This document shows, one piece after another, positions 1 to 64,000 of a DNA stretch of 64,000 nt (positions are counted from its first letter, which is position 1; each line of letters opens with the position of its first letter). The position numbers were made by a program, and so were the translations under genes. The notes below the pieces were generated by a model. It did no database searches. It saw nothing but the letters and a program-made list of their open reading frames with translations, and was not told the DNA's origin. Source of the stretch: Promethearchaeota archaeon (GTDB taxonomy: Archaea > Asgardarchaeota > Lokiarchaeia > Sigyniarchaeales > SOKP01); the NCBI GenBank assembly GCA_019058295.1, contig JAHPZI010000026.1:1-64000 (forward strand), read 5' to 3'.

Positions 1-144
1 AATTATAGAAATACAGTTCAATGGATTTTTATGCTTTTACTTCCTTTGATACTGTAACTTTTTATTTTATTACTTTTTCATTTATTTTAAAGAAGAAATA
101 TAAAATATTTCTGTATTATAAAAGCTACATTCCTTTAGTTTATT

Positions 145-1377
145 TTATCCATCTTTTATTCCTTCTTCTGTTATAGCGAATACTGCTTCGCTCTCTGGGA
201 GCGATGGCGAATCAACAATTTTAGCGACTCTCTGTTCTCCTTTTCCTTTTCTAAGATAGACCCTAATAGTGCTGCCGTGAGCCACTACATTACCACCAGC
301 TGCCCGTAAGGGATTTCCATAAAAAACATCTGGCTTCGATTGTACCTGATTAGTGACAACTATTGCTAATTCAGGATAAATATCGCATAATCGGAGTAAG
401 TCATGGAGATGTTGATTTATTAGCTGCTGCCGATTTGCTAACGTTCCACGTCCTATGTATTCGCTTCTGAAATGACCAATTAAGCTGTCAACAATAATCA
501 GCTTAATATTCTTCTCTTTAATGATATTTGCAGCCTCTTTAATTAATAGAATTTGATGATCTGAGTTATAAGCACGCCCAAAAACGATGTTTTTCAACAC
601 TTTTTGATAATCCAAATCCTTTGCTTCTGACATTTGAATTATTCTTTCGGGTCTAAATGTTCCTTCTGTATCAATATATAAAGCATTGCCTTCAATCCCT
701 CCTTGTTCTCTAGGTAATTGAACATTAACGCATAATTGATGGCAGATCTGAGTCTTTCCTGTCCTAAACTCTCCAAAGAATTCGATTACACTACCTGTTT
801 CGATGCCAGATCCTAGTAAATCATCCAATTCCTGACTACTTGTAGTAATTCGAGCGATATTCTTTCTGCGCTCCCATATATCCTCGGCAGATTTGAATCC
901 AATTCCTAACCGTTCCATTGAAGCCTTGATAAGCTTCGCCGTAGTTTTCTCTCCAAGCCCTGAATCGTTAATTATAATATTTGGAGGAGTATATGCTATT
1001 GATTCAAGACTATTAAATCCAGATTTTATAAGTTTATTAAGAGTAGCTTCTCCGACTCCTGGAAGGCTCTTTACTGCTTTTATGCACTCTTCTATGTCTT
1101 CTGAAGCATAAATTTCCTCTTCAAGATCTTCCTCTTCGTTAAGTTGTTCCAATTCATCGAAGGCTTCAATTAATTCTTGGTCGTCGTCATAATCTTCAAT
1201 ATCATCTTCTAATATTTCTTCCTCTGCCTCATCATCTTTTTCTCCTATGTTTACATCTTCAGCATCGTCATCTTGAGCATATTTTAGATGGTCTTTATAG
1301 ATCTTCCCTTTTATATGCGTTCTATTACATTCAGCGCAAAAATAGCCCCCATTTTTTATTTCTACTGCTTTTGCCAT
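145..1377 (-). CDS. radA: DNA repair and recombination protein RadA, with N-terminal Cys/His finger-like motif and acidic linker
   Basis: HhH segment (SLPGVGEATLNKLIKSGF), Walker A GEFRTGKTQ, LIIVDSLIGHFRSEYIGRGTLANRQQ, VVTNQVQSKPD; N-term CAECNRTHIKGKIYKDH. Confidence 0.96.
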   Translation of the reverse strand: MAKAVEIKNGGYFCAECNRTHIKGKIYKDHLKYAQDDDAEDVNIGEKDDEAEEEILEDDIEDYDDDQELIEAFDELEQLNEEEDLEEEIYASEDIEECIKAVKSLPGVGEATLNKLIKSGFNSLESIAYTPPNIIINDSGLGEKTTAKLIKASMERLGIGFKSAEDIWERRKNIARITTSSQELDDLLGSGIETGSVIEFFGEFRTGKTQICHQLCVNVQLPREQGGIEGNALYIDTEGTFRPERIIQMSEAKDLDYQKVLKNIVFGRAYNSDHQILLIKEAANIIKEKNIKLIIVDSLIGHFRSEYIGRGTLANRQQLINQHLHDLLRLCDIYPELAIVVTNQVQSKPDVFYGNPLRAAGGNVVAHGSTIRVYLRKGKGEQRVAKIVDSPSLPESEAVFAITEEGIKDG

Positions 1378-1598
1378 AATTAATCACATAATAAATTTTT
1401 AGTTCCATTTCTAATTATGTTATATGTAGAAAACCGCTTATTTTAAAAGCAATAGACTTAAAAATTTCTAATTTCTATTATATTTTTTTTCATAGAATAA
1501 TAAAAAAAGAGACTTTTTCAATATTCTTTAAATTTATTTTTTAATGCTGGTTTGTTGGATAAAGAAGTCTTGAGTTTAAAAAGAATTCAAATAAACTC

Positions 1599-1976
1599 TT
1601 ACATTAAATTTTTTATCTGTTCGCTAACTTTTCTTAGCTCTATAAAGCATGTATCCATACGAGCATCAACATCAAGACACACACATATAATGAGCTCTTC
1701 ACCCGCTTCCATGATTGCGAAATTGCCCTCGTTGCCTTGAAGGATACAGACGTCTAAAGTTCCTGATTTCAATTCGAGGAGTACTCGTTCAGATACACTT
1801 AAAATTGTCGCCGTCATGGCTGCTAATCTAATATCTGAGATACCTTCTTCCAGTATAGCTTGTATAATAAGACCCTCGGCTGAAACTACGGCAGAACTCT
1901 TCACTCCTTCAATATTATCATGGAGTGTCTGAAGCAAAAATCTCAATTGCTCATCGCTCGTTGGTAAACACCTCAA
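1599..1976 (-). CDS. Roadblock/LC7 domain protein
   Basis: ~120 aa: LLQTLHDNIEGVKSSAVVSAEGLIIQ...AAMTATILSVSERVLLEL...; typical roadblock/LC7 layout; TTG start. Confidence 0.85.
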   Translation of the reverse strand: MRCLPTSDEQLRFLLQTLHDNIEGVKSSAVVSAEGLIIQAILEEGISDIRLAAMTATILSVSERVLLELKSGTLDVCILQGNEGNFAIMEAGEELIICVCLDVDARMDTCFIELRKVSEQIKNLM

Positions 1977-2010
1977 CTCTCAATTGCTCATCGCTAATTG
2001 GTAAACACCT
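1941..2010. repeat. 33-bp direct repeat (31/33 identical, 37-bp period) over the start of the roadblock gene
   Basis: tctcaattgctcatcgctCGttggtaaacacct (1941-1973) and tctcaattgctcatcgctAAttggtaaacacct (1978-2010). Confidence 0.95.
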
Positions 2011-2218
2011 AAAGAAAATCTCTTGATATTGTTTATATTCGATCTTAAAGCAAGTTTTAAAGACTTGCTATATTATTTAATTATTTAAGAGTTCAATTAA
2101 TTATTTATAAAATAATCATTATCTAATTTAAAACTATAGATAATCATTTATATGAATATAATTATTAAAATATAGCCTTGTAAAAAAAATTATTAATTTT
2201 ATGATCGGTGAGATTTAA

Positions 2219-3454
2219 TTGAGTTTAAGATTAAAATTTGAATATTATCCAAAAATAGATAGTGCTCTACTTAAGGATGCATATAAATTCATCCAAGAGA
2301 ATAAAGAGAAATGGGATACTCCTTTCTTTACTGATACAAAATCTCATATAGACGTAGAAAAAATTCAAAATACGACTAAACATGTTATAAATAAAAATTT
2401 AAGAAATGTTATTGTTTTAGGAACAGGGGGGTCAATTCAAACTTTGTTGGCAATAAAACATTTAGCTATGAAAAAGATTTATCCTATAACGAGTTCACGA
2501 GCAGTTGAGTTAAATAAATGTTTAAATGAGACAAATCCGGAAGATTCTATTGTGATTCCTATTTCTAGAGGTGGGGAAACACTAGATATAAATTCTACTA
2601 TAGGAACTTTTCTTAAGGAGGGTTATAAATTTATTGGTCTTTCTTCAATGGGTACTATGAATGAAATATTAAAAAAAATAAACTGTCCTATTTTAGATGT
2701 TCCCGATTTGTCAGGTCGATATGCTGGTTCTATGTCCAACGTAGGAATTGTTCCTGCGTATCTCTCAGGTATTAATATTGAAGATTATATAAGGGGATTA
2801 GAAGAAGGATATACTTTATACATGAACTCTGAGAACAATATTGCATTAGAATTTTCATGTTATCTTTTTAATTTATATAAAAAAGGGTATAAAGTAGTAT
2901 TTTCTATGCCATATTCAAAGAACCTTGAAGAAAGTGTGGGATTATTTGTTCAATGTATATCAGAAAGTACAGGCAAAGATGGGAAAGGTTTGATGGGCAC
3001 ATTCCAATCTGCGCCTTTATGTCAACATTCAGTACTGGAGTATCTCTTAGGAGGCACTAAAGGTGCTACAATTCCTATTTTATGGACTATTAGAAATGAG
3101 CATCCAGATTTAACGCTAGAATCTTCTATTAACTACATTAACGGTGAAAACGCACAGAATATTGTAAATTACCAGGCAGATGCGACATTCCAAGCATTAA
3201 TCAAACAAAGCGTGCCTTCTGCTAAAATCTCAATTGATACTCCTAAAGAAATTGTCATTGGGCATTTGATCTCTTTTATCCTATCCACGATATACTATCT
3301 TTGTATCTTGTTTGGTGTGAATTGGGCAAATAATCCAAAAGTTGTTATTGGAAAGAAAATCTGCAATGAAGCTTTAAAGGATAAAGTTCCTTCTGAAGAA
3401 AGAGAAAAAATAAGAAAAAAAATAGCCGACGATATTTTTAGAAATTTTTTCTAA
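2219..3454 (+). CDS. Glucose-6-phosphate isomerase-like SIS-fold protein
   Basis: VIVLGTGGSIQT, IPISRGGETLDIN, DLSGRYAGSMSNVGIVPAYLSGI, QHSVLEYLLGGTKG resemble PGI motifs. Confidence 0.8.
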   Translation: MSLRLKFEYYPKIDSALLKDAYKFIQENKEKWDTPFFTDTKSHIDVEKIQNTTKHVINKNLRNVIVLGTGGSIQTLLAIKHLAMKKIYPITSSRAVELNKCLNETNPEDSIVIPISRGGETLDINSTIGTFLKEGYKFIGLSSMGTMNEILKKINCPILDVPDLSGRYAGSMSNVGIVPAYLSGINIEDYIRGLEEGYTLYMNSENNIALEFSCYLFNLYKKGYKVVFSMPYSKNLEESVGLFVQCISESTGKDGKGLMGTFQSAPLCQHSVLEYLLGGTKGATIPILWTIRNEHPDLTLESSINYINGENAQNIVNYQADATFQALIKQSVPSAKISIDTPKEIVIGHLISFILSTIYYLCILFGVNWANNPKVVIGKKICNEALKDKVPSEEREKIRKKIADDIFRNFF

Positions 3455-3488
3455 TCTTTTTTTGTTATAAAATTTAATTTTATTAGTT

Positions 3489-4928
3489 CTAATTTTGGTG
3501 GATGAAAGCAGTATACAAAACATTTACCGCTTTTTTACAATCTTTCCTTTCAATTATGAACGTTATATTCAACTCCGATGATCCTTGAGCAATTGCTCTT
3601 ACGTTTATATTATTATTACCCATTGTAGTAAAAACTTTTCCAGCAATACCAGGTGTTTGAAGCATTCCCGCACCAATTACAGCAATTAAAGAAATATCAT
3701 TATCAATTTTTATGGAAAACCACTGTTTACCAAAAAATTCAGAATTTCTTAATAAAAAGCTTACTTTCATTGAATCTTCTAAATCAATTCCAAATGTAAT
3801 ATTATTTTCCGAAGAACTTTGCGATATAAATTTAATATTTACATTATTATCACCAAGAAGTGAAAATAATTTTGATACTGTACCGTGTAAAGATATCATA
3901 GTCCCACTTTCAATTGTTACCATTGTCAGTCTTTCGATTGAGGTAATGGCTTTAATTTTTTTATCGTCCTTAACAATCTCTTTAGTAATAGTCGTAAATT
4001 CGTTTGTTTCTGGATTATTAAAATCTCTAATTTCTGATGGAATATCTCTTTTTTCGTTAACATCAAGACATACAGGATGTAGTACTTTTGAGCCAAAAAA
4101 AGCTAATTCCTTTGCTTCAATGTAAGATATTTGCCTTAATAGATCTGTTTTATCTGAAATTTTAGGATCAGCATTTAAAAATCCTTTAACATCTTTCCAG
4201 TAAATGACCTTAGTGTTATATTTTGGCATTAAACAAAAAGCCAAAATTGCTGCAGTTAAATCCGTTCCTCCACGACCTAAAGTTGTAATTTTTTTATTTT
4301 TAGTTGACCCATAATACCCTGTCACACAAATTAGATCAATTAAATCTGAATCTAATATTGGAACTATTTTTTTCTCAACTAATTCTTGACACTCGTCTAA
4401 GATTGGGAGGGCATTACCAAAGTTTTCGTCAGTAATGATAATCTCATCAGATGATATAAATTGAGATTTAAGATCTTTATCAATTGAATTAAAATATTGA
4501 GAGAAAATAAAAGTGCTTAGTCTTTCTCCATAAGATACTATTATATCTTGAATATCCATACTCGGTCTCAATAAACGAACAATTCGTCCTAATTGACTTA
4601 ATTCTTCAATATTATCGTCTAAGAAATCCAATGTATCATTATATTCAAGTTTAGTTTCATCAATGATCTCATCGATTATTTTTTTATGAATATTGTAAAT
4701 ATTTTCTATGATAAAATCACATTCAGTAGCTTCTTCACACGATTTTGTATAAAAATCTATAAGTTTATCGGTTATCCCTTTTATAGCGGATGTTACTATT
4801 ATTAATTTTTGATTCAAGTATTTTTTTATAATTTGAGTTGTTTTTTCAAATGACTTAGTATCTTGTAAGCACGAACCACCAAATTTCATTACAATAAGGT
4901 CTTTTTTTTTAATCGTCAATTTAAACAC
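3489..4928 (-). CDS. Aspartate kinase with C-terminal ACT domains
   Basis: VMKFGGSCLQD, TTLGRGGTDLTAAILA, YWKDVKGFLNADPKI, tandem ACT regions. Confidence 0.93.
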   Translation of the reverse strand: MFKLTIKKKDLIVMKFGGSCLQDTKSFEKTTQIIKKYLNQKLIIVTSAIKGITDKLIDFYTKSCEEATECDFIIENIYNIHKKIIDEIIDETKLEYNDTLDFLDDNIEELSQLGRIVRLLRPSMDIQDIIVSYGERLSTFIFSQYFNSIDKDLKSQFISSDEIIITDENFGNALPILDECQELVEKKIVPILDSDLIDLICVTGYYGSTKNKKITTLGRGGTDLTAAILAFCLMPKYNTKVIYWKDVKGFLNADPKISDKTDLLRQISYIEAKELAFFGSKVLHPVCLDVNEKRDIPSEIRDFNNPETNEFTTITKEIVKDDKKIKAITSIERLTMVTIESGTMISLHGTVSKLFSLLGDNNVNIKFISQSSSENNITFGIDLEDSMKVSFLLRNSEFFGKQWFSIKIDNDISLIAVIGAGMLQTPGIAGKVFTTMGNNNINVRAIAQGSSELNITFIIERKDCKKAVNVLYTAFIHQN

Positions 4929-5070
4929 CAGTTAAGTATCTTATAATAATAATCAATAAGAAACAAAGTAAATAGATTTTTTTATAAATCATTAAAAAAG
5001 AATGGAAAAAAAAAAGAATTTAGAAATTAATTCTTTTTTATAATAAATAGGAAAAAAAAAAATATTTTCG

Positions 5071-5862
5071 ATGAAGTTAAGTATAATTATTCCTTGCTAT
5101 AATGAAGAATCTACTCTTAAAAAATTATTAGAGCATCTATTTAAGATTCAATTTCCTATAGAAAGAGAGATTATTGTTATTGATGATGGATCTGTAAGAA
5201 ATCATAAAGATTTTATTAAAGAAGAGATAAATTCAAATAAAATTAAATTCATAAGGTTACCTCAAAATCAAGGAAAAGGATTTGCAATTAGAGTTGGATT
5301 AAAATTCGCTTCTGGTGATGTTTTTATAAATCAGGATGCTGATTTTGAATATATTCCTTCCGATATACCTAAGCTATTAAATCCAATATTAAAAAATAAA
5401 GCTAATGTAGTTTATGGCACAAGATTTGCTACAAGACCAAAATTTATGTCTAAGTCCCATTATTTAGCGAATATAGTTCTAACAAAAATAGCCAATTTCA
5501 TATATCATACTAATTTAACAGATATGGAAACAGGGTACAAATTATTTACTAAGAAAGTCTTAAGTACAATTAAACTTAACGCTCGACAATTTGAATTTGA
5601 CCCAGAAATTACATCTAAAATAATTTTAAGTGGCTTTAAAATTCATGAAATACCGATTCAATATAAATATCGTGATTTTAATGACTCTAAAATCAATTGG
5701 CTTGATGGAGTTGAGTGTTTATTTATTCTTCTTCAACAAAGATTTTGTCCAAAATCAAATTTTTATCAATTTATATATAAAATCTTTAAATATCACTTTA
5801 AAAAAATCATTCTTAAATTAACAAAATTTATAGCTAAATTTGTTTATATGCGTCGAATTTAA
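5071..5862 (+). CDS. Family 2 glycosyltransferase (dolichyl-phosphate-sugar synthase-like)
   Basis: LSIIIPCYNEESTLKKLL, IVIDDGS, NQGKGFAIRVGLKFASGDVFINQDADFEY. Confidence 0.9.
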   Translation: MKLSIIIPCYNEESTLKKLLEHLFKIQFPIEREIIVIDDGSVRNHKDFIKEEINSNKIKFIRLPQNQGKGFAIRVGLKFASGDVFINQDADFEYIPSDIPKLLNPILKNKANVVYGTRFATRPKFMSKSHYLANIVLTKIANFIYHTNLTDMETGYKLFTKKVLSTIKLNARQFEFDPEITSKIILSGFKIHEIPIQYKYRDFNDSKINWLDGVECLFILLQQRFCPKSNFYQFIYKIFKYHFKKIILKLTKFIAKFVYMRRI

Positions 5863-5863
5863 T

Positions 5864-7240
5864 TCATTTTAAACTATCAATAAATCTATTCAAAAGAGCC
5901 CAAAAATGCTTAAGTGATTGAATTTCTTTAAGAATTCCAATAATAATTTTAGGTCTAAGATAGAACTCAAGATAGGCTCTTCTTTGAATATTTTTCATCA
6001 TCTTTCGAGTCATACCATCTGGGACATATCCCACATCATGCACAAAAAAGTGGTCATAGTTGATTTTTTTCATTCCCTTATCCATTAATTCCTTATAAAG
6101 CTCGGATCCAGGCAACGGCATAAAATTATTAAATTGAGCTCTATTAATGTTTACTAATTTTGATAATCCAATAGTTTGAAGCATTTCATATTTAGTTTCT
6201 CCAGGTATTCCAAACATAAAAAAGCCTGTAGTTTTTATATTGATATTATTAAAAATTTTCATTTTTTCTATAATTTTCTTAATTGAAAGATGTTTTTTTG
6301 TAATATTATGTATACGCTGAGAGCCAAATTCAAGGCCTAATGCCAAAGAATGGCACCCTGATCTCTCCATAAGTTTTAACCCATCTTCATCTAGGGTATC
6401 AATCCTCACGCCTGAAGGACAACTCCATGTGATATTCATCTTTAATTTTATTAGAGTTTCACAAAATTCCGTTAAAAGTTTCTTGAATAAAGTGAAGTTT
6501 TCGTCTTCTATTAAAAAATCTCTTACTCCATAATTTTTTTTCAAAAACTTCATCTCCTTAATCACATTTTCTATAGATCTTTTTCTAATTCGACGTGTGG
6601 TAACTGCTTTACCAGCACAAAAAGTACATTCCATTGGACAACCTCTTGTTATAATTATCGGAGCTGTGGGGAAGCTTTTGAAGAATCCACCATGGGGCAT
6701 TGGGGGGTAATTTCTTGGATCCATTAAATCCCAAGCTGGAAATGGAATAATATCGAGATCTTCAACTATTTCTATTGGATTAATTATTATTTTGTTTCCT
6801 TTCCGCCATATTAGATTTGGTACTTCTTGGAAATTTGGATTATTTGATTGAAGCTGAGACAAGAGCTCAGGAAAAGCAATCTCTGCCTCACATATTAAAG
6901 CAAAATCCGCTCTTGGAAAATCTTTTAATATTTCTTCATGAACTCCTGAGGGGTGATAACCACCAAGAACTATAATCGTATCCGGTTGAAATTTTCTTAT
7001 GATCTTTATATGCTTTCTTGTGGGAGTTACATCAAAGGTAAACATCTGAATGCCAATTAGATCAAAATCATTATTTTTAATGTAATTTTGAAAATCACCA
7101 AATGTGAAATTTTTTTGAAGACAATGCAGTATTGTAACATCATGTCCAGATTCTCTTAAAACAGATGCATTATAACCAATGCCGAGACTTGGCATTATAA
7201 CATAACTTCTGTTTATTGGCATCATCAGCAAGATTTTCAT
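5864..7240 (-). CDS. B12-binding-type radical SAM protein
   Basis: N-term IGIQMFTFDV/IIVLGGYHPSGVHEEIL cobalamin-binding-like domain; RGCPMECTFCAGK (CxxxCxxC). Confidence 0.92.
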   Translation of the reverse strand: MKILLMMPINRSYVIMPSLGIGYNASVLRESGHDVTILHCLQKNFTFGDFQNYIKNNDFDLIGIQMFTFDVTPTRKHIKIIRKFQPDTIIVLGGYHPSGVHEEILKDFPRADFALICEAEIAFPELLSQLQSNNPNFQEVPNLIWRKGNKIIINPIEIVEDLDIIPFPAWDLMDPRNYPPMPHGGFFKSFPTAPIIITRGCPMECTFCAGKAVTTRRIRKRSIENVIKEMKFLKKNYGVRDFLIEDENFTLFKKLLTEFCETLIKLKMNITWSCPSGVRIDTLDEDGLKLMERSGCHSLALGLEFGSQRIHNITKKHLSIKKIIEKMKIFNNINIKTTGFFMFGIPGETKYEMLQTIGLSKLVNINRAQFNNFMPLPGSELYKELMDKGMKKINYDHFFVHDVGYVPDGMTRKMMKNIQRRAYLEFYLRPKIIIGILKEIQSLKHFWALLNRFIDSLK

Positions 7241-7461
7241 TTTAGTGATCCATTGGCAATTTTATTTCCTAGTAAAATATGGTAATCTTGTTTAAATTTA
7301 AAAATATAGGTTTTTAAATTAAGTTTCTGTGAATATTTGATTTTCTATTAAAAAACAGATTAAAATCAATTGGTAAAATTCAATAAGTATAAATATTAAA
7401 TATATTTTGATATTTCAACTTAGAAATTATTGCAATATAAATAATAAAGAACCAAGAGAAA

Positions 7462-8460
7462 ATGAAAGAAATAACAAAGAGAATTTTGATCGGAATCTCT
7501 ACAATAATGTTAATTATTGTCATGATTCTCTATGTTGATATAAAGGAAATTCTAAATAATTTAAATAAAATTTCATTATTAGGTATATTCCTATTTATTC
7601 TGATTTATACAACCACATTTATTTTACGTTCATTTAAACTAAAACAGGTATATCACGGCTTAAATCTTAAATCTTCACTCTTAATATTATATTGTTCCTA
7701 TGGTGTTGGATTTGCCATTAATGAATTAACACCAGGTAAATTTGGGGACCTAGCAAGAATTGAATTTATACAACAAAAGGAAAAAGATATATCATTATCT
7801 AAGAGTCTTTGTGGTGTATCAATCGAGAGATTTATAGATTTACTAGTACTGTTTTCATTTATTAGTTTAGTTACTATTTATTTATATTTAAATAAATTCA
7901 AGGGAACTTCCAATCTAAACTTACATATTTATTTAGGTATTGGTGCACTTATCCTATGTGGAGCCATAGTGATGTTAATTTTACTTTTTTTCACATCTGA
8001 TTGGATATTAAATATTATTGGTAAGATTTCTTCAAAGTTTAAGCATAGATTGGAGCTTTTTCTTGAGAATTTTTTGAACGGAGTAAATGAATTTAGAAAA
8101 AATAAGAAAAGTTTAATTAAAGTTATTATCTTGAGTTTTCCAACATGGTTTTTAGATACACTTACTCTCGTGCTTCTTTTTTATTTAATTGGATATGAAA
8201 TTCATATATTCATAATTATAATGGCTCAAATAATAGTATTCTTTACAAAAGCATTTCCAATTACCCCCGGTGGATGGATTATTTCGGAAAATGTAGGTTC
8301 CTTATTAATTTTTTTATTTTATCCATCAATTCCTTATAATATTATTTTATCTATTTTTATTTTGGATCATTTAATAAGATCAGCCTATATATTTGTTTAT
8401 GGAGTATTTTCTTCTGTTGGTTTTAATTTTAAATTTGAAAAAATGACAAAACAGATTTAA
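7462..8460 (+). CDS. Polytopic membrane protein, lysylphosphatidylglycerol synthase TM/UPF0104 (flippase-like) family
   Basis: ILRSFKLKQVYHGLNLKSSLLILYCSYGVGFAINELTPGKFGDLARIEFI and FPITPGGWIISENVGSLL. Confidence 0.8.
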   Translation: MKEITKRILIGISTIMLIIVMILYVDIKEILNNLNKISLLGIFLFILIYTTTFILRSFKLKQVYHGLNLKSSLLILYCSYGVGFAINELTPGKFGDLARIEFIQQKEKDISLSKSLCGVSIERFIDLLVLFSFISLVTIYLYLNKFKGTSNLNLHIYLGIGALILCGAIVMLILLFFTSDWILNIIGKISSKFKHRLELFLENFLNGVNEFRKNKKSLIKVIILSFPTWFLDTLTLVLLFYLIGYEIHIFIIIMAQIIVFFTKAFPITPGGWIISENVGSLLIFLFYPSIPYNIILSIFILDHLIRSAYIFVYGVFSSVGFNFKFEKMTKQI

Positions 8461-8518
8461 AGGAACCAAAACAGAATATATAGGATGGATTAAAGAGATT
8501 TTAGGACTTTAATTCATA

Positions 8519-8647
8519 TTAAAACAGGAGAATAATTACTAAAATTGATAATAATATTCCAATTAAGGAAAAAAATAATGCCATAAGAAGATTATCTACT
8601 TTTATCTCCCTTTTTATCAATCTTAAATTTAAATTGCTTAAGAGATT
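8519..8647 (-). pseudogene. C-terminal remnant of a third copy of the GT-C-like membrane protein
   Basis: Minus-strand frame NLRLIKREIKVDNLLMALFFSLIGILLSILVIILLF* aligns with the paralog C-terminus NLGFIKREIIVNNHMLTFYLSFIGVFYSILIIIFYL*. Confidence 0.8.
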
Positions 8648-8731
8648 TATGTACTTATTTTAATAAGTTTAAGTTATTGATTACAATGAAAAAAACTCTG
8701 AATTAGTATAATAAAAAATATTTTCATTAAA

Positions 8732-9793
8732 TTAATAGATTGGAGTTTTAAAAATAAATATAATTATAATATATGATAAAAATACTCCAATAAATGACAA
8801 ATAAAAGGTCAGCAGATGATTATTTACTATTATTTTTTTTTTCATAAATTTTAAATTCAATTTAAACCTAAAAAATTCTCTCTCCTTTAAAATTCCGTAA
8901 AATATTATGGATTGAAACCATCGTAAATATGGCCAGCTGAAAAATAAATAAGTACCGAGCGCAACCATTGAAATTATGATTATTTCAAAAATATCAGAAT
9001 TTTTTAATCTAAATAAAAGAAATAAAATAAATATACATATAAAAGGAATTAATCTTATATATATAGGCACATAAGACCCTCTCTCATTCCACTCTGCTAA
9101 TGATTGATAATAGTAAGGTAAGTAAAAAAGGGGTAAAACTATAAAAATGAAAATTAATAACGGGATAATGGTAAGAGAAATTTTTAAATCTTTCCAGTCT
9201 TTTTCATATAGAAATTTAATAATAAGAAATCCTATTGCTGGTATGGTATAAAACTTAATACACATTGATAAACCTATAAAGATATAAAATAGATATCTCG
9301 CATAGATCTCTTTTTTTGGGTAAAATATCAATGCTAATAAGAAAAAGAAGAAGAAGAAAGAATCTGTAATATGATATCCGCAATTTTCTAAGCTAAAGGA
9401 ATTATTTAGAAACCAAAACGGATTTAGTAAAAATAAAGCAAATGCATATTTTGGATTATTAATGTTAAAACTTTTTATAACAAAATAGAACATAAAACAT
9501 GTCAATAAGTCCCAAAAAAAAGCCCAAAAAACAAAAACTTCAAACCTTCCAAAAGATAAAAACACAAATACCAAAATAAAAATTTGAGTCAGTATCGGAT
9601 AACCTCCCCATTGCTTAGAATAATTTAATTGAACATCTCCCCAAGATTTTTGAGGATTTAACATATGGAAATAATAATAATAAAATAACATAATTATTCT
9701 TGCCATAATACCTAAAAAAATAAAGATTAAAGCCTTTTTGGCAAAAATTTTATCCAGTATTCTTTTTTCTTCTATAATAACATCATTTTCCAT
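8732..9793 (-). CDS. Polytopic membrane protein, probable GT-C-type glycosyltransferase (copy A)
   Basis: Multiple hydrophobic segments, acidic first loop (KSWGD), close paralog of the adjacent ORF. Confidence 0.65.
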   Translation of the reverse strand: MENDVIIEEKRILDKIFAKKALIFIFLGIMARIIMLFYYYYFHMLNPQKSWGDVQLNYSKQWGGYPILTQIFILVFVFLSFGRFEVFVFWAFFWDLLTCFMFYFVIKSFNINNPKYAFALFLLNPFWFLNNSFSLENCGYHITDSFFFFFFLLALIFYPKKEIYARYLFYIFIGLSMCIKFYTIPAIGFLIIKFLYEKDWKDLKISLTIIPLLIFIFIVLPLFYLPYYYQSLAEWNERGSYVPIYIRLIPFICIFILFLLFRLKNSDIFEIIIISMVALGTYLFFSWPYLRWFQSIIFYGILKEREFFRFKLNLKFMKKKIIVNNHLLTFYLSFIGVFLSYIIIIFIFKTPIY

Positions 9794-9970
9794 AAATATT
9801 CACCATAAAGAACATCTTATAAAGTTTTTTTTATTGAGAATCTATCCTAAATTTAATTTACTAAAGAAAATTCTGTATTTATTTTAACAAATTTAATTTA
9901 TTAAATCTAATGAAAAGAATTCTGAATTAGAAGTATAAAAAAAATCTCATTTAATTAATAGATTGAAGTT

Positions 9971-11020
9971 TTATAAATAAAAAATAATAATTAAAATTGA
10001 GTAAAAGACTCCAATAAATGACAAGTAAAAAGTCAACATATGATTATTTACTATTATTTCTCTCTTTATAAATCCTAAATTCAATTTAAACCTAAAAAAT
10101 TCTCTCTCCTTTAAAATTCCGTAAAATATTATAGATTGAAACCATCTTAAAAATGGCCAGCTGAAAAATAGATAAGTGCCGAATGCAACCATTGAAATTA
10201 TTAATACTTCAAATATATCAGATTTTTCTAATCTATATACAATAAATAAAGTGAATATACATATAAAAGGAAGTGCTCTTATAAATCTTGGCACATAAGA
10301 ACCTTTTAAATTCCATATTGCTAATGCTACATAATGATAAGGTAAGTAAAAAAGTGGTAAAAATATCAATACTATCACTAGTGGGATGATGAGAATTCCC
10401 ATTATTTTTAATTCTCCCCAGTTTTTTTCATATAGAAATTTAATAAATAGAAATCCTATTGCTGGGATAGTGTAGTATTTTATACACATTGATAATCCTA
10501 AAAATATGTAAAACAAATATCTAGCATAACGCTCTTTTCTTGGATAATAGATGAGTGCCAGGAAAAAAAAGAACAAAAAGAATGCATCTGTAATGTGATA
10601 TCCACAACCCTCTAAGCTAAAAGTATTGATAAAAAAGAATAATGGATTGATTAAAAAAAAACCAAAAGCATATTCTTTATTTTTGATATTAAAACTTTTT
10701 ATAACAAAATAGAACATCAAACATGTCAACAAATCCCAAAAATAGGCCCATAAAACAAAAATTTCAAACCTCCCAAAAGATAAAAACACAAATACTACAA
10801 TAAAAATTTGCGTCAGTAAAGGATAATGCTCTCCGTATTCATAATAATAATTTCTATGAGCATCTCCCCAAGAAATATAAGGATTTAACAAATGAATATA
10901 ATAATAATAATAAAGCACCACTATTCTTGCTGTAATACCTAGAAAAATAAAGATTGAACCCTTTATGGTATAAATTTTATCCAGACTTTTTTTTTCTTCT
11001 ATACCAACCTCATTTTCCAT
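9971..11020 (-). CDS. Polytopic membrane protein, probable GT-C-type glycosyltransferase (copy B)
   Basis: Tandem paralog of 8732..9793, alignable over its full length. Confidence 0.65.
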   Translation of the reverse strand: MENEVGIEEKKSLDKIYTIKGSIFIFLGITARIVVLYYYYYIHLLNPYISWGDAHRNYYYEYGEHYPLLTQIFIVVFVFLSFGRFEIFVLWAYFWDLLTCLMFYFVIKSFNIKNKEYAFGFFLINPLFFFINTFSLEGCGYHITDAFFLFFFFLALIYYPRKERYARYLFYIFLGLSMCIKYYTIPAIGFLFIKFLYEKNWGELKIMGILIIPLVIVLIFLPLFYLPYHYVALAIWNLKGSYVPRFIRALPFICIFTLFIVYRLEKSDIFEVLIISMVAFGTYLFFSWPFLRWFQSIIFYGILKEREFFRFKLNLGFIKREIIVNNHMLTFYLSFIGVFYSILIIIFYL

Positions 11021-11145
11021 AAATATTCAGCATATAAAACATCTTATAAAGTTTTTTCTTTATCGACAAATTTATCCTAAATTTAATTTACATGTATACA
11101 TACATATTTATGGAAAGAATATTAACAAATGGTATTTAAATTAAA

Positions 11146-12408
11146 ATGAAAAAAGTTGAACTGTTAGCCCCCGCAAAAAATTTCAAGACAATAAAAGCAG
11201 CTTTAAAATATGCGGATTCTATTTATTTTGGAGTTAAAAAGCTTAATATGAGAATGCGGTCAGAGAATATAGCTTTAGAAGATCTAAATAAAATAGTAGA
11301 TTATTGTGAGAAAAATAATTTAAAAACAATATTAGCAACAAACGTTCTCGTATACGATAACGAATTGGAATTACTTCGTGAAATATTAGAGAAAGCAAAA
11401 GATGCAGGAGTCAATGCGGTGATTGTTCATGATTTAGCAGCAATACAAATATCTAGAGAAATTAATTTACCATTTCATATATCCACACAATGTAATATAT
11501 CTAATTCCTTATCTGCTGAATTTTACGAACAATTAGGAGCTGAACGTATTATTTTAGCTCGCGAATTATCACTAGAAAAGATTAAAGAAATTAAAAGAAA
11601 TATGACTAAAGCAGAAATCGAAGTTTTCATTCATGGTGCAATGTGTACATCAATAAGTGGTAGATGCTATTTTTCGCAAGATATTTGTGGTACAGAAGAA
11701 AAATCAGCAAATAGAGGTAGTTGTATTCAACCTTGCAGAAGAAGATGGTGGGTGAAGGGTGAATCCGGAGAAGAATACATTTATGATGGAGTTCGATTCT
11801 TGAATTCAAGAGATTTATGTACTATAGCTTACATACCGCAATTAATCGAGGCTAACATTGATGCGTTTAAGATCGAAGGGCGAATGAGACACCCTCATTA
11901 TGTTGAAATTGTGAGTAAAACATATCGAGAGGCTATTGAAGCTTATTATAGTGGAACATTTACGGAAAAAAAAGTGGGTAGATGGATTACAGATTTAAAA
12001 AAAGTTTATAATAGAGGATTTACACCTGGATTTTATTTCAAAAGGATGACTGAAGATGACCATCAACATAAATCACCTGCAAATTTATCTCACTTTAGAT
12101 ATATCAAAGTTGGATGGGTTGAAAAATATAATCAAAAAACCCAAACCGCAATTATTTTCTTAAATAATGGATATTTAACTAAAAACGATGATTTAATTAT
12201 AATGGGTAAAAAGACTGACACTTATATTCATCAAAGAGCTAAATCAATAAAATACAAAGGAAAAAATGTCATCAAAACACCTCGAGGAAAACTAAATAAT
12301 ATTATTAAAGTTGAATTAAAACTCGATGATAATGCCGTTGGTAATGGGGAAGATCGGATTTATATATTTACAGATAAAACATACGGAAAAAAAAAATATT
12401 CTTTATAA
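11146..12408 (+). CDS. Peptidase U32 family protein
   Basis: VELLAPAKNFKTIKAALKYADSIYFG, VFIHGAMCTSISGRCYFS, NRGSCIQPCRR, FKIEGRMRHPHYVE. Confidence 0.93.
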   Translation: MKKVELLAPAKNFKTIKAALKYADSIYFGVKKLNMRMRSENIALEDLNKIVDYCEKNNLKTILATNVLVYDNELELLREILEKAKDAGVNAVIVHDLAAIQISREINLPFHISTQCNISNSLSAEFYEQLGAERIILARELSLEKIKEIKRNMTKAEIEVFIHGAMCTSISGRCYFSQDICGTEEKSANRGSCIQPCRRRWWVKGESGEEYIYDGVRFLNSRDLCTIAYIPQLIEANIDAFKIEGRMRHPHYVEIVSKTYREAIEAYYSGTFTEKKVGRWITDLKKVYNRGFTPGFYFKRMTEDDHQHKSPANLSHFRYIKVGWVEKYNQKTQTAIIFLNNGYLTKNDDLIIMGKKTDTYIHQRAKSIKYKGKNVIKTPRGKLNNIIKVELKLDDNAVGNGEDRIYIFTDKTYGKKKYSL

Positions 12409-12501
12409 GCACTGGAAAACAAAACGATGGAGATACTTAATGATATTTTCGTCAAAATTATTATTTAACGATTTTCAATAGTTTTATCCATTGTAAAGGT
12501 T

Positions 12502-14058
12502 TCAATACAGACCTATATCCTCTTCACTGACAAATTGAGGTGTTTCTTTCTTATATACAATCTTTTGATCTTGTATGAACTTATATGGTTCAAGAACTTC
12601 AGCTGACACATCTTTAACCGTTACAACCGCACCCTGCTTACGAAGTGTGTCCTGTACTAATTTTACATCTATCATCTTTGGATTGACATTATTCTTGATA
12701 GCTAGAGCTGCTGCCGTACCTGCTGCTTGACCGGTACAAATAGAAGGTGTGCAGTAGCGTATCCCTAAACCACTGAAAGCTCCCGCCGATATTGTTGTAC
12801 CCGCCGCCATGAGGTTATCTATACCTTTAGACACTAAACAACGATATGGAACATCATGTGGCAAAATTTCATAACTAAACCTGCCTACTGCTTCATAGAG
12901 GTCTGGAGGCATATTGCTTACAGCGACGGAATCATCAAAAGATCTTCCCTCACGCATGTCATTTATGGATAGAATATGTTCACCAATAATTCTATGTCCG
13001 ATGGCATTGAAAGGCATTGTAGATGTTTTCTCAATATATGATTTCTTAAAACCTGGCACATTCTCCTTTACAAGATTAAAGATAGACCAAGCTTGCTTCC
13101 TGAGATCTATTTCACATTTGGTTAATACTTTAGCCATCCATGCTTTTTTACGACTTGGGATTATATAAAATGGATTCATCACGAATACTCTTCCACTTCT
13201 GTAAACATCCATGTTTGTGGCTAAAATAACGCTTCGTCCTTTGATATAGGCCCCACTTTTTTTTGCTTCTTTAATCATCTTTCTACCCCCATACATCTCA
13301 CCCCATTCTTCCTCATTTTTTGCCCTAAATTCCCAAAATTTTTTAATGTCAGCTCCATTAATAAAAAAAGAATTTAAAAATGCTCCTGGGTGGCCTTTAA
13401 TAACTCCTGCAGGAAAACCTTCATCACCCATGCAAGGTGCTCCAGATTTCCATGCTATATGACCTAAACCAGTGGTATCAATTATTATCTTCCCTAATAT
13501 TGCCTTTCTCCCCTCGTTGGTTTCAACTATCACACCTTTAAGTGTGTTTCCTTCCCTTATAGCACCTACTGCGAATGTATGGTATAGAAGACTGACACGG
13601 GCTTCTTCCATCATAGTTTCGAGCAGATATTTATAATATTCAGGATCAAACGCCAATCCCCATGGTCCCCAATATCCAGTCTCTGTCTCCACCAGTCTTT
13701 TTGGGAGTTTTTCTGCACCAATAGTTTCCATAAAGTTATCCTTCATTTTACTTCGTTCCTTTGGTGATAGATCCTTCAAATTTGTCAACGCCCCCCCTTT
13801 TTCAAGGCGCTTTAAAATTTCCTGTATGATGCCACTATGCAATTCAGGATCGACAAAACTAAACATAGGATTAACACCTTGCGTTTGAAGCCCTCCTAAA
13901 TGATTGAATTTTTCTATTAATATTGTTTTAGCACCATTTCGCCCTGATGCCAATGCTGCACCAATACCAGCTGGTCCTCCACCAACAACAATTACATCCA
14001 CATCCTCTAAGACATCAATTTCCTTTTGAGGTTCAATAATCTTTTTCATTTTAACCAC
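12502..14058 (-). CDS. FAD-dependent oxidoreductase
   Basis: DVIVVGGGPAGIGAALASGRNGAKTILIEKFNHLGG dinucleotide-binding motif; C-terminal RYCTPSICTGQAAGTAAALA. Confidence 0.9.
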   Translation of the reverse strand: MVKMKKIIEPQKEIDVLEDVDVIVVGGGPAGIGAALASGRNGAKTILIEKFNHLGGLQTQGVNPMFSFVDPELHSGIIQEILKRLEKGGALTNLKDLSPKERSKMKDNFMETIGAEKLPKRLVETETGYWGPWGLAFDPEYYKYLLETMMEEARVSLLYHTFAVGAIREGNTLKGVIVETNEGRKAILGKIIIDTTGLGHIAWKSGAPCMGDEGFPAGVIKGHPGAFLNSFFINGADIKKFWEFRAKNEEEWGEMYGGRKMIKEAKKSGAYIKGRSVILATNMDVYRSGRVFVMNPFYIIPSRKKAWMAKVLTKCEIDLRKQAWSIFNLVKENVPGFKKSYIEKTSTMPFNAIGHRIIGEHILSINDMREGRSFDDSVAVSNMPPDLYEAVGRFSYEILPHDVPYRCLVSKGIDNLMAAGTTISAGAFSGLGIRYCTPSICTGQAAGTAAALAIKNNVNPKMIDVKLVQDTLRKQGAVVTVKDVSAEVLEPYKFIQDQKIVYKKETPQFVSEEDIGLY

Positions 14059-14111
14059 TTCCTATTCAATATTTTACTATTAATTTTTATATAATCTTAA
14101 TATTGTTTTTT

Positions 14112-14140
14112 AATATTTAAGTCTACAATGTAGATTTATT
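14112..14140 (-). promoter_or_regulatory. Putative TetR-family operator (site 1), upstream of the FAD oxidoreductase
   Basis: Minus-strand aataaatctacattgtagacttaaatatt, containing TCTAC-ATT-GTAGA; 27/29 identical to site 2. Confidence 0.7.
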
Positions 14141-14234
14141 TATAAATTATGTTAATAATATCTAAAATAAGTTATATTGAGGAATAAATACTTTTTAAAT
14201 TTATTAAATAAACTTAAAAATTTTTTTAGATTAA

Positions 14235-14951
14235 TTGATATCGATGGTTATCAAAAAAACAATTTCTAATGATAGAAAAAAAAGAAGACATAGATCACCC
14301 GAGAAGAAAACTCAACAATTTGATAAGATTTTGGAAGTTGGGAAGCAATTGTTTCTAGAACAAGGACAAGAAGGTTTTACAATGCGTAGATTAGCAAAAA
14401 GATTAGAAATGGATCCTAATAATCTTTATAATTATGTAGAAAGTAAACGAGAACTATGGATTGCGATAAGGAAGAAGTTTTATGAACAATATCGGAATGA
14501 AAACCGAGAAATCATTAAGCATTTTAATGGTTCAGTTATAAATTTGTTATTATTAATTTTTGAACACTTTTTTGAATTTGCAGAAAAAGATTATGCTGCT
14601 TTTCGCATGATGCACATTATTCTATCCCCTCCATCAGAAAAAATCGGCCCATTTGAAAAAGAATATAAACAATTTAGATTTTTAGATAGAACTACGCAGA
14701 TAATTCAAAAAGCTATTGATGAAGGAGAAATTAAAGAAGATAATGCTGGTTTACTCTCATTCTTTTTATTTAGTCTATTATTAGGAGCAACTATGGTGGA
14801 AAAGGTCATGCGAGATAAAGAACATATCAATGATAAAATAGGAGAGGAAGTAGACGAACTAATGCAATTTGAAAATCAAAATTTCACAAGCAAGGAATTT
14901 CGGAAATATTTATTGAGGAAAATCGAAAAAGCATTAAGAAATCCCAATTAA
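14235..14951 (+). CDS. TetR/AcrR family transcriptional regulator
   Basis: KILEVGKQLFLEQGQEGFTMRRLAKRLEMDPNNLYNYVESKRELW HTH. Confidence 0.93.
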   Translation: MISMVIKKTISNDRKKRRHRSPEKKTQQFDKILEVGKQLFLEQGQEGFTMRRLAKRLEMDPNNLYNYVESKRELWIAIRKKFYEQYRNENREIIKHFNGSVINLLLLIFEHFFEFAEKDYAAFRMMHIILSPPSEKIGPFEKEYKQFRFLDRTTQIIQKAIDEGEIKEDNAGLLSFFLFSLLLGATMVEKVMRDKEHINDKIGEEVDELMQFENQNFTSKEFRKYLLRKIEKALRNPN

Positions 14952-14982
14952 ATGTTAAACATAATTTTTAATCTAATTTAAA

Positions 14983-15011
14983 AATAAATTTACATAGTAG
15001 ACTTAAATATT
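14983..15011 (+). promoter_or_regulatory. Putative TetR-family operator (site 2), upstream of the glycyl radical enzyme
   Basis: aataaatttacatagtagacttaaatatt; same orientation relative to its downstream gene as site 1. Confidence 0.7.
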
Positions 15012-15030
15012 ATAAAAATATATTTAAATT

Positions 15031-17478
15031 ATGGTTGTTCAAAATCTCAAAATGGAACCACTTCTAGGTACACCTTCAGAAAGGGTTCTAAAAATTAGAG
15101 ATAAAATGCTTCTTAGTCCCTTTGAATTGGATCTTGAACGAGCACGATGTTATACCAGAATTTGGAAACTTATGGAAAATTCCCCTCCTTGTATGAGAAA
15201 AGCTAAAGCATTAGAAGAATTCCTGCAAAAACTTCCCATTAGGATTGATAATGATGAGATTCTTGTAGGAGTAAAATCTAGTAAATTAAGAGCCGATCCT
15301 TTCGAAATAGAGCGCGGAGGTAATGTTACTACTTGGGATTTAATTTTAGACGATTCTCTGGATGAAAAAACTAAAAAAATGGCTGGTCTTTTGGGCGGAA
15401 CCGTTAATCGTTGTGCTCCTTTAACAGAGCAAGAGATTAACGAGTTAAAAAATCAAATTATTCCCTTCTGGAAAGGAAAAACATTAAAAGACAAGAAAAT
15501 AGAACTTTTAAAGGAAGCAGGCTTATACAAAGAATATTCTGGGCCTGGGGCTCGGATTTTCAATTCATTCTTGCCAACTATTCCCGATGGTTACACATTG
15601 CTTTATGACGTTCAAGGACATATTGTTCCAGGTTTTAAACGAGTTCTTGAATTTGGTTTTGAAGGAATAGAAAGAAGAGCAGAAAAGGAACTAAGGAACC
15701 TTAATGAAAAAGATGAAGATTATGATCATCGCAAAGATTTTCTAGAATCTGTTCAGGTTGTAGCAAAAGCCGTTTGCGATTATTCCAATCGTTATTCAGA
15801 CTTAGCAATGGAAATAGCTGAAAAAGCTGATGAAAAAAGAAAAGCAGAACTTTTAGATATAGCTGAACGATCAAGGCAAGTGCCAGCTTACCCTCCCAGA
15901 AACTTTATGGAGGCCCTACAGTCAATATGGATGACTAATGTAGTTATGGAAATGAGTTATGGAGAATTAAATGTTTTTTCTCAAGGACGCGTGGATCAAT
16001 ATCTTTATCCTTATTATAAGGCTGATTTAGCAGAAGGACGCATTACATCTGAAAATGCTTTAGAAGCGATTGAAGAATATTTAGTCAAACTCGCTTCAGT
16101 TGTTATAGCAGGACAAAACAATATAACTATTGGTGGACTAGATCGAGATGGAGAGGACGCCACAAATGAAGTGACATATCTCTTTCTCGAGGCTACTGCG
16201 AATGTAAAAAGTTTATTAAACACATTGTCAATAAGGATTTCTTCAAAAACTCCGTTTGATTTTTTGAAAAGAGTATGTGAGACCCATCGATATACTGGAG
16301 GGATGGGTATTCATAATGATGATAAGATAGTAAACCTACTTCAAAAAGCTGGTTATTCACTAGAAGATGCCCGTGACTATTCAATAGTTGGTTGTGTGGA
16401 ACCTACAGGCACTGGTAATGATTTCTCTTGTACAGGAGGTATTGGTATTTGGATGGCGGTTGTTTTTTCAATGGCACTAAATGAAGGACGTGTTCATTTA
16501 TTAGGAAATCGCCAAGTCGGTGCAAAAACTCCCGATCCTAGTACTTTTTGTAATTTTGAAGATGTGAAGAAAGCTTTTGTTGACCAACTCTCTTTTGCAA
16601 TAGAAAGAGTTGTGAAAATGGCCGATTTAAGGGATCAAGCATTTGCAAAGGATTTTCCTTCCCCTTTACTTTCATCTACAATAGAAGGATGTTTAGAGAG
16701 TGGAAAAGATATAACTCGAAATGGGGCTCGCTACAACAATAGCTGTATGAATGCACAAGCACTAGGAACTGTGGCTAATTCACTCGCAGCAATTCGCTGG
16801 GCAGTGTTCGAAAAAAAATTATTGACAATGGGTGAATTGGTTAAACATCTACGTAATAATTTTAGGGGGGCGAGAGTTCTTAGAGAACAATTACTAAATA
16901 AAGCTCCTAAATATGGGAATGGTGATGAAAGGGTAGATGAGCTTGCGAAATGGGTTGCAGAAGTTTTTACTGAAATTGCAAGAAAATATAAAGGAAGGGG
17001 CAATGAAGGTGAGTATCGCCCAAGTTTGGTATCTGCTGCAGGATCACAAATTATTGAAGGTCGAATTTTAGGAGCAACTCCAGATGGAAGAAAAGCAGGT
17101 CAACCAGTTTCCAATGGTCTTTCTCCTGTAAATGGTACAGAACTTAAAGGTCTTACTATGGCACTTAAATCCGCAGCTTTAGCAGGAGAATCACCATTAA
17201 CTGATGGATTAGCTATGAATGTAAATATATCTCCCAGCTTAATAGATACAGATGAAGGTATATGTAACTTGGCTTCTATGATCGAAGCTTATTTTGAGTT
17301 AGGTGGAAAGGAACTTCAGATTAATCCGTATGATGCCGATACACTGAGAGATGCTCAATCACATCCAGAAAAGTATAGTGATTTATCAGTTAAGGTTACA
17401 GGATATTCGGCTCGTTTCATAGATCTAAGCAAAAGTCTTCAGGACGACATCATTAAACGAACAGAATTCAGCAAATAA
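15031..17478 (+). CDS. Glycyl radical enzyme (PFL/dehydratase superfamily; substrate not assigned)
   Basis: Active-site Cys loop YSIVGCVEPTGTGNDF; C-terminal glycyl radical loop VKVTGYSARF; ~815 aa. Confidence 0.95.
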   Translation: MVVQNLKMEPLLGTPSERVLKIRDKMLLSPFELDLERARCYTRIWKLMENSPPCMRKAKALEEFLQKLPIRIDNDEILVGVKSSKLRADPFEIERGGNVTTWDLILDDSLDEKTKKMAGLLGGTVNRCAPLTEQEINELKNQIIPFWKGKTLKDKKIELLKEAGLYKEYSGPGARIFNSFLPTIPDGYTLLYDVQGHIVPGFKRVLEFGFEGIERRAEKELRNLNEKDEDYDHRKDFLESVQVVAKAVCDYSNRYSDLAMEIAEKADEKRKAELLDIAERSRQVPAYPPRNFMEALQSIWMTNVVMEMSYGELNVFSQGRVDQYLYPYYKADLAEGRITSENALEAIEEYLVKLASVVIAGQNNITIGGLDRDGEDATNEVTYLFLEATANVKSLLNTLSIRISSKTPFDFLKRVCETHRYTGGMGIHNDDKIVNLLQKAGYSLEDARDYSIVGCVEPTGTGNDFSCTGGIGIWMAVVFSMALNEGRVHLLGNRQVGAKTPDPSTFCNFEDVKKAFVDQLSFAIERVVKMADLRDQAFAKDFPSPLLSSTIEGCLESGKDITRNGARYNNSCMNAQALGTVANSLAAIRWAVFEKKLLTMGELVKHLRNNFRGARVLREQLLNKAPKYGNGDERVDELAKWVAEVFTEIARKYKGRGNEGEYRPSLVSAAGSQIIEGRILGATPDGRKAGQPVSNGLSPVNGTELKGLTMALKSAALAGESPLTDGLAMNVNISPSLIDTDEGICNLASMIEAYFELGGKELQINPYDADTLRDAQSHPEKYSDLSVKVTGYSARFIDLSKSLQDDIIKRTEFSK

Positions 17479-17573
17479 TAACATTCTTTTTAAAATATAT
17501 CTTTTTTAAATCCATTTTTTTGATTTCTTTTTCCCTACTATCTGTTCAGGATTTACTTTCTTCTTCCAATATT

Positions 17574-19331
17574 TTACCTAAAAATTTTTACTCCACGTTT
17601 CTCTAATTTCTCTAATGAGTCTGGGAATGTAATGATATTATTTTTTTCTAAATTAAGATATTTAAGTGATGAGAGTGACTCTATCGACTCTGGCAAGGTT
17701 GTCAAGGTGTTAGCTCTTAAAAATAAATATTTGAGAGACGAGAGAGAACCAATAGTCTTCGGAAGTTCCGTTAAATTATTATTGCCTAAATATAAATATT
17801 TTAAAGAGTGGAGTGAACCTATTGAGTCTGGGATTTTTTCTAATTTATTATAATAACAGTACAAATATTTTAGTGAATTAAGGGTCCCAATTGAATTAGG
17901 AATCTTAATTAAATGATTCTTTCCTAAATCTAATATTTCAAGTGTAAAGAGAGAACCTATTGAATCGGGTATAGTTTCTAATTTATTAAATCCTAAGATT
18001 AAAGTTTTTAATTTATGAAGAGATCCTATGGATGCTGTTAGAGTGGTTAATTTATTACTTGATAAATCTATTTCTTTTAAAGAAGATATCTGTCCTATTG
18101 ATTCTGGGAGCATTCTAATGTTGTTTTTACTCAAATCTAAGATTTCTAATGAAGATAGAGATCCTATCGATTTAGGTAACTCCTTTAACAAATTATCATA
18201 TAAATCAAGTTCTTTGAGTGAAGTAAGCAACCCAATTGATTCAGGAAGCGTTTCCAGACGATTAAGACCAATTTTTAATTCTTCAAGTGAAACAATTTTT
18301 CCTATTGATTCTGGAAGATTATTTAGATAATTTCTCTGCAAATTTAATCGTCTTAGGGATCTTAATCCTCCTATTGTATCTGGAAGTGATTCTATTTTAT
18401 TATTATGGATGTCTAATCTCATTAATGATTTTAAATTGCCTATAGATTCAGGTAATTCAGTTAAATAATTAGATGATAAACTTATATTCTCTATAGATGA
18501 AAGTGAACCTATAGTCTTTGGAATAGATTTTAGCATATTTTCCATCAAACCTAAATATTTAAGGTTGCTAAGAGCTCCTATTGATTCTGGTAAAGTTTCT
18601 ATATTATTTCCTTTTAAAAACAAAGCCGTTAAAGAGGTTAATGAACCTATCGATTTAAAAATAGATTTTAAATTATTATTTCTTATATTGAGTCTTTTTA
18701 GTGATTTTAATGAACCAATAGATTCAGGTAAAGTTGATAATTCATTATTTCCCAAATACAATATTTCTAATGAAAAAAGAGAATTGATGGATGTTTTAAA
18801 AATTTCAAGTTTATTTCCACTTAAATCTAGTGTTTTTAAATTTGATAAATTGTTTAAAGATGAGGGTATATCCTTTAAATAATTCTCGCTTAAATCCAAG
18901 AATTCTAAAGAAGAGAGAGATCCTAAAGATTCTGGTAAAGATACTAAATTATTCGATTCTAGGTGTAATTCCTTTAAGGAGGAAAGATTACCTATTGATT
19001 CAGGCAATTCTGATAAGTGATTCTCACTAAAATCTAAAATTTCAAGAGAATCGAATGAAAAAATTTCATCAGGAACATTCTCTAAATAATTTCCTCTTAA
19101 ATATAACTCTTTAAGAAAACTCAAAGAATTTATTGATTTTGGAATAGAGGTTAATCCACAAGAAAAGAGTCCTAATCCAGAGATATGACCTTCATGAACA
19201 AAAAAACCAATGTTATAATATTGAAGTTCAGTGAGTTCAGGTAAAGATGTTCCAATTATTTTTTCTAAAACTCCAATTACTTCTTTTTCTTCCACTGGAA
19301 TTAAATCTTCAGAAGTTCTTTCTTCTGGCAT
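17574..19331 (-). CDS. Leucine-rich repeat protein
   Basis: More than 20 tandem ~23-residue repeats of the form LPESIGSLSSLKELDLSxNxL. Confidence 0.95.
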   Translation of the reverse strand: MPEERTSEDLIPVEEKEVIGVLEKIIGTSLPELTELQYYNIGFFVHEGHISGLGLFSCGLTSIPKSINSLSFLKELYLRGNYLENVPDEIFSFDSLEILDFSENHLSELPESIGNLSSLKELHLESNNLVSLPESLGSLSSLEFLDLSENYLKDIPSSLNNLSNLKTLDLSGNKLEIFKTSINSLFSLEILYLGNNELSTLPESIGSLKSLKRLNIRNNNLKSIFKSIGSLTSLTALFLKGNNIETLPESIGALSNLKYLGLMENMLKSIPKTIGSLSSIENISLSSNYLTELPESIGNLKSLMRLDIHNNKIESLPDTIGGLRSLRRLNLQRNYLNNLPESIGKIVSLEELKIGLNRLETLPESIGLLTSLKELDLYDNLLKELPKSIGSLSSLEILDLSKNNIRMLPESIGQISSLKEIDLSSNKLTTLTASIGSLHKLKTLILGFNKLETIPDSIGSLFTLEILDLGKNHLIKIPNSIGTLNSLKYLYCYYNKLEKIPDSIGSLHSLKYLYLGNNNLTELPKTIGSLSSLKYLFLRANTLTTLPESIESLSSLKYLNLEKNNIITFPDSLEKLEKRGVKIFR

Positions 19332-19493
19332 TATTACTTTCTATAAAAAATTTTTTATATATTTTTCTTTTAAAAAAAGATATTCATTTCTTATATATGT
19401 AATATAATACTAAAATTATTTCATAAATTAGATTGCTAATATTTTAACTTTAATTATGAAATAGAAGAAAATATATTCAAAAAAAAAATTCAA

Positions 19494-20246
19494 TCAAAAA
19501 TAAAGATCCATTGATTGAGCATATCTATAAGACATTTGTATATTTTTATTTCCTTCGTCAGAGATATTCATATGGCCAGGTAATAAATATTTCACGTCTA
19601 AATTATTCGCTATAAATTTAATTGAGTTTTGGAGATCTTTTAAAGAACTTCCTGGGAAGTCGAACCTGCCTATACTACCACCTGTAAATACTAAATCCCC
19701 AGGAATTAATACTTTTTTGGAGGGTTCGTAGTAAGAGATCGAACCTAAAGAATGTCCTGGTGTATAATGAATTTGAAAACTGAACTCAGAATTAATACTA
19801 ATTTCTTTTAGATTGGTTAAATCTGTGATTTTAAGGGGTATTATCTTAGCTCCAAACATTTTAGGAGTTATTCCAAGAGCCCCAGGACAAATTTTTGATT
19901 CATCCCCTTCAGATAAGATTTTAACAGTTTCTCCATACGCAAAAATTTCAGGAGGATTATCTTTCATGGCTTCTAAAATTTTGTACAAACCTATTACATG
20001 ATCTATATGTTCGTGAGTTAGGAACACTTTAGTTATATTATTATAATCTAGATTTTGTTTTTCCATACCGAGAAATAGACCATTTACCGAGAGTGAATTT
20101 CCAGCATCAAATAAAACGATTTCTTGAGTATCGCTGTCGATTATACAATACTGATTACAATCTAACATTTGATTTTCTGAGAAATAATACAAATTTTTTA
20201 GGACTTCTTTACCTCTTTTTTCAGAACTACTGCTTTTAAAAAACAT
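19494..20246 (-). CDS. Metallo-beta-lactamase fold hydrolase (glyoxalase II-like)
   Basis: VFLTHEHIDHVIGLYKI (HxHxDH), YTPGHSLGSISYY, PGDLVFTGGSIGRFDFPG, LLPGHM. Confidence 0.92.
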   Translation of the reverse strand: MFFKSSSSEKRGKEVLKNLYYFSENQMLDCNQYCIIDSDTQEIVLFDAGNSLSVNGLFLGMEKQNLDYNNITKVFLTHEHIDHVIGLYKILEAMKDNPPEIFAYGETVKILSEGDESKICPGALGITPKMFGAKIIPLKITDLTNLKEISINSEFSFQIHYTPGHSLGSISYYEPSKKVLIPGDLVFTGGSIGRFDFPGSSLKDLQNSIKFIANNLDVKYLLPGHMNISDEGNKNIQMSYRYAQSMDLYF

Positions 20247-20324
20247 ATTATTGAAAAAAGTTAGCTTAACTTTAATGTTTTTTCTTTATAAAGGTTAATA
20301 AATTCTGCAAAATAATTATATATT

Positions 20325-20720
20325 ATGTCTAAAGAGCCCAATATTGATGATTTAAAATCTAAAATAGGATTTGGAATAAAGATATGGTTAGAATTTGGTT
20401 CTATTGATAAAAAAAAGAATATTTTGGGTTCTGGATGGGCAAAACTTTTAGAAAATTTAGATAAAAACATGAGTGGATCATTGACTCAAGCTGCTGAAGA
20501 ATGTGGATATTCGTATAAATATGCTTGGAATATTTTAAAGCGCATTGAAAAACGTACTGGAATGTCAGTTGTTAATACTGGGAAAGGTGGACGAGGTGGT
20601 GGGGGTTATGTCGAATTAAATGAATGGGGGAAATATCTTTTAAAAACTTATAATAATTTACTATTTGAACTTGAAATAATAGAAAAAAGACTTGGAGAAA
20701 CTTTTAAAATTAATGAATAA
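20325..20720 (+). CDS. ModE-type winged-helix transcriptional regulator
   Basis: SLTQAAEECGYSYKYAWNILKRIEKRTGMSVVNTGKGGRGGGGYVELNEWGKYLL. Confidence 0.8.
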   Translation: MSKEPNIDDLKSKIGFGIKIWLEFGSIDKKKNILGSGWAKLLENLDKNMSGSLTQAAEECGYSYKYAWNILKRIEKRTGMSVVNTGKGGRGGGGYVELNEWGKYLLKTYNNLLFELEIIEKRLGETFKINE

Positions 20721-21016
20721 ATACTTTTTAATATATAATAGCATTTCCGCACAATAATAAATCTAATTTGAAACAATCATGGGGGATAGTCTTAAACAAT
20801 TTGGTGAAACTTATTGGATTTGTCTTTTAAAAGGATATTTTAACAAAACTGCTAGAACTTTTAAACCAATAATTTATTAATTAATAAGATTAAATGAATT
20901 TAATTTGGGTTGAAAATGTTATAAGAAAAATTAAGAATAATTTTAATAATTAAGGGATTATAAGATCTAATAATAATAATTATAAATATAAAAAAAATTG
21001 AGGCTATAACCGTAGA

Positions 21017-22501
21017 ATGGCTTTACCGCTTCCAGGAACACCAGTTATAATTGATATCGGTAGTGCTTATGTTAAATTAGGTTTTGCTGGTGAACCTACA
21101 CCTCGTTTTGTTTTTCCTTCTATTGTTGGTACTGAAAAATATAGAGCAGTAATGGTTGATGTTGGCGGTCAAAGGAATTATTACGTTGGAAATGATGCCA
21201 TGAAAATGAGGGGCGTCCTTAAAGTAAATTATCCTATACAGAGAGGCGCGATTATGGATTGGGAGGCGTACTACGAGATTTTAAACTATATTTTTTATAC
21301 TTTACTTAGAATAGAGAATCTTTCAAATTATCCCATAATATATGCTGAGCATCCTTTTGTACCAAGAGAAACTAAAGAATTTATAGCAAGAGTTTTGTTC
21401 GAAACGCATAAAGTTAATTCTTTAATAATGTTGCAATCCCCATTTTTATCAATGTTTTCCGTTGGGTTGACAACGGGATTGGTAATTGAGAGTGGGGACG
21501 GGCTAACTTGGATTGTTCCAATAGTTAATGGGATTATCCAACAACAAGCAATCCAAAAGTTAAATCTTGCTGGAATAGATGTAAATCACAATTTAAGAAC
21601 GTTAATGATGAGAGAAGGAATTAACATTGAATCTTCAGCAGCAGCAGAAATATTAAAAGAAATAAAAGAAAAAAACTGCTATTTTGTATTAGATCCTCAA
21701 TCTCCTCCACTTTCGCAAGGGTCCTTCGCGTATCCAATGCCTGATGGCTCGGTTAAACAAATTCCAAGTAATGTTTTGCATGAAGCTCCTGAGGTTATGT
21801 TTCAACCTGGTATGTTAGGTTATAATATAATGAATATCCCCCAGGCGATAATATATTGTTTACAAATGATGGATAAAGCCTATTGGAGTGACTTATTATC
21901 ACACATTGTACTTTCAGGCGGGAACCTCTCTTATAGCGGATTTGAAGAACGATTGAAACAGGAATTGATGACCCTTTTGCCTCAGTTGGGACCTATTCCT
22001 AAAGCTCAAGTTCAGCCAACTCCTATTGGCAGCCAAGAGCCTAAGCTTGAAGCAATTAAAGTAAAAGAAAAAACAATAGACACATGTCCTGAATGTGGTG
22101 AATTAGTAGACTTATCTGGTGGGGGGGAGTCCTGTCCTTCTTGTGGAGCGAGTATGAAATTGCCACAATTATCCATAGATATAGGAAAGTCAATTGATAA
22201 GAAATCGAGGAAATGTCCCCATTGTAATAAAAAAATTATGGATGCATCATCTGTCTTTTGTCCATTCTGTGGAAAAGGAATTGCTGATAACTTTTCTAGT
22301 GTGAAAGAGTTTACAGATATCTCAGATTCAGATGAGGTTATTAAATTTTTTGTTCCTGATAATCTTCAATATGCTATTTTTAATGGATCCGCAATACTTG
22401 GAAGCCTTCCAAGCTTTCAGAATCTATTCGTTACATACGACGAATTTCAAAGTAATACAAATGCCTTATACAGAGAGATTTCTGATGTTTTTAAAATATA
22501 G
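21017..22501 (+). CDS. Actin-family protein with two inserted zinc ribbons
   Basis: IIDIGSAYVKLGFAGEPTPRFVFPSIVG, GLVIESGDGLTWIVPIVNG, IVLSGGNLSYSGFEERLKQEL, FNGSAILGSLPSFQNLFVTYDEF; CPECG..CPSCG and CPHCN..CPFCG between the last two. Confidence 0.93.
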   Translation: MALPLPGTPVIIDIGSAYVKLGFAGEPTPRFVFPSIVGTEKYRAVMVDVGGQRNYYVGNDAMKMRGVLKVNYPIQRGAIMDWEAYYEILNYIFYTLLRIENLSNYPIIYAEHPFVPRETKEFIARVLFETHKVNSLIMLQSPFLSMFSVGLTTGLVIESGDGLTWIVPIVNGIIQQQAIQKLNLAGIDVNHNLRTLMMREGINIESSAAAEILKEIKEKNCYFVLDPQSPPLSQGSFAYPMPDGSVKQIPSNVLHEAPEVMFQPGMLGYNIMNIPQAIIYCLQMMDKAYWSDLLSHIVLSGGNLSYSGFEERLKQELMTLLPQLGPIPKAQVQPTPIGSQEPKLEAIKVKEKTIDTCPECGELVDLSGGGESCPSCGASMKLPQLSIDIGKSIDKKSRKCPHCNKKIMDASSVFCPFCGKGIADNFSSVKEFTDISDSDEVIKFFVPDNLQYAIFNGSAILGSLPSFQNLFVTYDEFQSNTNALYREISDVFKI

Positions 22502-22632
22502 CTAAAACTAATTATTTTTCATCAAGAATTATAAAAAAATCTACTTAAATTGTTTTAAATTTCGATAATTTTTAATTTCAAGTTGAATTTAGAAATTTAA
22601 GTTTAAAAGATTAATCTAAGGTAATTACTTAA

Positions 22633-23787
22633 TTGAAAATATCGAAAATTCGATTATTAACAATTTTTATGTTATTCCTTGTGATCTCTTTAAGTTTATC
22701 ACCATTCGCATTAGCAAAAACACGAAAAACGTATTTATCTGATTTTCTCTTAGATAATTTTATCGATGATGAAGGTTTTTCAAACTGCAATAGAGAGGAA
22801 TATCGTGAGGATAGTGATGAGGTATCATACGAAGCAACCGCTTATGCTTTAGAAATTCTTGGAGGTTATAATTTGTTAGAACAGAAAGATCTATTTGGAA
22901 AAGTCGAAAAGAGCTATAATTCTTCAGATCTTCAAGAAGATTTAGAAAAAACCCTTGATTCTATGTATGGTTCTGGTTTTGAAGATATTTATGATACATA
23001 TTATATTTTAAAATCATTAGAAGATATGGATGTTGAAATCGATGGAACTTTAGCTCTTCAAATTAAACTATATCTCGATGCCACTGCCCAGAGCAATGGA
23101 GGTTTTGCTGGTACAGATACTTCTACATCAGCTACTCTAATTTCAACCTATTTTGCTTTACAAATTTATGACTTACTAGATCAACCTCTTCCAGATCCAA
23201 GAGGTTTTATCTTGTCGTGTGGTAATCCTGATGATGGTGGATATGGAGGTGATCCTACATCTTCCTCAACTATCGCCAATACATATTACGCTATTTTAAT
23301 CATGGATTTTTTAGATGATTTTGGGGCTTTAATCTCAGAGAGTGCGACCATTGATTATCTTAATCAGTTTTATGTTGATGATGAGAATGATGAAGATAAT
23401 TACGGGGGATATTTACCTGATCTAATAAATGCTAAATATGCATTACTTAGTAGTACTTACTATTGTCTAAAAGCCATTTCTTTACTCGATAAAGATGAAA
23501 TAGAAGATGAAGATGCTACCTCAGAATGGCTTTTAGATCGACAGAATTTCCAAGACGGAGGTTTTGTTGATCAAAGTGAAGGATACGAACAAAAATTTTC
23601 TTCAGTAATTAGTACGTATTTTGCCCTAGAAGCGTTAGATTTACTAGGTAAGGAAGATCTATTAGAAGAAAAAGTTTTCATGTTAGAATGGGAATGGTAT
23701 GATTGGTTAATATTCTGTATTATATTGATAGCTCTTATCGCATTGGCTATAATAGGTATTTATATTAGACGAAAAAGAAGATTATAA
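22633..23787 (+). CDS. Secreted, membrane-anchored prenyltransferase/squalene-oxidase-repeat (alpha/alpha toroid) protein
   Basis: N-terminal signal-like segment; repeats SNGGFAGTDTSTSATLISTYFALQIYDLL, DDGGYGGDPTSSSTIANTYYAILIMDFL, FQDGGFVDQSEG..SSVISTYFALEALDLL; C-terminal TM + RRKRRL. Confidence 0.8.
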   Translation: MKISKIRLLTIFMLFLVISLSLSPFALAKTRKTYLSDFLLDNFIDDEGFSNCNREEYREDSDEVSYEATAYALEILGGYNLLEQKDLFGKVEKSYNSSDLQEDLEKTLDSMYGSGFEDIYDTYYILKSLEDMDVEIDGTLALQIKLYLDATAQSNGGFAGTDTSTSATLISTYFALQIYDLLDQPLPDPRGFILSCGNPDDGGYGGDPTSSSTIANTYYAILIMDFLDDFGALISESATIDYLNQFYVDDENDEDNYGGYLPDLINAKYALLSSTYYCLKAISLLDKDEIEDEDATSEWLLDRQNFQDGGFVDQSEGYEQKFSSVISTYFALEALDLLGKEDLLEEKVFMLEWEWYDWLIFCIILIALIALAIIGIYIRRKRRL

Positions 23788-23885
23788 AACATTCTCGTTC
23801 CTTTTTATATTTATTCAATACCATTCTTCAAGCTAAAATAGAATTTCTTGAAAATTAATAATATAAAAGAATAATTCAATGCGAT

Positions 23886-24755
23886 TTGGTAATAATGGGA
23901 AAAATTCTCGATGGAAGAAAACTGGCAGATAAATTGAATTTAGAATTAAAAAATGAAATTGATGAAGTCATAAAAAGGACAAGAATCAAACCAAAATTAG
24001 CCACAATTTTGGTTGGAGAAGATCCAGCATCAAAAATATATGTGAATATCAAACATAAAACATGTACTCAAGTTGGGATTGAATCATATCAAGTTAATCT
24101 GAGTAAGGATATAAACAAGACAGAATTAATTAATGAAATAGAAAAATTAAATCAAGATGCAAATATTCATGGGATCTTATTACAATTGCCTCTCCCCTTG
24201 AAAATTCGAGACTTTACACCTCAATTTCTTGAAAAAATTTCACCACTTAAAGATGTAGATGGTTTTCATCCTATAAATAGAGGTAAACTCTTTGATTATA
24301 ACGAAGAATTAGCTCCGTGTACCCCTAAAGGCATAATTGCACTGTTAGAACATTATAATGTCGAAATAAAAGGAAAAGATGTAACCATAATTAATCGGTC
24401 CAATCTTGTAGGGAAACCATTGATTTTTATGCTTTTAAAAAGAAATGCTACCCCTACTATATGCCATACATCTACTAAAGACTTAGACCGCTTTATAAAG
24501 CAAGCAGATATTTTAGTAGTCGCTGTAAGCCGACCAAAATTTATTTCTAAAGAAAAAATTAAAGAAGGTGTGATAATAATTGATGTCGGAACCAATAGGG
24601 TAGAAGGTAAATTATGTGGAGATGTAGACTTTGAAGATGTATTAGAAAAAGTTAGTATGATTACGCCAGTTCCAGGTGGTGTTGGTCCGATGACTGTAAG
24701 TTATTTACTTCAAAATACTTTCAATGTGTTTAAAAAACAAATAAATATAAATTAA
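23886..24755 (+). CDS. folD: Bifunctional methylene-THF dehydrogenase/methenyl-THF cyclohydrolase
   Basis: KLATILVGEDPASKIYVNIKHKTC, GILLQLPLPL, PCTPKGIIALLEHY, GKPLIFMLLKRNATPTICHT, TPVPGGVGPMTVSYLLQNT. Confidence 0.97.
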   Translation: MVIMGKILDGRKLADKLNLELKNEIDEVIKRTRIKPKLATILVGEDPASKIYVNIKHKTCTQVGIESYQVNLSKDINKTELINEIEKLNQDANIHGILLQLPLPLKIRDFTPQFLEKISPLKDVDGFHPINRGKLFDYNEELAPCTPKGIIALLEHYNVEIKGKDVTIINRSNLVGKPLIFMLLKRNATPTICHTSTKDLDRFIKQADILVVAVSRPKFISKEKIKEGVIIIDVGTNRVEGKLCGDVDFEDVLEKVSMITPVPGGVGPMTVSYLLQNTFNVFKKQININ

Positions 24756-24866
24756 ATAAAAATCGAAGAAAAAAAATAAATTAATAAATTATTATTTTAA
24801 CATTATAAAATAAACAATTAAAGATTATTCCAAAATTTAATTAAATATATTTGTATAATTCGGGTT

Positions 24867-25319
24867 ATGGCTGTCCTTGAATGCGGAATTAATATAGGTA
24901 ATAGAAATTTAATAGAGGTTCGATACTACGCATCATCAGACGTTTTAGATCCAAATCTCCGTGCAGGATTTCTATCTGCTTTAGAAAGTTTTACCACTGA
25001 AGTATTCTCTGACAGCATCAATGTAGTTTCCCTTGCTTCTTTTAAATTAGTTTGTTTCTGTGAGATGGTAGCATTACCCGGTGATGACGAAGATAATACG
25101 CAGCCCCTGTTAGCATATGCCATAATAGAAAAAGAAACTGAGTCAGAAGTAGTCAAACGTCTTTTAAATCAGATTATTATGACTTTTACTAATCGCTATT
25201 CTGTCTTAGATATTTTCGAAAAGAAACCTAAATATTTCAGAAAATTTGATATAAGGATTAGCGATATTCTTGGTGATTTAAAAATGAAAACAGAAGACCG
25301 GTTCAAATCTCTCTTCTAA
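24867..25319 (+). CDS. Longin-like domain protein (tentative)
   Basis: ~150 aa; LRAGFLSALESFTTEVF helix, FKLVCFCEM..LLAYAIIEKETES strands, LLNQIIMTFTNRYS helix. Confidence 0.55.
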   Translation: MAVLECGINIGNRNLIEVRYYASSDVLDPNLRAGFLSALESFTTEVFSDSINVVSLASFKLVCFCEMVALPGDDEDNTQPLLAYAIIEKETESEVVKRLLNQIIMTFTNRYSVLDIFEKKPKYFRKFDIRISDILGDLKMKTEDRFKSLF

Positions 25320-25356
25320 AGTAATGTCTTAAATTATTTTTTAGTTGTGATATAAT

Positions 25357-26550
25357 TTGAGTTCGAATATTGGACCTGAAGCGCAAGCTGCTTACCAGAA
25401 ATATCTTGATGCTGGGACTTTAGATGAAAAAATTAAGAGATTAGAAGAATTTCTCTCTCTAGTTCCTAAACATAAAGCAACCGAGAGAATTGTAGCTCTC
25501 AATAGATCTCGTCTCGCTAAATTAAAGCGTCAACAAGAAGAACATAAACAGAGATTGAAATCCTTAGGTAAAAAAAGTCCATTTTCAATCAAAAAAGAAG
25601 GTATTCAAGTAATTCTGATAAGTGATTATTATAATCCAGGTGTTGGAAAGAGTTCAATTTTAAATTACTTAACCGGGGCAGCTAAAAAGAAAATTGGTAA
25701 ATTTACGTCAATTCCTGAAATAGGGATATATAAATTTAAAAAAATAAAATTTCAAATTGTTGAGATGCCCTCCATAATGGAAGGTGCGTCAAAAGGAGTA
25801 GGCAATGGTAAAGAAATTCTTGCACAAATTAGGTCCTCAGATTTAATCTGTATTTGTATTGATTTATCACGAAATTTTGAAAATCAGATGAATTTAATAC
25901 TAACCGAACTTTCTAACGCAGATATTAAAATAAATGATCCTCCTCCCCCTATAACTATTGAAAAAACGGGTTCCAACAAAATCCAAATATTTTACTTAAC
26001 AAGTGAAGCTCAAAAAATGGAAAACATGGAGGATTTAAACGAAAAAATAATTGAAGTTGTTCAAGAAGCTGGAATCCGAAATGGAATTGTAAAAATTTAT
26101 GGTGAAATCAATCTTGATCAAGTTGTAGACGCTTTAACTCCTTCAGTAGTATATAAAAATGCATTAATTTTAGGAACTAAAGGAGATCTCCCTCACACTG
26201 AAACTGCTTATATTGATTTAAAAAACCAATATTCTTCTCAATTTCCACTAATTTTTGGTACAAGTGTTAAGAAAAACAACTTTCCTAACAATTTTGGAGA
26301 TATTATATTAGAAATTTTGAAAAAAATAAAGATTTACACTATGAACATTTCTGGAAAAGTTGCTGAGAAACCTCTTATAATGGATAAGGGTGCCACTGTA
26401 AAAGATGTAGCATTTCGGATTCATAAAAGTTTCAAAGAATTATTTGATTATGCCGTAATCGTTAGAGAAGGAGCTCGTCAAAAAAAGAAAAGAGTGGGTA
26501 TAGATTATAAATTAGAAGATAATGATATTATAGAGATTCATACTATTTAA
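25357..26550 (+). CDS. DRG/Obg-like GTP-binding protein with C-terminal TGS domain
   Basis: DRG-like helical N-term, YYNPGVGKSSILNYLTGA (G1-like), VEMPSIMEGASKGVGNGKE (G3-like), GTKGD (G4-like), C-terminal TGS. Confidence 0.82.
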   Translation: MSSNIGPEAQAAYQKYLDAGTLDEKIKRLEEFLSLVPKHKATERIVALNRSRLAKLKRQQEEHKQRLKSLGKKSPFSIKKEGIQVILISDYYNPGVGKSSILNYLTGAAKKKIGKFTSIPEIGIYKFKKIKFQIVEMPSIMEGASKGVGNGKEILAQIRSSDLICICIDLSRNFENQMNLILTELSNADIKINDPPPPITIEKTGSNKIQIFYLTSEAQKMENMEDLNEKIIEVVQEAGIRNGIVKIYGEINLDQVVDALTPSVVYKNALILGTKGDLPHTETAYIDLKNQYSSQFPLIFGTSVKKNNFPNNFGDIILEILKKIKIYTMNISGKVAEKPLIMDKGATVKDVAFRIHKSFKELFDYAVIVREGARQKKKRVGIDYKLEDNDIIEIHTI

Positions 26551-26611
26551 ACTATAAAATAGCTATTTTAATTTAAAACTAGAAGAATAAAATGATTTAT
26601 TTCTTATTATT

Positions 26612-29287
26612 TCAATTCGACTTTATAAATTCAATTATTTTAGGAATTTCAGAGATTTGATCTATATAAACTTGATTTAAATTAGAAATTCCTCCTGAAA
26701 TATTTTTAATACTTTCAAACGAGTAAATTAAATTCTCTAGATAATCAATAATATCTCCCTTAAAAACCAGAATTTTATATTCTTCATTTAAATATTCGCA
26801 AATTTGCTCTATGGAAAGTTTTTCATTGATTCTTAAATTAAGAATAATATTTTCAAGATTGAGCCGACCGCAATCGCAATATGGACTATCTTTACAATTA
26901 CAATTAAATATGTCATTAATCCATTTTGTAATAAAGTTAATAAATTCTTTTGAAAATGTTTTTCTCTTCTTAATATATTCAGCATTCATTAAAGAAAGAA
27001 CGCTTGCACTAAATAAATTGTTAGAAAAATACTTCATACTTACGTTTTTAGATAAATCTGCTACGATCTTTTTAGAGATATACACATTCCTTAACGGTTT
27101 TAAGTCAAGTGCCAAATCTAATACACTTTCGATTTTATTTAATTTTAATTTTTCTATAATATCTAAACTCTGATCAACTGTAAGAAAAGATTTCGATACA
27201 GATTGTCCTAAATTAGTAGGTTTATGAATGAAATTTTCTTTTATCCTTATTAATTTTAAAGAATTTAATTTTTTTAATACTTGGTCGAGATTATACTCTT
27301 GATTAATTAATAAATCGTAGAATGCATAAATATGATCTAATTCAATTCCTTGATTAAACATTGAGATAAACGCGAGCAATTCTGTAATTGATTTATCTTC
27401 GTCAGGAATTAATTCGAAATCTTTAATTTTTCCATTTAATAATTTAATTGCTATATTTTCTTCTGTAATTTTCATTTTTGGCGAATAAACTTTCCCAGGC
27501 TCAACAAGTAAATATGTCAACCCCAAATCATGCTTTCCTAATCTACCAGCTCTTCCTAACATTTGCTCAAATTCGGCTACTGTTAACCAATTTATTCCCA
27601 TCGCTAAAGATTCGAATATTACTTGAAGCGCAGGAAGGTCTACACCTGCAGCTAAAGCTGCTGTGGCAACAACACCTGCAATTTTTTGTGATTGAAATTC
27701 TAACTCAATAACCTTTCTTTCTTCCGTTGTTAACCCACTATGGTATGATCTAACGAAAATGTTCCTATTCTGAAGATATGCTGTTAAGGCTTCGCATTTT
27801 TTTCGTGTATTTGTAAATATGATTGATTGTCCTTTAAAACCATATTTTGATTTTCTTTTAAAAGCCGCTCGCACAATTTTTGAAATTAATTGATGTTTTC
27901 TTTGTTCATTTAAAGCTAATATTAGATGGCGCTCAATTGGAACAGGCCTATTATTGTATTGAATTAAAGATGCATTTAATTTTTGTGCAAGTGTTTCTGG
28001 TTCTCCAATCGTAGCACTTAGATATAAATATTGAGAATTTCTATATAGCGACTTTAACCGAGCGATAAAACCGTCTAATAAAAAACCCCGGTCAGGATCG
28101 ATCAAGGTTTGAATTTCATCAATAATAATGGTACCAATACTTCCTAATCGCTCTTTGTTTCCACTTCTTAGTATATAATCAATTGCTTCATAAGTCGCTA
28201 TAATGATGTCGGCATTTATTAGTTCCTCTAAATTATCATCTTCTTCCTTTTTATCAAGCAAAGATTCTCCCACTCTTTTAAAAATTCTCAGATTAAGAGG
28301 TTTATACTTATTCTTGAACTCTTCTGTTCTTATATTAGCTAAAGCAACAATGGGAACCAAATATAACATTTTCTTTTTATCCATTAATATCTTTGAAACT
28401 CCTGCCAATTCTCCAACTAAAGTTTTACCTCCTGAAGTTGGCGCCATTATTAATTGATCTTTTCGGTCTGAAAGTAGACCATTATCTATAGAGATCGCTT
28501 GAATTGGTAAAAGTGTAGAAATCTCCATATTTTCTAAAATATTTTTCAAAGAACCTGGCACACTAAGATTTTTGACTTTATAATTAAGATATTTTTGGCT
28601 TACATCAGGATTCTTTTCGATGTCATATAACGTAATTTCTCTATTCCCAACAGGATTAAAATCAGATTTAAAAGCACTTAAGACTTTTTTAACATCTTTA
28701 AATTTCAAAATCATATGATTAAAGAAATTTTTTAATTTAGGGTTAATACGCTGATCCATGGATAATAGACCAATAAGCTGTGCTTCTCTTATAATGATAT
28801 CCATAGCACAATTAGAACAAATTATATCATTTTTATACGATTTTATCTGAATATTTTTATCTAATATCGTAAATTTTCCCTCATCTAAACATAATTTACA
28901 AAATGTTAATTGAGTTATCTTATCTTTATCTAATTGAAAATTTTTAAGCATCTCCATTATTGGCGCAAATTCTTTAGATTCTGTTTGACTCGAAAATGCA
29001 ATAAATTTATTTTCATCAGCAAGCAAGAATTTTTTGAAAAGGCGAGGATCTATAGGTATTTGATTTTGCTTTCCATCTTCCTGAGTTTTTGTAAATTTTA
29101 AGGGACGCATTTTATTTTTAATATCTAATCCAAATGTAACTAACCCTCTAAAGAAAGGCTCATTCACATAAGAGATGGTTTTCGAGCGCGATTTTAAATA
29201 GAAAAAATTAACATTAAACATTAACTCGATTTTTTGCTTATGTATTTTATCAATAACTATAAAGTAATTCTTTAAAGGAATAGTCAA
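26612..29287 (-). CDS. Ski2-like superfamily 2 helicase (possibly ASH-Ski2 type)
   Basis: MAPTSGGKTLVGELAG, TIIIDEIQTL, YLSATIGEPE, QSIIFTNTRKKCE, EQMLGRAGR; N-terminal CKLC..CSNC pair. Confidence 0.9.
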   Translation of the reverse strand: MTIPLKNYFIVIDKIHKQKIELMFNVNFFYLKSRSKTISYVNEPFFRGLVTFGLDIKNKMRPLKFTKTQEDGKQNQIPIDPRLFKKFLLADENKFIAFSSQTESKEFAPIMEMLKNFQLDKDKITQLTFCKLCLDEGKFTILDKNIQIKSYKNDIICSNCAMDIIIREAQLIGLLSMDQRINPKLKNFFNHMILKFKDVKKVLSAFKSDFNPVGNREITLYDIEKNPDVSQKYLNYKVKNLSVPGSLKNILENMEISTLLPIQAISIDNGLLSDRKDQLIMAPTSGGKTLVGELAGVSKILMDKKKMLYLVPIVALANIRTEEFKNKYKPLNLRIFKRVGESLLDKKEEDDNLEELINADIIIATYEAIDYILRSGNKERLGSIGTIIIDEIQTLIDPDRGFLLDGFIARLKSLYRNSQYLYLSATIGEPETLAQKLNASLIQYNNRPVPIERHLILALNEQRKHQLISKIVRAAFKRKSKYGFKGQSIIFTNTRKKCEALTAYLQNRNIFVRSYHSGLTTEERKVIELEFQSQKIAGVVATAALAAGVDLPALQVIFESLAMGINWLTVAEFEQMLGRAGRLGKHDLGLTYLLVEPGKVYSPKMKITEENIAIKLLNGKIKDFELIPDEDKSITELLAFISMFNQGIELDHIYAFYDLLINQEYNLDQVLKKLNSLKLIRIKENFIHKPTNLGQSVSKSFLTVDQSLDIIEKLKLNKIESVLDLALDLKPLRNVYISKKIVADLSKNVSMKYFSNNLFSASVLSLMNAEYIKKRKTFSKEFINFITKWINDIFNCNCKDSPYCDCGRLNLENIILNLRINEKLSIEQICEYLNEEYKILVFKGDIIDYLENLIYSFESIKNISGGISNLNQVYIDQISEIPKIIEFIKSN

Positions 29288-29563
29288 GTGTTAACACAGC
29301 TAAAAGTTTTATAAATTTAAATCAGTATATAATGCTATAAGGATTTATCGAATGTTAATTTTATTATTTCTTAATAATAAAAATGTTCCTAAAAATTATA
29401 TTGAAAATATACTATATTGGTATATCTGGGTAGTTTAAAATATATTTAATGTTGTAACTTCTCATGTTTTTAGAGGAAATAAGCCTAATCTGAAAATATT
29501 TATAAATTAATAAAAATAAATAAAAATTACATTAATGGAATTTTTTTCCAGTGCGGTGAAAAC

Positions 29564-31129
29564 ATGTCGAGAAGAAATATAAATATAGTCATAATTTTGA
29601 TTTTAGGGATTCTTTTTTGCTCGGTTTGTTTTTCAATAAATATAAGTTATAAAAATGAAAATAGAATAAAACAAGATGAAAAATCTATAATTGAAAGGCA
29701 ACCAATAGAACAATCTTTAGACACTACTACTAATAACAAAAATGAAATAGATACAAACATAGATCCTACCAGTACGGTTTCTTATGATTTACAAACTGGA
29801 ATTGAAACAATAATTCCAAGTAAATCATATTCGAAATTGAATAAAGAATCATATTTTAATATAGCAGAACCAATTGTAAATCCATCATCCGCAGAAAAGA
29901 CTTCTCTTATTGAAAATAGTATAAAAAAATCTGAAGATGAAATTATTATAAATGATGTAATACTTCCTGATGACAGAGAAAGAGAGACTTCAACAACCAT
30001 TTACCCTTTGAGCACTATATGTAAACTATATATAACAGCTGCTGATAATGACGAATACCATGGATCAGGATTTTTAGTTGATAGTTATCATGTCTTAACA
30101 GCAGGGCATTGCGTCTTCATCCATGATCATGGTGGTTGGGTTAGATCCATAGAAGTTGTCCCAGGAAAGGATTTCAATAATGAACCTTATGGTCGTGCAT
30201 ATTATACAACTTCTAGATCTTATACTGCTTGGACAATTGATGAAAATCAAAATCACGATTGGGCCCTTATAACACTTGATCGTCTTATAGGAGCAGATAC
30301 AGGTATTATGCCATTCCGAACATTTGATATTGCAAATCCTGTATATAGTGGACCTTTAAGCGTAGCAGGATATCCGACAGATTATCCATTTATTGGATCC
30401 CTCTATGAAGGTGAATTCATGCTTAGTTCTACCGAAAGCGGTGTTTCGGTTAGCGATACCATTCATTGGTATAATATGGACACTTATGGCGGAATGAGTG
30501 GCGGTCCTGTTTGGAGAGAGGAAAGTCCAGGTAATCTTTATGCGCTCTCAATCCATGCATATGGAAATAATGATGGGACTGGTCTCAACCATGGAACCCG
30601 AATAAATGAAGAGAAATTCAATCGGCTTCATGCTTGGTTAAGGGAAGATGCAATTCCTGATATGGTAAAGTCTGATGCTGGATGTTCTTCATCTCCAGTT
30701 GGAGGTAATAGAGAATTAGAAGCTTGGTGTGAAGTCAGAAATATTGGTTCTGGTGAAACAGGTGAAATTACAGTTAAATATTACGCATCAGAAGATAAAA
30801 AAATCAAAGATTCTGATACACTTCTTGGAAAAGACACAATCTCATCAATACCTCCTCTTGATATTGTAAAATCTTCTTGGAAAGGTCATATTTATGATCT
30901 TCCGGAAGGAGAATATTATATAGGCTTCATTATAGATGAGAATGATGATATTATTGAGTTTGATGAAGACAATAATAAAGGGTTATGTAGCTCTGATCCA
31001 ATTAAAGTGAGATACGATTTTATCATTCAGTTTTTTACATCGGTTCCTGGATTTATAACAATTGGTAGTGTTGCTCTTATTTCAATAGGTACTATTTTAG
31101 TTGAGAAAAAATTAATTGTTAAAAGATAA
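29564..31129 (+). CDS. Secreted trypsin/V8-like serine protease with C-terminal CARDB-like domain and TM anchor
   Basis: Signal-like N-term; triad motifs VLTAGHCV, HDWALITLD, GGMSGGPVW; CARDB-like GEITVKYYASEDKKIKDSDTLLG; terminal TM. Confidence 0.88.
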   Translation: MSRRNINIVIILILGILFCSVCFSINISYKNENRIKQDEKSIIERQPIEQSLDTTTNNKNEIDTNIDPTSTVSYDLQTGIETIIPSKSYSKLNKESYFNIAEPIVNPSSAEKTSLIENSIKKSEDEIIINDVILPDDRERETSTTIYPLSTICKLYITAADNDEYHGSGFLVDSYHVLTAGHCVFIHDHGGWVRSIEVVPGKDFNNEPYGRAYYTTSRSYTAWTIDENQNHDWALITLDRLIGADTGIMPFRTFDIANPVYSGPLSVAGYPTDYPFIGSLYEGEFMLSSTESGVSVSDTIHWYNMDTYGGMSGGPVWREESPGNLYALSIHAYGNNDGTGLNHGTRINEEKFNRLHAWLREDAIPDMVKSDAGCSSSPVGGNRELEAWCEVRNIGSGETGEITVKYYASEDKKIKDSDTLLGKDTISSIPPLDIVKSSWKGHIYDLPEGEYYIGFIIDENDDIIEFDEDNNKGLCSSDPIKVRYDFIIQFFTSVPGFITIGSVALISIGTILVEKKLIVKR

Positions 31130-31547
31130 AATTGATGAGGCAATTTTTATGAAATTTAAAGTAAATATAACGAAAATTATTGGAGTAATAATCGGTCTTG
31201 TTGGAGTAATAATTGCAATAATTTTATTGATACCAGGTCTTCAGCCTATGATGGCATGGACAGATGGTTCTAATAATCAAACGATACTTTCGGGATATCT
31301 AATACTTACAATTTTAATAGCTTGGGTCGTTGCGATTGTTGGTGTTGTCTTAGGATTTTTAACAGAACGATATGGCGGTCTTTTTTTCATAGTAGCTGCT
31401 GGTATTTGCATCGGAATCTTTTCATATTGCTTCATTTCTTCATTCGATAGCCCTGATCCCTCTGTTTTTAGCCTTGTGACTATTCCTTTTGGGGGGTTTC
31501 TTTACTTGGTTGGAGGAATAATTACTATTTTAGGAGAGAAAAAATAA
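31116..31547 (+). CDS. Polytopic membrane protein, unknown function
   Basis: About 4 hydrophobic segments; overlaps the protease gene by 14 nt. Confidence 0.7.
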   Translation: MLKDKIDEAIFMKFKVNITKIIGVIIGLVGVIIAIILLIPGLQPMMAWTDGSNNQTILSGYLILTILIAWVVAIVGVVLGFLTERYGGLFFIVAAGICIGIFSYCFISSFDSPDPSVFSLVTIPFGGFLYLVGGIITILGEKK

Positions 31548-31672
31548 TAATCCTTTTTTCACTCATAATTTTTCTTTTAAAATTATTTTAAGAAGAAATA
31601 AAAAGTTGCATAACAAACAGTTTTAAAGATCAAAAGTGAATAAAATAAGAAATATAAATCAATATATAAAGT

Positions 31673-31834
31673 TTAAAAGCCAAAGATTTGTTTAATTTTA
31701 TCATAAACTCCTTTTATTTGTCTAAGTTTAGTCTCATCACCCAAGTTTAAAAAATGCTCAATCCATTGGGCTAAACCACCTTGTTTAATCCAATCTATAA
31801 AGTATTGTACAGCTTGTTTATCTGCGTCCGACAT
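31673..31834 (-). CDS. 53-aa small protein (not in supplied track)
   Basis: ATG..TAA: MSDADKQAVQYFIDWIKQGGLAQWIEHFLNLGDETKLRQIKGVYDKIKQIFGF*. Confidence 0.5.
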   Translation of the reverse strand: MSDADKQAVQYFIDWIKQGGLAQWIEHFLNLGDETKLRQIKGVYDKIKQIFGF

Positions 31835-31974
31835 AGTTACTCAAAGATAATTTTAATTTTCTTATATTATTTATTAATTTAAAGTTCTTATTATAAAAAA
31901 AATATAACATATTATACTTATAATTTTTTATAAAAAAGAAAATGATTTTTTTTAAATAATGGAGAAAATAAAAT

Positions 31975-32934
31975 ATGCCAGATGTAAGAATTAAGACTCC
32001 AAACCTCGATGATATTTTCGAGAGATGGAAAAATAAAGCAGGAAGGACGCAACGTAAACAAATGGAGAAACAATTTGGCACAAAAGGCTCTGTGTTCACA
32101 TTAGATGCGATATCTGCTGCTGAATATGTAACCCCGCCTGCCCTTAAAGGAGCAGCTATTTATTTTTCAATAAAAAAAACTGTTGCGGCTTCTTCGGTTA
32201 AAGAAGAAAACATAGTCCTCGCACCAAGATTAGGTCGTGAAACTTTTTATTCTTTCAAAGGAAGCAGGGATATTGATAAGGACAATTGGAAAGGTAATGA
32301 TGAAGTGCCAATGTTTGAGTCAATACAACCAGTTCCATGTAAAACTTGCCGAGGCAATGGATATATTGAAAATAAATGTAAGGCGTGTAAGGGTACAGGA
32401 AAAATTGTAGAAAATTGGGTAGTTCTCGTAGGAGAAGAACAGAAAAAAGAAAAAAAAACATTTGAATATCCATGTGGAAATTGTTATGGCACGGGCAAAT
32501 TACCAACTCCGTGTAAAGAATGTGGAGGCCATAAAAATCTCTATAAGTATGAAATTCTCCCAGTTCCTTTCAAAACGGTTGCAATGGGTATACCTATACT
32601 TCACAGCAGTTTACAAACTAAATATGAAAAAGAAATGGGAAAAGATCTACAGGAACTCATTGAAAAAGTAGAAGGTATAAAGTTTAGCGATTTCAAAGAG
32701 CTTAACGCCAAAGCAGAAGGATCCTTAGGTTATTGGGATAAAAATGTTAAGAAAACAATTAGTGCAGCAGGAAGTGATTACAAAACCCACGATAAAGATA
32801 AAGACACAAAAATCCAATCTCAAATATATCTCTATCCTATGGTTAAGCTCAATTGTAAATCGAAGCGGGGAAAATCATTCGAAATCTTCAGTATAGGGTC
32901 TGATCAAAACTTTATGATATATTCCAATTTTTAA
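31975..32934 (+). CDS. Protein with DnaJ-like cysteine-rich zinc-binding region, no J domain
   Basis: CKTCRGNGYIENKCKACKGTGK...CGNCYGTGKLPTPCKECGGH. Confidence 0.85.
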   Translation: MPDVRIKTPNLDDIFERWKNKAGRTQRKQMEKQFGTKGSVFTLDAISAAEYVTPPALKGAAIYFSIKKTVAASSVKEENIVLAPRLGRETFYSFKGSRDIDKDNWKGNDEVPMFESIQPVPCKTCRGNGYIENKCKACKGTGKIVENWVVLVGEEQKKEKKTFEYPCGNCYGTGKLPTPCKECGGHKNLYKYEILPVPFKTVAMGIPILHSSLQTKYEKEMGKDLQELIEKVEGIKFSDFKELNAKAEGSLGYWDKNVKKTISAAGSDYKTHDKDKDTKIQSQIYLYPMVKLNCKSKRGKSFEIFSIGSDQNFMIYSNF

Positions 32935-33041
32935 TTTTTAGTTAAAATTTTTTTTTATTTTTTATATATTATTGATAAGCATTTACTAAATCTAGCTTTA
33001 AACTTAGGTTTCATCTTTTTAAAAAATAATTTTCTGATATA

Positions 33042-33707
33042 ATGGAGTTAATAGCTGTATCTTGGAGTGGAGGTAAAGATAGCACATTAGCGCTTTATTA
33101 TTCACTGTTGGAAAAAAAATATGAAGTTAATTCATTACTGACAACATTCTCTGCGGAATATAATAGAACAAGTATGCATGGTATAAGGATTGATTTATTA
33201 GAAAAACAAATCCAATCTATTGGGATACCTGTTAATTTAATTTCTCTTCCTAAGGATGTTAGTAATGATAAATATGAGGAAATTATGAGAAAAGAAATGA
33301 TTACTCTTAAATCTCACCAAGTTTTAAGTGTTGTGTTTGGAGATATATTTTTAGAAGATCTACGTGAACAAAGAGAATCCAATCTTTCTAAAATTGGAAT
33401 GAAAGCGTTATTTCCGCTTTGGCGTAAAAATTCAAGAGAATTGGCTAGAGAATTTATAGATTTAGGATTTAAAGCAATTATAGCTTGTGTAGATTCAACT
33501 TATCTTAATGATTCTTATGTTGGACAAATATATAATGATAATTTCTTATCATCACTACCTTCAAATGTGGATCCTTGTGGAGAGAACGGAGAATTCCACA
33601 CATTCGTATTTGATGGACCGATTTTCTCTTATCCAATAAAATTTAAGAAAGGAAAAATTGTTTTGCGAGAAGAACGCTTTTACTATATTGATTTGATTCC
33701 ACAATAG
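33042..33707 (+). CDS. Diphthine-ammonia ligase-like PP-loop ATPase
   Basis: VSWSGGKDSTLALYYSL, VVFGDIFLEDLREQRE, VDPCGENGEFHTFVFDGP. Confidence 0.9.
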   Translation: MELIAVSWSGGKDSTLALYYSLLEKKYEVNSLLTTFSAEYNRTSMHGIRIDLLEKQIQSIGIPVNLISLPKDVSNDKYEEIMRKEMITLKSHQVLSVVFGDIFLEDLREQRESNLSKIGMKALFPLWRKNSRELAREFIDLGFKAIIACVDSTYLNDSYVGQIYNDNFLSSLPSNVDPCGENGEFHTFVFDGPIFSYPIKFKKGKIVLREERFYYIDLIPQ

Positions 33708-33771
33708 ATTAGTTTCATTATTAAAATATTTATATGATCGTAATCCTTAATTCTTATAATTAAAAATTGAG

Positions 33772-34500
33772 TTGAAAATAATGTTAATTGATCCAAAAGT
33801 AACTAAATTGTCAATCTTTAATGGTGGCGGTGGTATTGTAGAGAGAGAAATTAAGCTTACCTTAAGCCAAGGAGCGAATGAATTTGAAATTGCGAATGTG
33901 CCCGCGAGTTTTAATCCTAATTCTGCTGACATAAAATTAGAATATGTTTCTCCCGGTGATAAAGATCTTATAACATTACAGCAAACAATCGTTTCTTTAC
34001 CAGATGTAAATACATCCCAACAAATAATTGACCGTGAAAAATCAGCAGCGACTAATATTATAACTTATAGTATCGATTTTACACGTGAATTACGAGAAAA
34101 AGTATCTGAAATTTGTGAAGCAAGTTCATATAGGACATATGCAGATATGAAGGGCACCTTTAATTTTATTATAAATTCAAAGATAAACGGCGAGGTTATT
34201 GTAAAAATTCTATATTTTATCGCAGATCTTCGAATTAAATGGGAAACCACACTTCAAGTAAATATTAATGATGATGGGAACTCTGCTGAAATAGAAGCAT
34301 ATCTTGTTGTAGATAATCAAACAGGATTTTCTTATGAAGATGTAGAATTAGGATTTGCGATCTTTGAGCTTCCTAGGACTACTTTTGAAACAACTGGAGC
34401 AGATTTTGATTTTGCTGCTAACATGCCCGTGGAACAACAAGCTTTTTCGGAGTTAAGTAAGCAAAAGAGAACACAAAGAATGAGAAATTTAATGTTATGA
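33772..34500 (+). CDS. DUF4139-like protein (tentative)
   Basis: NEFEIANVPASFNPNSADIKL, AEIEAYLVVDNQTGFSYEDVELGFA. Confidence 0.5.
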   Translation: MKIMLIDPKVTKLSIFNGGGGIVEREIKLTLSQGANEFEIANVPASFNPNSADIKLEYVSPGDKDLITLQQTIVSLPDVNTSQQIIDREKSAATNIITYSIDFTRELREKVSEICEASSYRTYADMKGTFNFIINSKINGEVIVKILYFIADLRIKWETTLQVNINDDGNSAEIEAYLVVDNQTGFSYEDVELGFAIFELPRTTFETTGADFDFAANMPVEQQAFSELSKQKRTQRMRNLML

Positions 34501-34511
34501 GGTGATAAAAA

Positions 34512-35198
34512 GTGAAAGCAAATATACCTACTCGGAATAAAATTAAATTAAATTGGTTTAAATCGAAAGCAAATCTTGATATTGAACGAAATATAAATAT
34601 ACAATACGATGCAAGTAGTGTTACATATAATAAACACAATTGGGAGGTCTCTGTAAAATATGTCCTTGTTAAGCAAGGAGATCCTAAAGAAATCCCTGTA
34701 AATTCCCCTATGACTCTGTATAAAGGTGGACTTCCATTTTTATTTCTCTCTACAGCAGGGATTATTGGGAATAAGATTATTTCTGAAGAACTTATAGATG
34801 ATGATATAAAAATTGATGATGATATTGTACAGATAATAGAGGGCGAAGAAAAGGTAACTTATGAAGATGCGAGTGACCCAAAACAACATATTGAAGTAAG
34901 AACTCGATTTGATAAGATTTCTCGAAGAATTACTATTGAAAACAAATTAGATAATGAAATTGACTTAGTCTTTGACTTCAAACAAACGAAAGACATCACC
35001 TTTGTTAAGGCAACTCCAGAACCCTCTACAATAGAAGAGCCCGATTATAAATTTGAGATTAAAATTCCATCTGAAGAAAAATCAAGAATAACCTTGGAAC
35101 TTCAAGCTAAAATCGTAAAGCGAGTGACAAAAATTAAACCTGAATTTATAAGAATCCCAAAAGTCAAACCTGAATTAATAAAAAAAGAAGGACAATAA
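34512..35198 (+). CDS. Beta-rich protein, unknown, likely operonic partner of the preceding gene
   Basis: 12-nt gap to upstream ORF; beta-rich composition similar to C-terminal DUF4139-type regions. Confidence 0.5.
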   Translation: MKANIPTRNKIKLNWFKSKANLDIERNINIQYDASSVTYNKHNWEVSVKYVLVKQGDPKEIPVNSPMTLYKGGLPFLFLSTAGIIGNKIISEELIDDDIKIDDDIVQIIEGEEKVTYEDASDPKQHIEVRTRFDKISRRITIENKLDNEIDLVFDFKQTKDITFVKATPEPSTIEEPDYKFEIKIPSEEKSRITLELQAKIVKRVTKIKPEFIRIPKVKPELIKKEGQ

Positions 35199-35226
35199 CT
35201 AAGAAAACAAATAAAGATTTGATAAA

Positions 35227-36246
35227 ATGGGCAAACAAAACGAAATCATTGAACCATCAAATTTATTTGAAAAAGATGGAACACTTGTACAGAGGGGGTG
35301 GGGGAGAAAACCGCTTTTAACCTACAACAAAGAAGATATTAGAGCAAAAAAGTATCGAATTAAAGAATGGGACCATTATTCGATTTTAAATAAAGAATTT
35401 GGATTACAAGTAACTATTGCTAGTATTGGTTACTTAAGATTGATGGGATTTACTTGGCTCGATTTTATAGATCAGGTTAGATTTGGCAAAGATATGATTC
35501 AACCTTTCAAACATATAGATTTACCTAGAAGCTCGTTAGAAGAAAGTGATATCATTTTTCCTAGTAAAAAACTGAATGCCAGCATTTCTACTCGTAAGGG
35601 TAAAAGAATAATTACGATAGATCATCCAAAATTTGATAATAGAGGATTAAAAGGAGAAATTATCCTTTATGATGATCCTAAGTTTGATAACACTGTCGTT
35701 GTTACCGGGTATGACGATCCTAAAAGGTTTTATTATAATCATAAGGTTAACTATATGCCAGCAGAAGGTACAATGCAATTGGGCAATAAATCTTATACTT
35801 TCGACCCAGAAACTTCGTTTGGGCTTTTAGATTGGGGCCGAGGTGTATGGCCATACCGAACTCATTGGTTATGGGGTTCTGCTTGTGGTAAAGTAGATGG
35901 TGTACCAGTGGCCTTTAATATTGGTTATGGCTTTGGCGACCTTTCAACCCATACAGAAAATATCATATTTTACGATGGAAAAGCCCACAAAATTGATGAG
36001 GTTACGTTCCATCACGAGAATCGAGATCCAAAAAAACCTTGGCAATTTACTAGCAATGATGATAGATTCAACATGGTCTTGAATCCACTTATTCCACAAG
36101 AAGCAAAGTTAAATCTTGGAATCATTAAGTTAGATACTTCAATTCTTCATGGGCTCTATTCCGGGGATATCGTTCTAGATAATGGTGAGAAAATTCACAT
36201 TGATGAGATGTTGGGACACGCTGAGGACATCTACTGGAAATGGTAA
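35227..36246 (+). CDS. DUF2804-family protein
   Basis: YRIKEWDHYSILNKEFGLQVTIASIGY; FGLLDWGRGVWPYRTHWLWGSACGKVDGVPVAFNIGYGFGD. Confidence 0.85.
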   Translation: MGKQNEIIEPSNLFEKDGTLVQRGWGRKPLLTYNKEDIRAKKYRIKEWDHYSILNKEFGLQVTIASIGYLRLMGFTWLDFIDQVRFGKDMIQPFKHIDLPRSSLEESDIIFPSKKLNASISTRKGKRIITIDHPKFDNRGLKGEIILYDDPKFDNTVVVTGYDDPKRFYYNHKVNYMPAEGTMQLGNKSYTFDPETSFGLLDWGRGVWPYRTHWLWGSACGKVDGVPVAFNIGYGFGDLSTHTENIIFYDGKAHKIDEVTFHHENRDPKKPWQFTSNDDRFNMVLNPLIPQEAKLNLGIIKLDTSILHGLYSGDIVLDNGEKIHIDEMLGHAEDIYWKW

Positions 36247-36289
36247 AAGAAAAAATATTATCAACTATTAGCGTTAGAAATAGAAGAAA

Positions 36290-36910
36290 TTAACTCTCTA
36301 TAATAAATATCTTTTCAAATGCTTCAGGGAGTGCATCAATAATTCTTCTCCTTGCCGTTAGCGCAAAAAGAATTGCAAAAACTGCCCCAAATATAAATTG
36401 AAATATATTACCAGGTATTTCAACGATGGCAACTGCTGGACCATATAAAATGCTTTCATAAATAAAATATCCGGATACAATAATGATCCCTCCGAAAATT
36501 ACAGCTATTATATCTCTATAGGTTAATTTTTTATAATTTTTTCTTGGATTTGCAATTAATCCAATGACTAATCCCTCTAATCCTTTAATTATCAACGTTG
36601 CAGGAGCGTATATGACATAACCTGATAATAAATCTGCTAACATAGAACCAACACCTCCTGCAATTCCTCCAATAACAGGCCCCAATAATAATCCTGCGAT
36701 CATTACACCTAAATCCCCTATGTTAATGTATCCTCCTGTAGCAGGAATAGGAATCTGAATAACCATTGTTAAAACACATATCACGGCAGCAAAAACAGCA
36801 ATCATGGCAATTACAACAGAATTTGATGGTAAATAGTATCCCATAAAAGTTTTTTCTTTTAAAGAAATGTATCTTTTTTCTTTTTCTTCTGTTTCGCTTT
36901 CATTATTCAT
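36290..36910 (-). CDS. ECF transporter S component-like membrane protein
   Basis: GGYINIGDLGVMIAGLLLGPVIGGIAGGVGSMLADLLSGYVIYAPATLIIKGLEGLVIGLI. Confidence 0.85.
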   Translation of the reverse strand: MNNESETEEKEKRYISLKEKTFMGYYLPSNSVVIAMIAVFAAVICVLTMVIQIPIPATGGYINIGDLGVMIAGLLLGPVIGGIAGGVGSMLADLLSGYVIYAPATLIIKGLEGLVIGLIANPRKNYKKLTYRDIIAVIFGGIIIVSGYFIYESILYGPAVAIVEIPGNIFQFIFGAVFAILFALTARRRIIDALPEAFEKIFIIES

Positions 36911-37073
36911 TTTTTAGCCCTTTTTAATATATAAAAATTTTTTATTTTACATTGAGGTTAATAAATTTCCGGATTATCGATATATTTAAAATCTTTATTA
37001 CTTATTAATCTTTATTTGCATTATAAACCTATATATTTGAGTGATTTCTATTCATTAATATAATAAATAAACT

Positions 37074-37848
37074 ATGGTCGAAGTGGTAAAAAATTCTTGT
37101 ATGGGTAATATTATTTAGTATATTGGGGAGCATTGGAGCGATCTCCGCCGCTGCGGCTTTTGTGTTTTTAGCTGATAAAGCTCAAAAATACCTTGTTACT
37201 ATTTTAATTGCGTATGCTACAGGAACTCTACTAACTGCTGCTTTATATGGGCTGATACCAGAAGCTATAGAAGGTGCAGGTGGTGAACCACATATGATAA
37301 TGTTGCTTGTTTTAGGAAGTATTCTTTTTTTCTTTTTTTTGGAGAAAATAATCATTTGGCGTAATTGTTCAGATACCACATGCGATGTCCACGCAGCAGC
37401 GGGACCTATTGTACTTGTTGGAGATGCGTTTCATAATTTAACCGATGGAGTAGTAATTGCAGCTGCATTCTTAACAGATTTTACGATTGGCATTGCTGTG
37501 GGTTTTGCTATAATAGCACACGAAATTCCTCAAGAAACAGGTGATTTCGGAATTCTTCTTAATGGGGGTTATTCAAAGAAAAAGTCCTATTTATATAATG
37601 CGATATCTAGTACAACCACAATACCAGCAGCAATTATAAGTTATTATATTTTAGGGTCAGTAACACTTATAATACCTTATATCTTGGCGATTTCAGCAGC
37701 AAGCTTTCTTTATATAGCTTTATCAGATTTAACACCAGAACTCCATCAAAAACTAGGTTTAAAACACAGTGTACGACAATTGATTTTTATTTTAGCAGGA
37801 ATTATTACAATGTTGGTCATTTTTACATTTGCAATACATAATCATTAA
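37074..37848 (+). CDS. ZIP-family metal transporter (track ORF starts at 37123; upstream ATG at 37074 is in another frame)
   Basis: VGDAFHNLTDGVVIAAAF, AHEIPQETGDFGILL; TM1 residues upstream of the TTG (KILVWVILFSILGSIGA) are open in frame. Confidence 0.88.
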
Positions 37849-37999
37849 TACATTAAATAATAACTTTAGAATAATAAAAGATAAAGAGTCAAAAGATCTT
37901 AATCGAAATGAAGATTAATCCATCATCAATAAACTTATTAATCCTATGTAATTATACAAATATTAGATAAAGACATCTATGAATTAAAAAGTATCAATT

Positions 38000-38113
38000 A
38001 TGAAAGAAAGAACTTCAAATATATGGTTGGGTATTTGTGGAGCCTTAGTCGTACTAATTATTCTAATAACTAATATTATAATCATATATCAACTCATAAG
38101 GAAATATTCCTAA
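38000..38113 (+). CDS. 37-aa single-pass membrane microprotein (not in supplied track)
   Basis: MKERTSNIWLGICGALVVLIILITNIIIIYQLIRKYS*. Confidence 0.45.
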   Translation: MKERTSNIWLGICGALVVLIILITNIIIIYQLIRKYS

Positions 38114-38168
38114 GAAGAAATCCTATATTATAAATAAATATGAAATTAGTTTCAAAAAAAAACTGCTA

Positions 38169-38645
38169 TTATTTCAAAATTTCATTAGATGCATAAGCTT
38201 TTACAACTTTTCCAAAGAATGCGTAATGACTAGATTTAAATGGTATTTGAGAGTCACCAAGTAATTCACACTCATAACTTAAAAGGCTATCTTTAATTGT
38301 AGGAACTCCCTTAATTCCTTTTATCATTTCAGCTCCTGTTTGTTTGAACTTATCAGTATTCCGACCAGAAGCAGAGCCTGCTACATTAGTAAATTTAGAC
38401 GTTTTATCTGAAACTATATTCACTGTGAATGCTTTAGTTCCTTCTTTAAGACATTCAAAAGTATATCTCGTCGTAGCAACCGCAACTGCTATTATTGGTT
38501 CATATCCAACGTTTCCTAACATTTTCCAATCAAGTGTCATCATATTCGGTTTCCCATTCTTATCTACTGTTACCAAGAGAGCAGTAGTATCATTAAATTG
38601 TTCTGAATACTCATATGGTCCAATTTCTTTTCTATTTTCTGACAT
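38169..38645 (-). CDS. Flavin reductase-like FMN-binding split-barrel protein
   Basis: DTTALLVTVDKNGKPNMMTLDWKMLGNVGYEPIIAVAVATTRYTFECLKEGTKAFTVNIV. Confidence 0.88.
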   Translation of the reverse strand: MSENRKEIGPYEYSEQFNDTTALLVTVDKNGKPNMMTLDWKMLGNVGYEPIIAVAVATTRYTFECLKEGTKAFTVNIVSDKTSKFTNVAGSASGRNTDKFKQTGAEMIKGIKGVPTIKDSLLSYECELLGDSQIPFKSSHYAFFGKVVKAYASNEILK

Positions 38646-38737
38646 AATTTATCTTATTAGTTAATTTAAATTAATTATATTATTAATTGAAACAAATATC
38701 ATTTAAAATTTATTAAAATAAATAATGACGATTTATT

Positions 38738-39697
38738 ATGAGTCCTGATATAATATGCTTGGGTGAGCTCCTAGTCGAGATTATGCGAACAGAAGTCGAT
38801 ATTCCTCATAAAAAGATTGGTGAAACATATAAAGGCCCTTTTCCAAGTGGTGCTCCAGCTAATTTTATAGATTCTGCGGCTCGTATGGGAAAGTCGTTAA
38901 ATATCTCAACAGGCTTTATTGGAGTAATTGGAAATGACGAATTTGGGGATGTAATTATTAATAAATTGAAAAGTGATGGTGTAGATGTCTCTCAAATTAG
39001 AATTGCTAAAGAAAAAACAACGGGTATAGCGTTTAATCAATATAATTCTGATGGCTCAAGAAAATTTATTTTTGCTGCTGGGGCTGCTGGTGAAACTAAT
39101 CCTACAGATGTTAAAGGAGAATATTTTAAGGATGTTAAAAGTCTTCAAATAATGGGCAGTGGATTATCAATCAGTGAAAATTCACGAGAAGCATGTTATA
39201 AGGCAATAAAGATAGCGAAAAACCAAAATTCTAATGTAATTATCTCATTTGATCCTAATTTACGACCCGAAATGCTAGATTTGAATACAATTATTAAAAT
39301 TTGTAACCCTGTTTTAGAATCAACTACTATTTTACTCCCAAGTGGAGAAGAAGCTGAAATGTTAGCAGGAGTTAGAGGAGAAAAAGAAGCGTGTCAAAAA
39401 TTATTAGATAAAGGACCTAAAATTATCGTGTTGAAACAGGGTAAAAATGGATGTACAATTTTTACTAACGATAATAAAGATGGTATTATAGTACCGGGAT
39501 TTAAGGCAAACGAAATAGATCCAACGGGTGCAGGAGATTCATTTGGGGGTGCATTTATCGTGGGATATTTAGCAGGATGGGATTTAAAAAAAGCAGCAAA
39601 ATTTGCTAATATTGTAGGAGCTTTAAAAGTAGAATTTTTTGGTCCTATGCCTGAAACTACTTATGAAGAGGTTATTAGTTTATTAGAAAAACCTTAA
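38738..39697 (+). CDS. PfkB-family carbohydrate kinase
   Basis: GGELL-type start (CLGELLVEIMR), GAPANFIDSAARMGK, DPTGAGDSFGGAFIVGYL. Confidence 0.93.
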   Translation: MSPDIICLGELLVEIMRTEVDIPHKKIGETYKGPFPSGAPANFIDSAARMGKSLNISTGFIGVIGNDEFGDVIINKLKSDGVDVSQIRIAKEKTTGIAFNQYNSDGSRKFIFAAGAAGETNPTDVKGEYFKDVKSLQIMGSGLSISENSREACYKAIKIAKNQNSNVIISFDPNLRPEMLDLNTIIKICNPVLESTTILLPSGEEAEMLAGVRGEKEACQKLLDKGPKIIVLKQGKNGCTIFTNDNKDGIIVPGFKANEIDPTGAGDSFGGAFIVGYLAGWDLKKAAKFANIVGALKVEFFGPMPETTYEEVISLLEKP

Positions 39698-39708
39698 TAT
39701 AAGACTTT

Positions 39709-41745
39709 CTATTCTTTAAACTCAGATTTTTTTGGATGACTAATTAAGTGTAAAGAAAAAACATCTGCACCAGTTATTTGATTGTTTTTTATCGTAAAAT
39801 ATCTAAAGCCTGGCGCTTTAAACTTATCTTTTAACGATATGGGACCAACTGCTTGAGTTTGGAACACAAAAGGTTTATAAACATCGAACCAAATTTTTAA
39901 TTCATTCTGATCTTTGAATTTTTTAAAAAAATCTCTATATTTGTTAGTATAAACTTCTACAGGTACGGTAACATGAATAGGGAAAAAAAGATATCCAAAA
40001 TTGAATTTCTCGGGATTTTTTGTCTCTTTTAATCTAAATTCTTTAAGGGTATGGGTATGGCCACAGAGTACCAAATCTACTTTCCTTCTGATTATTTCAT
40101 CTGAGCCTGTAAAAATTCTAAGGAGATTAGCCCAATTATACATAATTGTTTGATATTTTAAATTTAATACTCGATCTAATCTAGAATCTCCAACATACTT
40201 CTCTAAATTATTCTCATAAAAATCTCTCCACATTATTTTTCGGTTCAATCTAAAAATCTTTTTAAATTTCCTCTGCGTCGATCGTCCAAGACGGGGAGAT
40301 ATAGGGGGTGTGTGCATTACGACAATAATTTTTTCATTATGTGATAATCTTATGTATGCTCTTAAAAGGTCAACTTGGTAGTCTTTTATTCCTTTAGTAG
40401 AGGGACCACCACTTAAGAGATCATGCATATTAGCAGTAGAATCTTGACCAGTATCAAGAAAGATAAAATTGTATTCATCTCCAATTTTCAATTTATAATT
40501 CAAATTGGGATTCAAATATCTAAAATAATCCCTTAAGTACTTATCCCTTGAACGTATAACTGTAAAATAATTAAAGAATTTAATATCATAATATCCTTTA
40601 ATATCTTTTTTCTTCATTCCAAATATTTTACGTACTTTTGCAAATCTTAAACTATAATGTCCTTTACGATAGTCATGATTACCTACTAAAGTGAAAATCG
40701 GGGCTAATATTTCTTCTTTATTAATGTATTCTTCTTCTGTTAAATATGGATATTTGTCTAATCTCCTATTTATACCGAGTAAGATTTCAATAAACACAAA
40801 AAAATTGTTTTTATATTGATAATTCCCTCTGGCTATAGTAATATAATCTATTAAATCACCAGTCATTAAAACAAAATCTAATTCATCATCTTTAACCCTC
40901 TCATTAATATAATTAATCAATTTTCTCAAATTTTGGTTGAAATTATATTTACCATATCGTAAATCATTTAGATGGTCTTCTTGAAATTCCTTTCTAAATT
41001 CAAAATCTCTGGTTAAAATAAAATGAGCTTTACTTGAAAGTTGCTTTTTTAGAGTCCTATATTTTTTAATTTTATCTTTTGCTTTATCTTTTAAAAACTT
41101 CGAAATAAAATCATTTCTTCGAGCAACATGAAAATCTGTAGCATGTATAAATTTAAAATCATCCCAATCCTTATCAAAAAACGCAATTGCGTGATAATTA
41201 ATTTTCTCTTCAATTATATTGGGAATATCGTGAACTATATCAAATATTAAAGAAGATTTTTTAGAACTCTTTAAGAGTTTATGAATTACTTTTGCATTTT
41301 TCACTTGGAATTTGATGTTATAAAGATCTTTTCTCTCTCCAAAAAGACCTTCAATTTGTAACATAGTATTAAAAATATCCCATATTACACAATGCTCTTC
41401 ATTTAATACACTATCTTCTCTAAAATCTAATTTTTCTACTTTTTCAATCTCCTGTATTTGTAATGAATATTTTTCACCTCTCCTTTTGGAAAAATCTCCT
41501 TTATCATTTAAAATAGGTTGAATAAATAAATTCAAATGAAAAAATTGTAAAATTTCGTTTACATTTTGCCCAGGAATTGCAATTATTAATGCATCAAAAA
41601 CAATTTTTTTGATAAAATTACCATTATCGTCTATATAATCTCTTAGATTTATTAAAATTGGTTGCCCCAGATTAGGCTTGATGATTATAGGATATTTCCC
41701 TGTTTTCAAGTCTAAATTATACATCTTTAAGAGATCTTTTCTCAA
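39709..41745 (-). CDS. Calcineurin-like metallophosphoesterase with N-terminal extension
   Basis: IHATDFHVARR, MTGDLIDYI, LVGNHDYRKGHY, VVMHTPP, CGHTHTLKEF. Confidence 0.9.
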   Translation of the reverse strand: MRKDLLKMYNLDLKTGKYPIIIKPNLGQPILINLRDYIDDNGNFIKKIVFDALIIAIPGQNVNEILQFFHLNLFIQPILNDKGDFSKRRGEKYSLQIQEIEKVEKLDFREDSVLNEEHCVIWDIFNTMLQIEGLFGERKDLYNIKFQVKNAKVIHKLLKSSKKSSLIFDIVHDIPNIIEEKINYHAIAFFDKDWDDFKFIHATDFHVARRNDFISKFLKDKAKDKIKKYRTLKKQLSSKAHFILTRDFEFRKEFQEDHLNDLRYGKYNFNQNLRKLINYINERVKDDELDFVLMTGDLIDYITIARGNYQYKNNFFVFIEILLGINRRLDKYPYLTEEEYINKEEILAPIFTLVGNHDYRKGHYSLRFAKVRKIFGMKKKDIKGYYDIKFFNYFTVIRSRDKYLRDYFRYLNPNLNYKLKIGDEYNFIFLDTGQDSTANMHDLLSGGPSTKGIKDYQVDLLRAYIRLSHNEKIIVVMHTPPISPRLGRSTQRKFKKIFRLNRKIMWRDFYENNLEKYVGDSRLDRVLNLKYQTIMYNWANLLRIFTGSDEIIRRKVDLVLCGHTHTLKEFRLKETKNPEKFNFGYLFFPIHVTVPVEVYTNKYRDFFKKFKDQNELKIWFDVYKPFVFQTQAVGPISLKDKFKAPGFRYFTIKNNQITGADVFSLHLISHPKKSEFKE

Positions 41746-41862
41746 TATTTTAATTTAGGAAATTAATAATAAAATCTTTATTTATAATCTAATTTTTGGA
41801 TTTAAATGTTATTTATTATATTATTTCAAAATATTCAAAAGTTATATAAATGATATAAAAAT

Positions 41863-43338
41863 ATGAGTGAAGAAAGGTTATATCAGCCAGATTTTTCTAG
41901 TATTTTTGGAAAAGAATTTTCAAACGCTTTTCTTTATGGTCAAATCGATTCCTTAGTTTGGCCTATATTTACGGACTTAGAAAAGTCTGACACATTGAAA
42001 AATCTTTTAAAACTCAAAGATAACGAAGGTCGTGGATATTTTTATCATAGAAATATAAGTCTAGATGACGAAAAAATAGAATTAAATTGTTCAAATATAG
42101 ATCTTGCGTTAATTCAAGCATTAGAATTAGGAAGAGAATATGGAATTCCAAACTCTAATGTTGTAGCAACCGTTAAAAAAGAGCCTAATTTATTTAGAGC
42201 TGTATTATCTTTTAATATATCTCAAATTTCCGATTCCTTATCGGAGCTTAAAAGTCTTGAAAAAGAGGTTAATGTAGTTGGAATTGTTTTTTATCCTTCT
42301 TATACTAAATCTGAAATAATTACAGACAATAGACCTTTTGATGATTTTTTAGAATATTGTAGAAATAAAGATTATTTTATTAAGATTGATATTGGAAATC
42401 TAATGCTTCCTAAGAATTATCCGGAATTTACTTCATACATAAAAATCAAATCGTTTCTATCAAAACATCCTGAAAATATCGTCATTTTAAGTGGTTTGGA
42501 TATTTCTGGAGATTTTAATCTATATTATCAATTGGTTAAACTATATAATAATGTATGGATTGAGATTGATCCAAGATCCATTGGAGGTATGACTCCAACA
42601 GATTGTTTTAAAGAATTATTTTCAATTAAAGGTTTTATTCAAAATTGTTGGCATAGAATATTAATAGGAAGCGCAACTCCAACATTGGAAATCTCTCAAA
42701 TGGTACGAGGTTTTTTAGAAGCAACAGAAGATCTTGCTTTCTCTCAAAAATGTATCTTAAGAACATGGGGCTTTCGAAATGGCAATAGACTAAATTCATC
42801 AATCTTCTCTATTGAAAATATTGATTTAAAACAGTTTGAGACTATTATAAAAATTGATAATCCTTATGTTCTCGAGAGTGAAAATGAAGTTAATCTCATT
42901 TACAACATTAAATTAAGAAGTTTCAGCATTACTCAATTAATCTTTTTAACTCAATTAATAAAAGAAGTTCTTAGTGATTCATTAAATAAATTTCCAAATT
43001 TACAAAATGGGGAATTTTTTATTAGAACTTATCATACCACCACCTCTTTAATCGTTAATGAACATGAATTTGGAAATTACCTTGATATGCATTATATGTT
43101 TGCCGAAATTACGAGAAAGGACAGCTCAAAGTCTTTACATACTGTTAGAGCATTAGAAAACCGAGCCGATTTTAATCCCCTTGACCATCAAATCGCTACA
43201 ACTTATGGTCATAAACAATTAAATCTTCCTATTATAAAAAGAAATTTAGAAATTGGAAGCCGTGAAAACTTTTATATTCTAGTTACTTTTGGACCAAGAG
43301 TATTTCAACTTTATATTCAAATAAAACTACTAAAATAA
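41863..43338 (+). CDS. Amidohydrolase-like TIM barrel fused to C-terminal YjbQ/UPF0047 domain
   Basis: C-terminus: GEFFIRTYHTTTSLIVNEHEFGNYLDMHYMF...LEIGSRENFYILVTFGPRVFQLYIQIKLL; N-terminus: IVILSGLDISG..RILIGSATPTLEIS. Confidence 0.72.
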   Translation: MSEERLYQPDFSSIFGKEFSNAFLYGQIDSLVWPIFTDLEKSDTLKNLLKLKDNEGRGYFYHRNISLDDEKIELNCSNIDLALIQALELGREYGIPNSNVVATVKKEPNLFRAVLSFNISQISDSLSELKSLEKEVNVVGIVFYPSYTKSEIITDNRPFDDFLEYCRNKDYFIKIDIGNLMLPKNYPEFTSYIKIKSFLSKHPENIVILSGLDISGDFNLYYQLVKLYNNVWIEIDPRSIGGMTPTDCFKELFSIKGFIQNCWHRILIGSATPTLEISQMVRGFLEATEDLAFSQKCILRTWGFRNGNRLNSSIFSIENIDLKQFETIIKIDNPYVLESENEVNLIYNIKLRSFSITQLIFLTQLIKEVLSDSLNKFPNLQNGEFFIRTYHTTTSLIVNEHEFGNYLDMHYMFAEITRKDSSKSLHTVRALENRADFNPLDHQIATTYGHKQLNLPIIKRNLEIGSRENFYILVTFGPRVFQLYIQIKLLK

Positions 43339-43358
43339 AAAAAAAAAGAATTTATAAA

Positions 43359-46300
43359 TTATTTTTTAAACATTTCAACTATTTTTCGTCGCTTTAAGAT
43401 TAATGCAACAGATACTAACGCGATTGCCATTAGTAAGAACGAAAGTTCATAACCATAGATTATCTCTGCCCCATCATCACTATCATCATCATCTCCACCC
43501 ACAACAGGAATTCCACCTCGTGGACCCATAAATAACCATGCAACCATAACTAACAGGGTTCCATTTTGGTTATACACTTCTAAAGTTACATTATTATTTA
43601 CAGTATCTTTAGTAAATTTTCCCATGGGAAATTCAGATAACGGGATATAATCCCAAATACCAGATTCAGGATGAGAGGGATTATATTGATATACAGCTAA
43701 CCACTCGATTTTACTAACGGGATACCTTGCAGGTAAATCCATTTTAAATGTTAAATTATAGGCTTCATTCGTATGATTTATACAGAATAAATCAGTGAAA
43801 AACATTGGATTACCATGTGCCGTAGACAATGAGCTGTTTACAGGATTATGATATAGCACCGCTTCGAAGAAACTAAGGTTACCGAAATAATCAACTGTTA
43901 CAGTTGCGTTTATGTCAGGTATTATATAATTATCAAACTCAAAAGTTATATTATTAGGACCTGGACCCCCATCATAATTTATGTATGTATATTCCTTTTT
44001 AAAAATATTAGCGATAAATGTCTCACCTTCGTAATTCGCAAATGTGTACCAATAATTAGAAACACCAGTATCTATGTCCAAATACCATTCAAGAAATGCC
44101 GAAAAACTAGGCGCCTCAGGACTAGTTATATCAATTCTCAAAATTTCAGTCGTATTTAATGTTACGATTGGTTGTACTTCCCCTTCAAACATCATTTGTA
44201 CAGCAAAAAAAGCGAGAAAGTCTCCAAAAGTCTCAGCAAGATCATATGATTTTATCCCTTTTGGGGTTAAGATTGGTACGAAAGAGCCTGATAGATTAAA
44301 ATATTTAAAATAATCACCAATTGGAAATGGATAATAATTATTTGCTGCCCCTACTATAATAGTGTCATTTGCATAGATATCAAGATCTGTGAGATCAACC
44401 CATTCACCTATTTGGACTCCATTATCATCACTTATAATATTCCATACCTCAATTTTTGCCCATACATTTGAAAATGTTAACCAGGATTGAAAAACAGGTG
44501 GTCCCCCTTCATCTCCATTTCCATCATCACCACGAATTAAATCTCCCAGAAAAATAGCTGTTTGATTAATATCTACTATTGTTACATTGACTTCGATTGT
44601 TGGTCCACCCCTAGGAAAGTTTGAACCAAAATAATAGCTATCGCCTATTTCCACACCCCATTCGACTTTATCTGTGTGATTATAATTATTTACACTAATT
44701 GTTGTTAAATTAAATTCAACCATATTTCCAGAAAGATTGAATTCGACAGAAAAATCTGCTTTCATAATGGTGCCATTATTGTAATAAGATAATGCCATAT
44801 AGAAATCTGTATCAGTATCATTTAAAATTAAAGTTTGAGTAATTGTATTTACTTTAATCTCATCCCATATTGGTAATCCAATATCCCTAGCCATTTTTGA
44901 ACTGTAAAAACTCTCATTTAGAGCTCTTCCGATGGAAATCAAATGCAATTTTTTGAATCTCAGCGGTATAACACCTGGGAATCCCATTGAATGCTCAGAT
45001 ATATTCATATAAAATTTAGGATTAAAGGAAGAGCTGTAGTTGTATTCATTCAGAGAAAATTCATCCATATTTTTAGGTTTCACTAGTTTTCTAACTATTG
45101 GATCCCAGTATAACATTTCAGCGTTTATTTGATTCATCCAACAAACCAAACCATCTCCTCTATCTTTATTAATTAAACCCATGGAAGTAACATTCATTAT
45201 ATAAAAATCAACGAATGGGAAGGTTACTATACCCATTTCTTCAGATATCTTTCCATGTAAAGTTCCTGTAGTTTCATAATACATTTCTTCCCCGATATTT
45301 ATTTCAGATGACCAATTCCATTCTTCAGGCGCTCCTATTGCGTAAAATGATAAATGTTTACTATAAATTTCAATCCTATTTTTAGTTGTATTAATTGTGT
45401 AATTTACATTTTCTGTCAGCTCAATCCATTCAGATTCATTGAAATGTTCAGATTCATTGAACATGTAGACTTTAATCTTTTTTTCAGGTATTCCTGAGTT
45501 ATTCAATTCCCACTCGTCATATTTAATTGTTAAATTTGCCCATTCTACTAAATTCGACTTGTTTGTATAAGCATCGATATATATTGTAAAATTCTCGATT
45601 TCTTCATAGAATGGGACTCCGGCAGCCTCAAAGGGATTTTCTTCTAAAACTGAGTAATATAACTCTATAGTTGGAGTTCCGGTTGTTGTAAGGTTTAGCT
45701 GTACCTTATGATTTTCAACTGTTATTGGTTTGAAATCAAACTCATATTCTTCATCTACAATTGTTTTATTTTCTTTTCTAAACAGCATTCTTGAGATATA
45801 ACCCTCTTCCTCTGTTAACCATAGATTTACAATTCCAGATTCATTCGTTTTTATGAGAAGACGAAAGTTTGCCTCAGGAAATAATATCTCTAATTCATTC
45901 TCATCCGGAACATCGGGAATTCCCCCTTCCATAGAGAAGTGATCTCCCATAAATTCTAAATCTTCTTTTTCTGTTGTATTTGGGAATACACCTACCATAC
46001 CATTCTCAATTATGCTTGGGATGAATGGATAAAAATTATTCGCACTACCTAAAACTTGATTAGTTATAAATAAATTGTAAGTTTCTGTTGTATCATCCCA
46101 TATTGATATATTCCCAAGCACGTTCTGAAAAGTCATATTTATCGGACCCCAATACGTCATTACTTCTGCCATTGAATAGTTAAATCCATTTACATCAATT
46201 TTAAATTCTGAAAATTCAGGTTCTTCTTCACCACCTCTACTATCACTAAGACCATAATAGAACACATCTCCTTCATCCACTCCCCAATCAATTTCATCTG

Positions 46301-47105
46301 TGATGTTATATTCATCAACTTTCTTAATTGTGTAATTATAAAATCGCCAATTAGATTCTTGATTTCCATCATCTTCCAAAATTAAGATGCATGCTTCTTG
46401 ATATTCTAATTTATCATTGGAGTCATATTTAATTCGCACATAAAAATCACCTGTATAAAAATCTCCTGTACGATAAGGAACGGTATTATCATTATCTCCG
46501 AGGAAACTTATATTAAAACCACCCGTATTAGGAACTACAGAATTGAAATAATTCAACCTCCCCCATTGATATGGTTCATACAAAGACTCATTCAATATAT
46601 CTGCTATCACTGTAAAATCTTGTGTAGTACCATTTCTAGGAATAATAAATGGGGCGAATCCTCCCTCCGAAAAATAATATCTCTCGCGAGGAGTTCTTGA
46701 GTCATTATATCCAAACATAGCTAATGTATATGGTTCATGAAATTGTTTTAGAGAATCACTAACACAATCATAATAATATTCTGTAGCAGTGACTCGTGAG
46801 ACATTTGTAGCATCATAATTAGTGTAATCAAATGAAGTAATATTGATTATATGAATCGATTTAGATGAAAAAATTAAATTGCCTGTTTCATTATCATATA
46901 CTTCCATTTCCAATTCATAAATGAGCTGATCATCGACAGCAAACTCCCAATGCCACTCATTCCGAGGATCTACATAAGGATCTATTGGAATATTCTCATC
47001 TGCTTTTCCTGAAGGAATCAGGAATCCTAAGAGCATCGTAAAAGGTATAGCGACTGAAATAATTAAGATAATAGCTTGAACTTTTTTCTTTTTAGCTTCA
47101 TTCAT
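43359..47105 (-). CDS. Large secreted/surface protein, C-terminal TM anchor, two internally duplicated modules
   Basis: N-terminal signal-like segment, many N-x-S/T sequons, Asp-rich linker + TM + RRK tail; EW.W module start occurs twice. Confidence 0.85.
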   Translation of the reverse strand: MNEAKKKKVQAIILIISVAIPFTMLLGFLIPSGKADENIPIDPYVDPRNEWHWEFAVDDQLIYELEMEVYDNETGNLIFSSKSIHIINITSFDYTNYDATNVSRVTATEYYYDCVSDSLKQFHEPYTLAMFGYNDSRTPRERYYFSEGGFAPFIIPRNGTTQDFTVIADILNESLYEPYQWGRLNYFNSVVPNTGGFNISFLGDNDNTVPYRTGDFYTGDFYVRIKYDSNDKLEYQEACILILEDDGNQESNWRFYNYTIKKVDEYNITDEIDWGVDEGDVFYYGLSDSRGGEEEPEFSEFKIDVNGFNYSMAEVMTYWGPINMTFQNVLGNISIWDDTTETYNLFITNQVLGSANNFYPFIPSIIENGMVGVFPNTTEKEDLEFMGDHFSMEGGIPDVPDENELEILFPEANFRLLIKTNESGIVNLWLTEEEGYISRMLFRKENKTIVDEEYEFDFKPITVENHKVQLNLTTTGTPTIELYYSVLEENPFEAAGVPFYEEIENFTIYIDAYTNKSNLVEWANLTIKYDEWELNNSGIPEKKIKVYMFNESEHFNESEWIELTENVNYTINTTKNRIEIYSKHLSFYAIGAPEEWNWSSEINIGEEMYYETTGTLHGKISEEMGIVTFPFVDFYIMNVTSMGLINKDRGDGLVCWMNQINAEMLYWDPIVRKLVKPKNMDEFSLNEYNYSSSFNPKFYMNISEHSMGFPGVIPLRFKKLHLISIGRALNESFYSSKMARDIGLPIWDEIKVNTITQTLILNDTDTDFYMALSYYNNGTIMKADFSVEFNLSGNMVEFNLTTISVNNYNHTDKVEWGVEIGDSYYFGSNFPRGGPTIEVNVTIVDINQTAIFLGDLIRGDDGNGDEGGPPVFQSWLTFSNVWAKIEVWNIISDDNGVQIGEWVDLTDLDIYANDTIIVGAANNYYPFPIGDYFKYFNLSGSFVPILTPKGIKSYDLAETFGDFLAFFAVQMMFEGEVQPIVTLNTTEILRIDITSPEAPSFSAFLEWYLDIDTGVSNYWYTFANYEGETFIANIFKKEYTYINYDGGPGPNNITFEFDNYIIPDINATVTVDYFGNLSFFEAVLYHNPVNSSLSTAHGNPMFFTDLFCINHTNEAYNLTFKMDLPARYPVSKIEWLAVYQYNPSHPESGIWDYIPLSEFPMGKFTKDTVNNNVTLEVYNQNGTLLVMVAWLFMGPRGGIPVVGGDDDDSDDGAEIIYGYELSFLLMAIALVSVALILKRRKIVEMFKK

Positions 47106-47218
47106 AAATTTTCAATCAAAATTTTTTATTAAATTTTTTAAAAATTTAATAATATTACTTATATTTAACAATTAATATATTTTTTAATAACAAAACTAAC
47201 GAGAGATTTTAATCCTCA

Positions 47219-47272
47219 GGACCAAGAGTATTTCAGATATTTGTTAGAATTAAATTACTAAATAAGAGATAA
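47219..47272 (+). pseudogene. 54-bp relic of the 3' end of the 41863..43338 gene
   Basis: GPRVFQIFVRIKLLNKR* versus GPRVFQLYIQIKLLK*; 17-nt exact match ggaccaagagtatttca. Confidence 0.75.
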
Positions 47273-47300
47273 TAAAAAAAAAAAATATTGTTTAATAATT

Positions 47301-49304
47301 TTATATTTTTTTACGTCGATTTAAGGTAATTATTACTGAAAATAGAGCGATTATTGCTATTAAGATGGAAATATCATAACCAGGAATAATTTCACCCTCA
47401 TCGTCATCATCGTCGTCATCACCTGCTCCAGGAAGGGCAGCGCCTGGTGGTATTGGCACTCCTATAGCAAAATAATTTGAGTTTGGACCCCCTTCAGCTG
47501 GAAAATATATATATATTACATTATTCACAGTATCAATTTCGTAAAACTCACTTGGGGCTGCCTCCCACTTCATTGTTTCAAAGTTAAAAGCATATGGTCT
47601 TAATTTTGCTTCATTAACTCCTGCCGCAGTTAACGCTGCACCATCGTAATATATGGTCAAGTTAGCAGATTCAACTGCTTTGGTATTGTTTGTATAAACA
47701 TCAAAGAAAAAGCGAACTGAAGCAGGAAGCTCCTCCTTAAAACGAAAATTTAATGGATTTTCTGGTAATAATGCCCAAAATAATCTGTAATCCTCACCGT
47801 AAGTCACATTTGTAGTTACATTTGCACGTAATTGCCAATTTGTGACTAAACTTGAATAACATAAAAAATCGGTTAGATTATTCGGTTCTAAGACAGTCGT
47901 TGTATTCTTATAAAAACTTATTATTTTTCCTTCTGGACCTTGTATTTTATAAAATTTCACTATGCCAGTTGCATTATCCGCTATTATTACGATTTCCGAT
48001 ATTTCATCACCATCTTCCAATCTTACTCTAAGTTCCCCGTTATTCTCAGTGAAATAGACTTTAGTCATCTCTACCATTGGTGCCGTAATATTATTCAGCA
48101 TAAATTTCCAATCGCTAAGCTTTGTATTTTTAGGAATAAAAAATAGTGGCAAGGGACCACCCTGGTAAAAAGGGAAATATGGATAGAGATTATTAGCTTG
48201 GTATATTAGAAAGTTTGTTTGTTGAGGATCCCATTTTTCTGATGTAAAATTCCATATAGATATGTTAACATAGATTCTGTAGAATGGCATAAAGCCTCCT
48301 GAGAAAAATTCGAACATAGGATCTGTAAATTGTTCTCTTTTCATTGCAGCAATATCTAATTTAAGTTCTAAGTCTCCCTCTTCTCCTGTATAGCCAAAAT
48401 AGAATGTATCACCAACATCAAAATCCCATTCAATTTCATCGGTTATATTGATGCTAAATACTCTTCGCATTGTAATATTAACTATAGTATCTAAACTACC
48501 ACTTTCACCTTGTACCAAGAAATAACCTTCAGCATATTTAAGAGTTCCATTATTATAAAAATACCAATCCCAATAATATCCGTCAGTTGAATTTTTAAAC
48601 CATATCTTATTCTCGCCTGGATCACTCCCACATAAGTCAAAATGACTCATGAAACCTCCCAAAGACATCATTTGTATATAAGTATTGTTTATAATATCAT
48701 CCATTACATTAACATCAACATTCGCAAATTTCGAACCATTAACAGGAAGTAATATTGGTTGATAAAATCCTTCCATTGCGGCATATTTCTCTGGAAAGAA
48801 GAGGTGAGTTCTATTATATCCGAACATAGCAAGTTGAAATGGAGGCACGTCTGGATTAGTTTCTAATTGTTTGGTGGTATAGTTAAAAAATAACAAAGAA
48901 CCATTCACACTCGATAAGATTTGTCCAGGTCCCATAAAATCTGTTGTTATATTTTCAAAAGAAGTAATATTAACAATACTGAATTCTCTCATAGCCATAA
49001 CTGCAGTAGTAAAATTTCGCATTGTAACATCCATCTCAAATATTAACTTTTCGCCTACATCCACATCATCATGCCAAGTCCATTCATTTCTAGGTTCAAT
49101 ATGTGTGGCATTGGGTATGTCTGGACCTTCTACTTGTGGTGTATCATCAGTATCTTTGATTACTTGAAGATTTTTATCTCTACTTGATATCTCGTTTTCA
49201 TCAGGAATATTTGCAACCATCGAATTAAAGAAAAATGCAGTCGGAAAAATAATAAGTAAGGTAAAAAGTATTATAATCCTTTTTTTCTGTTTTGTTTTAT
49301 TCAT
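47301..49304 (-). CDS. Surface protein, single-module paralog of 43359..47105
   Basis: EWTWHDDVDVGEKLIFEMDV..FQLAMFGYNRTH; DDDDDDDEGEIIPGYDISILIAIIALFSVIITLNRRKK C-terminus. Confidence 0.85.
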   Translation of the reverse strand: MNKTKQKKRIIILFTLLIIFPTAFFFNSMVANIPDENEISSRDKNLQVIKDTDDTPQVEGPDIPNATHIEPRNEWTWHDDVDVGEKLIFEMDVTMRNFTTAVMAMREFSIVNITSFENITTDFMGPGQILSSVNGSLLFFNYTTKQLETNPDVPPFQLAMFGYNRTHLFFPEKYAAMEGFYQPILLPVNGSKFANVDVNVMDDIINNTYIQMMSLGGFMSHFDLCGSDPGENKIWFKNSTDGYYWDWYFYNNGTLKYAEGYFLVQGESGSLDTIVNITMRRVFSINITDEIEWDFDVGDTFYFGYTGEEGDLELKLDIAAMKREQFTDPMFEFFSGGFMPFYRIYVNISIWNFTSEKWDPQQTNFLIYQANNLYPYFPFYQGGPLPLFFIPKNTKLSDWKFMLNNITAPMVEMTKVYFTENNGELRVRLEDGDEISEIVIIADNATGIVKFYKIQGPEGKIISFYKNTTTVLEPNNLTDFLCYSSLVTNWQLRANVTTNVTYGEDYRLFWALLPENPLNFRFKEELPASVRFFFDVYTNNTKAVESANLTIYYDGAALTAAGVNEAKLRPYAFNFETMKWEAAPSEFYEIDTVNNVIYIYFPAEGGPNSNYFAIGVPIPPGAALPGAGDDDDDDDEGEIIPGYDISILIAIIALFSVIITLNRRKKI

Positions 49305-49462
49305 ATTTTTTCAGCAAAAAATTTTTTTTTTAGATTTTTTTAAAAATTAGTTAAATAAAAAATAGTTTGTTTAAGTTTTTATACTTTTCAGTAGTATTTT
49401 TATGTAAAATTCGATTAAAGATATTGGTAAAAATTAGAAATTTTTCGATGTACCCCATGCAA

Positions 49463-49552
49463 TTCTCATATTTAAATCTATTTATAATTCATTCATAAAA
49501 TTTTGAATTTATTTTGAAAAATTGGAAAAAATCAAACATTTAAATATGAGAA
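49463..49552. repeat. 15-bp perfect inverted repeat separated by 60 bp, in a divergent intergenic region
   Basis: TTCTCATATTTAAAT (49463-49477) and ATTTAAATATGAGAA (49538-49552). Confidence 0.85.
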
Positions 49553-49729
49553 AAGGGTATAGATCTTAGACATTTTTTTTCATCGGATGATTTTATATGA
49601 TCAATTATCTATTTGTTTCAAAGACTATTTTAATAAAAAATCATCTAGGTTATTTTTTTTATTTAAAGGAAAATTAAGTTTTTAAAATCTGTAATTATAA
49701 TAACTTATCAATAAGAATATATTAAATGT

Positions 49730-51196
49730 ATGATCTATAAAAGCGATAAAATGTCGGATGACGAAGAAGAGGAAAAAAACAGCAAAACAGAAAAGGATGT
49801 GGAGAAAGTAGATAAGGAATTCTTATCGAAAGCTAAAAATTCAAGAGATATGATTGATAAAAAGTTGAGAACATTTGAAAACACGATAACAGATATTTCA
49901 AAGACTAAGGAGGATAAGGATAAAAACAGAGAAGAGGACAAAAAAGAAAAACCTCAAATTCAAGGAGATCTAAATGAAGTACAGAGTCAATTTGAATCCA
50001 TTTCAAAAAAAATAGATGACAAAAAGGACTATTTATCGGCTTTAGAAGTAAAAATTGCTGCGCTTGAAGAGAGTTATAATCGAAAAAATGAAGAAAATAT
50101 CAATATAGAAGAACAGTTAAAAATTACTAGAGAAAGTAAAGAGACTTTAGATGAGGAATATAAAGAACTATTGAGAAATAACGAACAATTAGTAAAAACA
50201 TATGAAAATAGACAAGTCGATCTAATTGTTCTTACAGACAGTATCAAGGAAAAAGTTACAGCTCAAGACGATCTAAGAGCAAAGATTGCGAAATTAAACA
50301 AGGAAGTTGAGGAAAATGAAAACAATCTTGTTAAGCAAAGAGAAGAAGCGGAAATGATTGAGCAAAAATTAAAAAGTCTTAGAACTGAGAACGATTCTCT
50401 TAAAGTATCAATTGATAAAAATAAAATTGAATATCAACATATTGAAAAATTAGCTGAGGCAAAAGAAGAAGAATTAAAGTTATTAAACGAACAATTAGAC
50501 AAAAAAGAAGATAGAATAAAAGAGATTGAGGCACTGCTAAAGGAATATAGCGAAGGATTTCCTGAAAAGGAAAAACAAAAGCAAACATATGACGAACTTC
50601 TTGAAAAATATAAAGTTCAACTTACGGAGAAACAACAAGATTTGATTGGTATTGAATCACGACTACAATCATTAAATGAAACAGTAGAATCTCTTGAGGA
50701 ACAGATTTCTAAGAAAACTGAAGCAATTGAAGTAAGTGAGAAAAGATTAACAGATATTAAAAATGCAATTGAAGATTCAACAACAGAATATAATGAACGA
50801 GAAGAGCGCCTTGTTGCTACAACTGAGAAGTTAGAAACTTTTAAAGAAGAATATGATAAATTGGTTAAAAATAAGGAAGTAATTGAGGAAAGTATCAAGG
50901 ATTCTCGAGAACTCTTTCAAAAATTAAAAACAGAATTAGATGCTCAAGAGAAGGAGATAAGAGATAAAGAATCAAGAATTTCTCGATTGGGTTTTATGTC
51001 AACTATATTTAGGATTTCTAAAGTTTATGGGGGGCTAATTATTGGATTAGGATTTATTCTTATAATAATAAGTATTGCATATCTCCTTAATATCATGAAT
51101 GTTGGACCAGGAACTAATTTCATGAGCTTTTTAATATTAATAATAGCTGCTGGAGCTATAATAGCTTCAGGTTTGCTACACTATGTAAAATCTTGA
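49730..51196 (+). CDS. Long coiled-coil protein with two C-terminal TM segments
   Basis: ~400 residues of charged heptad-like sequence, then VYGGLIIGLGFILIIISIAYLL and FMSFLILIIAAGAIIASGLL. Confidence 0.85.
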   Translation: MIYKSDKMSDDEEEEKNSKTEKDVEKVDKEFLSKAKNSRDMIDKKLRTFENTITDISKTKEDKDKNREEDKKEKPQIQGDLNEVQSQFESISKKIDDKKDYLSALEVKIAALEESYNRKNEENINIEEQLKITRESKETLDEEYKELLRNNEQLVKTYENRQVDLIVLTDSIKEKVTAQDDLRAKIAKLNKEVEENENNLVKQREEAEMIEQKLKSLRTENDSLKVSIDKNKIEYQHIEKLAEAKEEELKLLNEQLDKKEDRIKEIEALLKEYSEGFPEKEKQKQTYDELLEKYKVQLTEKQQDLIGIESRLQSLNETVESLEEQISKKTEAIEVSEKRLTDIKNAIEDSTTEYNEREERLVATTEKLETFKEEYDKLVKNKEVIEESIKDSRELFQKLKTELDAQEKEIRDKESRISRLGFMSTIFRISKVYGGLIIGLGFILIIISIAYLLNIMNVGPGTNFMSFLILIIAAGAIIASGLLHYVKS

Positions 51197-51273
51197 GAAA
51201 AGATTAATTTTTAGCTACTTTATAATTAATGATTAAATAGAAAAATTAATTATTGATACAGTTGTAAAAAGGT

Positions 51274-53181
51274 TTGACCGAGAAAGACGCCGAGGAAATA
51301 ATAACAGAACTATCTGAAAAAAAATATGGTATAAAAGCAGGAATTTTATACGGTGTCGGGTGCGGAATTGGAGGTTCTATATTTATATTATTAGGTACTG
51401 GAATTGATTTAGCAGGACCAGGTGTTTTAATTAGTCTTATACTTGGTGGTGTTCTGATTTTACTGATTGCACTCAATTATTCTGAACTTTCAATCAGTTT
51501 ACCAGTTTCTGGTGGAGCCTATAACTTTGGTAAGGAAGGTCTCGGGGGATTTTCAGCATTTATCATCGGGTTTTTTTTATGGATTGCTAATATTGCTACA
51601 TGTTCTTTTTCAGCCCAAATACTAGCTCTCATAATTGTGATCTTTTTTCCTTTTTTAAATGAATCTATTTTCATAATAACGATCTCTGTTCTTTCTATTC
51701 TATTTATCACTATTGTATTTTTTAGAACTCAAAGATTTGCGGTACGAACGCTAATAATTCTAACACTCATATTAATAGTAATTATCTGTATATTTATCAT
51801 ATCAGGTCTTTTTATTTCTCCAATCACTAATCCTTCTGGTTATAATCCGAATTATATATCTACAAAAACAAACATTTTTGGTGTACTATTGATATTTGCG
51901 CTTCTTTTTATTTTCTTTACTTCAATAACTTCAAACTTAGCATATTTTAATCCAGATTTGAAAAACCCTTCAAAAAATATCCCCGTTGTTAATATTTTAG
52001 CAATTTTATTAACTCTAATAATTTATATATCGATAACATTAGTCGTTTTGATAAATCTTGGTAATATATCAGGAAATATTGGGGAGTCGCCAATCTTATT
52101 AGGAGAGATCTTATATAATATTTTGGGACCTTTTGGATTTTATCTCATGGGTATCGCAGCAATAATTTCAATTTTAATTGCTATGAACGCAGCCGTAGGT
52201 TCAGGTATCAGTGTTTTTCAAGCATTAGCAAGAGATCATTATATACCTAACGCTTTTCTAAAAAAAGGTAAAAAAACTGATTTACCTGTATATTCATTGA
52301 TTGTAACTACGATTGTAGCAATCGTGTTCACAATTTTTGCGGAAATTTATGCAGGAATTGGATTTACTGCCGGTATTACAGGTTTTATCTATTTTGTTGG
52401 ATTAGCATTTGTTAATTTAGCTGCCGTGTATTTAAGATATAAAAGGAAAGAATTAGATCGTCCATTTAAAGCACCTTTTTTCCCCTTCTTACCTATAATA
52501 GTAGCTATAACGTGTTTAGTTCTGGCCGTTTTTTTATTCATTTTAGAACCAGCTGCTTTTATATTAGGTTTGATTATTCTCGCAATAGGACTAGTCTATT
52601 ACATGATAATCATAGCTGATCGATATTCTCTCGTTATGACATTAGCAGGAATTAAAGTACTATGTGTAATTGTTGTAGGGCTCTTTATTTGGATTATTAA
52701 TAATGTAAGTATATTAAGTTTTGAGTTATCAGGATTAGGTAATATCTTTTCCAGTGTTTTGTTGCGAATCTTAATTATAATTTGTATAATAATTATTGCT
52801 ACAATTATACTGGATATAGTTCCTCTAAGAGAATTATTATTTTACTTTACTAGAAAATTAGATAGGAAAAAAGTCGCTATAGATCTTGGTTTTGGACAGA
52901 TAATTGAATTTGATAAGACTAAAGTTAAAATAGTTTACATAGTAAACTTAATAATTGCATTATCGGAAATCTTTTCGGCGCTCTTTATCTTTTTTATTGT
53001 CTACTTATTTGGAATGAATTATGTTTCTATAGTACAAATAAAATTAGGAGATATTATAATACAACAAGTAATGGCAGAATATTTCTTAGTAGCAATTTTA
53101 GTTTTTTTCGCAAGCAGTCTCTTAATAAGTGGAGTTATAATGGTATATATTAATAGAGAAGTTTTAGTTCTTGGAATGTAA
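51274..53181 (+). CDS. APC-family amino acid permease
   Basis: GILYGVGCGIGGSIFILLGTGIDLAGPGVLISLILGG, SISLPVSGGAYNFGKEGLGG. Confidence 0.92.
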   Translation: MTEKDAEEIITELSEKKYGIKAGILYGVGCGIGGSIFILLGTGIDLAGPGVLISLILGGVLILLIALNYSELSISLPVSGGAYNFGKEGLGGFSAFIIGFFLWIANIATCSFSAQILALIIVIFFPFLNESIFIITISVLSILFITIVFFRTQRFAVRTLIILTLILIVIICIFIISGLFISPITNPSGYNPNYISTKTNIFGVLLIFALLFIFFTSITSNLAYFNPDLKNPSKNIPVVNILAILLTLIIYISITLVVLINLGNISGNIGESPILLGEILYNILGPFGFYLMGIAAIISILIAMNAAVGSGISVFQALARDHYIPNAFLKKGKKTDLPVYSLIVTTIVAIVFTIFAEIYAGIGFTAGITGFIYFVGLAFVNLAAVYLRYKRKELDRPFKAPFFPFLPIIVAITCLVLAVFLFILEPAAFILGLIILAIGLVYYMIIIADRYSLVMTLAGIKVLCVIVVGLFIWIINNVSILSFELSGLGNIFSSVLLRILIIICIIIIATIILDIVPLRELLFYFTRKLDRKKVAIDLGFGQIIEFDKTKVKIVYIVNLIIALSEIFSALFIFFIVYLFGMNYVSIVQIKLGDIIIQQVMAEYFLVAILVFFASSLLISGVIMVYINREVLVLGM

Positions 53182-53183
53182 TA

Positions 53184-53912
53184 ATGGACTTCCCGAAAAT
53201 AAATTTACATACTCATTCAGTTTTTTCCGATGGAAAAAATAGTATTAAACAGATGGTAACCGTAGCACTTAAATTAAAAATAAACTATCTTGCTATTACA
53301 GACCATTTTTCAGATTCTTGGAAATGTAAAATAATACCTACTCTAAATACAGCTGAAAAAATTGAGGACTACTTAATTAAAATTGAAAATTGCCAGAGCT
53401 ATTTAAAAACCAACAATAAAAATCTAAGACTTTTTAAGGGAATTGAAATAGATCTAGGAAGCTCAGAAAAGGTAATAAAGAAATTTATCAGACCTGAACA
53501 TTTTGATATAATTTTATTTGAGTATTTAGAGACTCCTGAGGGCATGGCTTATGTTAGAAATATAATTGAATACTGGAAAAACTTAAAACCTGTTAATAAT
53601 AAGTTTCCAATATTAGGATTAGCTCATTTTGATCCTTCTAATTTTATCTATCAAGGTTTAGATTCATTAATATATTTTCTCAAAGAGTTTAACATTTATT
53701 ATGAATTTAACTCAAGTTATTATGAATGCTTCTCTAGAAAAAATGAATTATTTTTTAAGAAATTAAAAGAACATAAGATATATGTAGCGATAGGAAGCGA
53801 TGCCCATAATTTAAATGGGTTGGATTTTATTGAAGAACCATTAAAAATGATTGAAATTTATAATCTCGAGAATAATTTTAAACTTTTTTTAGAAAGATTG
53901 AAAAATATTTAA
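53184..53912 (+). CDS. PHP-domain metal-dependent phosphoesterase
   Basis: INLHTHSVFSDGKNSIKQM, LAITDHFSD, GLAHFDP, IGSDAHNL. Confidence 0.93.
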   Translation: MDFPKINLHTHSVFSDGKNSIKQMVTVALKLKINYLAITDHFSDSWKCKIIPTLNTAEKIEDYLIKIENCQSYLKTNNKNLRLFKGIEIDLGSSEKVIKKFIRPEHFDIILFEYLETPEGMAYVRNIIEYWKNLKPVNNKFPILGLAHFDPSNFIYQGLDSLIYFLKEFNIYYEFNSSYYECFSRKNELFFKKLKEHKIYVAIGSDAHNLNGLDFIEEPLKMIEIYNLENNFKLFLERLKNI

Positions 53913-54044
53913 TAAAGGGAAAATTGGCAATTTAATCTGAAAATATAAAATTAAAATTACTAAAATATTGATGTAATTTTTTCAACCTGAAATTTACAAA
54001 ATAAAACAACTTTCCTTTTATTTATTGTAATCTTAGCTACCATT

Positions 54045-54626
54045 TTATACATTAATCCATCTATGTCTAAATCTTCGTTTGGTGTCAGGTTTTTCAATAA
54101 AAGGTTTATCAAGAAATTCTGTTACTATTTGACCAAGTTTCTTGCATGTTGCCATTGATCCAAAGAAAAAATTTCTTTTTCTTGAATTTTGGAATATAAA
54201 AGCTAAAGCATAACCACCACCACCATCATAGCTAGAAGAAACTTCTTTAATTTCATGAAATTCAATTATTTCCGTTGTTTTAAATCGACGAGATTTGTTA
54301 TTAAACATTACTTTTTTTGATTGATTATCAAAAAGAATTTCTCTTTTTCGCTTATAACCGTATATAAATAAACCTAATGGAACAAATGTTATTAGAGAAA
54401 AAAATGGAAAAATTAATAATAAATAAGATAACTCAAAAAACATTGCAATCCCACTTGATAGATATCCAAAAATTAAAAAGAAAATTATGAATGGAAGACC
54501 AAATAAAAAGAAGACTTTTATTGCTAATAAAATTTCATGCCAAACATCATAACTAATTATTAACTCTTTCTCAGTCTTTGAAAGTTCCCAGTAAATCTTT
54601 AACCATTCCTCCTGATTATTTTCCAC
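54045..54626 (-). CDS. Two-TM membrane protein, unknown
   Basis: Two hydrophobic hairpin segments followed by a beta-rich cytosolic region. Confidence 0.6.
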   Translation of the reverse strand: MENNQEEWLKIYWELSKTEKELIISYDVWHEILLAIKVFFLFGLPFIIFFLIFGYLSSGIAMFFELSYLLLIFPFFSLITFVPLGLFIYGYKRKREILFDNQSKKVMFNNKSRRFKTTEIIEFHEIKEVSSSYDGGGGYALAFIFQNSRKRNFFFGSMATCKKLGQIVTEFLDKPFIEKPDTKRRFRHRWINV

Positions 54627-54648
54627 TTTGCACCCTCAACTTATATTT

Positions 54649-55074
54649 TTATTTTGAAAATGATAAATTAACCGTTCCATTCATAACTCTTATATTATTT
54701 ATTTTTTCAACTTGATATTCACAATGTACAACTTTTCTATTATCTTCATGCTTAATATCAATAATTTTTCCATTAAATATTATTTCATCGTTAGGATAAA
54801 CTGGATTCTCAAATTTAATCGTTATACCGGATAAAGCATTTATGTTACCATCAATCCAATCAATAATCCATTTAGGAACGAAAGAAAACAAAAAATTCCC
54901 AGCTATAAGGATATCATCATAACCCAATCGATGAACATATAATTTGCTAAGATGCATAGGATTGATTTCTTTTGCTAATTTGTTGTATTGTTTATAGGTT
55001 TTTTTTTCCATTTTAACTTTGAAAGATGGAATCTCTTGTCCTATTTCTATTTCTTTTGTTATCATTATAAACAC
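54649..55074 (-). CDS. MaoC-like hot-dog dehydratase
   Basis: YNKLAKEINPMHLSK, GITIKFENPVYPNDEIIFNGKIIDI. Confidence 0.82.
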   Translation of the reverse strand: MFIMITKEIEIGQEIPSFKVKMEKKTYKQYNKLAKEINPMHLSKLYVHRLGYDDILIAGNFLFSFVPKWIIDWIDGNINALSGITIKFENPVYPNDEIIFNGKIIDIKHEDNRKVVHCEYQVEKINNIRVMNGTVNLSFSK

Positions 55075-55089
55075 TTCCTATTTGACTTT

Positions 55090-55581
55090 CTATAATTTGA
55101 AAAAACAATCATGATTATCTACAGCGTAAATAATATTGTTTTCATCTAAAACAGATAATTTAAAAACAATATTATAATAGACGCCTTTTTTACCAGATTT
55201 TTTAATCGGCTCTGATAATTCCGTTTTGATTTTATATTTTTTATTCATTGTCATTGGTTTAAAGAATTCAATTTCTGAACCTACATGTATAAATGCCTTA
55301 ACTAATTTTGAGAATAAATGTGGACCACCTTTAGTAAGAATAAGTTGAACTAACGGATTCGTTAAGCTCGTCATATAACTTGGGGGGATAACTTTACCCT
55401 CAAATCCTGCTTTATTTGCCGCTATATTGTCAAGATAAATTAAATTATCATCACCAATCAAATCACAGAATTTTGTTATCTCTTTATCATCTGGTTTAAA
55501 TTCGTAAAATCCTATTTCTTTTACATTTTTTTTTAACTGTCTGTTAAGTTCTTCTACTTTCGATATGTTATTTTCTGCCAT
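55090..55581 (-). CDS. MaoC N-terminal-like (FAS1-like dehydratase) hot-dog protein
   Basis: FCDLIGDDNLIYLDNIAANKAGFEGKVIPPSYM, HVGSEIEFFKPMTMNKKYKIKTEL. Confidence 0.82.
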   Translation of the reverse strand: MAENNISKVEELNRQLKKNVKEIGFYEFKPDDKEITKFCDLIGDDNLIYLDNIAANKAGFEGKVIPPSYMTSLTNPLVQLILTKGGPHLFSKLVKAFIHVGSEIEFFKPMTMNKKYKIKTELSEPIKKSGKKGVYYNIVFKLSVLDENNIIYAVDNHDCFFKL

Positions 55582-55664
55582 AGTAATAGTATTCTTGGAA
55601 ATTTTTAATGATATATATGTTTTTTTTAAAATCTTAGTCCTCAGAAAAAAAAGTGGAATATGAA

Positions 55665-56201
55665 TTATAGAATAATAATAACTTGATAATAATCAAGAAT
55701 TATTAAACCCAAAAATCCTAATTCTATTAAGAGCCAGATATTCCGTTTTAAATTCCTTACTACTTTTAATCCCTTACCACTATAACTGATTATATTGTAA
55801 ATAAACATCAATATCCAAGCTAATAAAAGAATTACAACGGGAAGGATCAATGCCATAATATGTCCATCAGTAAAATCTATTAAATACTTATAACCAAGAA
55901 TAACAAATCCAATTATAACAAACGTAAATCCAAGCCCAAATGTATATTCCGCAAAGTTTATAAATCTCTTTATTTTCTTTTCAGATATTTCTTCAAATTG
56001 AGATTCATAATGCGCTCTTGAATTTGCGGTTACTGAATTAATAAATAAAATAAAAGCCATCATTAACAAAAAAGTTACAGTTATTATCCCATGTTTAGGT
56101 TTGAATTGCCAAATTAAAGCAAGTATCGTTAAAAGAGCGCCAATCATAGTTGTGGAGAGAACAATCCAGTCTTTTACATTTACTTCATCTTCTTTTGCCA
56201 T
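55665..56201 (-). CDS. Four-TM membrane protein, unknown
   Basis: Four hydrophobic segments. Confidence 0.65.
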   Translation of the reverse strand: MAKEDEVNVKDWIVLSTTMIGALLTILALIWQFKPKHGIITVTFLLMMAFILFINSVTANSRAHYESQFEEISEKKIKRFINFAEYTFGLGFTFVIIGFVILGYKYLIDFTDGHIMALILPVVILLLAWILMFIYNIISYSGKGLKVVRNLKRNIWLLIELGFLGLIILDYYQVIIIL

Positions 56202-56308
56202 TTTTTTACCTCAAAATTATTACTTAATTAATTAATTGCTTACAAAAACTTTAGATTTATTACTTATAAAAGTTTTGCGATGTGTTATAATCGTTATCAA
56301 CTATAAAA

Positions 56309-57112
56309 TTGAAATATTCATTATCTTTTTATAATCGCATTTTTTTAGTTTATATTATGGAATTAGAAGAAAAAATTGAATTAGCTGCAAAATGGATAGC
56401 TGAGTCAAAGAACTTAGTAATTTTTACAGGTGCGGGAATTTCGACAGGTAGTGGATTACCGGATTATAGAGGTCCAGATGGCGTATGGACTAGACGAGAT
56501 AAAGGCCTCCCTCCCCCAAAATCACCACCGTGGGATCAAGTAAAACCTAATCAGGGACATTTCATCATTCTAGAATTATTAAAAATGGGAAAACTAGATT
56601 TTGTTATTTCTCAAAACGTTGATGGACTACATGCGAAATCAGGAATTCCCTTTGACAAACTTGCTGAGCTCCACGGGAATATGTACTTCATGAAATGCCT
56701 TGAATGTGGCAAAAAGATGACATTCGAAGATGCAGGTTGGGATAAAAATAAATGGGGTAAAGGCTATAGAACTAATCGTGTTCATAATGGTCAACCAACA
56801 TGCCCAAACTGTGGAGGAAGGCTAATTTCAAGCATAGTTAATTTTGGGGATCCTTTACCGGAAGACGAATTATACGAATCAATAAAAAGATCTCAGCAAT
56901 CTGATGTATTTTTTGTGATAGGTTCCTCCTTAGTTGTTACCCCAGCAGCAAACATGCCAGAGTACGCAAGAAGAAGTGGTGCAAAATTAATTATTTTAAA
57001 TATGGGAGATACTCCTTATGATAGCGTGGTGGACCTAAGATTCTTTAATAAAATAGAAGACATACTTCCTCCAATCTTTGAAAAAGTAAAAAATATAATT
57101 AATTCAAGTTAA
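56309..57112 (+). CDS. Sir2 family NAD-dependent deacylase (SIRT6/7-like); true start probably 56357
   Basis: LVIFTGAGISTGSGLPDYRGPDGVWT, SQNVDGLHAKSG, ELHGNMYFMKCLECG..CPNCGG, VNFGDPLPE, VIGSSLVVTPAANMP. Confidence 0.95.
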   Translation: MKYSLSFYNRIFLVYIMELEEKIELAAKWIAESKNLVIFTGAGISTGSGLPDYRGPDGVWTRRDKGLPPPKSPPWDQVKPNQGHFIILELLKMGKLDFVISQNVDGLHAKSGIPFDKLAELHGNMYFMKCLECGKKMTFEDAGWDKNKWGKGYRTNRVHNGQPTCPNCGGRLISSIVNFGDPLPEDELYESIKRSQQSDVFFVIGSSLVVTPAANMPEYARRSGAKLIILNMGDTPYDSVVDLRFFNKIEDILPPIFEKVKNIINSS

Positions 57113-57114
57113 AT

Positions 57115-58782
57115 TTATTTCAATTTAGCAAAAATTTTTTTGCTTCTATCAACTTCTTTGAGAATTCTTCTTCCTTCTTTATTAGATAATGATAAATTAA
57201 TTTCACTATTTCTGCTTAAGGATCCCGTAAAAATTTCCTTCTGGTCGGCGAAAACTTTAATATTTTGGCTAGCAAACCTTGGAGCTGCTTTTAATATAAC
57301 TTTATCTTTTTTTATTATTACATCAAGCTCAATTCTTTCCTTATTTGAACTTACTCGTTTAAAAGTGGATGATTTTTTAAAATCAAGTGAAGAAGCTTTT
57401 GAAAGTTTTGATTTTTGTGGATTAATAGGATTTATGACGACATCTTGCCCAAAAGAATAAATTTCGAAAGCAAGTTGTCCTGAATTGAAATCTCTAACTT
57501 CTACAACAGGTCTGGCGAGATCTTTATCCCTAAAACCATGAGGTACTTTTACCGTCATTTTTATTATTAAAACTGTCGAAATGTCGCCCCCCTCTATAAA
57601 TATAATTGTATCTATAATAGAAGGAAGCATTCCAAGTTCGATGCGGCCAATAAATCTTTGGATTGCATCTATCGCGGATGAAGAGTGTACAACGCCAACC
57701 ATACCAACACCAGATAACCGAAAATCTGAATATATTTCAAAATCTTTTGTGGTTCTTACTTCATCAAAAATAGTGAAATCAGGTCTTACTAATAAAAGAA
57801 TATCTGCTGAATTTTCAAGATTACCCTCTAATTTAGTATATTGAGTAATTTCTGGTTTAACTTGTAAATCTCTCACACTTTCTAAAGTTTTAACTACTTT
57901 ATTCTGACCTAAATAATAATTAGCTAGTGCTGCAGAAAAAGTCGATTTACCTGCTCCTGGAGATCCGCAAACTAATATTCCCTCTGCGGTTTGCAATCTC
58001 TTTTGTAGTCTGGCATCAATTGAATAATCTGACAGTGTTAAGCTAACTAATGGATGAGTAGCTGTTATTTCAACATCAGTAGAAAATGGTGGACGTGTTA
58101 TTACTATTCTAAATTCCCTTAATTGTGCGACTACTGCGCCTTCTCTTTCTATTTCTATAAACGAATGTTCGTCTTCTCTTACATTTTCAATTATCTCAAG
58201 GGCAATATCTTCTATTAGTTTATTGCCAATAGGCTCAGAATCAATTTTTACTAAGTGCCAATCACCAGGAGAACCTTTCTTTGCATAAGGTGGTAAATTT
58301 CGTTTAAGATGAACGCTCATGGTTGATTCATCAAAATAATCGAATATCTTAAGTTTAAGAGGTTCTTCTTTAAGGGGTGGTTTTTTTTCCCATGCAAACA
58401 ACACTTCTAATCCTTCAAAAATACCAATATCTCCTTGAATTCTATCAGCCGTAATTAATACTGCATTGTTTTCTAAGGCTGATTTTCGGATTAGCGCATC
58501 AAGCTCCCCGCCCGGACTCATTTTTATTTCTTCCCTCGTTGGACGGCTTCCAATGATTTTCAAATTAATTTTTTTCTCATTATGAAGCTCACGCAATTTT
58601 TTTAATACATTGAGACCATAAAATCCTATCTCCTTCTGAATATTTGTACGATATTCAACTTCTGCAATTACGATATTAGAAATAATGATTTCTGGATGAT
58701 CTCCCAATTCTCCGTCTTCGATTAGACTTAGAATCTGACCATTGAATATGACTGATGTATCGCAAGCAAATTTATCTGGCAT
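57115..58782 (-). CDS. PIN-domain/PilT-VirB11-like ATPase
   Basis: N-terminal PIN (FACDTSVIFNGQ, ITADRIQGD); VCGSPGAGKSTFSAALANYY; DFTIFDEVRTTKDFEIYSDFRLSGVGMVGVVHSSSAIDAIQRFIGR. Confidence 0.93.
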   Translation of the reverse strand: MPDKFACDTSVIFNGQILSLIEDGELGDHPEIIISNIVIAEVEYRTNIQKEIGFYGLNVLKKLRELHNEKKINLKIIGSRPTREEIKMSPGGELDALIRKSALENNAVLITADRIQGDIGIFEGLEVLFAWEKKPPLKEEPLKLKIFDYFDESTMSVHLKRNLPPYAKKGSPGDWHLVKIDSEPIGNKLIEDIALEIIENVREDEHSFIEIEREGAVVAQLREFRIVITRPPFSTDVEITATHPLVSLTLSDYSIDARLQKRLQTAEGILVCGSPGAGKSTFSAALANYYLGQNKVVKTLESVRDLQVKPEITQYTKLEGNLENSADILLLVRPDFTIFDEVRTTKDFEIYSDFRLSGVGMVGVVHSSSAIDAIQRFIGRIELGMLPSIIDTIIFIEGGDISTVLIIKMTVKVPHGFRDKDLARPVVEVRDFNSGQLAFEIYSFGQDVVINPINPQKSKLSKASSLDFKKSSTFKRVSSNKERIELDVIIKKDKVILKAAPRFASQNIKVFADQKEIFTGSLSRNSEINLSLSNKEGRRILKEVDRSKKIFAKLK

Positions 58783-59377
58783 TAAAATCAGAATCTATAT
58801 CCTTATTCATAATTTGAAATTTCTTAACATTATAATAAATAGGCTTACTTAATCTATCCACTGTTGCAACAATTAGTTCCTTGCGAGAACTCAGAGCAAC
58901 TTTAGACATTTTATCTAAATCTCTTAATTCAATTGGACTTCCCTCAAAAACGGGAAAAATCAAATATTTTGCAGAATCTTTTTCATAATCCGCACCTCGA
59001 TTATAAACTCGAAATTCAATTCCATCGCCATATCCCGTACGAACAATATACCCTCTCTTTCTTAAGTCCATGTAAATAATGTACTTATGCCATAATCTAT
59101 CGTCAAATTGAGTAAAATAAGTTAATAAATCTTCAAAATCGTGTTGCTTTTTAGTTTTATCATTATCTTCCCATAATAAAATTCTATTTCTTTCGCAAAG
59201 AAGTAGCGTTTCGACTGGAGCTAATATTAAAATTTCTTTTTCTTCTGTTGTTTTTTCAACATTACCTATGTATGAATTTTTATAAAATTCTTCAATTCCT
59301 TCAAGATCCGAAATTACAACTTTATCTTGTTCTATAGCACCTTCTATTTGAATCTTCTCATCAGATTTTTCTGTCAT
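58772..59377 (-). CDS. tRNA-splicing endonuclease (EndA) family subunit
   Basis: YIIYMDLRKRGYIVRTGYGDGIEFRVYNRGADYEKDSAKYLIFPVFEGSPIELRDL...SSRKELIVATVD. Confidence 0.85.
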   Translation of the reverse strand: MTEKSDEKIQIEGAIEQDKVVISDLEGIEEFYKNSYIGNVEKTTEEKEILILAPVETLLLCERNRILLWEDNDKTKKQHDFEDLLTYFTQFDDRLWHKYIIYMDLRKRGYIVRTGYGDGIEFRVYNRGADYEKDSAKYLIFPVFEGSPIELRDLDKMSKVALSSRKELIVATVDRLSKPIYYNVKKFQIMNKDIDSDFNAR

Positions 59378-59474
59378 AACCTAATTTATAATTATATTTT
59401 CTAATTAATGAATTTAACCATTCTAAGGCTTTTTAAGAAAATTAAATTAGTGTAGAATATTATGGAATTTAATT

Positions 59475-60044
59475 ATGAAGGATTTACTCGAAACCATTTT
59501 AAATAAATTAAATGGTGCTTCAAAAATCATTTTCATTGGAGTTGGAGAAGTGAAATTAAACGATGATGGAGTAGGACCATATATTATAAGTGAACTTTTA
59601 TCATACTCTAATGAAAACTTCCTTTTTATTAATGCTAGTACCGATCCAATGGATAGAATTGATGAAATCGTAGATTTTAATCCTTCACATATAGTAGTTA
59701 TAGACACTTGTACATATAATGGTCCACCTGGAACTGTAGCGATATTAGAACGAGAAAATATGTGTGATTATGTACCTATTTCAACTCATACTATACCGCT
59801 CTCTGTTGTAATTGATTTATTAGTAGAACGATTGCCAAATGCGGAGATTTTCATGATTGGATTAGTTCCAGAAGATTTAAAGGGTTTTACCCAATTAACC
59901 CTCTATAAAGAGAACGAATTATCCCTTGATGATTACTCTGAGAATATCGATTTGCCTTTTTTTAATTTTAATTTATCAGACACTATTAAAGATGTAGCAG
60001 ATAAACTAATAGATATAATAAAAAAAATTACTGAAAAAATATAA
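59475..60044 (+). CDS. Hydrogenase maturation protease-like protein
   Basis: KIIFIGVGEVKLNDDGVGPYIISEL, HIVVIDTCTYNGPPGTVAIL, STHTIPLSVVIDLL, IGLVPEDL. Confidence 0.85.
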   Translation: MKDLLETILNKLNGASKIIFIGVGEVKLNDDGVGPYIISELLSYSNENFLFINASTDPMDRIDEIVDFNPSHIVVIDTCTYNGPPGTVAILERENMCDYVPISTHTIPLSVVIDLLVERLPNAEIFMIGLVPEDLKGFTQLTLYKENELSLDDYSENIDLPFFNFNLSDTIKDVADKLIDIIKKITEKI

Positions 60045-60059
60045 ATTATTTTTTAGACT

Positions 60060-60324
60060 TTAATAACCGCCTGCCTGCGTAGCCATAACAGTTATTACAT
60101 CTTTTTTAGGATGGATACCTATTTTAGCAAATTTTAATTGATCAGGTAAAACCTTCCCTTTAAAAATAAATTGAATAGCTAAAATCGGATTTAGCTTATA
60201 TTCTCTCTGAACTGATTTTTTAATATCAGCAATATTTTGATTAGGATCTACCTCAATTAATTTAATAGCCTGGTCTGGCGGGACTCCAGTAAGCCTAAAT
60301 CTGTATTGTGTAATTTTTAATCAC
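60060..60324 (-). CDS. Ubiquitin-like beta-grasp protein with C-terminal Gly-Gly (not in supplied track; 5' end ambiguous)
   Basis: Minus frame KITQYRFRLTGVPPDQAIKLIEVDPNQNIADIKKSVQREYKLNPILAIQFIFKGKVLPDQLKFAKIGIHPKKDVITVMATQAGGY*; matches ubiquitin layout [45 protein letters not shown]. GTG at 60322-60324 is one nt out of frame. Confidence 0.78.
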
Positions 60325-60473
60325 TTCCTTTTTTAAATTCGGAGATAAAATATATTATTATATATATAAAGTTAATAAAAATAATTAAGTATTTTAGTCT
60401 AAAAGGTTATACTTGAGTTTAAAGCGACTTTTTTTTAGGATTCAATTAGATATTCAAGAAGGTGTTAGATATT

Positions 60474-60662
60474 TTAAAACCGAAATGGTTCAGGTGGAGG
60501 TGGGGGTCCAGGTGGTGCAGGACCTGGAGGAATAGGGGGGCCAGGTCTAAATGGAGGTCGTTTAAGTAAATTTTCTAATGATGAAAGTCTTTTTTCTATC
60601 TCATTTATCCTTTTTTCAATTTTATTAATTCTATCTAATAAATTCGGGTTTTCTAATGACAT
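60474..60662 (-). CDS. Small coiled-coil protein with polyproline C-terminal tail
   Basis: MSLENPNLLDRINKIEKRINEIEKRLSSLENLLKRPPFRPGPPIPPGPAPPGPPPPPEPFRF. Confidence 0.7.
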   Translation of the reverse strand: MSLENPNLLDRINKIEKRINEIEKRLSSLENLLKRPPFRPGPPIPPGPAPPGPPPPPEPFRF

Positions 60663-60862
60663 TTCTATATTAATTTAATTTATTCTTTGTAGTTTTATAA
60701 TTATGATACTTATTATTTTTAAAATTTTTATCTAAATTTATTGAAAAAACATATTTAGTCGGGATCTATACTTTTTTAAATATAAAGGTTTTTCAGAAAA
60801 AAAAGAGTTTTAGTCCAGAAAAAAAGTATAATTTTTTATATTTATATTATTATATTTCTATT

Positions 60863-61981
60863 ATGGAAAGCTGGAATATTTCTAAAAAGCTAAAAGGTGA
60901 GTTATTAACAAAAGCCAGTGGTATTGAAGATAATAGCAGAAGAATATTATTTATTCTAAGAAATCTTGGTCCACAAAGATTTACCAATTTAATAAAATAT
61001 TCTAATTTAAGTAGATCTACAGTCTCAAAATATTTAAGTTTCCATAGAAAAAATAATTATGTTGAACAGAGAATAATTACTGATAAATTATCCAATAAAC
61101 AATATCAAGGGTATGTTATTACGGAAAAGGGCATTGAAAAGCTTGGTGAAGAACCTTTAAGATTGAAGAAAGAATTATTTATGATTAATGAACTTAAAAA
61201 TAATGTTAAAAAGCTTGAAAATTTAATCGCATTCTATAAAGAAATAAGCGTAGAAGAATCATTTATTTTTCATATAGTAAGAATTATTTCCAAAATCGGT
61301 GATAATTTTTTTGAAATTCAACAAGATAGAGATCTTTATCTTGCCCTTTTTTATGTTTTTTACAACTCAATTCTCGGGCAAGGTGCTTTTGCAAAAAAAT
61401 ATTGGCACCTTGATGAATTAAATGATACAAAAAGACCTGAAGAATTCTCAGGTTATAAATTAAATTTACAACAATTTTGTGAACTTTATAATATAGCACC
61501 AGAAGCTATAAACTATTTGGCAAGACTTAAGCTTATGACAAATGAGCTTGGTTTTTATCTAATTAAACGTAAAAATGATGACTTTTTTTTCCATGAAGAA
61601 GATCTATTAGGAACAACAACTTTACGTTTGATAAAAGATCGATTAATTGAGGAAATAATATATATAGATGCGGGAATTCATTCTGAAATTTATGATTTAG
61701 ATAAAATGTCAGAGGAAATATCCGAACACTTAAAAGAAATGGGATTAATATGGAATGCAATTCAAGAACAATTTGAACTATTAATTTTGAACCTTATAAT
61801 AAAAAATGCAATTGACATCGGTTTTTTAGAAACTGATAGGAAAAAATTAATGGAAATAATTTCTCAATCTAAGAAATTGCCTAAATCTATTGAAGGAAAA
61901 ATGCTTCAAGAAAGCATTTTAAATGGCTCAAGGATTGAAGAGAACTTAAATATTCTCACTATTATAGAGAATGAAAATTAA
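60863..61981 (+). CDS. Winged-helix transcriptional regulator with large C-terminal helical domain
   Basis: ILFILRNLGPQRFTNLIKYSNLSRSTVSKYLSFHRKNNYVEQRIITDKLSNKQYQGYVITEKG. Confidence 0.8.
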   Translation: MESWNISKKLKGELLTKASGIEDNSRRILFILRNLGPQRFTNLIKYSNLSRSTVSKYLSFHRKNNYVEQRIITDKLSNKQYQGYVITEKGIEKLGEEPLRLKKELFMINELKNNVKKLENLIAFYKEISVEESFIFHIVRIISKIGDNFFEIQQDRDLYLALFYVFYNSILGQGAFAKKYWHLDELNDTKRPEEFSGYKLNLQQFCELYNIAPEAINYLARLKLMTNELGFYLIKRKNDDFFFHEEDLLGTTTLRLIKDRLIEEIIYIDAGIHSEIYDLDKMSEEISEHLKEMGLIWNAIQEQFELLILNLIIKNAIDIGFLETDRKKLMEIISQSKKLPKSIEGKMLQESILNGSRIEENLNILTIIENEN

Positions 61982-62059
61982 TCGTTAAAATAAGATTTTA
62001 AAAATTAAAAAAAAAAAAAAATTAATTTTTATTGATATTGCCTTACATTGCTCAGTAGA

Positions 62060-63112
62060 TTATCTTCTTTTCTTCCTAATTATTATAAAAATAATAAGGC
62101 CAATTAATGCGACAATTACAGCACCAGCAATAAGAGCAATCCACCACCAATTTTCAGTAATATAAACTGCACTAAATCCAAATTGCGTTAATTCAAATTT
62201 TGCGATTATGTCTCCATCGTAAGTCCACTCATAATAATACATAATCCCATCATTATTAAATCTGATTTCAGAATCGAATTCTTCGAATTCACCGATTAAT
62301 TCGACATTGGTCCAAAGTCCAACATCTCTATCTCGGAAAAAATAATTAACATCAGGTGCACCCACACTAACACGATCTTCGAGATTGGTTCCATAATCCG
62401 CAACATATCCTCTATCTTCGATCCATTCATCACAATCATCAGCGACATCATCATAGTCTAAATTTTTTGGAGCAAAAAACATTGGCCATTCTGGTGAAAC
62501 AACCCAATCAAATGGATCTTGTAAAACTGGACCTGTAGGGGTAAATTGTTTAGTAATAGTATAATAATATAGCCCCATACCAAGTTGAACGGCTATAAAA
62601 GTTTGTGTGCCGGAGGGTGTTGTATACGGAATCAATTGATCCGCAAAGCTTGCTAATAGATAATCGGAATAGACGATCTCTTCACCTTCCCAAATTTTAA
62701 AGGATTCGCTTTTATCTAAATCTTCCCAATCTTCTTCTTCTTCTTTTTCATAGATATTTATTCTTGTCTTTACATAACCGACATCATCTTCATCGTCTAT
62801 AGCTCCGTCATAATCTGTATCATCGTCATCTTTGATATCATCTACAACAACTCTCCAACCAACGATATCATCATCAAATTCGAGGTGGTCGAAAATAGCA
62901 TCTGCATATCTATCTCTAAGTTCTGGATCGGTCACACCCCAATCTTCAAAATAATCTTCTAATGGCCCTTTATCGAATTCAGTATTATAGATAAAGTCTT
63001 GGTTTTCATTAACTCCGACATAATTAGGTTGAGCAGCGTATCCACTCGCAATATAAGGTAATAGTAATGATACAATCAACAATCCATATAATATTGCTTT
63101 TGATACTTTCAT
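62060..63112 (-). CDS. Secreted acidic surface protein with C-terminal TM
   Basis: N-terminal signal segment; Asp/Glu-rich ectodomain; IALIAGAVIVALIGLIIFIIIRKKRR C-terminus. Confidence 0.8.
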   Translation of the reverse strand: MKVSKAILYGLLIVSLLLPYIASGYAAQPNYVGVNENQDFIYNTEFDKGPLEDYFEDWGVTDPELRDRYADAIFDHLEFDDDIVGWRVVVDDIKDDDDTDYDGAIDDEDDVGYVKTRINIYEKEEEEDWEDLDKSESFKIWEGEEIVYSDYLLASFADQLIPYTTPSGTQTFIAVQLGMGLYYYTITKQFTPTGPVLQDPFDWVVSPEWPMFFAPKNLDYDDVADDCDEWIEDRGYVADYGTNLEDRVSVGAPDVNYFFRDRDVGLWTNVELIGEFEEFDSEIRFNNDGIMYYYEWTYDGDIIAKFELTQFGFSAVYITENWWWIALIAGAVIVALIGLIIFIIIRKKRR

Positions 63113-63262
63113 TATTAATCTTTTTTTTTTGGAAATTAAGCTTAAATAATTATCTTTTTCTTTTATTTAAAAATTTATGATACTAAAATTAAGTTTATAA
63201 AACCTTCCACGATAATCAATTATGGATTACAAAAGTGGAAGAAAAAAGGAGAAAAATTTATT

Positions 63263-64000
63263 TTAAGAATAATCGAGCATCTTATTTATCGGACCTAATG
63301 CTCTTTTAGCAACATTTTTTGGAACCTTGATTTCAAAGTTTTTATCATCCAAATTTTCGAGGAGGTATTTAATCAATTCTAGGTTATGCTTTTTCATATT
63401 ATGACAAATCATCTTATCACTTGCTAAATAATACTTATTAGTTGGAAAATCTTCGATCATACGTTCTAAAAGTCCTATTTCAGTTCCTATTATGAATTCA
63501 TTTATTTCAGATGGGCTTTCTTTAACATATCTATGCATCTGTGTTGTAGAACCAACGAAATCGGATAATTCTCTCACACTTCGTTGGCATTCAGGATGTA
63601 CTATGACTTTTGCTTTTGGATGTGCTCTTTTTATTATTCGAACATCTTCTATTGTTAGTTGAGAATGAACATAACAATGACCATTTTCTGGCATTTTAAT
63701 AGTTTTAATTTTCGATATTTGTTCTGTATAATCTGCCAAATTAGCATCAGGTCCAAATAGAACTGCTTGAGCATTAAATTCTTCCTTTATTTTCTGAACA
63801 ATTTTCACGGCATTAGATGAAGTACAACAAATATCAGATTCTGCTTTGACAGCAGCAGTAGAATTCACATATGTAACAACTGGTAAACCCGGATTTTTCT
63901 TTTTAAAATCTATAACCATTTCAGGAGTGAGAAAAGCAGCCATGGGACAACATGATTCATAGTTAGGAATTAACACATGCTTATCTTGATTTAAGATTGA
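63263..64000 (-). CDS. nadA: Quinolinate synthase, partial (5' end beyond window)
   Basis: VTYVNSTAAVKAESDICCTSSNAVKIV, VLFGPDANLADY, HPECQRSVRELSDFVGST; frame open to the window end (SILNQDKHVLIPNYESCCPMAAF). Confidence 0.93.
   Translation of the reverse strand, partial: SILNQDKHVLIPNYESCCPMAAFLTPEMVIDFKKKNPGLPVVTYVNSTAAVKAESDICCTSSNAVKIVQKIKEEFNAQAVLFGPDANLADYTEQISKIKTIKMPENGHCYVHSQLTIEDVRIIKRAHPKAKVIVHPECQRSVRELSDFVGSTTQMHRYVKESPSEINEFIIGTEIGLLERMIEDFPTNKYYLASDKMICHNMKKHNLELIKYLLENLDDKNFEIKVPKNVAKRALGPINKMLDYS

Follow-up and report, generated by a model that had tools for sequence, protein, structure and literature searches.

An actin-related protein with inserted predicted zinc ribbons in Lokiarchaeia and its possible role at the ends of lokiactin filaments

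The gene, its insert and the predicted zinc ribbons

The analyzed window, a stretch of 64,000 nucleotides from a Promethearchaeota archaeon (contig JAHPZI010000026.1), contains a gene encoding an actin homolog, hereafter the zinc-ribbon actin-related protein (Zn-ARP). Its ORF begins with ATG and contains no internal stop codon. The gene is located between genes encoding an HTH protein and a candidate partner protein with an alpha/alpha-toroid fold. The features of the locus are listed in Table 1.

Table 1. Features of the Zn-ARP locus (positions in the window; residues named "actin" follow actin numbering)
Feature	Position	Strand	Basis
HTH protein, ModE/LysR type, upstream	20325..20720	+	Present in 55 loci; TIGR00637, E = 2e-15 (below cut-off)
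Zn-ARP, 494 aa	21017..22501	+	ORF, Pfam, orthologues, AF2 model
D-loop region of the pointed face, as in lokiactin	21134..21175	+	Alignment, face comparison
Position of actin Q137: S141 here; T/S in 69/70	21437..21439	+	Alignment
Position of actin D154: E158 here; E in 67/70	21488..21490	+	Alignment
Position of actin H161: W165 here; W in 54/70, H in 3	21509..21511	+	Alignment
Pointed-face contact SSA (actin 202–204), kept	21632..21640	+	Alignment, face comparison
Pointed-face contact PDG (actin 243–245), invariant in 70/70	21740..21748	+	Alignment
Barbed-face helix (actin 285–291): CDVDLRR replaced; conserved Y289, W290	21869..21889	+	Alignment
Insert at actin loop 322–325, aa 324–438 (~115 aa)	21986..22330	+	Alignment to lokiactins and Leishmania actin; low-confidence AF2 linkers
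Predicted ribbon 1 (C357, C360, C373, C376)	22085..22144	+	All four Cys kept in 70/70 orthologues
Predicted ribbon 2 (C400, C403, C415, C418)	22214..22270	+	Kept in 58/58 of the window's own family f1, 7/12 of other families
Toroid partner candidate: signal peptide, alpha/alpha-toroid (PF00432), C-terminal membrane helix and basic tail	22633..23787	+	Pfam, AF2, Foldseek

The Pfam Actin model (PF00022) matched the Zn-ARP with E = 3e-71, and this match was split into two stretches with zinc-ribbon models in between. Residues 357–419 were matched by DUF7575 (E = 4e-7, exceeding the Pfam cut-off) and by the double zinc ribbon model DZR (PF12773; E = 5e-6, its 27.1 bits falling just short of the cut-off, 27.3). 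The top PDB sequence match was the Asgard-like "HC1 actin" (E = 3e-72), followed by eukaryotic actins, and Arp1 was also among the matches. The AF2 model had pLDDT values mostly above 90 in the actin core, about 75 in two small ribbon modules and below 50 in the linkers, and a Foldseek search with this model returned actins with a target TM of about 0.90. The profile match, the kept nucleotide loops and the actin fold of the model place the protein in the actin superfamily.

An earlier note on this DNA had described an actin fold with two CxxC..CxxC ribbons inserted into an APPERKYS-type linker. The fold and the inserted ribbons were recovered, but the insert had been placed one loop too late. 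Alignment located it in the loop 322–325 of actin, between a subdomain-3 helix and the strand that runs to the APPERKYS equivalent; the latter is VPDNLQYA (aa 446–453) in the Zn-ARP and lies C-terminal to the insert. The alignment with PDB actins stops at about residue 323 of actin and restarts just beyond. In actin, the loop 322–325 takes part in longitudinal contact at the barbed face. The insert was also somewhat longer than the ~100 aa given in the note (Table 1).

The insert contains four CxxC pairs, namely C357/C360, C373/C376, C400/C403 and C415/C418, which make two knuckles per ribbon with a conserved CxxC spacing of 15–16 residues, as is characteristic of zinc ribbons; in most members, the knuckles are of the CPxCG type. 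Conservation was counted in 70 aligned orthologues, of which 58 belong to the window's family (f1) and 12 to other families. The cysteines, on whose conservation the earlier note had made its reading depend, were kept throughout in ribbon 1 and throughout family f1 in ribbon 2 (Table 1). Ribbon 2 was absent in Sigynarchaeota and in Candidatus Lokiarchaeum ossiferum. The cysteine pattern suggests that the inserted modules are metal-binding zinc ribbons.

The cysteines could alternatively act as a switch that responds to metal (Zn or Fe, in rubredoxin-like knuckles) or to redox conditions; metal loss would free the barbed face, and filament growth would thus follow the metal or redox state. The knuckle type, the tethering of the ribbons near a contact surface and the strictly anaerobic life of the hosts agree with such a switch. 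However, no sensing partner was identified, the ribbons resemble ordinary structural zinc ribbons and several lineages do without ribbon 2, and we regard this function as improbable.

Distribution of the family and its gene neighborhood

Orthologues of the Zn-ARP were found in about 72 of the 82 genomes of the window's order, and G096, a genome without a full match in the search, has both ribbons on a fragment at a contig edge. Among the named records are Ca. Lokiarchaeum ossiferum (CP104013.1), Ca. Harpocratesius, Prometheoarchaeum sp. and Sigynarchaeum. The insert recurs across some 70 genome assemblies, one of them the complete chromosome CP104013.1, and this recurrence rules out an assembly or gene-fusion artefact such as the one-off chimera envisaged in the earlier note.

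Among the 232 genomes of the phylum that were searched, the insert architecture was not found outside the window's order, and its carriers all belonged to families f1–f4. More distant genomes matched aa 5–325 with frames of 350–430 aa, which are plain actins. Profile searching at higher sensitivity in 20 selected genomes likewise gave no protein with the insert, and the insert was absent from five longer ARP-like loci of other Asgard archaea, which instead have C-terminal extensions or a Cys-containing stretch at the N-terminus. No match was found among plasmid records and none was confirmed in viral contigs. Two records carry other taxonomic labels and are probably mislabelled or misbinned: a Sigynarchaeota-type Zn-ARP, accompanied by its toroid gene, in a Bathyarchaeota-labelled MAG (L146, WJJB01000122.1) and a truncated actin-like gene resembling Zn-ARPs in a MAG labelled Firmicutes (L156, PHAD01000162.1). 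Other Asgard ARPs with long C-terminal extensions (483–671 aa) or an N-terminal Cys-containing extension were also observed (L191, L192, L193 and L194).

A phylogenetic tree was constructed from Zn-ARPs, lokiactins and other Asgard ARPs after removal of the insert columns. The Zn-ARPs formed one side of a 100/100 branch, apart from both lokiactins and other Asgard ARPs, and the grouping with lokiactins expected of a filament former was not observed. Under midpoint rooting, the one-ribbon Sigynarchaeota proteins split off first. The one-ribbon protein of L. ossiferum is nested among lineages that have two, which makes a loss of ribbon 2 probable there.

The L. ossiferum orthologue, UYP44711.1, differs from the Zn-ARP of the window in having one ribbon and not two. 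It is one of three ARPs of this cultured organism and appears as an unnamed ARP in the published tree (PMC9834061); both published RT-qPCR primers for UYP44711.1 match the locus in CP104013.1 (L067) exactly. Transcripts of all four actin homologues of L. ossiferum were measured, and that of lokiactin was several-fold higher (PMC9834061), which fits a minor regulator. The word zinc does not occur in the main text of that paper, and no description of the zinc-ribbon architecture was found in the searchable papers, most subscription papers being outside our reach. One paper examined closely deals with zinc ribbons of ESCRT and not of actin. The family is already known as sequence, and its architecture is apparently undescribed.

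In 65 of the 69 Zn-ARP loci, the toroid gene comes directly after the Zn-ARP gene and shares its strand, with a median gap of 149 nt, and this linkage holds down to about 38% ARP identity. Toroid orthologues were found in 71 of the 82 genomes of the order: 70 genomes contain both genes, two only the ARP, one only the toroid gene (at a contig edge) and nine neither (Fisher P = 2e-9). Genomes G134 and G095 also lack the neighboring folD, which is located further downstream in 58 loci, so the near-complete informative absences are reduced to G099 and G164. Joint absence being partly trivial, co-loss was set aside as strong proof of the linkage. A CBS-domain protein cluster is represented near the Zn-ARP gene in about 30 loci, mostly directly upstream (e.g., L093, 5419–5847), and is absent from the window.

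The toroid protein showed a Foldseek match to the beta subunit of Rab geranylgeranyltransferase (E = 4e-9), with which it shares the alpha/alpha-toroid; unlike this enzyme, it appears to be exported and membrane-anchored, with a cytoplasmic tail of only a few residues. A role as a protein prenyltransferase was rejected on account of the apparent export and because its invariant residues include no D, C or H and thus give no sign of a catalytic zinc site.

Nucleotide site and filament faces

In actin, residues Q137, D154 and H161 hold and activate the attacking water, and a triple alanine mutant has no measurable ATPase activity (PMC9646518). All three residues were retained in 20 of 20 lokiactins. 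In the Zn-ARPs, this hydrolytic triad of filament-forming actin and lokiactin is altered; Q137 was lost in all 70, to T, S or A. The earlier note had stated that all actin signature segments are present, which applies to the segments as such, but the hydrolytic residues inside them are altered (S141, E158 and W165). Residues D11, K18, G156, G158 and G302 were retained in 70/70 Zn-ARPs, and the retention of D11 and K18 fits nucleotide binding. These residues suggest that the Zn-ARP binds nucleotide without normal hydrolysis and that its ATPase activity has probably been lost.

Subdomains 2 and 4 (SD2, SD4) of actin look to the pointed end and SD1 and SD3 to the barbed end (PMC10072879). In order to compare the faces of Zn-ARPs and lokiactins, our own list of contact residues was used, drawn from general F-actin anatomy and not from a lokiactin structure. 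In the strict pointed-face set (actin 39–47, 62–64, 202–204 and 243–245), identity to lokiactin was 0.72 against a mean of 0.38, and none of 4000 random sets was as high (P < 0.001). The strict sets were chosen after the per-site table had been inspected, and weight is therefore put on the wide sets and on control ARPs. The wide pointed set gave a weaker signal (identity 0.53, P = 0.01), and SD2 and SD4 residues outside the contacts were average (0.34 and 0.39). Identity was low in the wide barbed-face set (0.25, lower tail P = 0.013) and in the lateral contacts (0.26, P = 0.05). The pointed-face excess was absent in the controls, for which four related Asgard ARPs were taken together and four actin-like paralogues singly. 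Thus, the Zn-ARPs do not show the conservation of both longitudinal faces that marks a filament former: the pointed face is kept, and the barbed face is diverged and interrupted. At the level of sequence, this face-specific conservation is the pattern expected of a barbed-end cap.

The complete actin fold (Foldseek TMt 0.90) and the well-conserved D-loop and PDG would suit a protein that polymerises alone or with lokiactin, its ribbons projecting along the filament as binding sites. However, the insert sits on a longitudinal contact, and the barbed and lateral contacts have both diverged, which makes polymerisation unlikely. The earlier note had favored a regulatory or scaffolding ARP over a plain filament former; the altered triad, the insert on a contact, the diverged barbed and lateral faces and the separate clade agree with this view. 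We lean towards a non-filament regulatory ARP that would act with lokiactin.

The non-polymerising ARPs of eukaryotes (Arp4, Arp5, Arp8 and Arp11) likewise combine the actin fold and insertions with altered catalysis, and they have regulatory or complex-subunit roles. We know of no zinc ribbons at the 322–325 site in these proteins. By analogy with nuclear Arp4/5/8 in chromatin remodellers, the Zn-ARP could be a permanent member of a soluble assembly of several proteins; its ribbons would then bind protein or nucleic acid, and lokiactin filaments would play no part. The loss of catalytic residues and the diverged barbed face are as in non-polymerising ARPs, ribbons are common interaction modules and an HTH protein is often encoded upstream. 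Such an assembly leaves unexplained the lokiactin-like pointed-face contacts, which other Asgard ARPs lose, and the constant neighbor is a membrane protein and no remodeller; we consider it less likely than not.

Possible role at filament ends

The cytoskeleton of Asgard archaea is based on lokiactin and includes profilins and gelsolins, and the Lokiarchaea are relatives of the ancestors of complex cells. Compared with plain lokiactin (e.g., UYP47028.1), the Zn-ARP has the same fold and similar pointed-face contacts, with about 38% identity over aa 9–324; the lokiactin has no insert, keeps Q137, D154, H161 and the barbed face, and belongs to a separate clade. The genome of the window encodes the Zn-ARP and one plain lokiactin, which are 38% identical.

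As the specific mechanism that we tentatively favor for such a regulatory ARP, the Zn-ARP may cap the barbed ends of lokiactin filaments and anchor them at the membrane. It would be an ARP specific to Lokiarchaeia that binds nucleotide, probably without hydrolysing it, and forms no F-actin-like filament of its own. With its pointed face (subdomains 2 and 4), it would dock on a lokiactin filament at the barbed end. The barbed face of the Zn-ARP itself, diverged and carrying flexible tethers with one or two ribbons, would then admit no more subunits. The ribbons may act as an adaptor, for which the short cytoplasmic tail of the membrane toroid protein is a possible target, and filament ends would thereby be capped and kept at the membrane. 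Two points speak against this proposal: the divergence of the lateral contacts would weaken docking at the barbed end, and the toroid's tail in the cytoplasm comprises only a few residues. The proposal in its most specific form, a dedicated actin-derived barbed-end cap that kept its pointed face, lost its ATPase and has its barbed face blocked by ribbons which fasten the filament end to a surface protein encoded alongside, is more speculative.

The proposed function would be shared with the barbed-end cappers CapZ and gelsolin, whose folds are unrelated to that of the Zn-ARP. Among eukaryotic ARPs, Arp11 caps the pointed end and not the barbed end, and to our knowledge no eukaryotic ARP caps the barbed end. 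The Zn-ARP family is order-wide, is transcribed in a cultured organism and has a precise, testable anatomy and a constant gene neighbor. If Zn-ARPs do cap or anchor filament ends, actin paralogues would have become regulators outside eukaryotes as well, by a route not known from eukaryotes.

Some irregularities were observed in other actin-like genes. The gene for the plain lokiactin in the genome of the window (L085, G000:C2, minus strand, ~5100–4970) seems to carry two inserts of ~30 nt near its 3' end, and omitting both from the reading gives the usual C-terminus, TFHR-MWVTRRE-YKEMGPQVIHRCF. With flanking exon pairing, the first insert folds far better than shuffled sequences (z = -4.2), an advantage that the second lacks (z = -0.1). 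These inserts are candidate bulge-helix-bulge mRNA introns. A break close to the C-terminus also occurs in the lokiactins of G108, G178 and G078, and a single in-frame stop in that of G109. In addition, an alpha-2-macroglobulin-like protein of 1650 aa (L195, G084:C2, 4483–9435, minus strand) contains, between its annotated bait-region domain and its A2M domain, an N-terminal piece of actin (aa 844–901) followed by GPSVVHRCF, which resembles the actin C-terminus. A neighboring actin-like ORF is without that N-terminal piece, and a decoy, a fusion or an assembly effect are candidate explanations.
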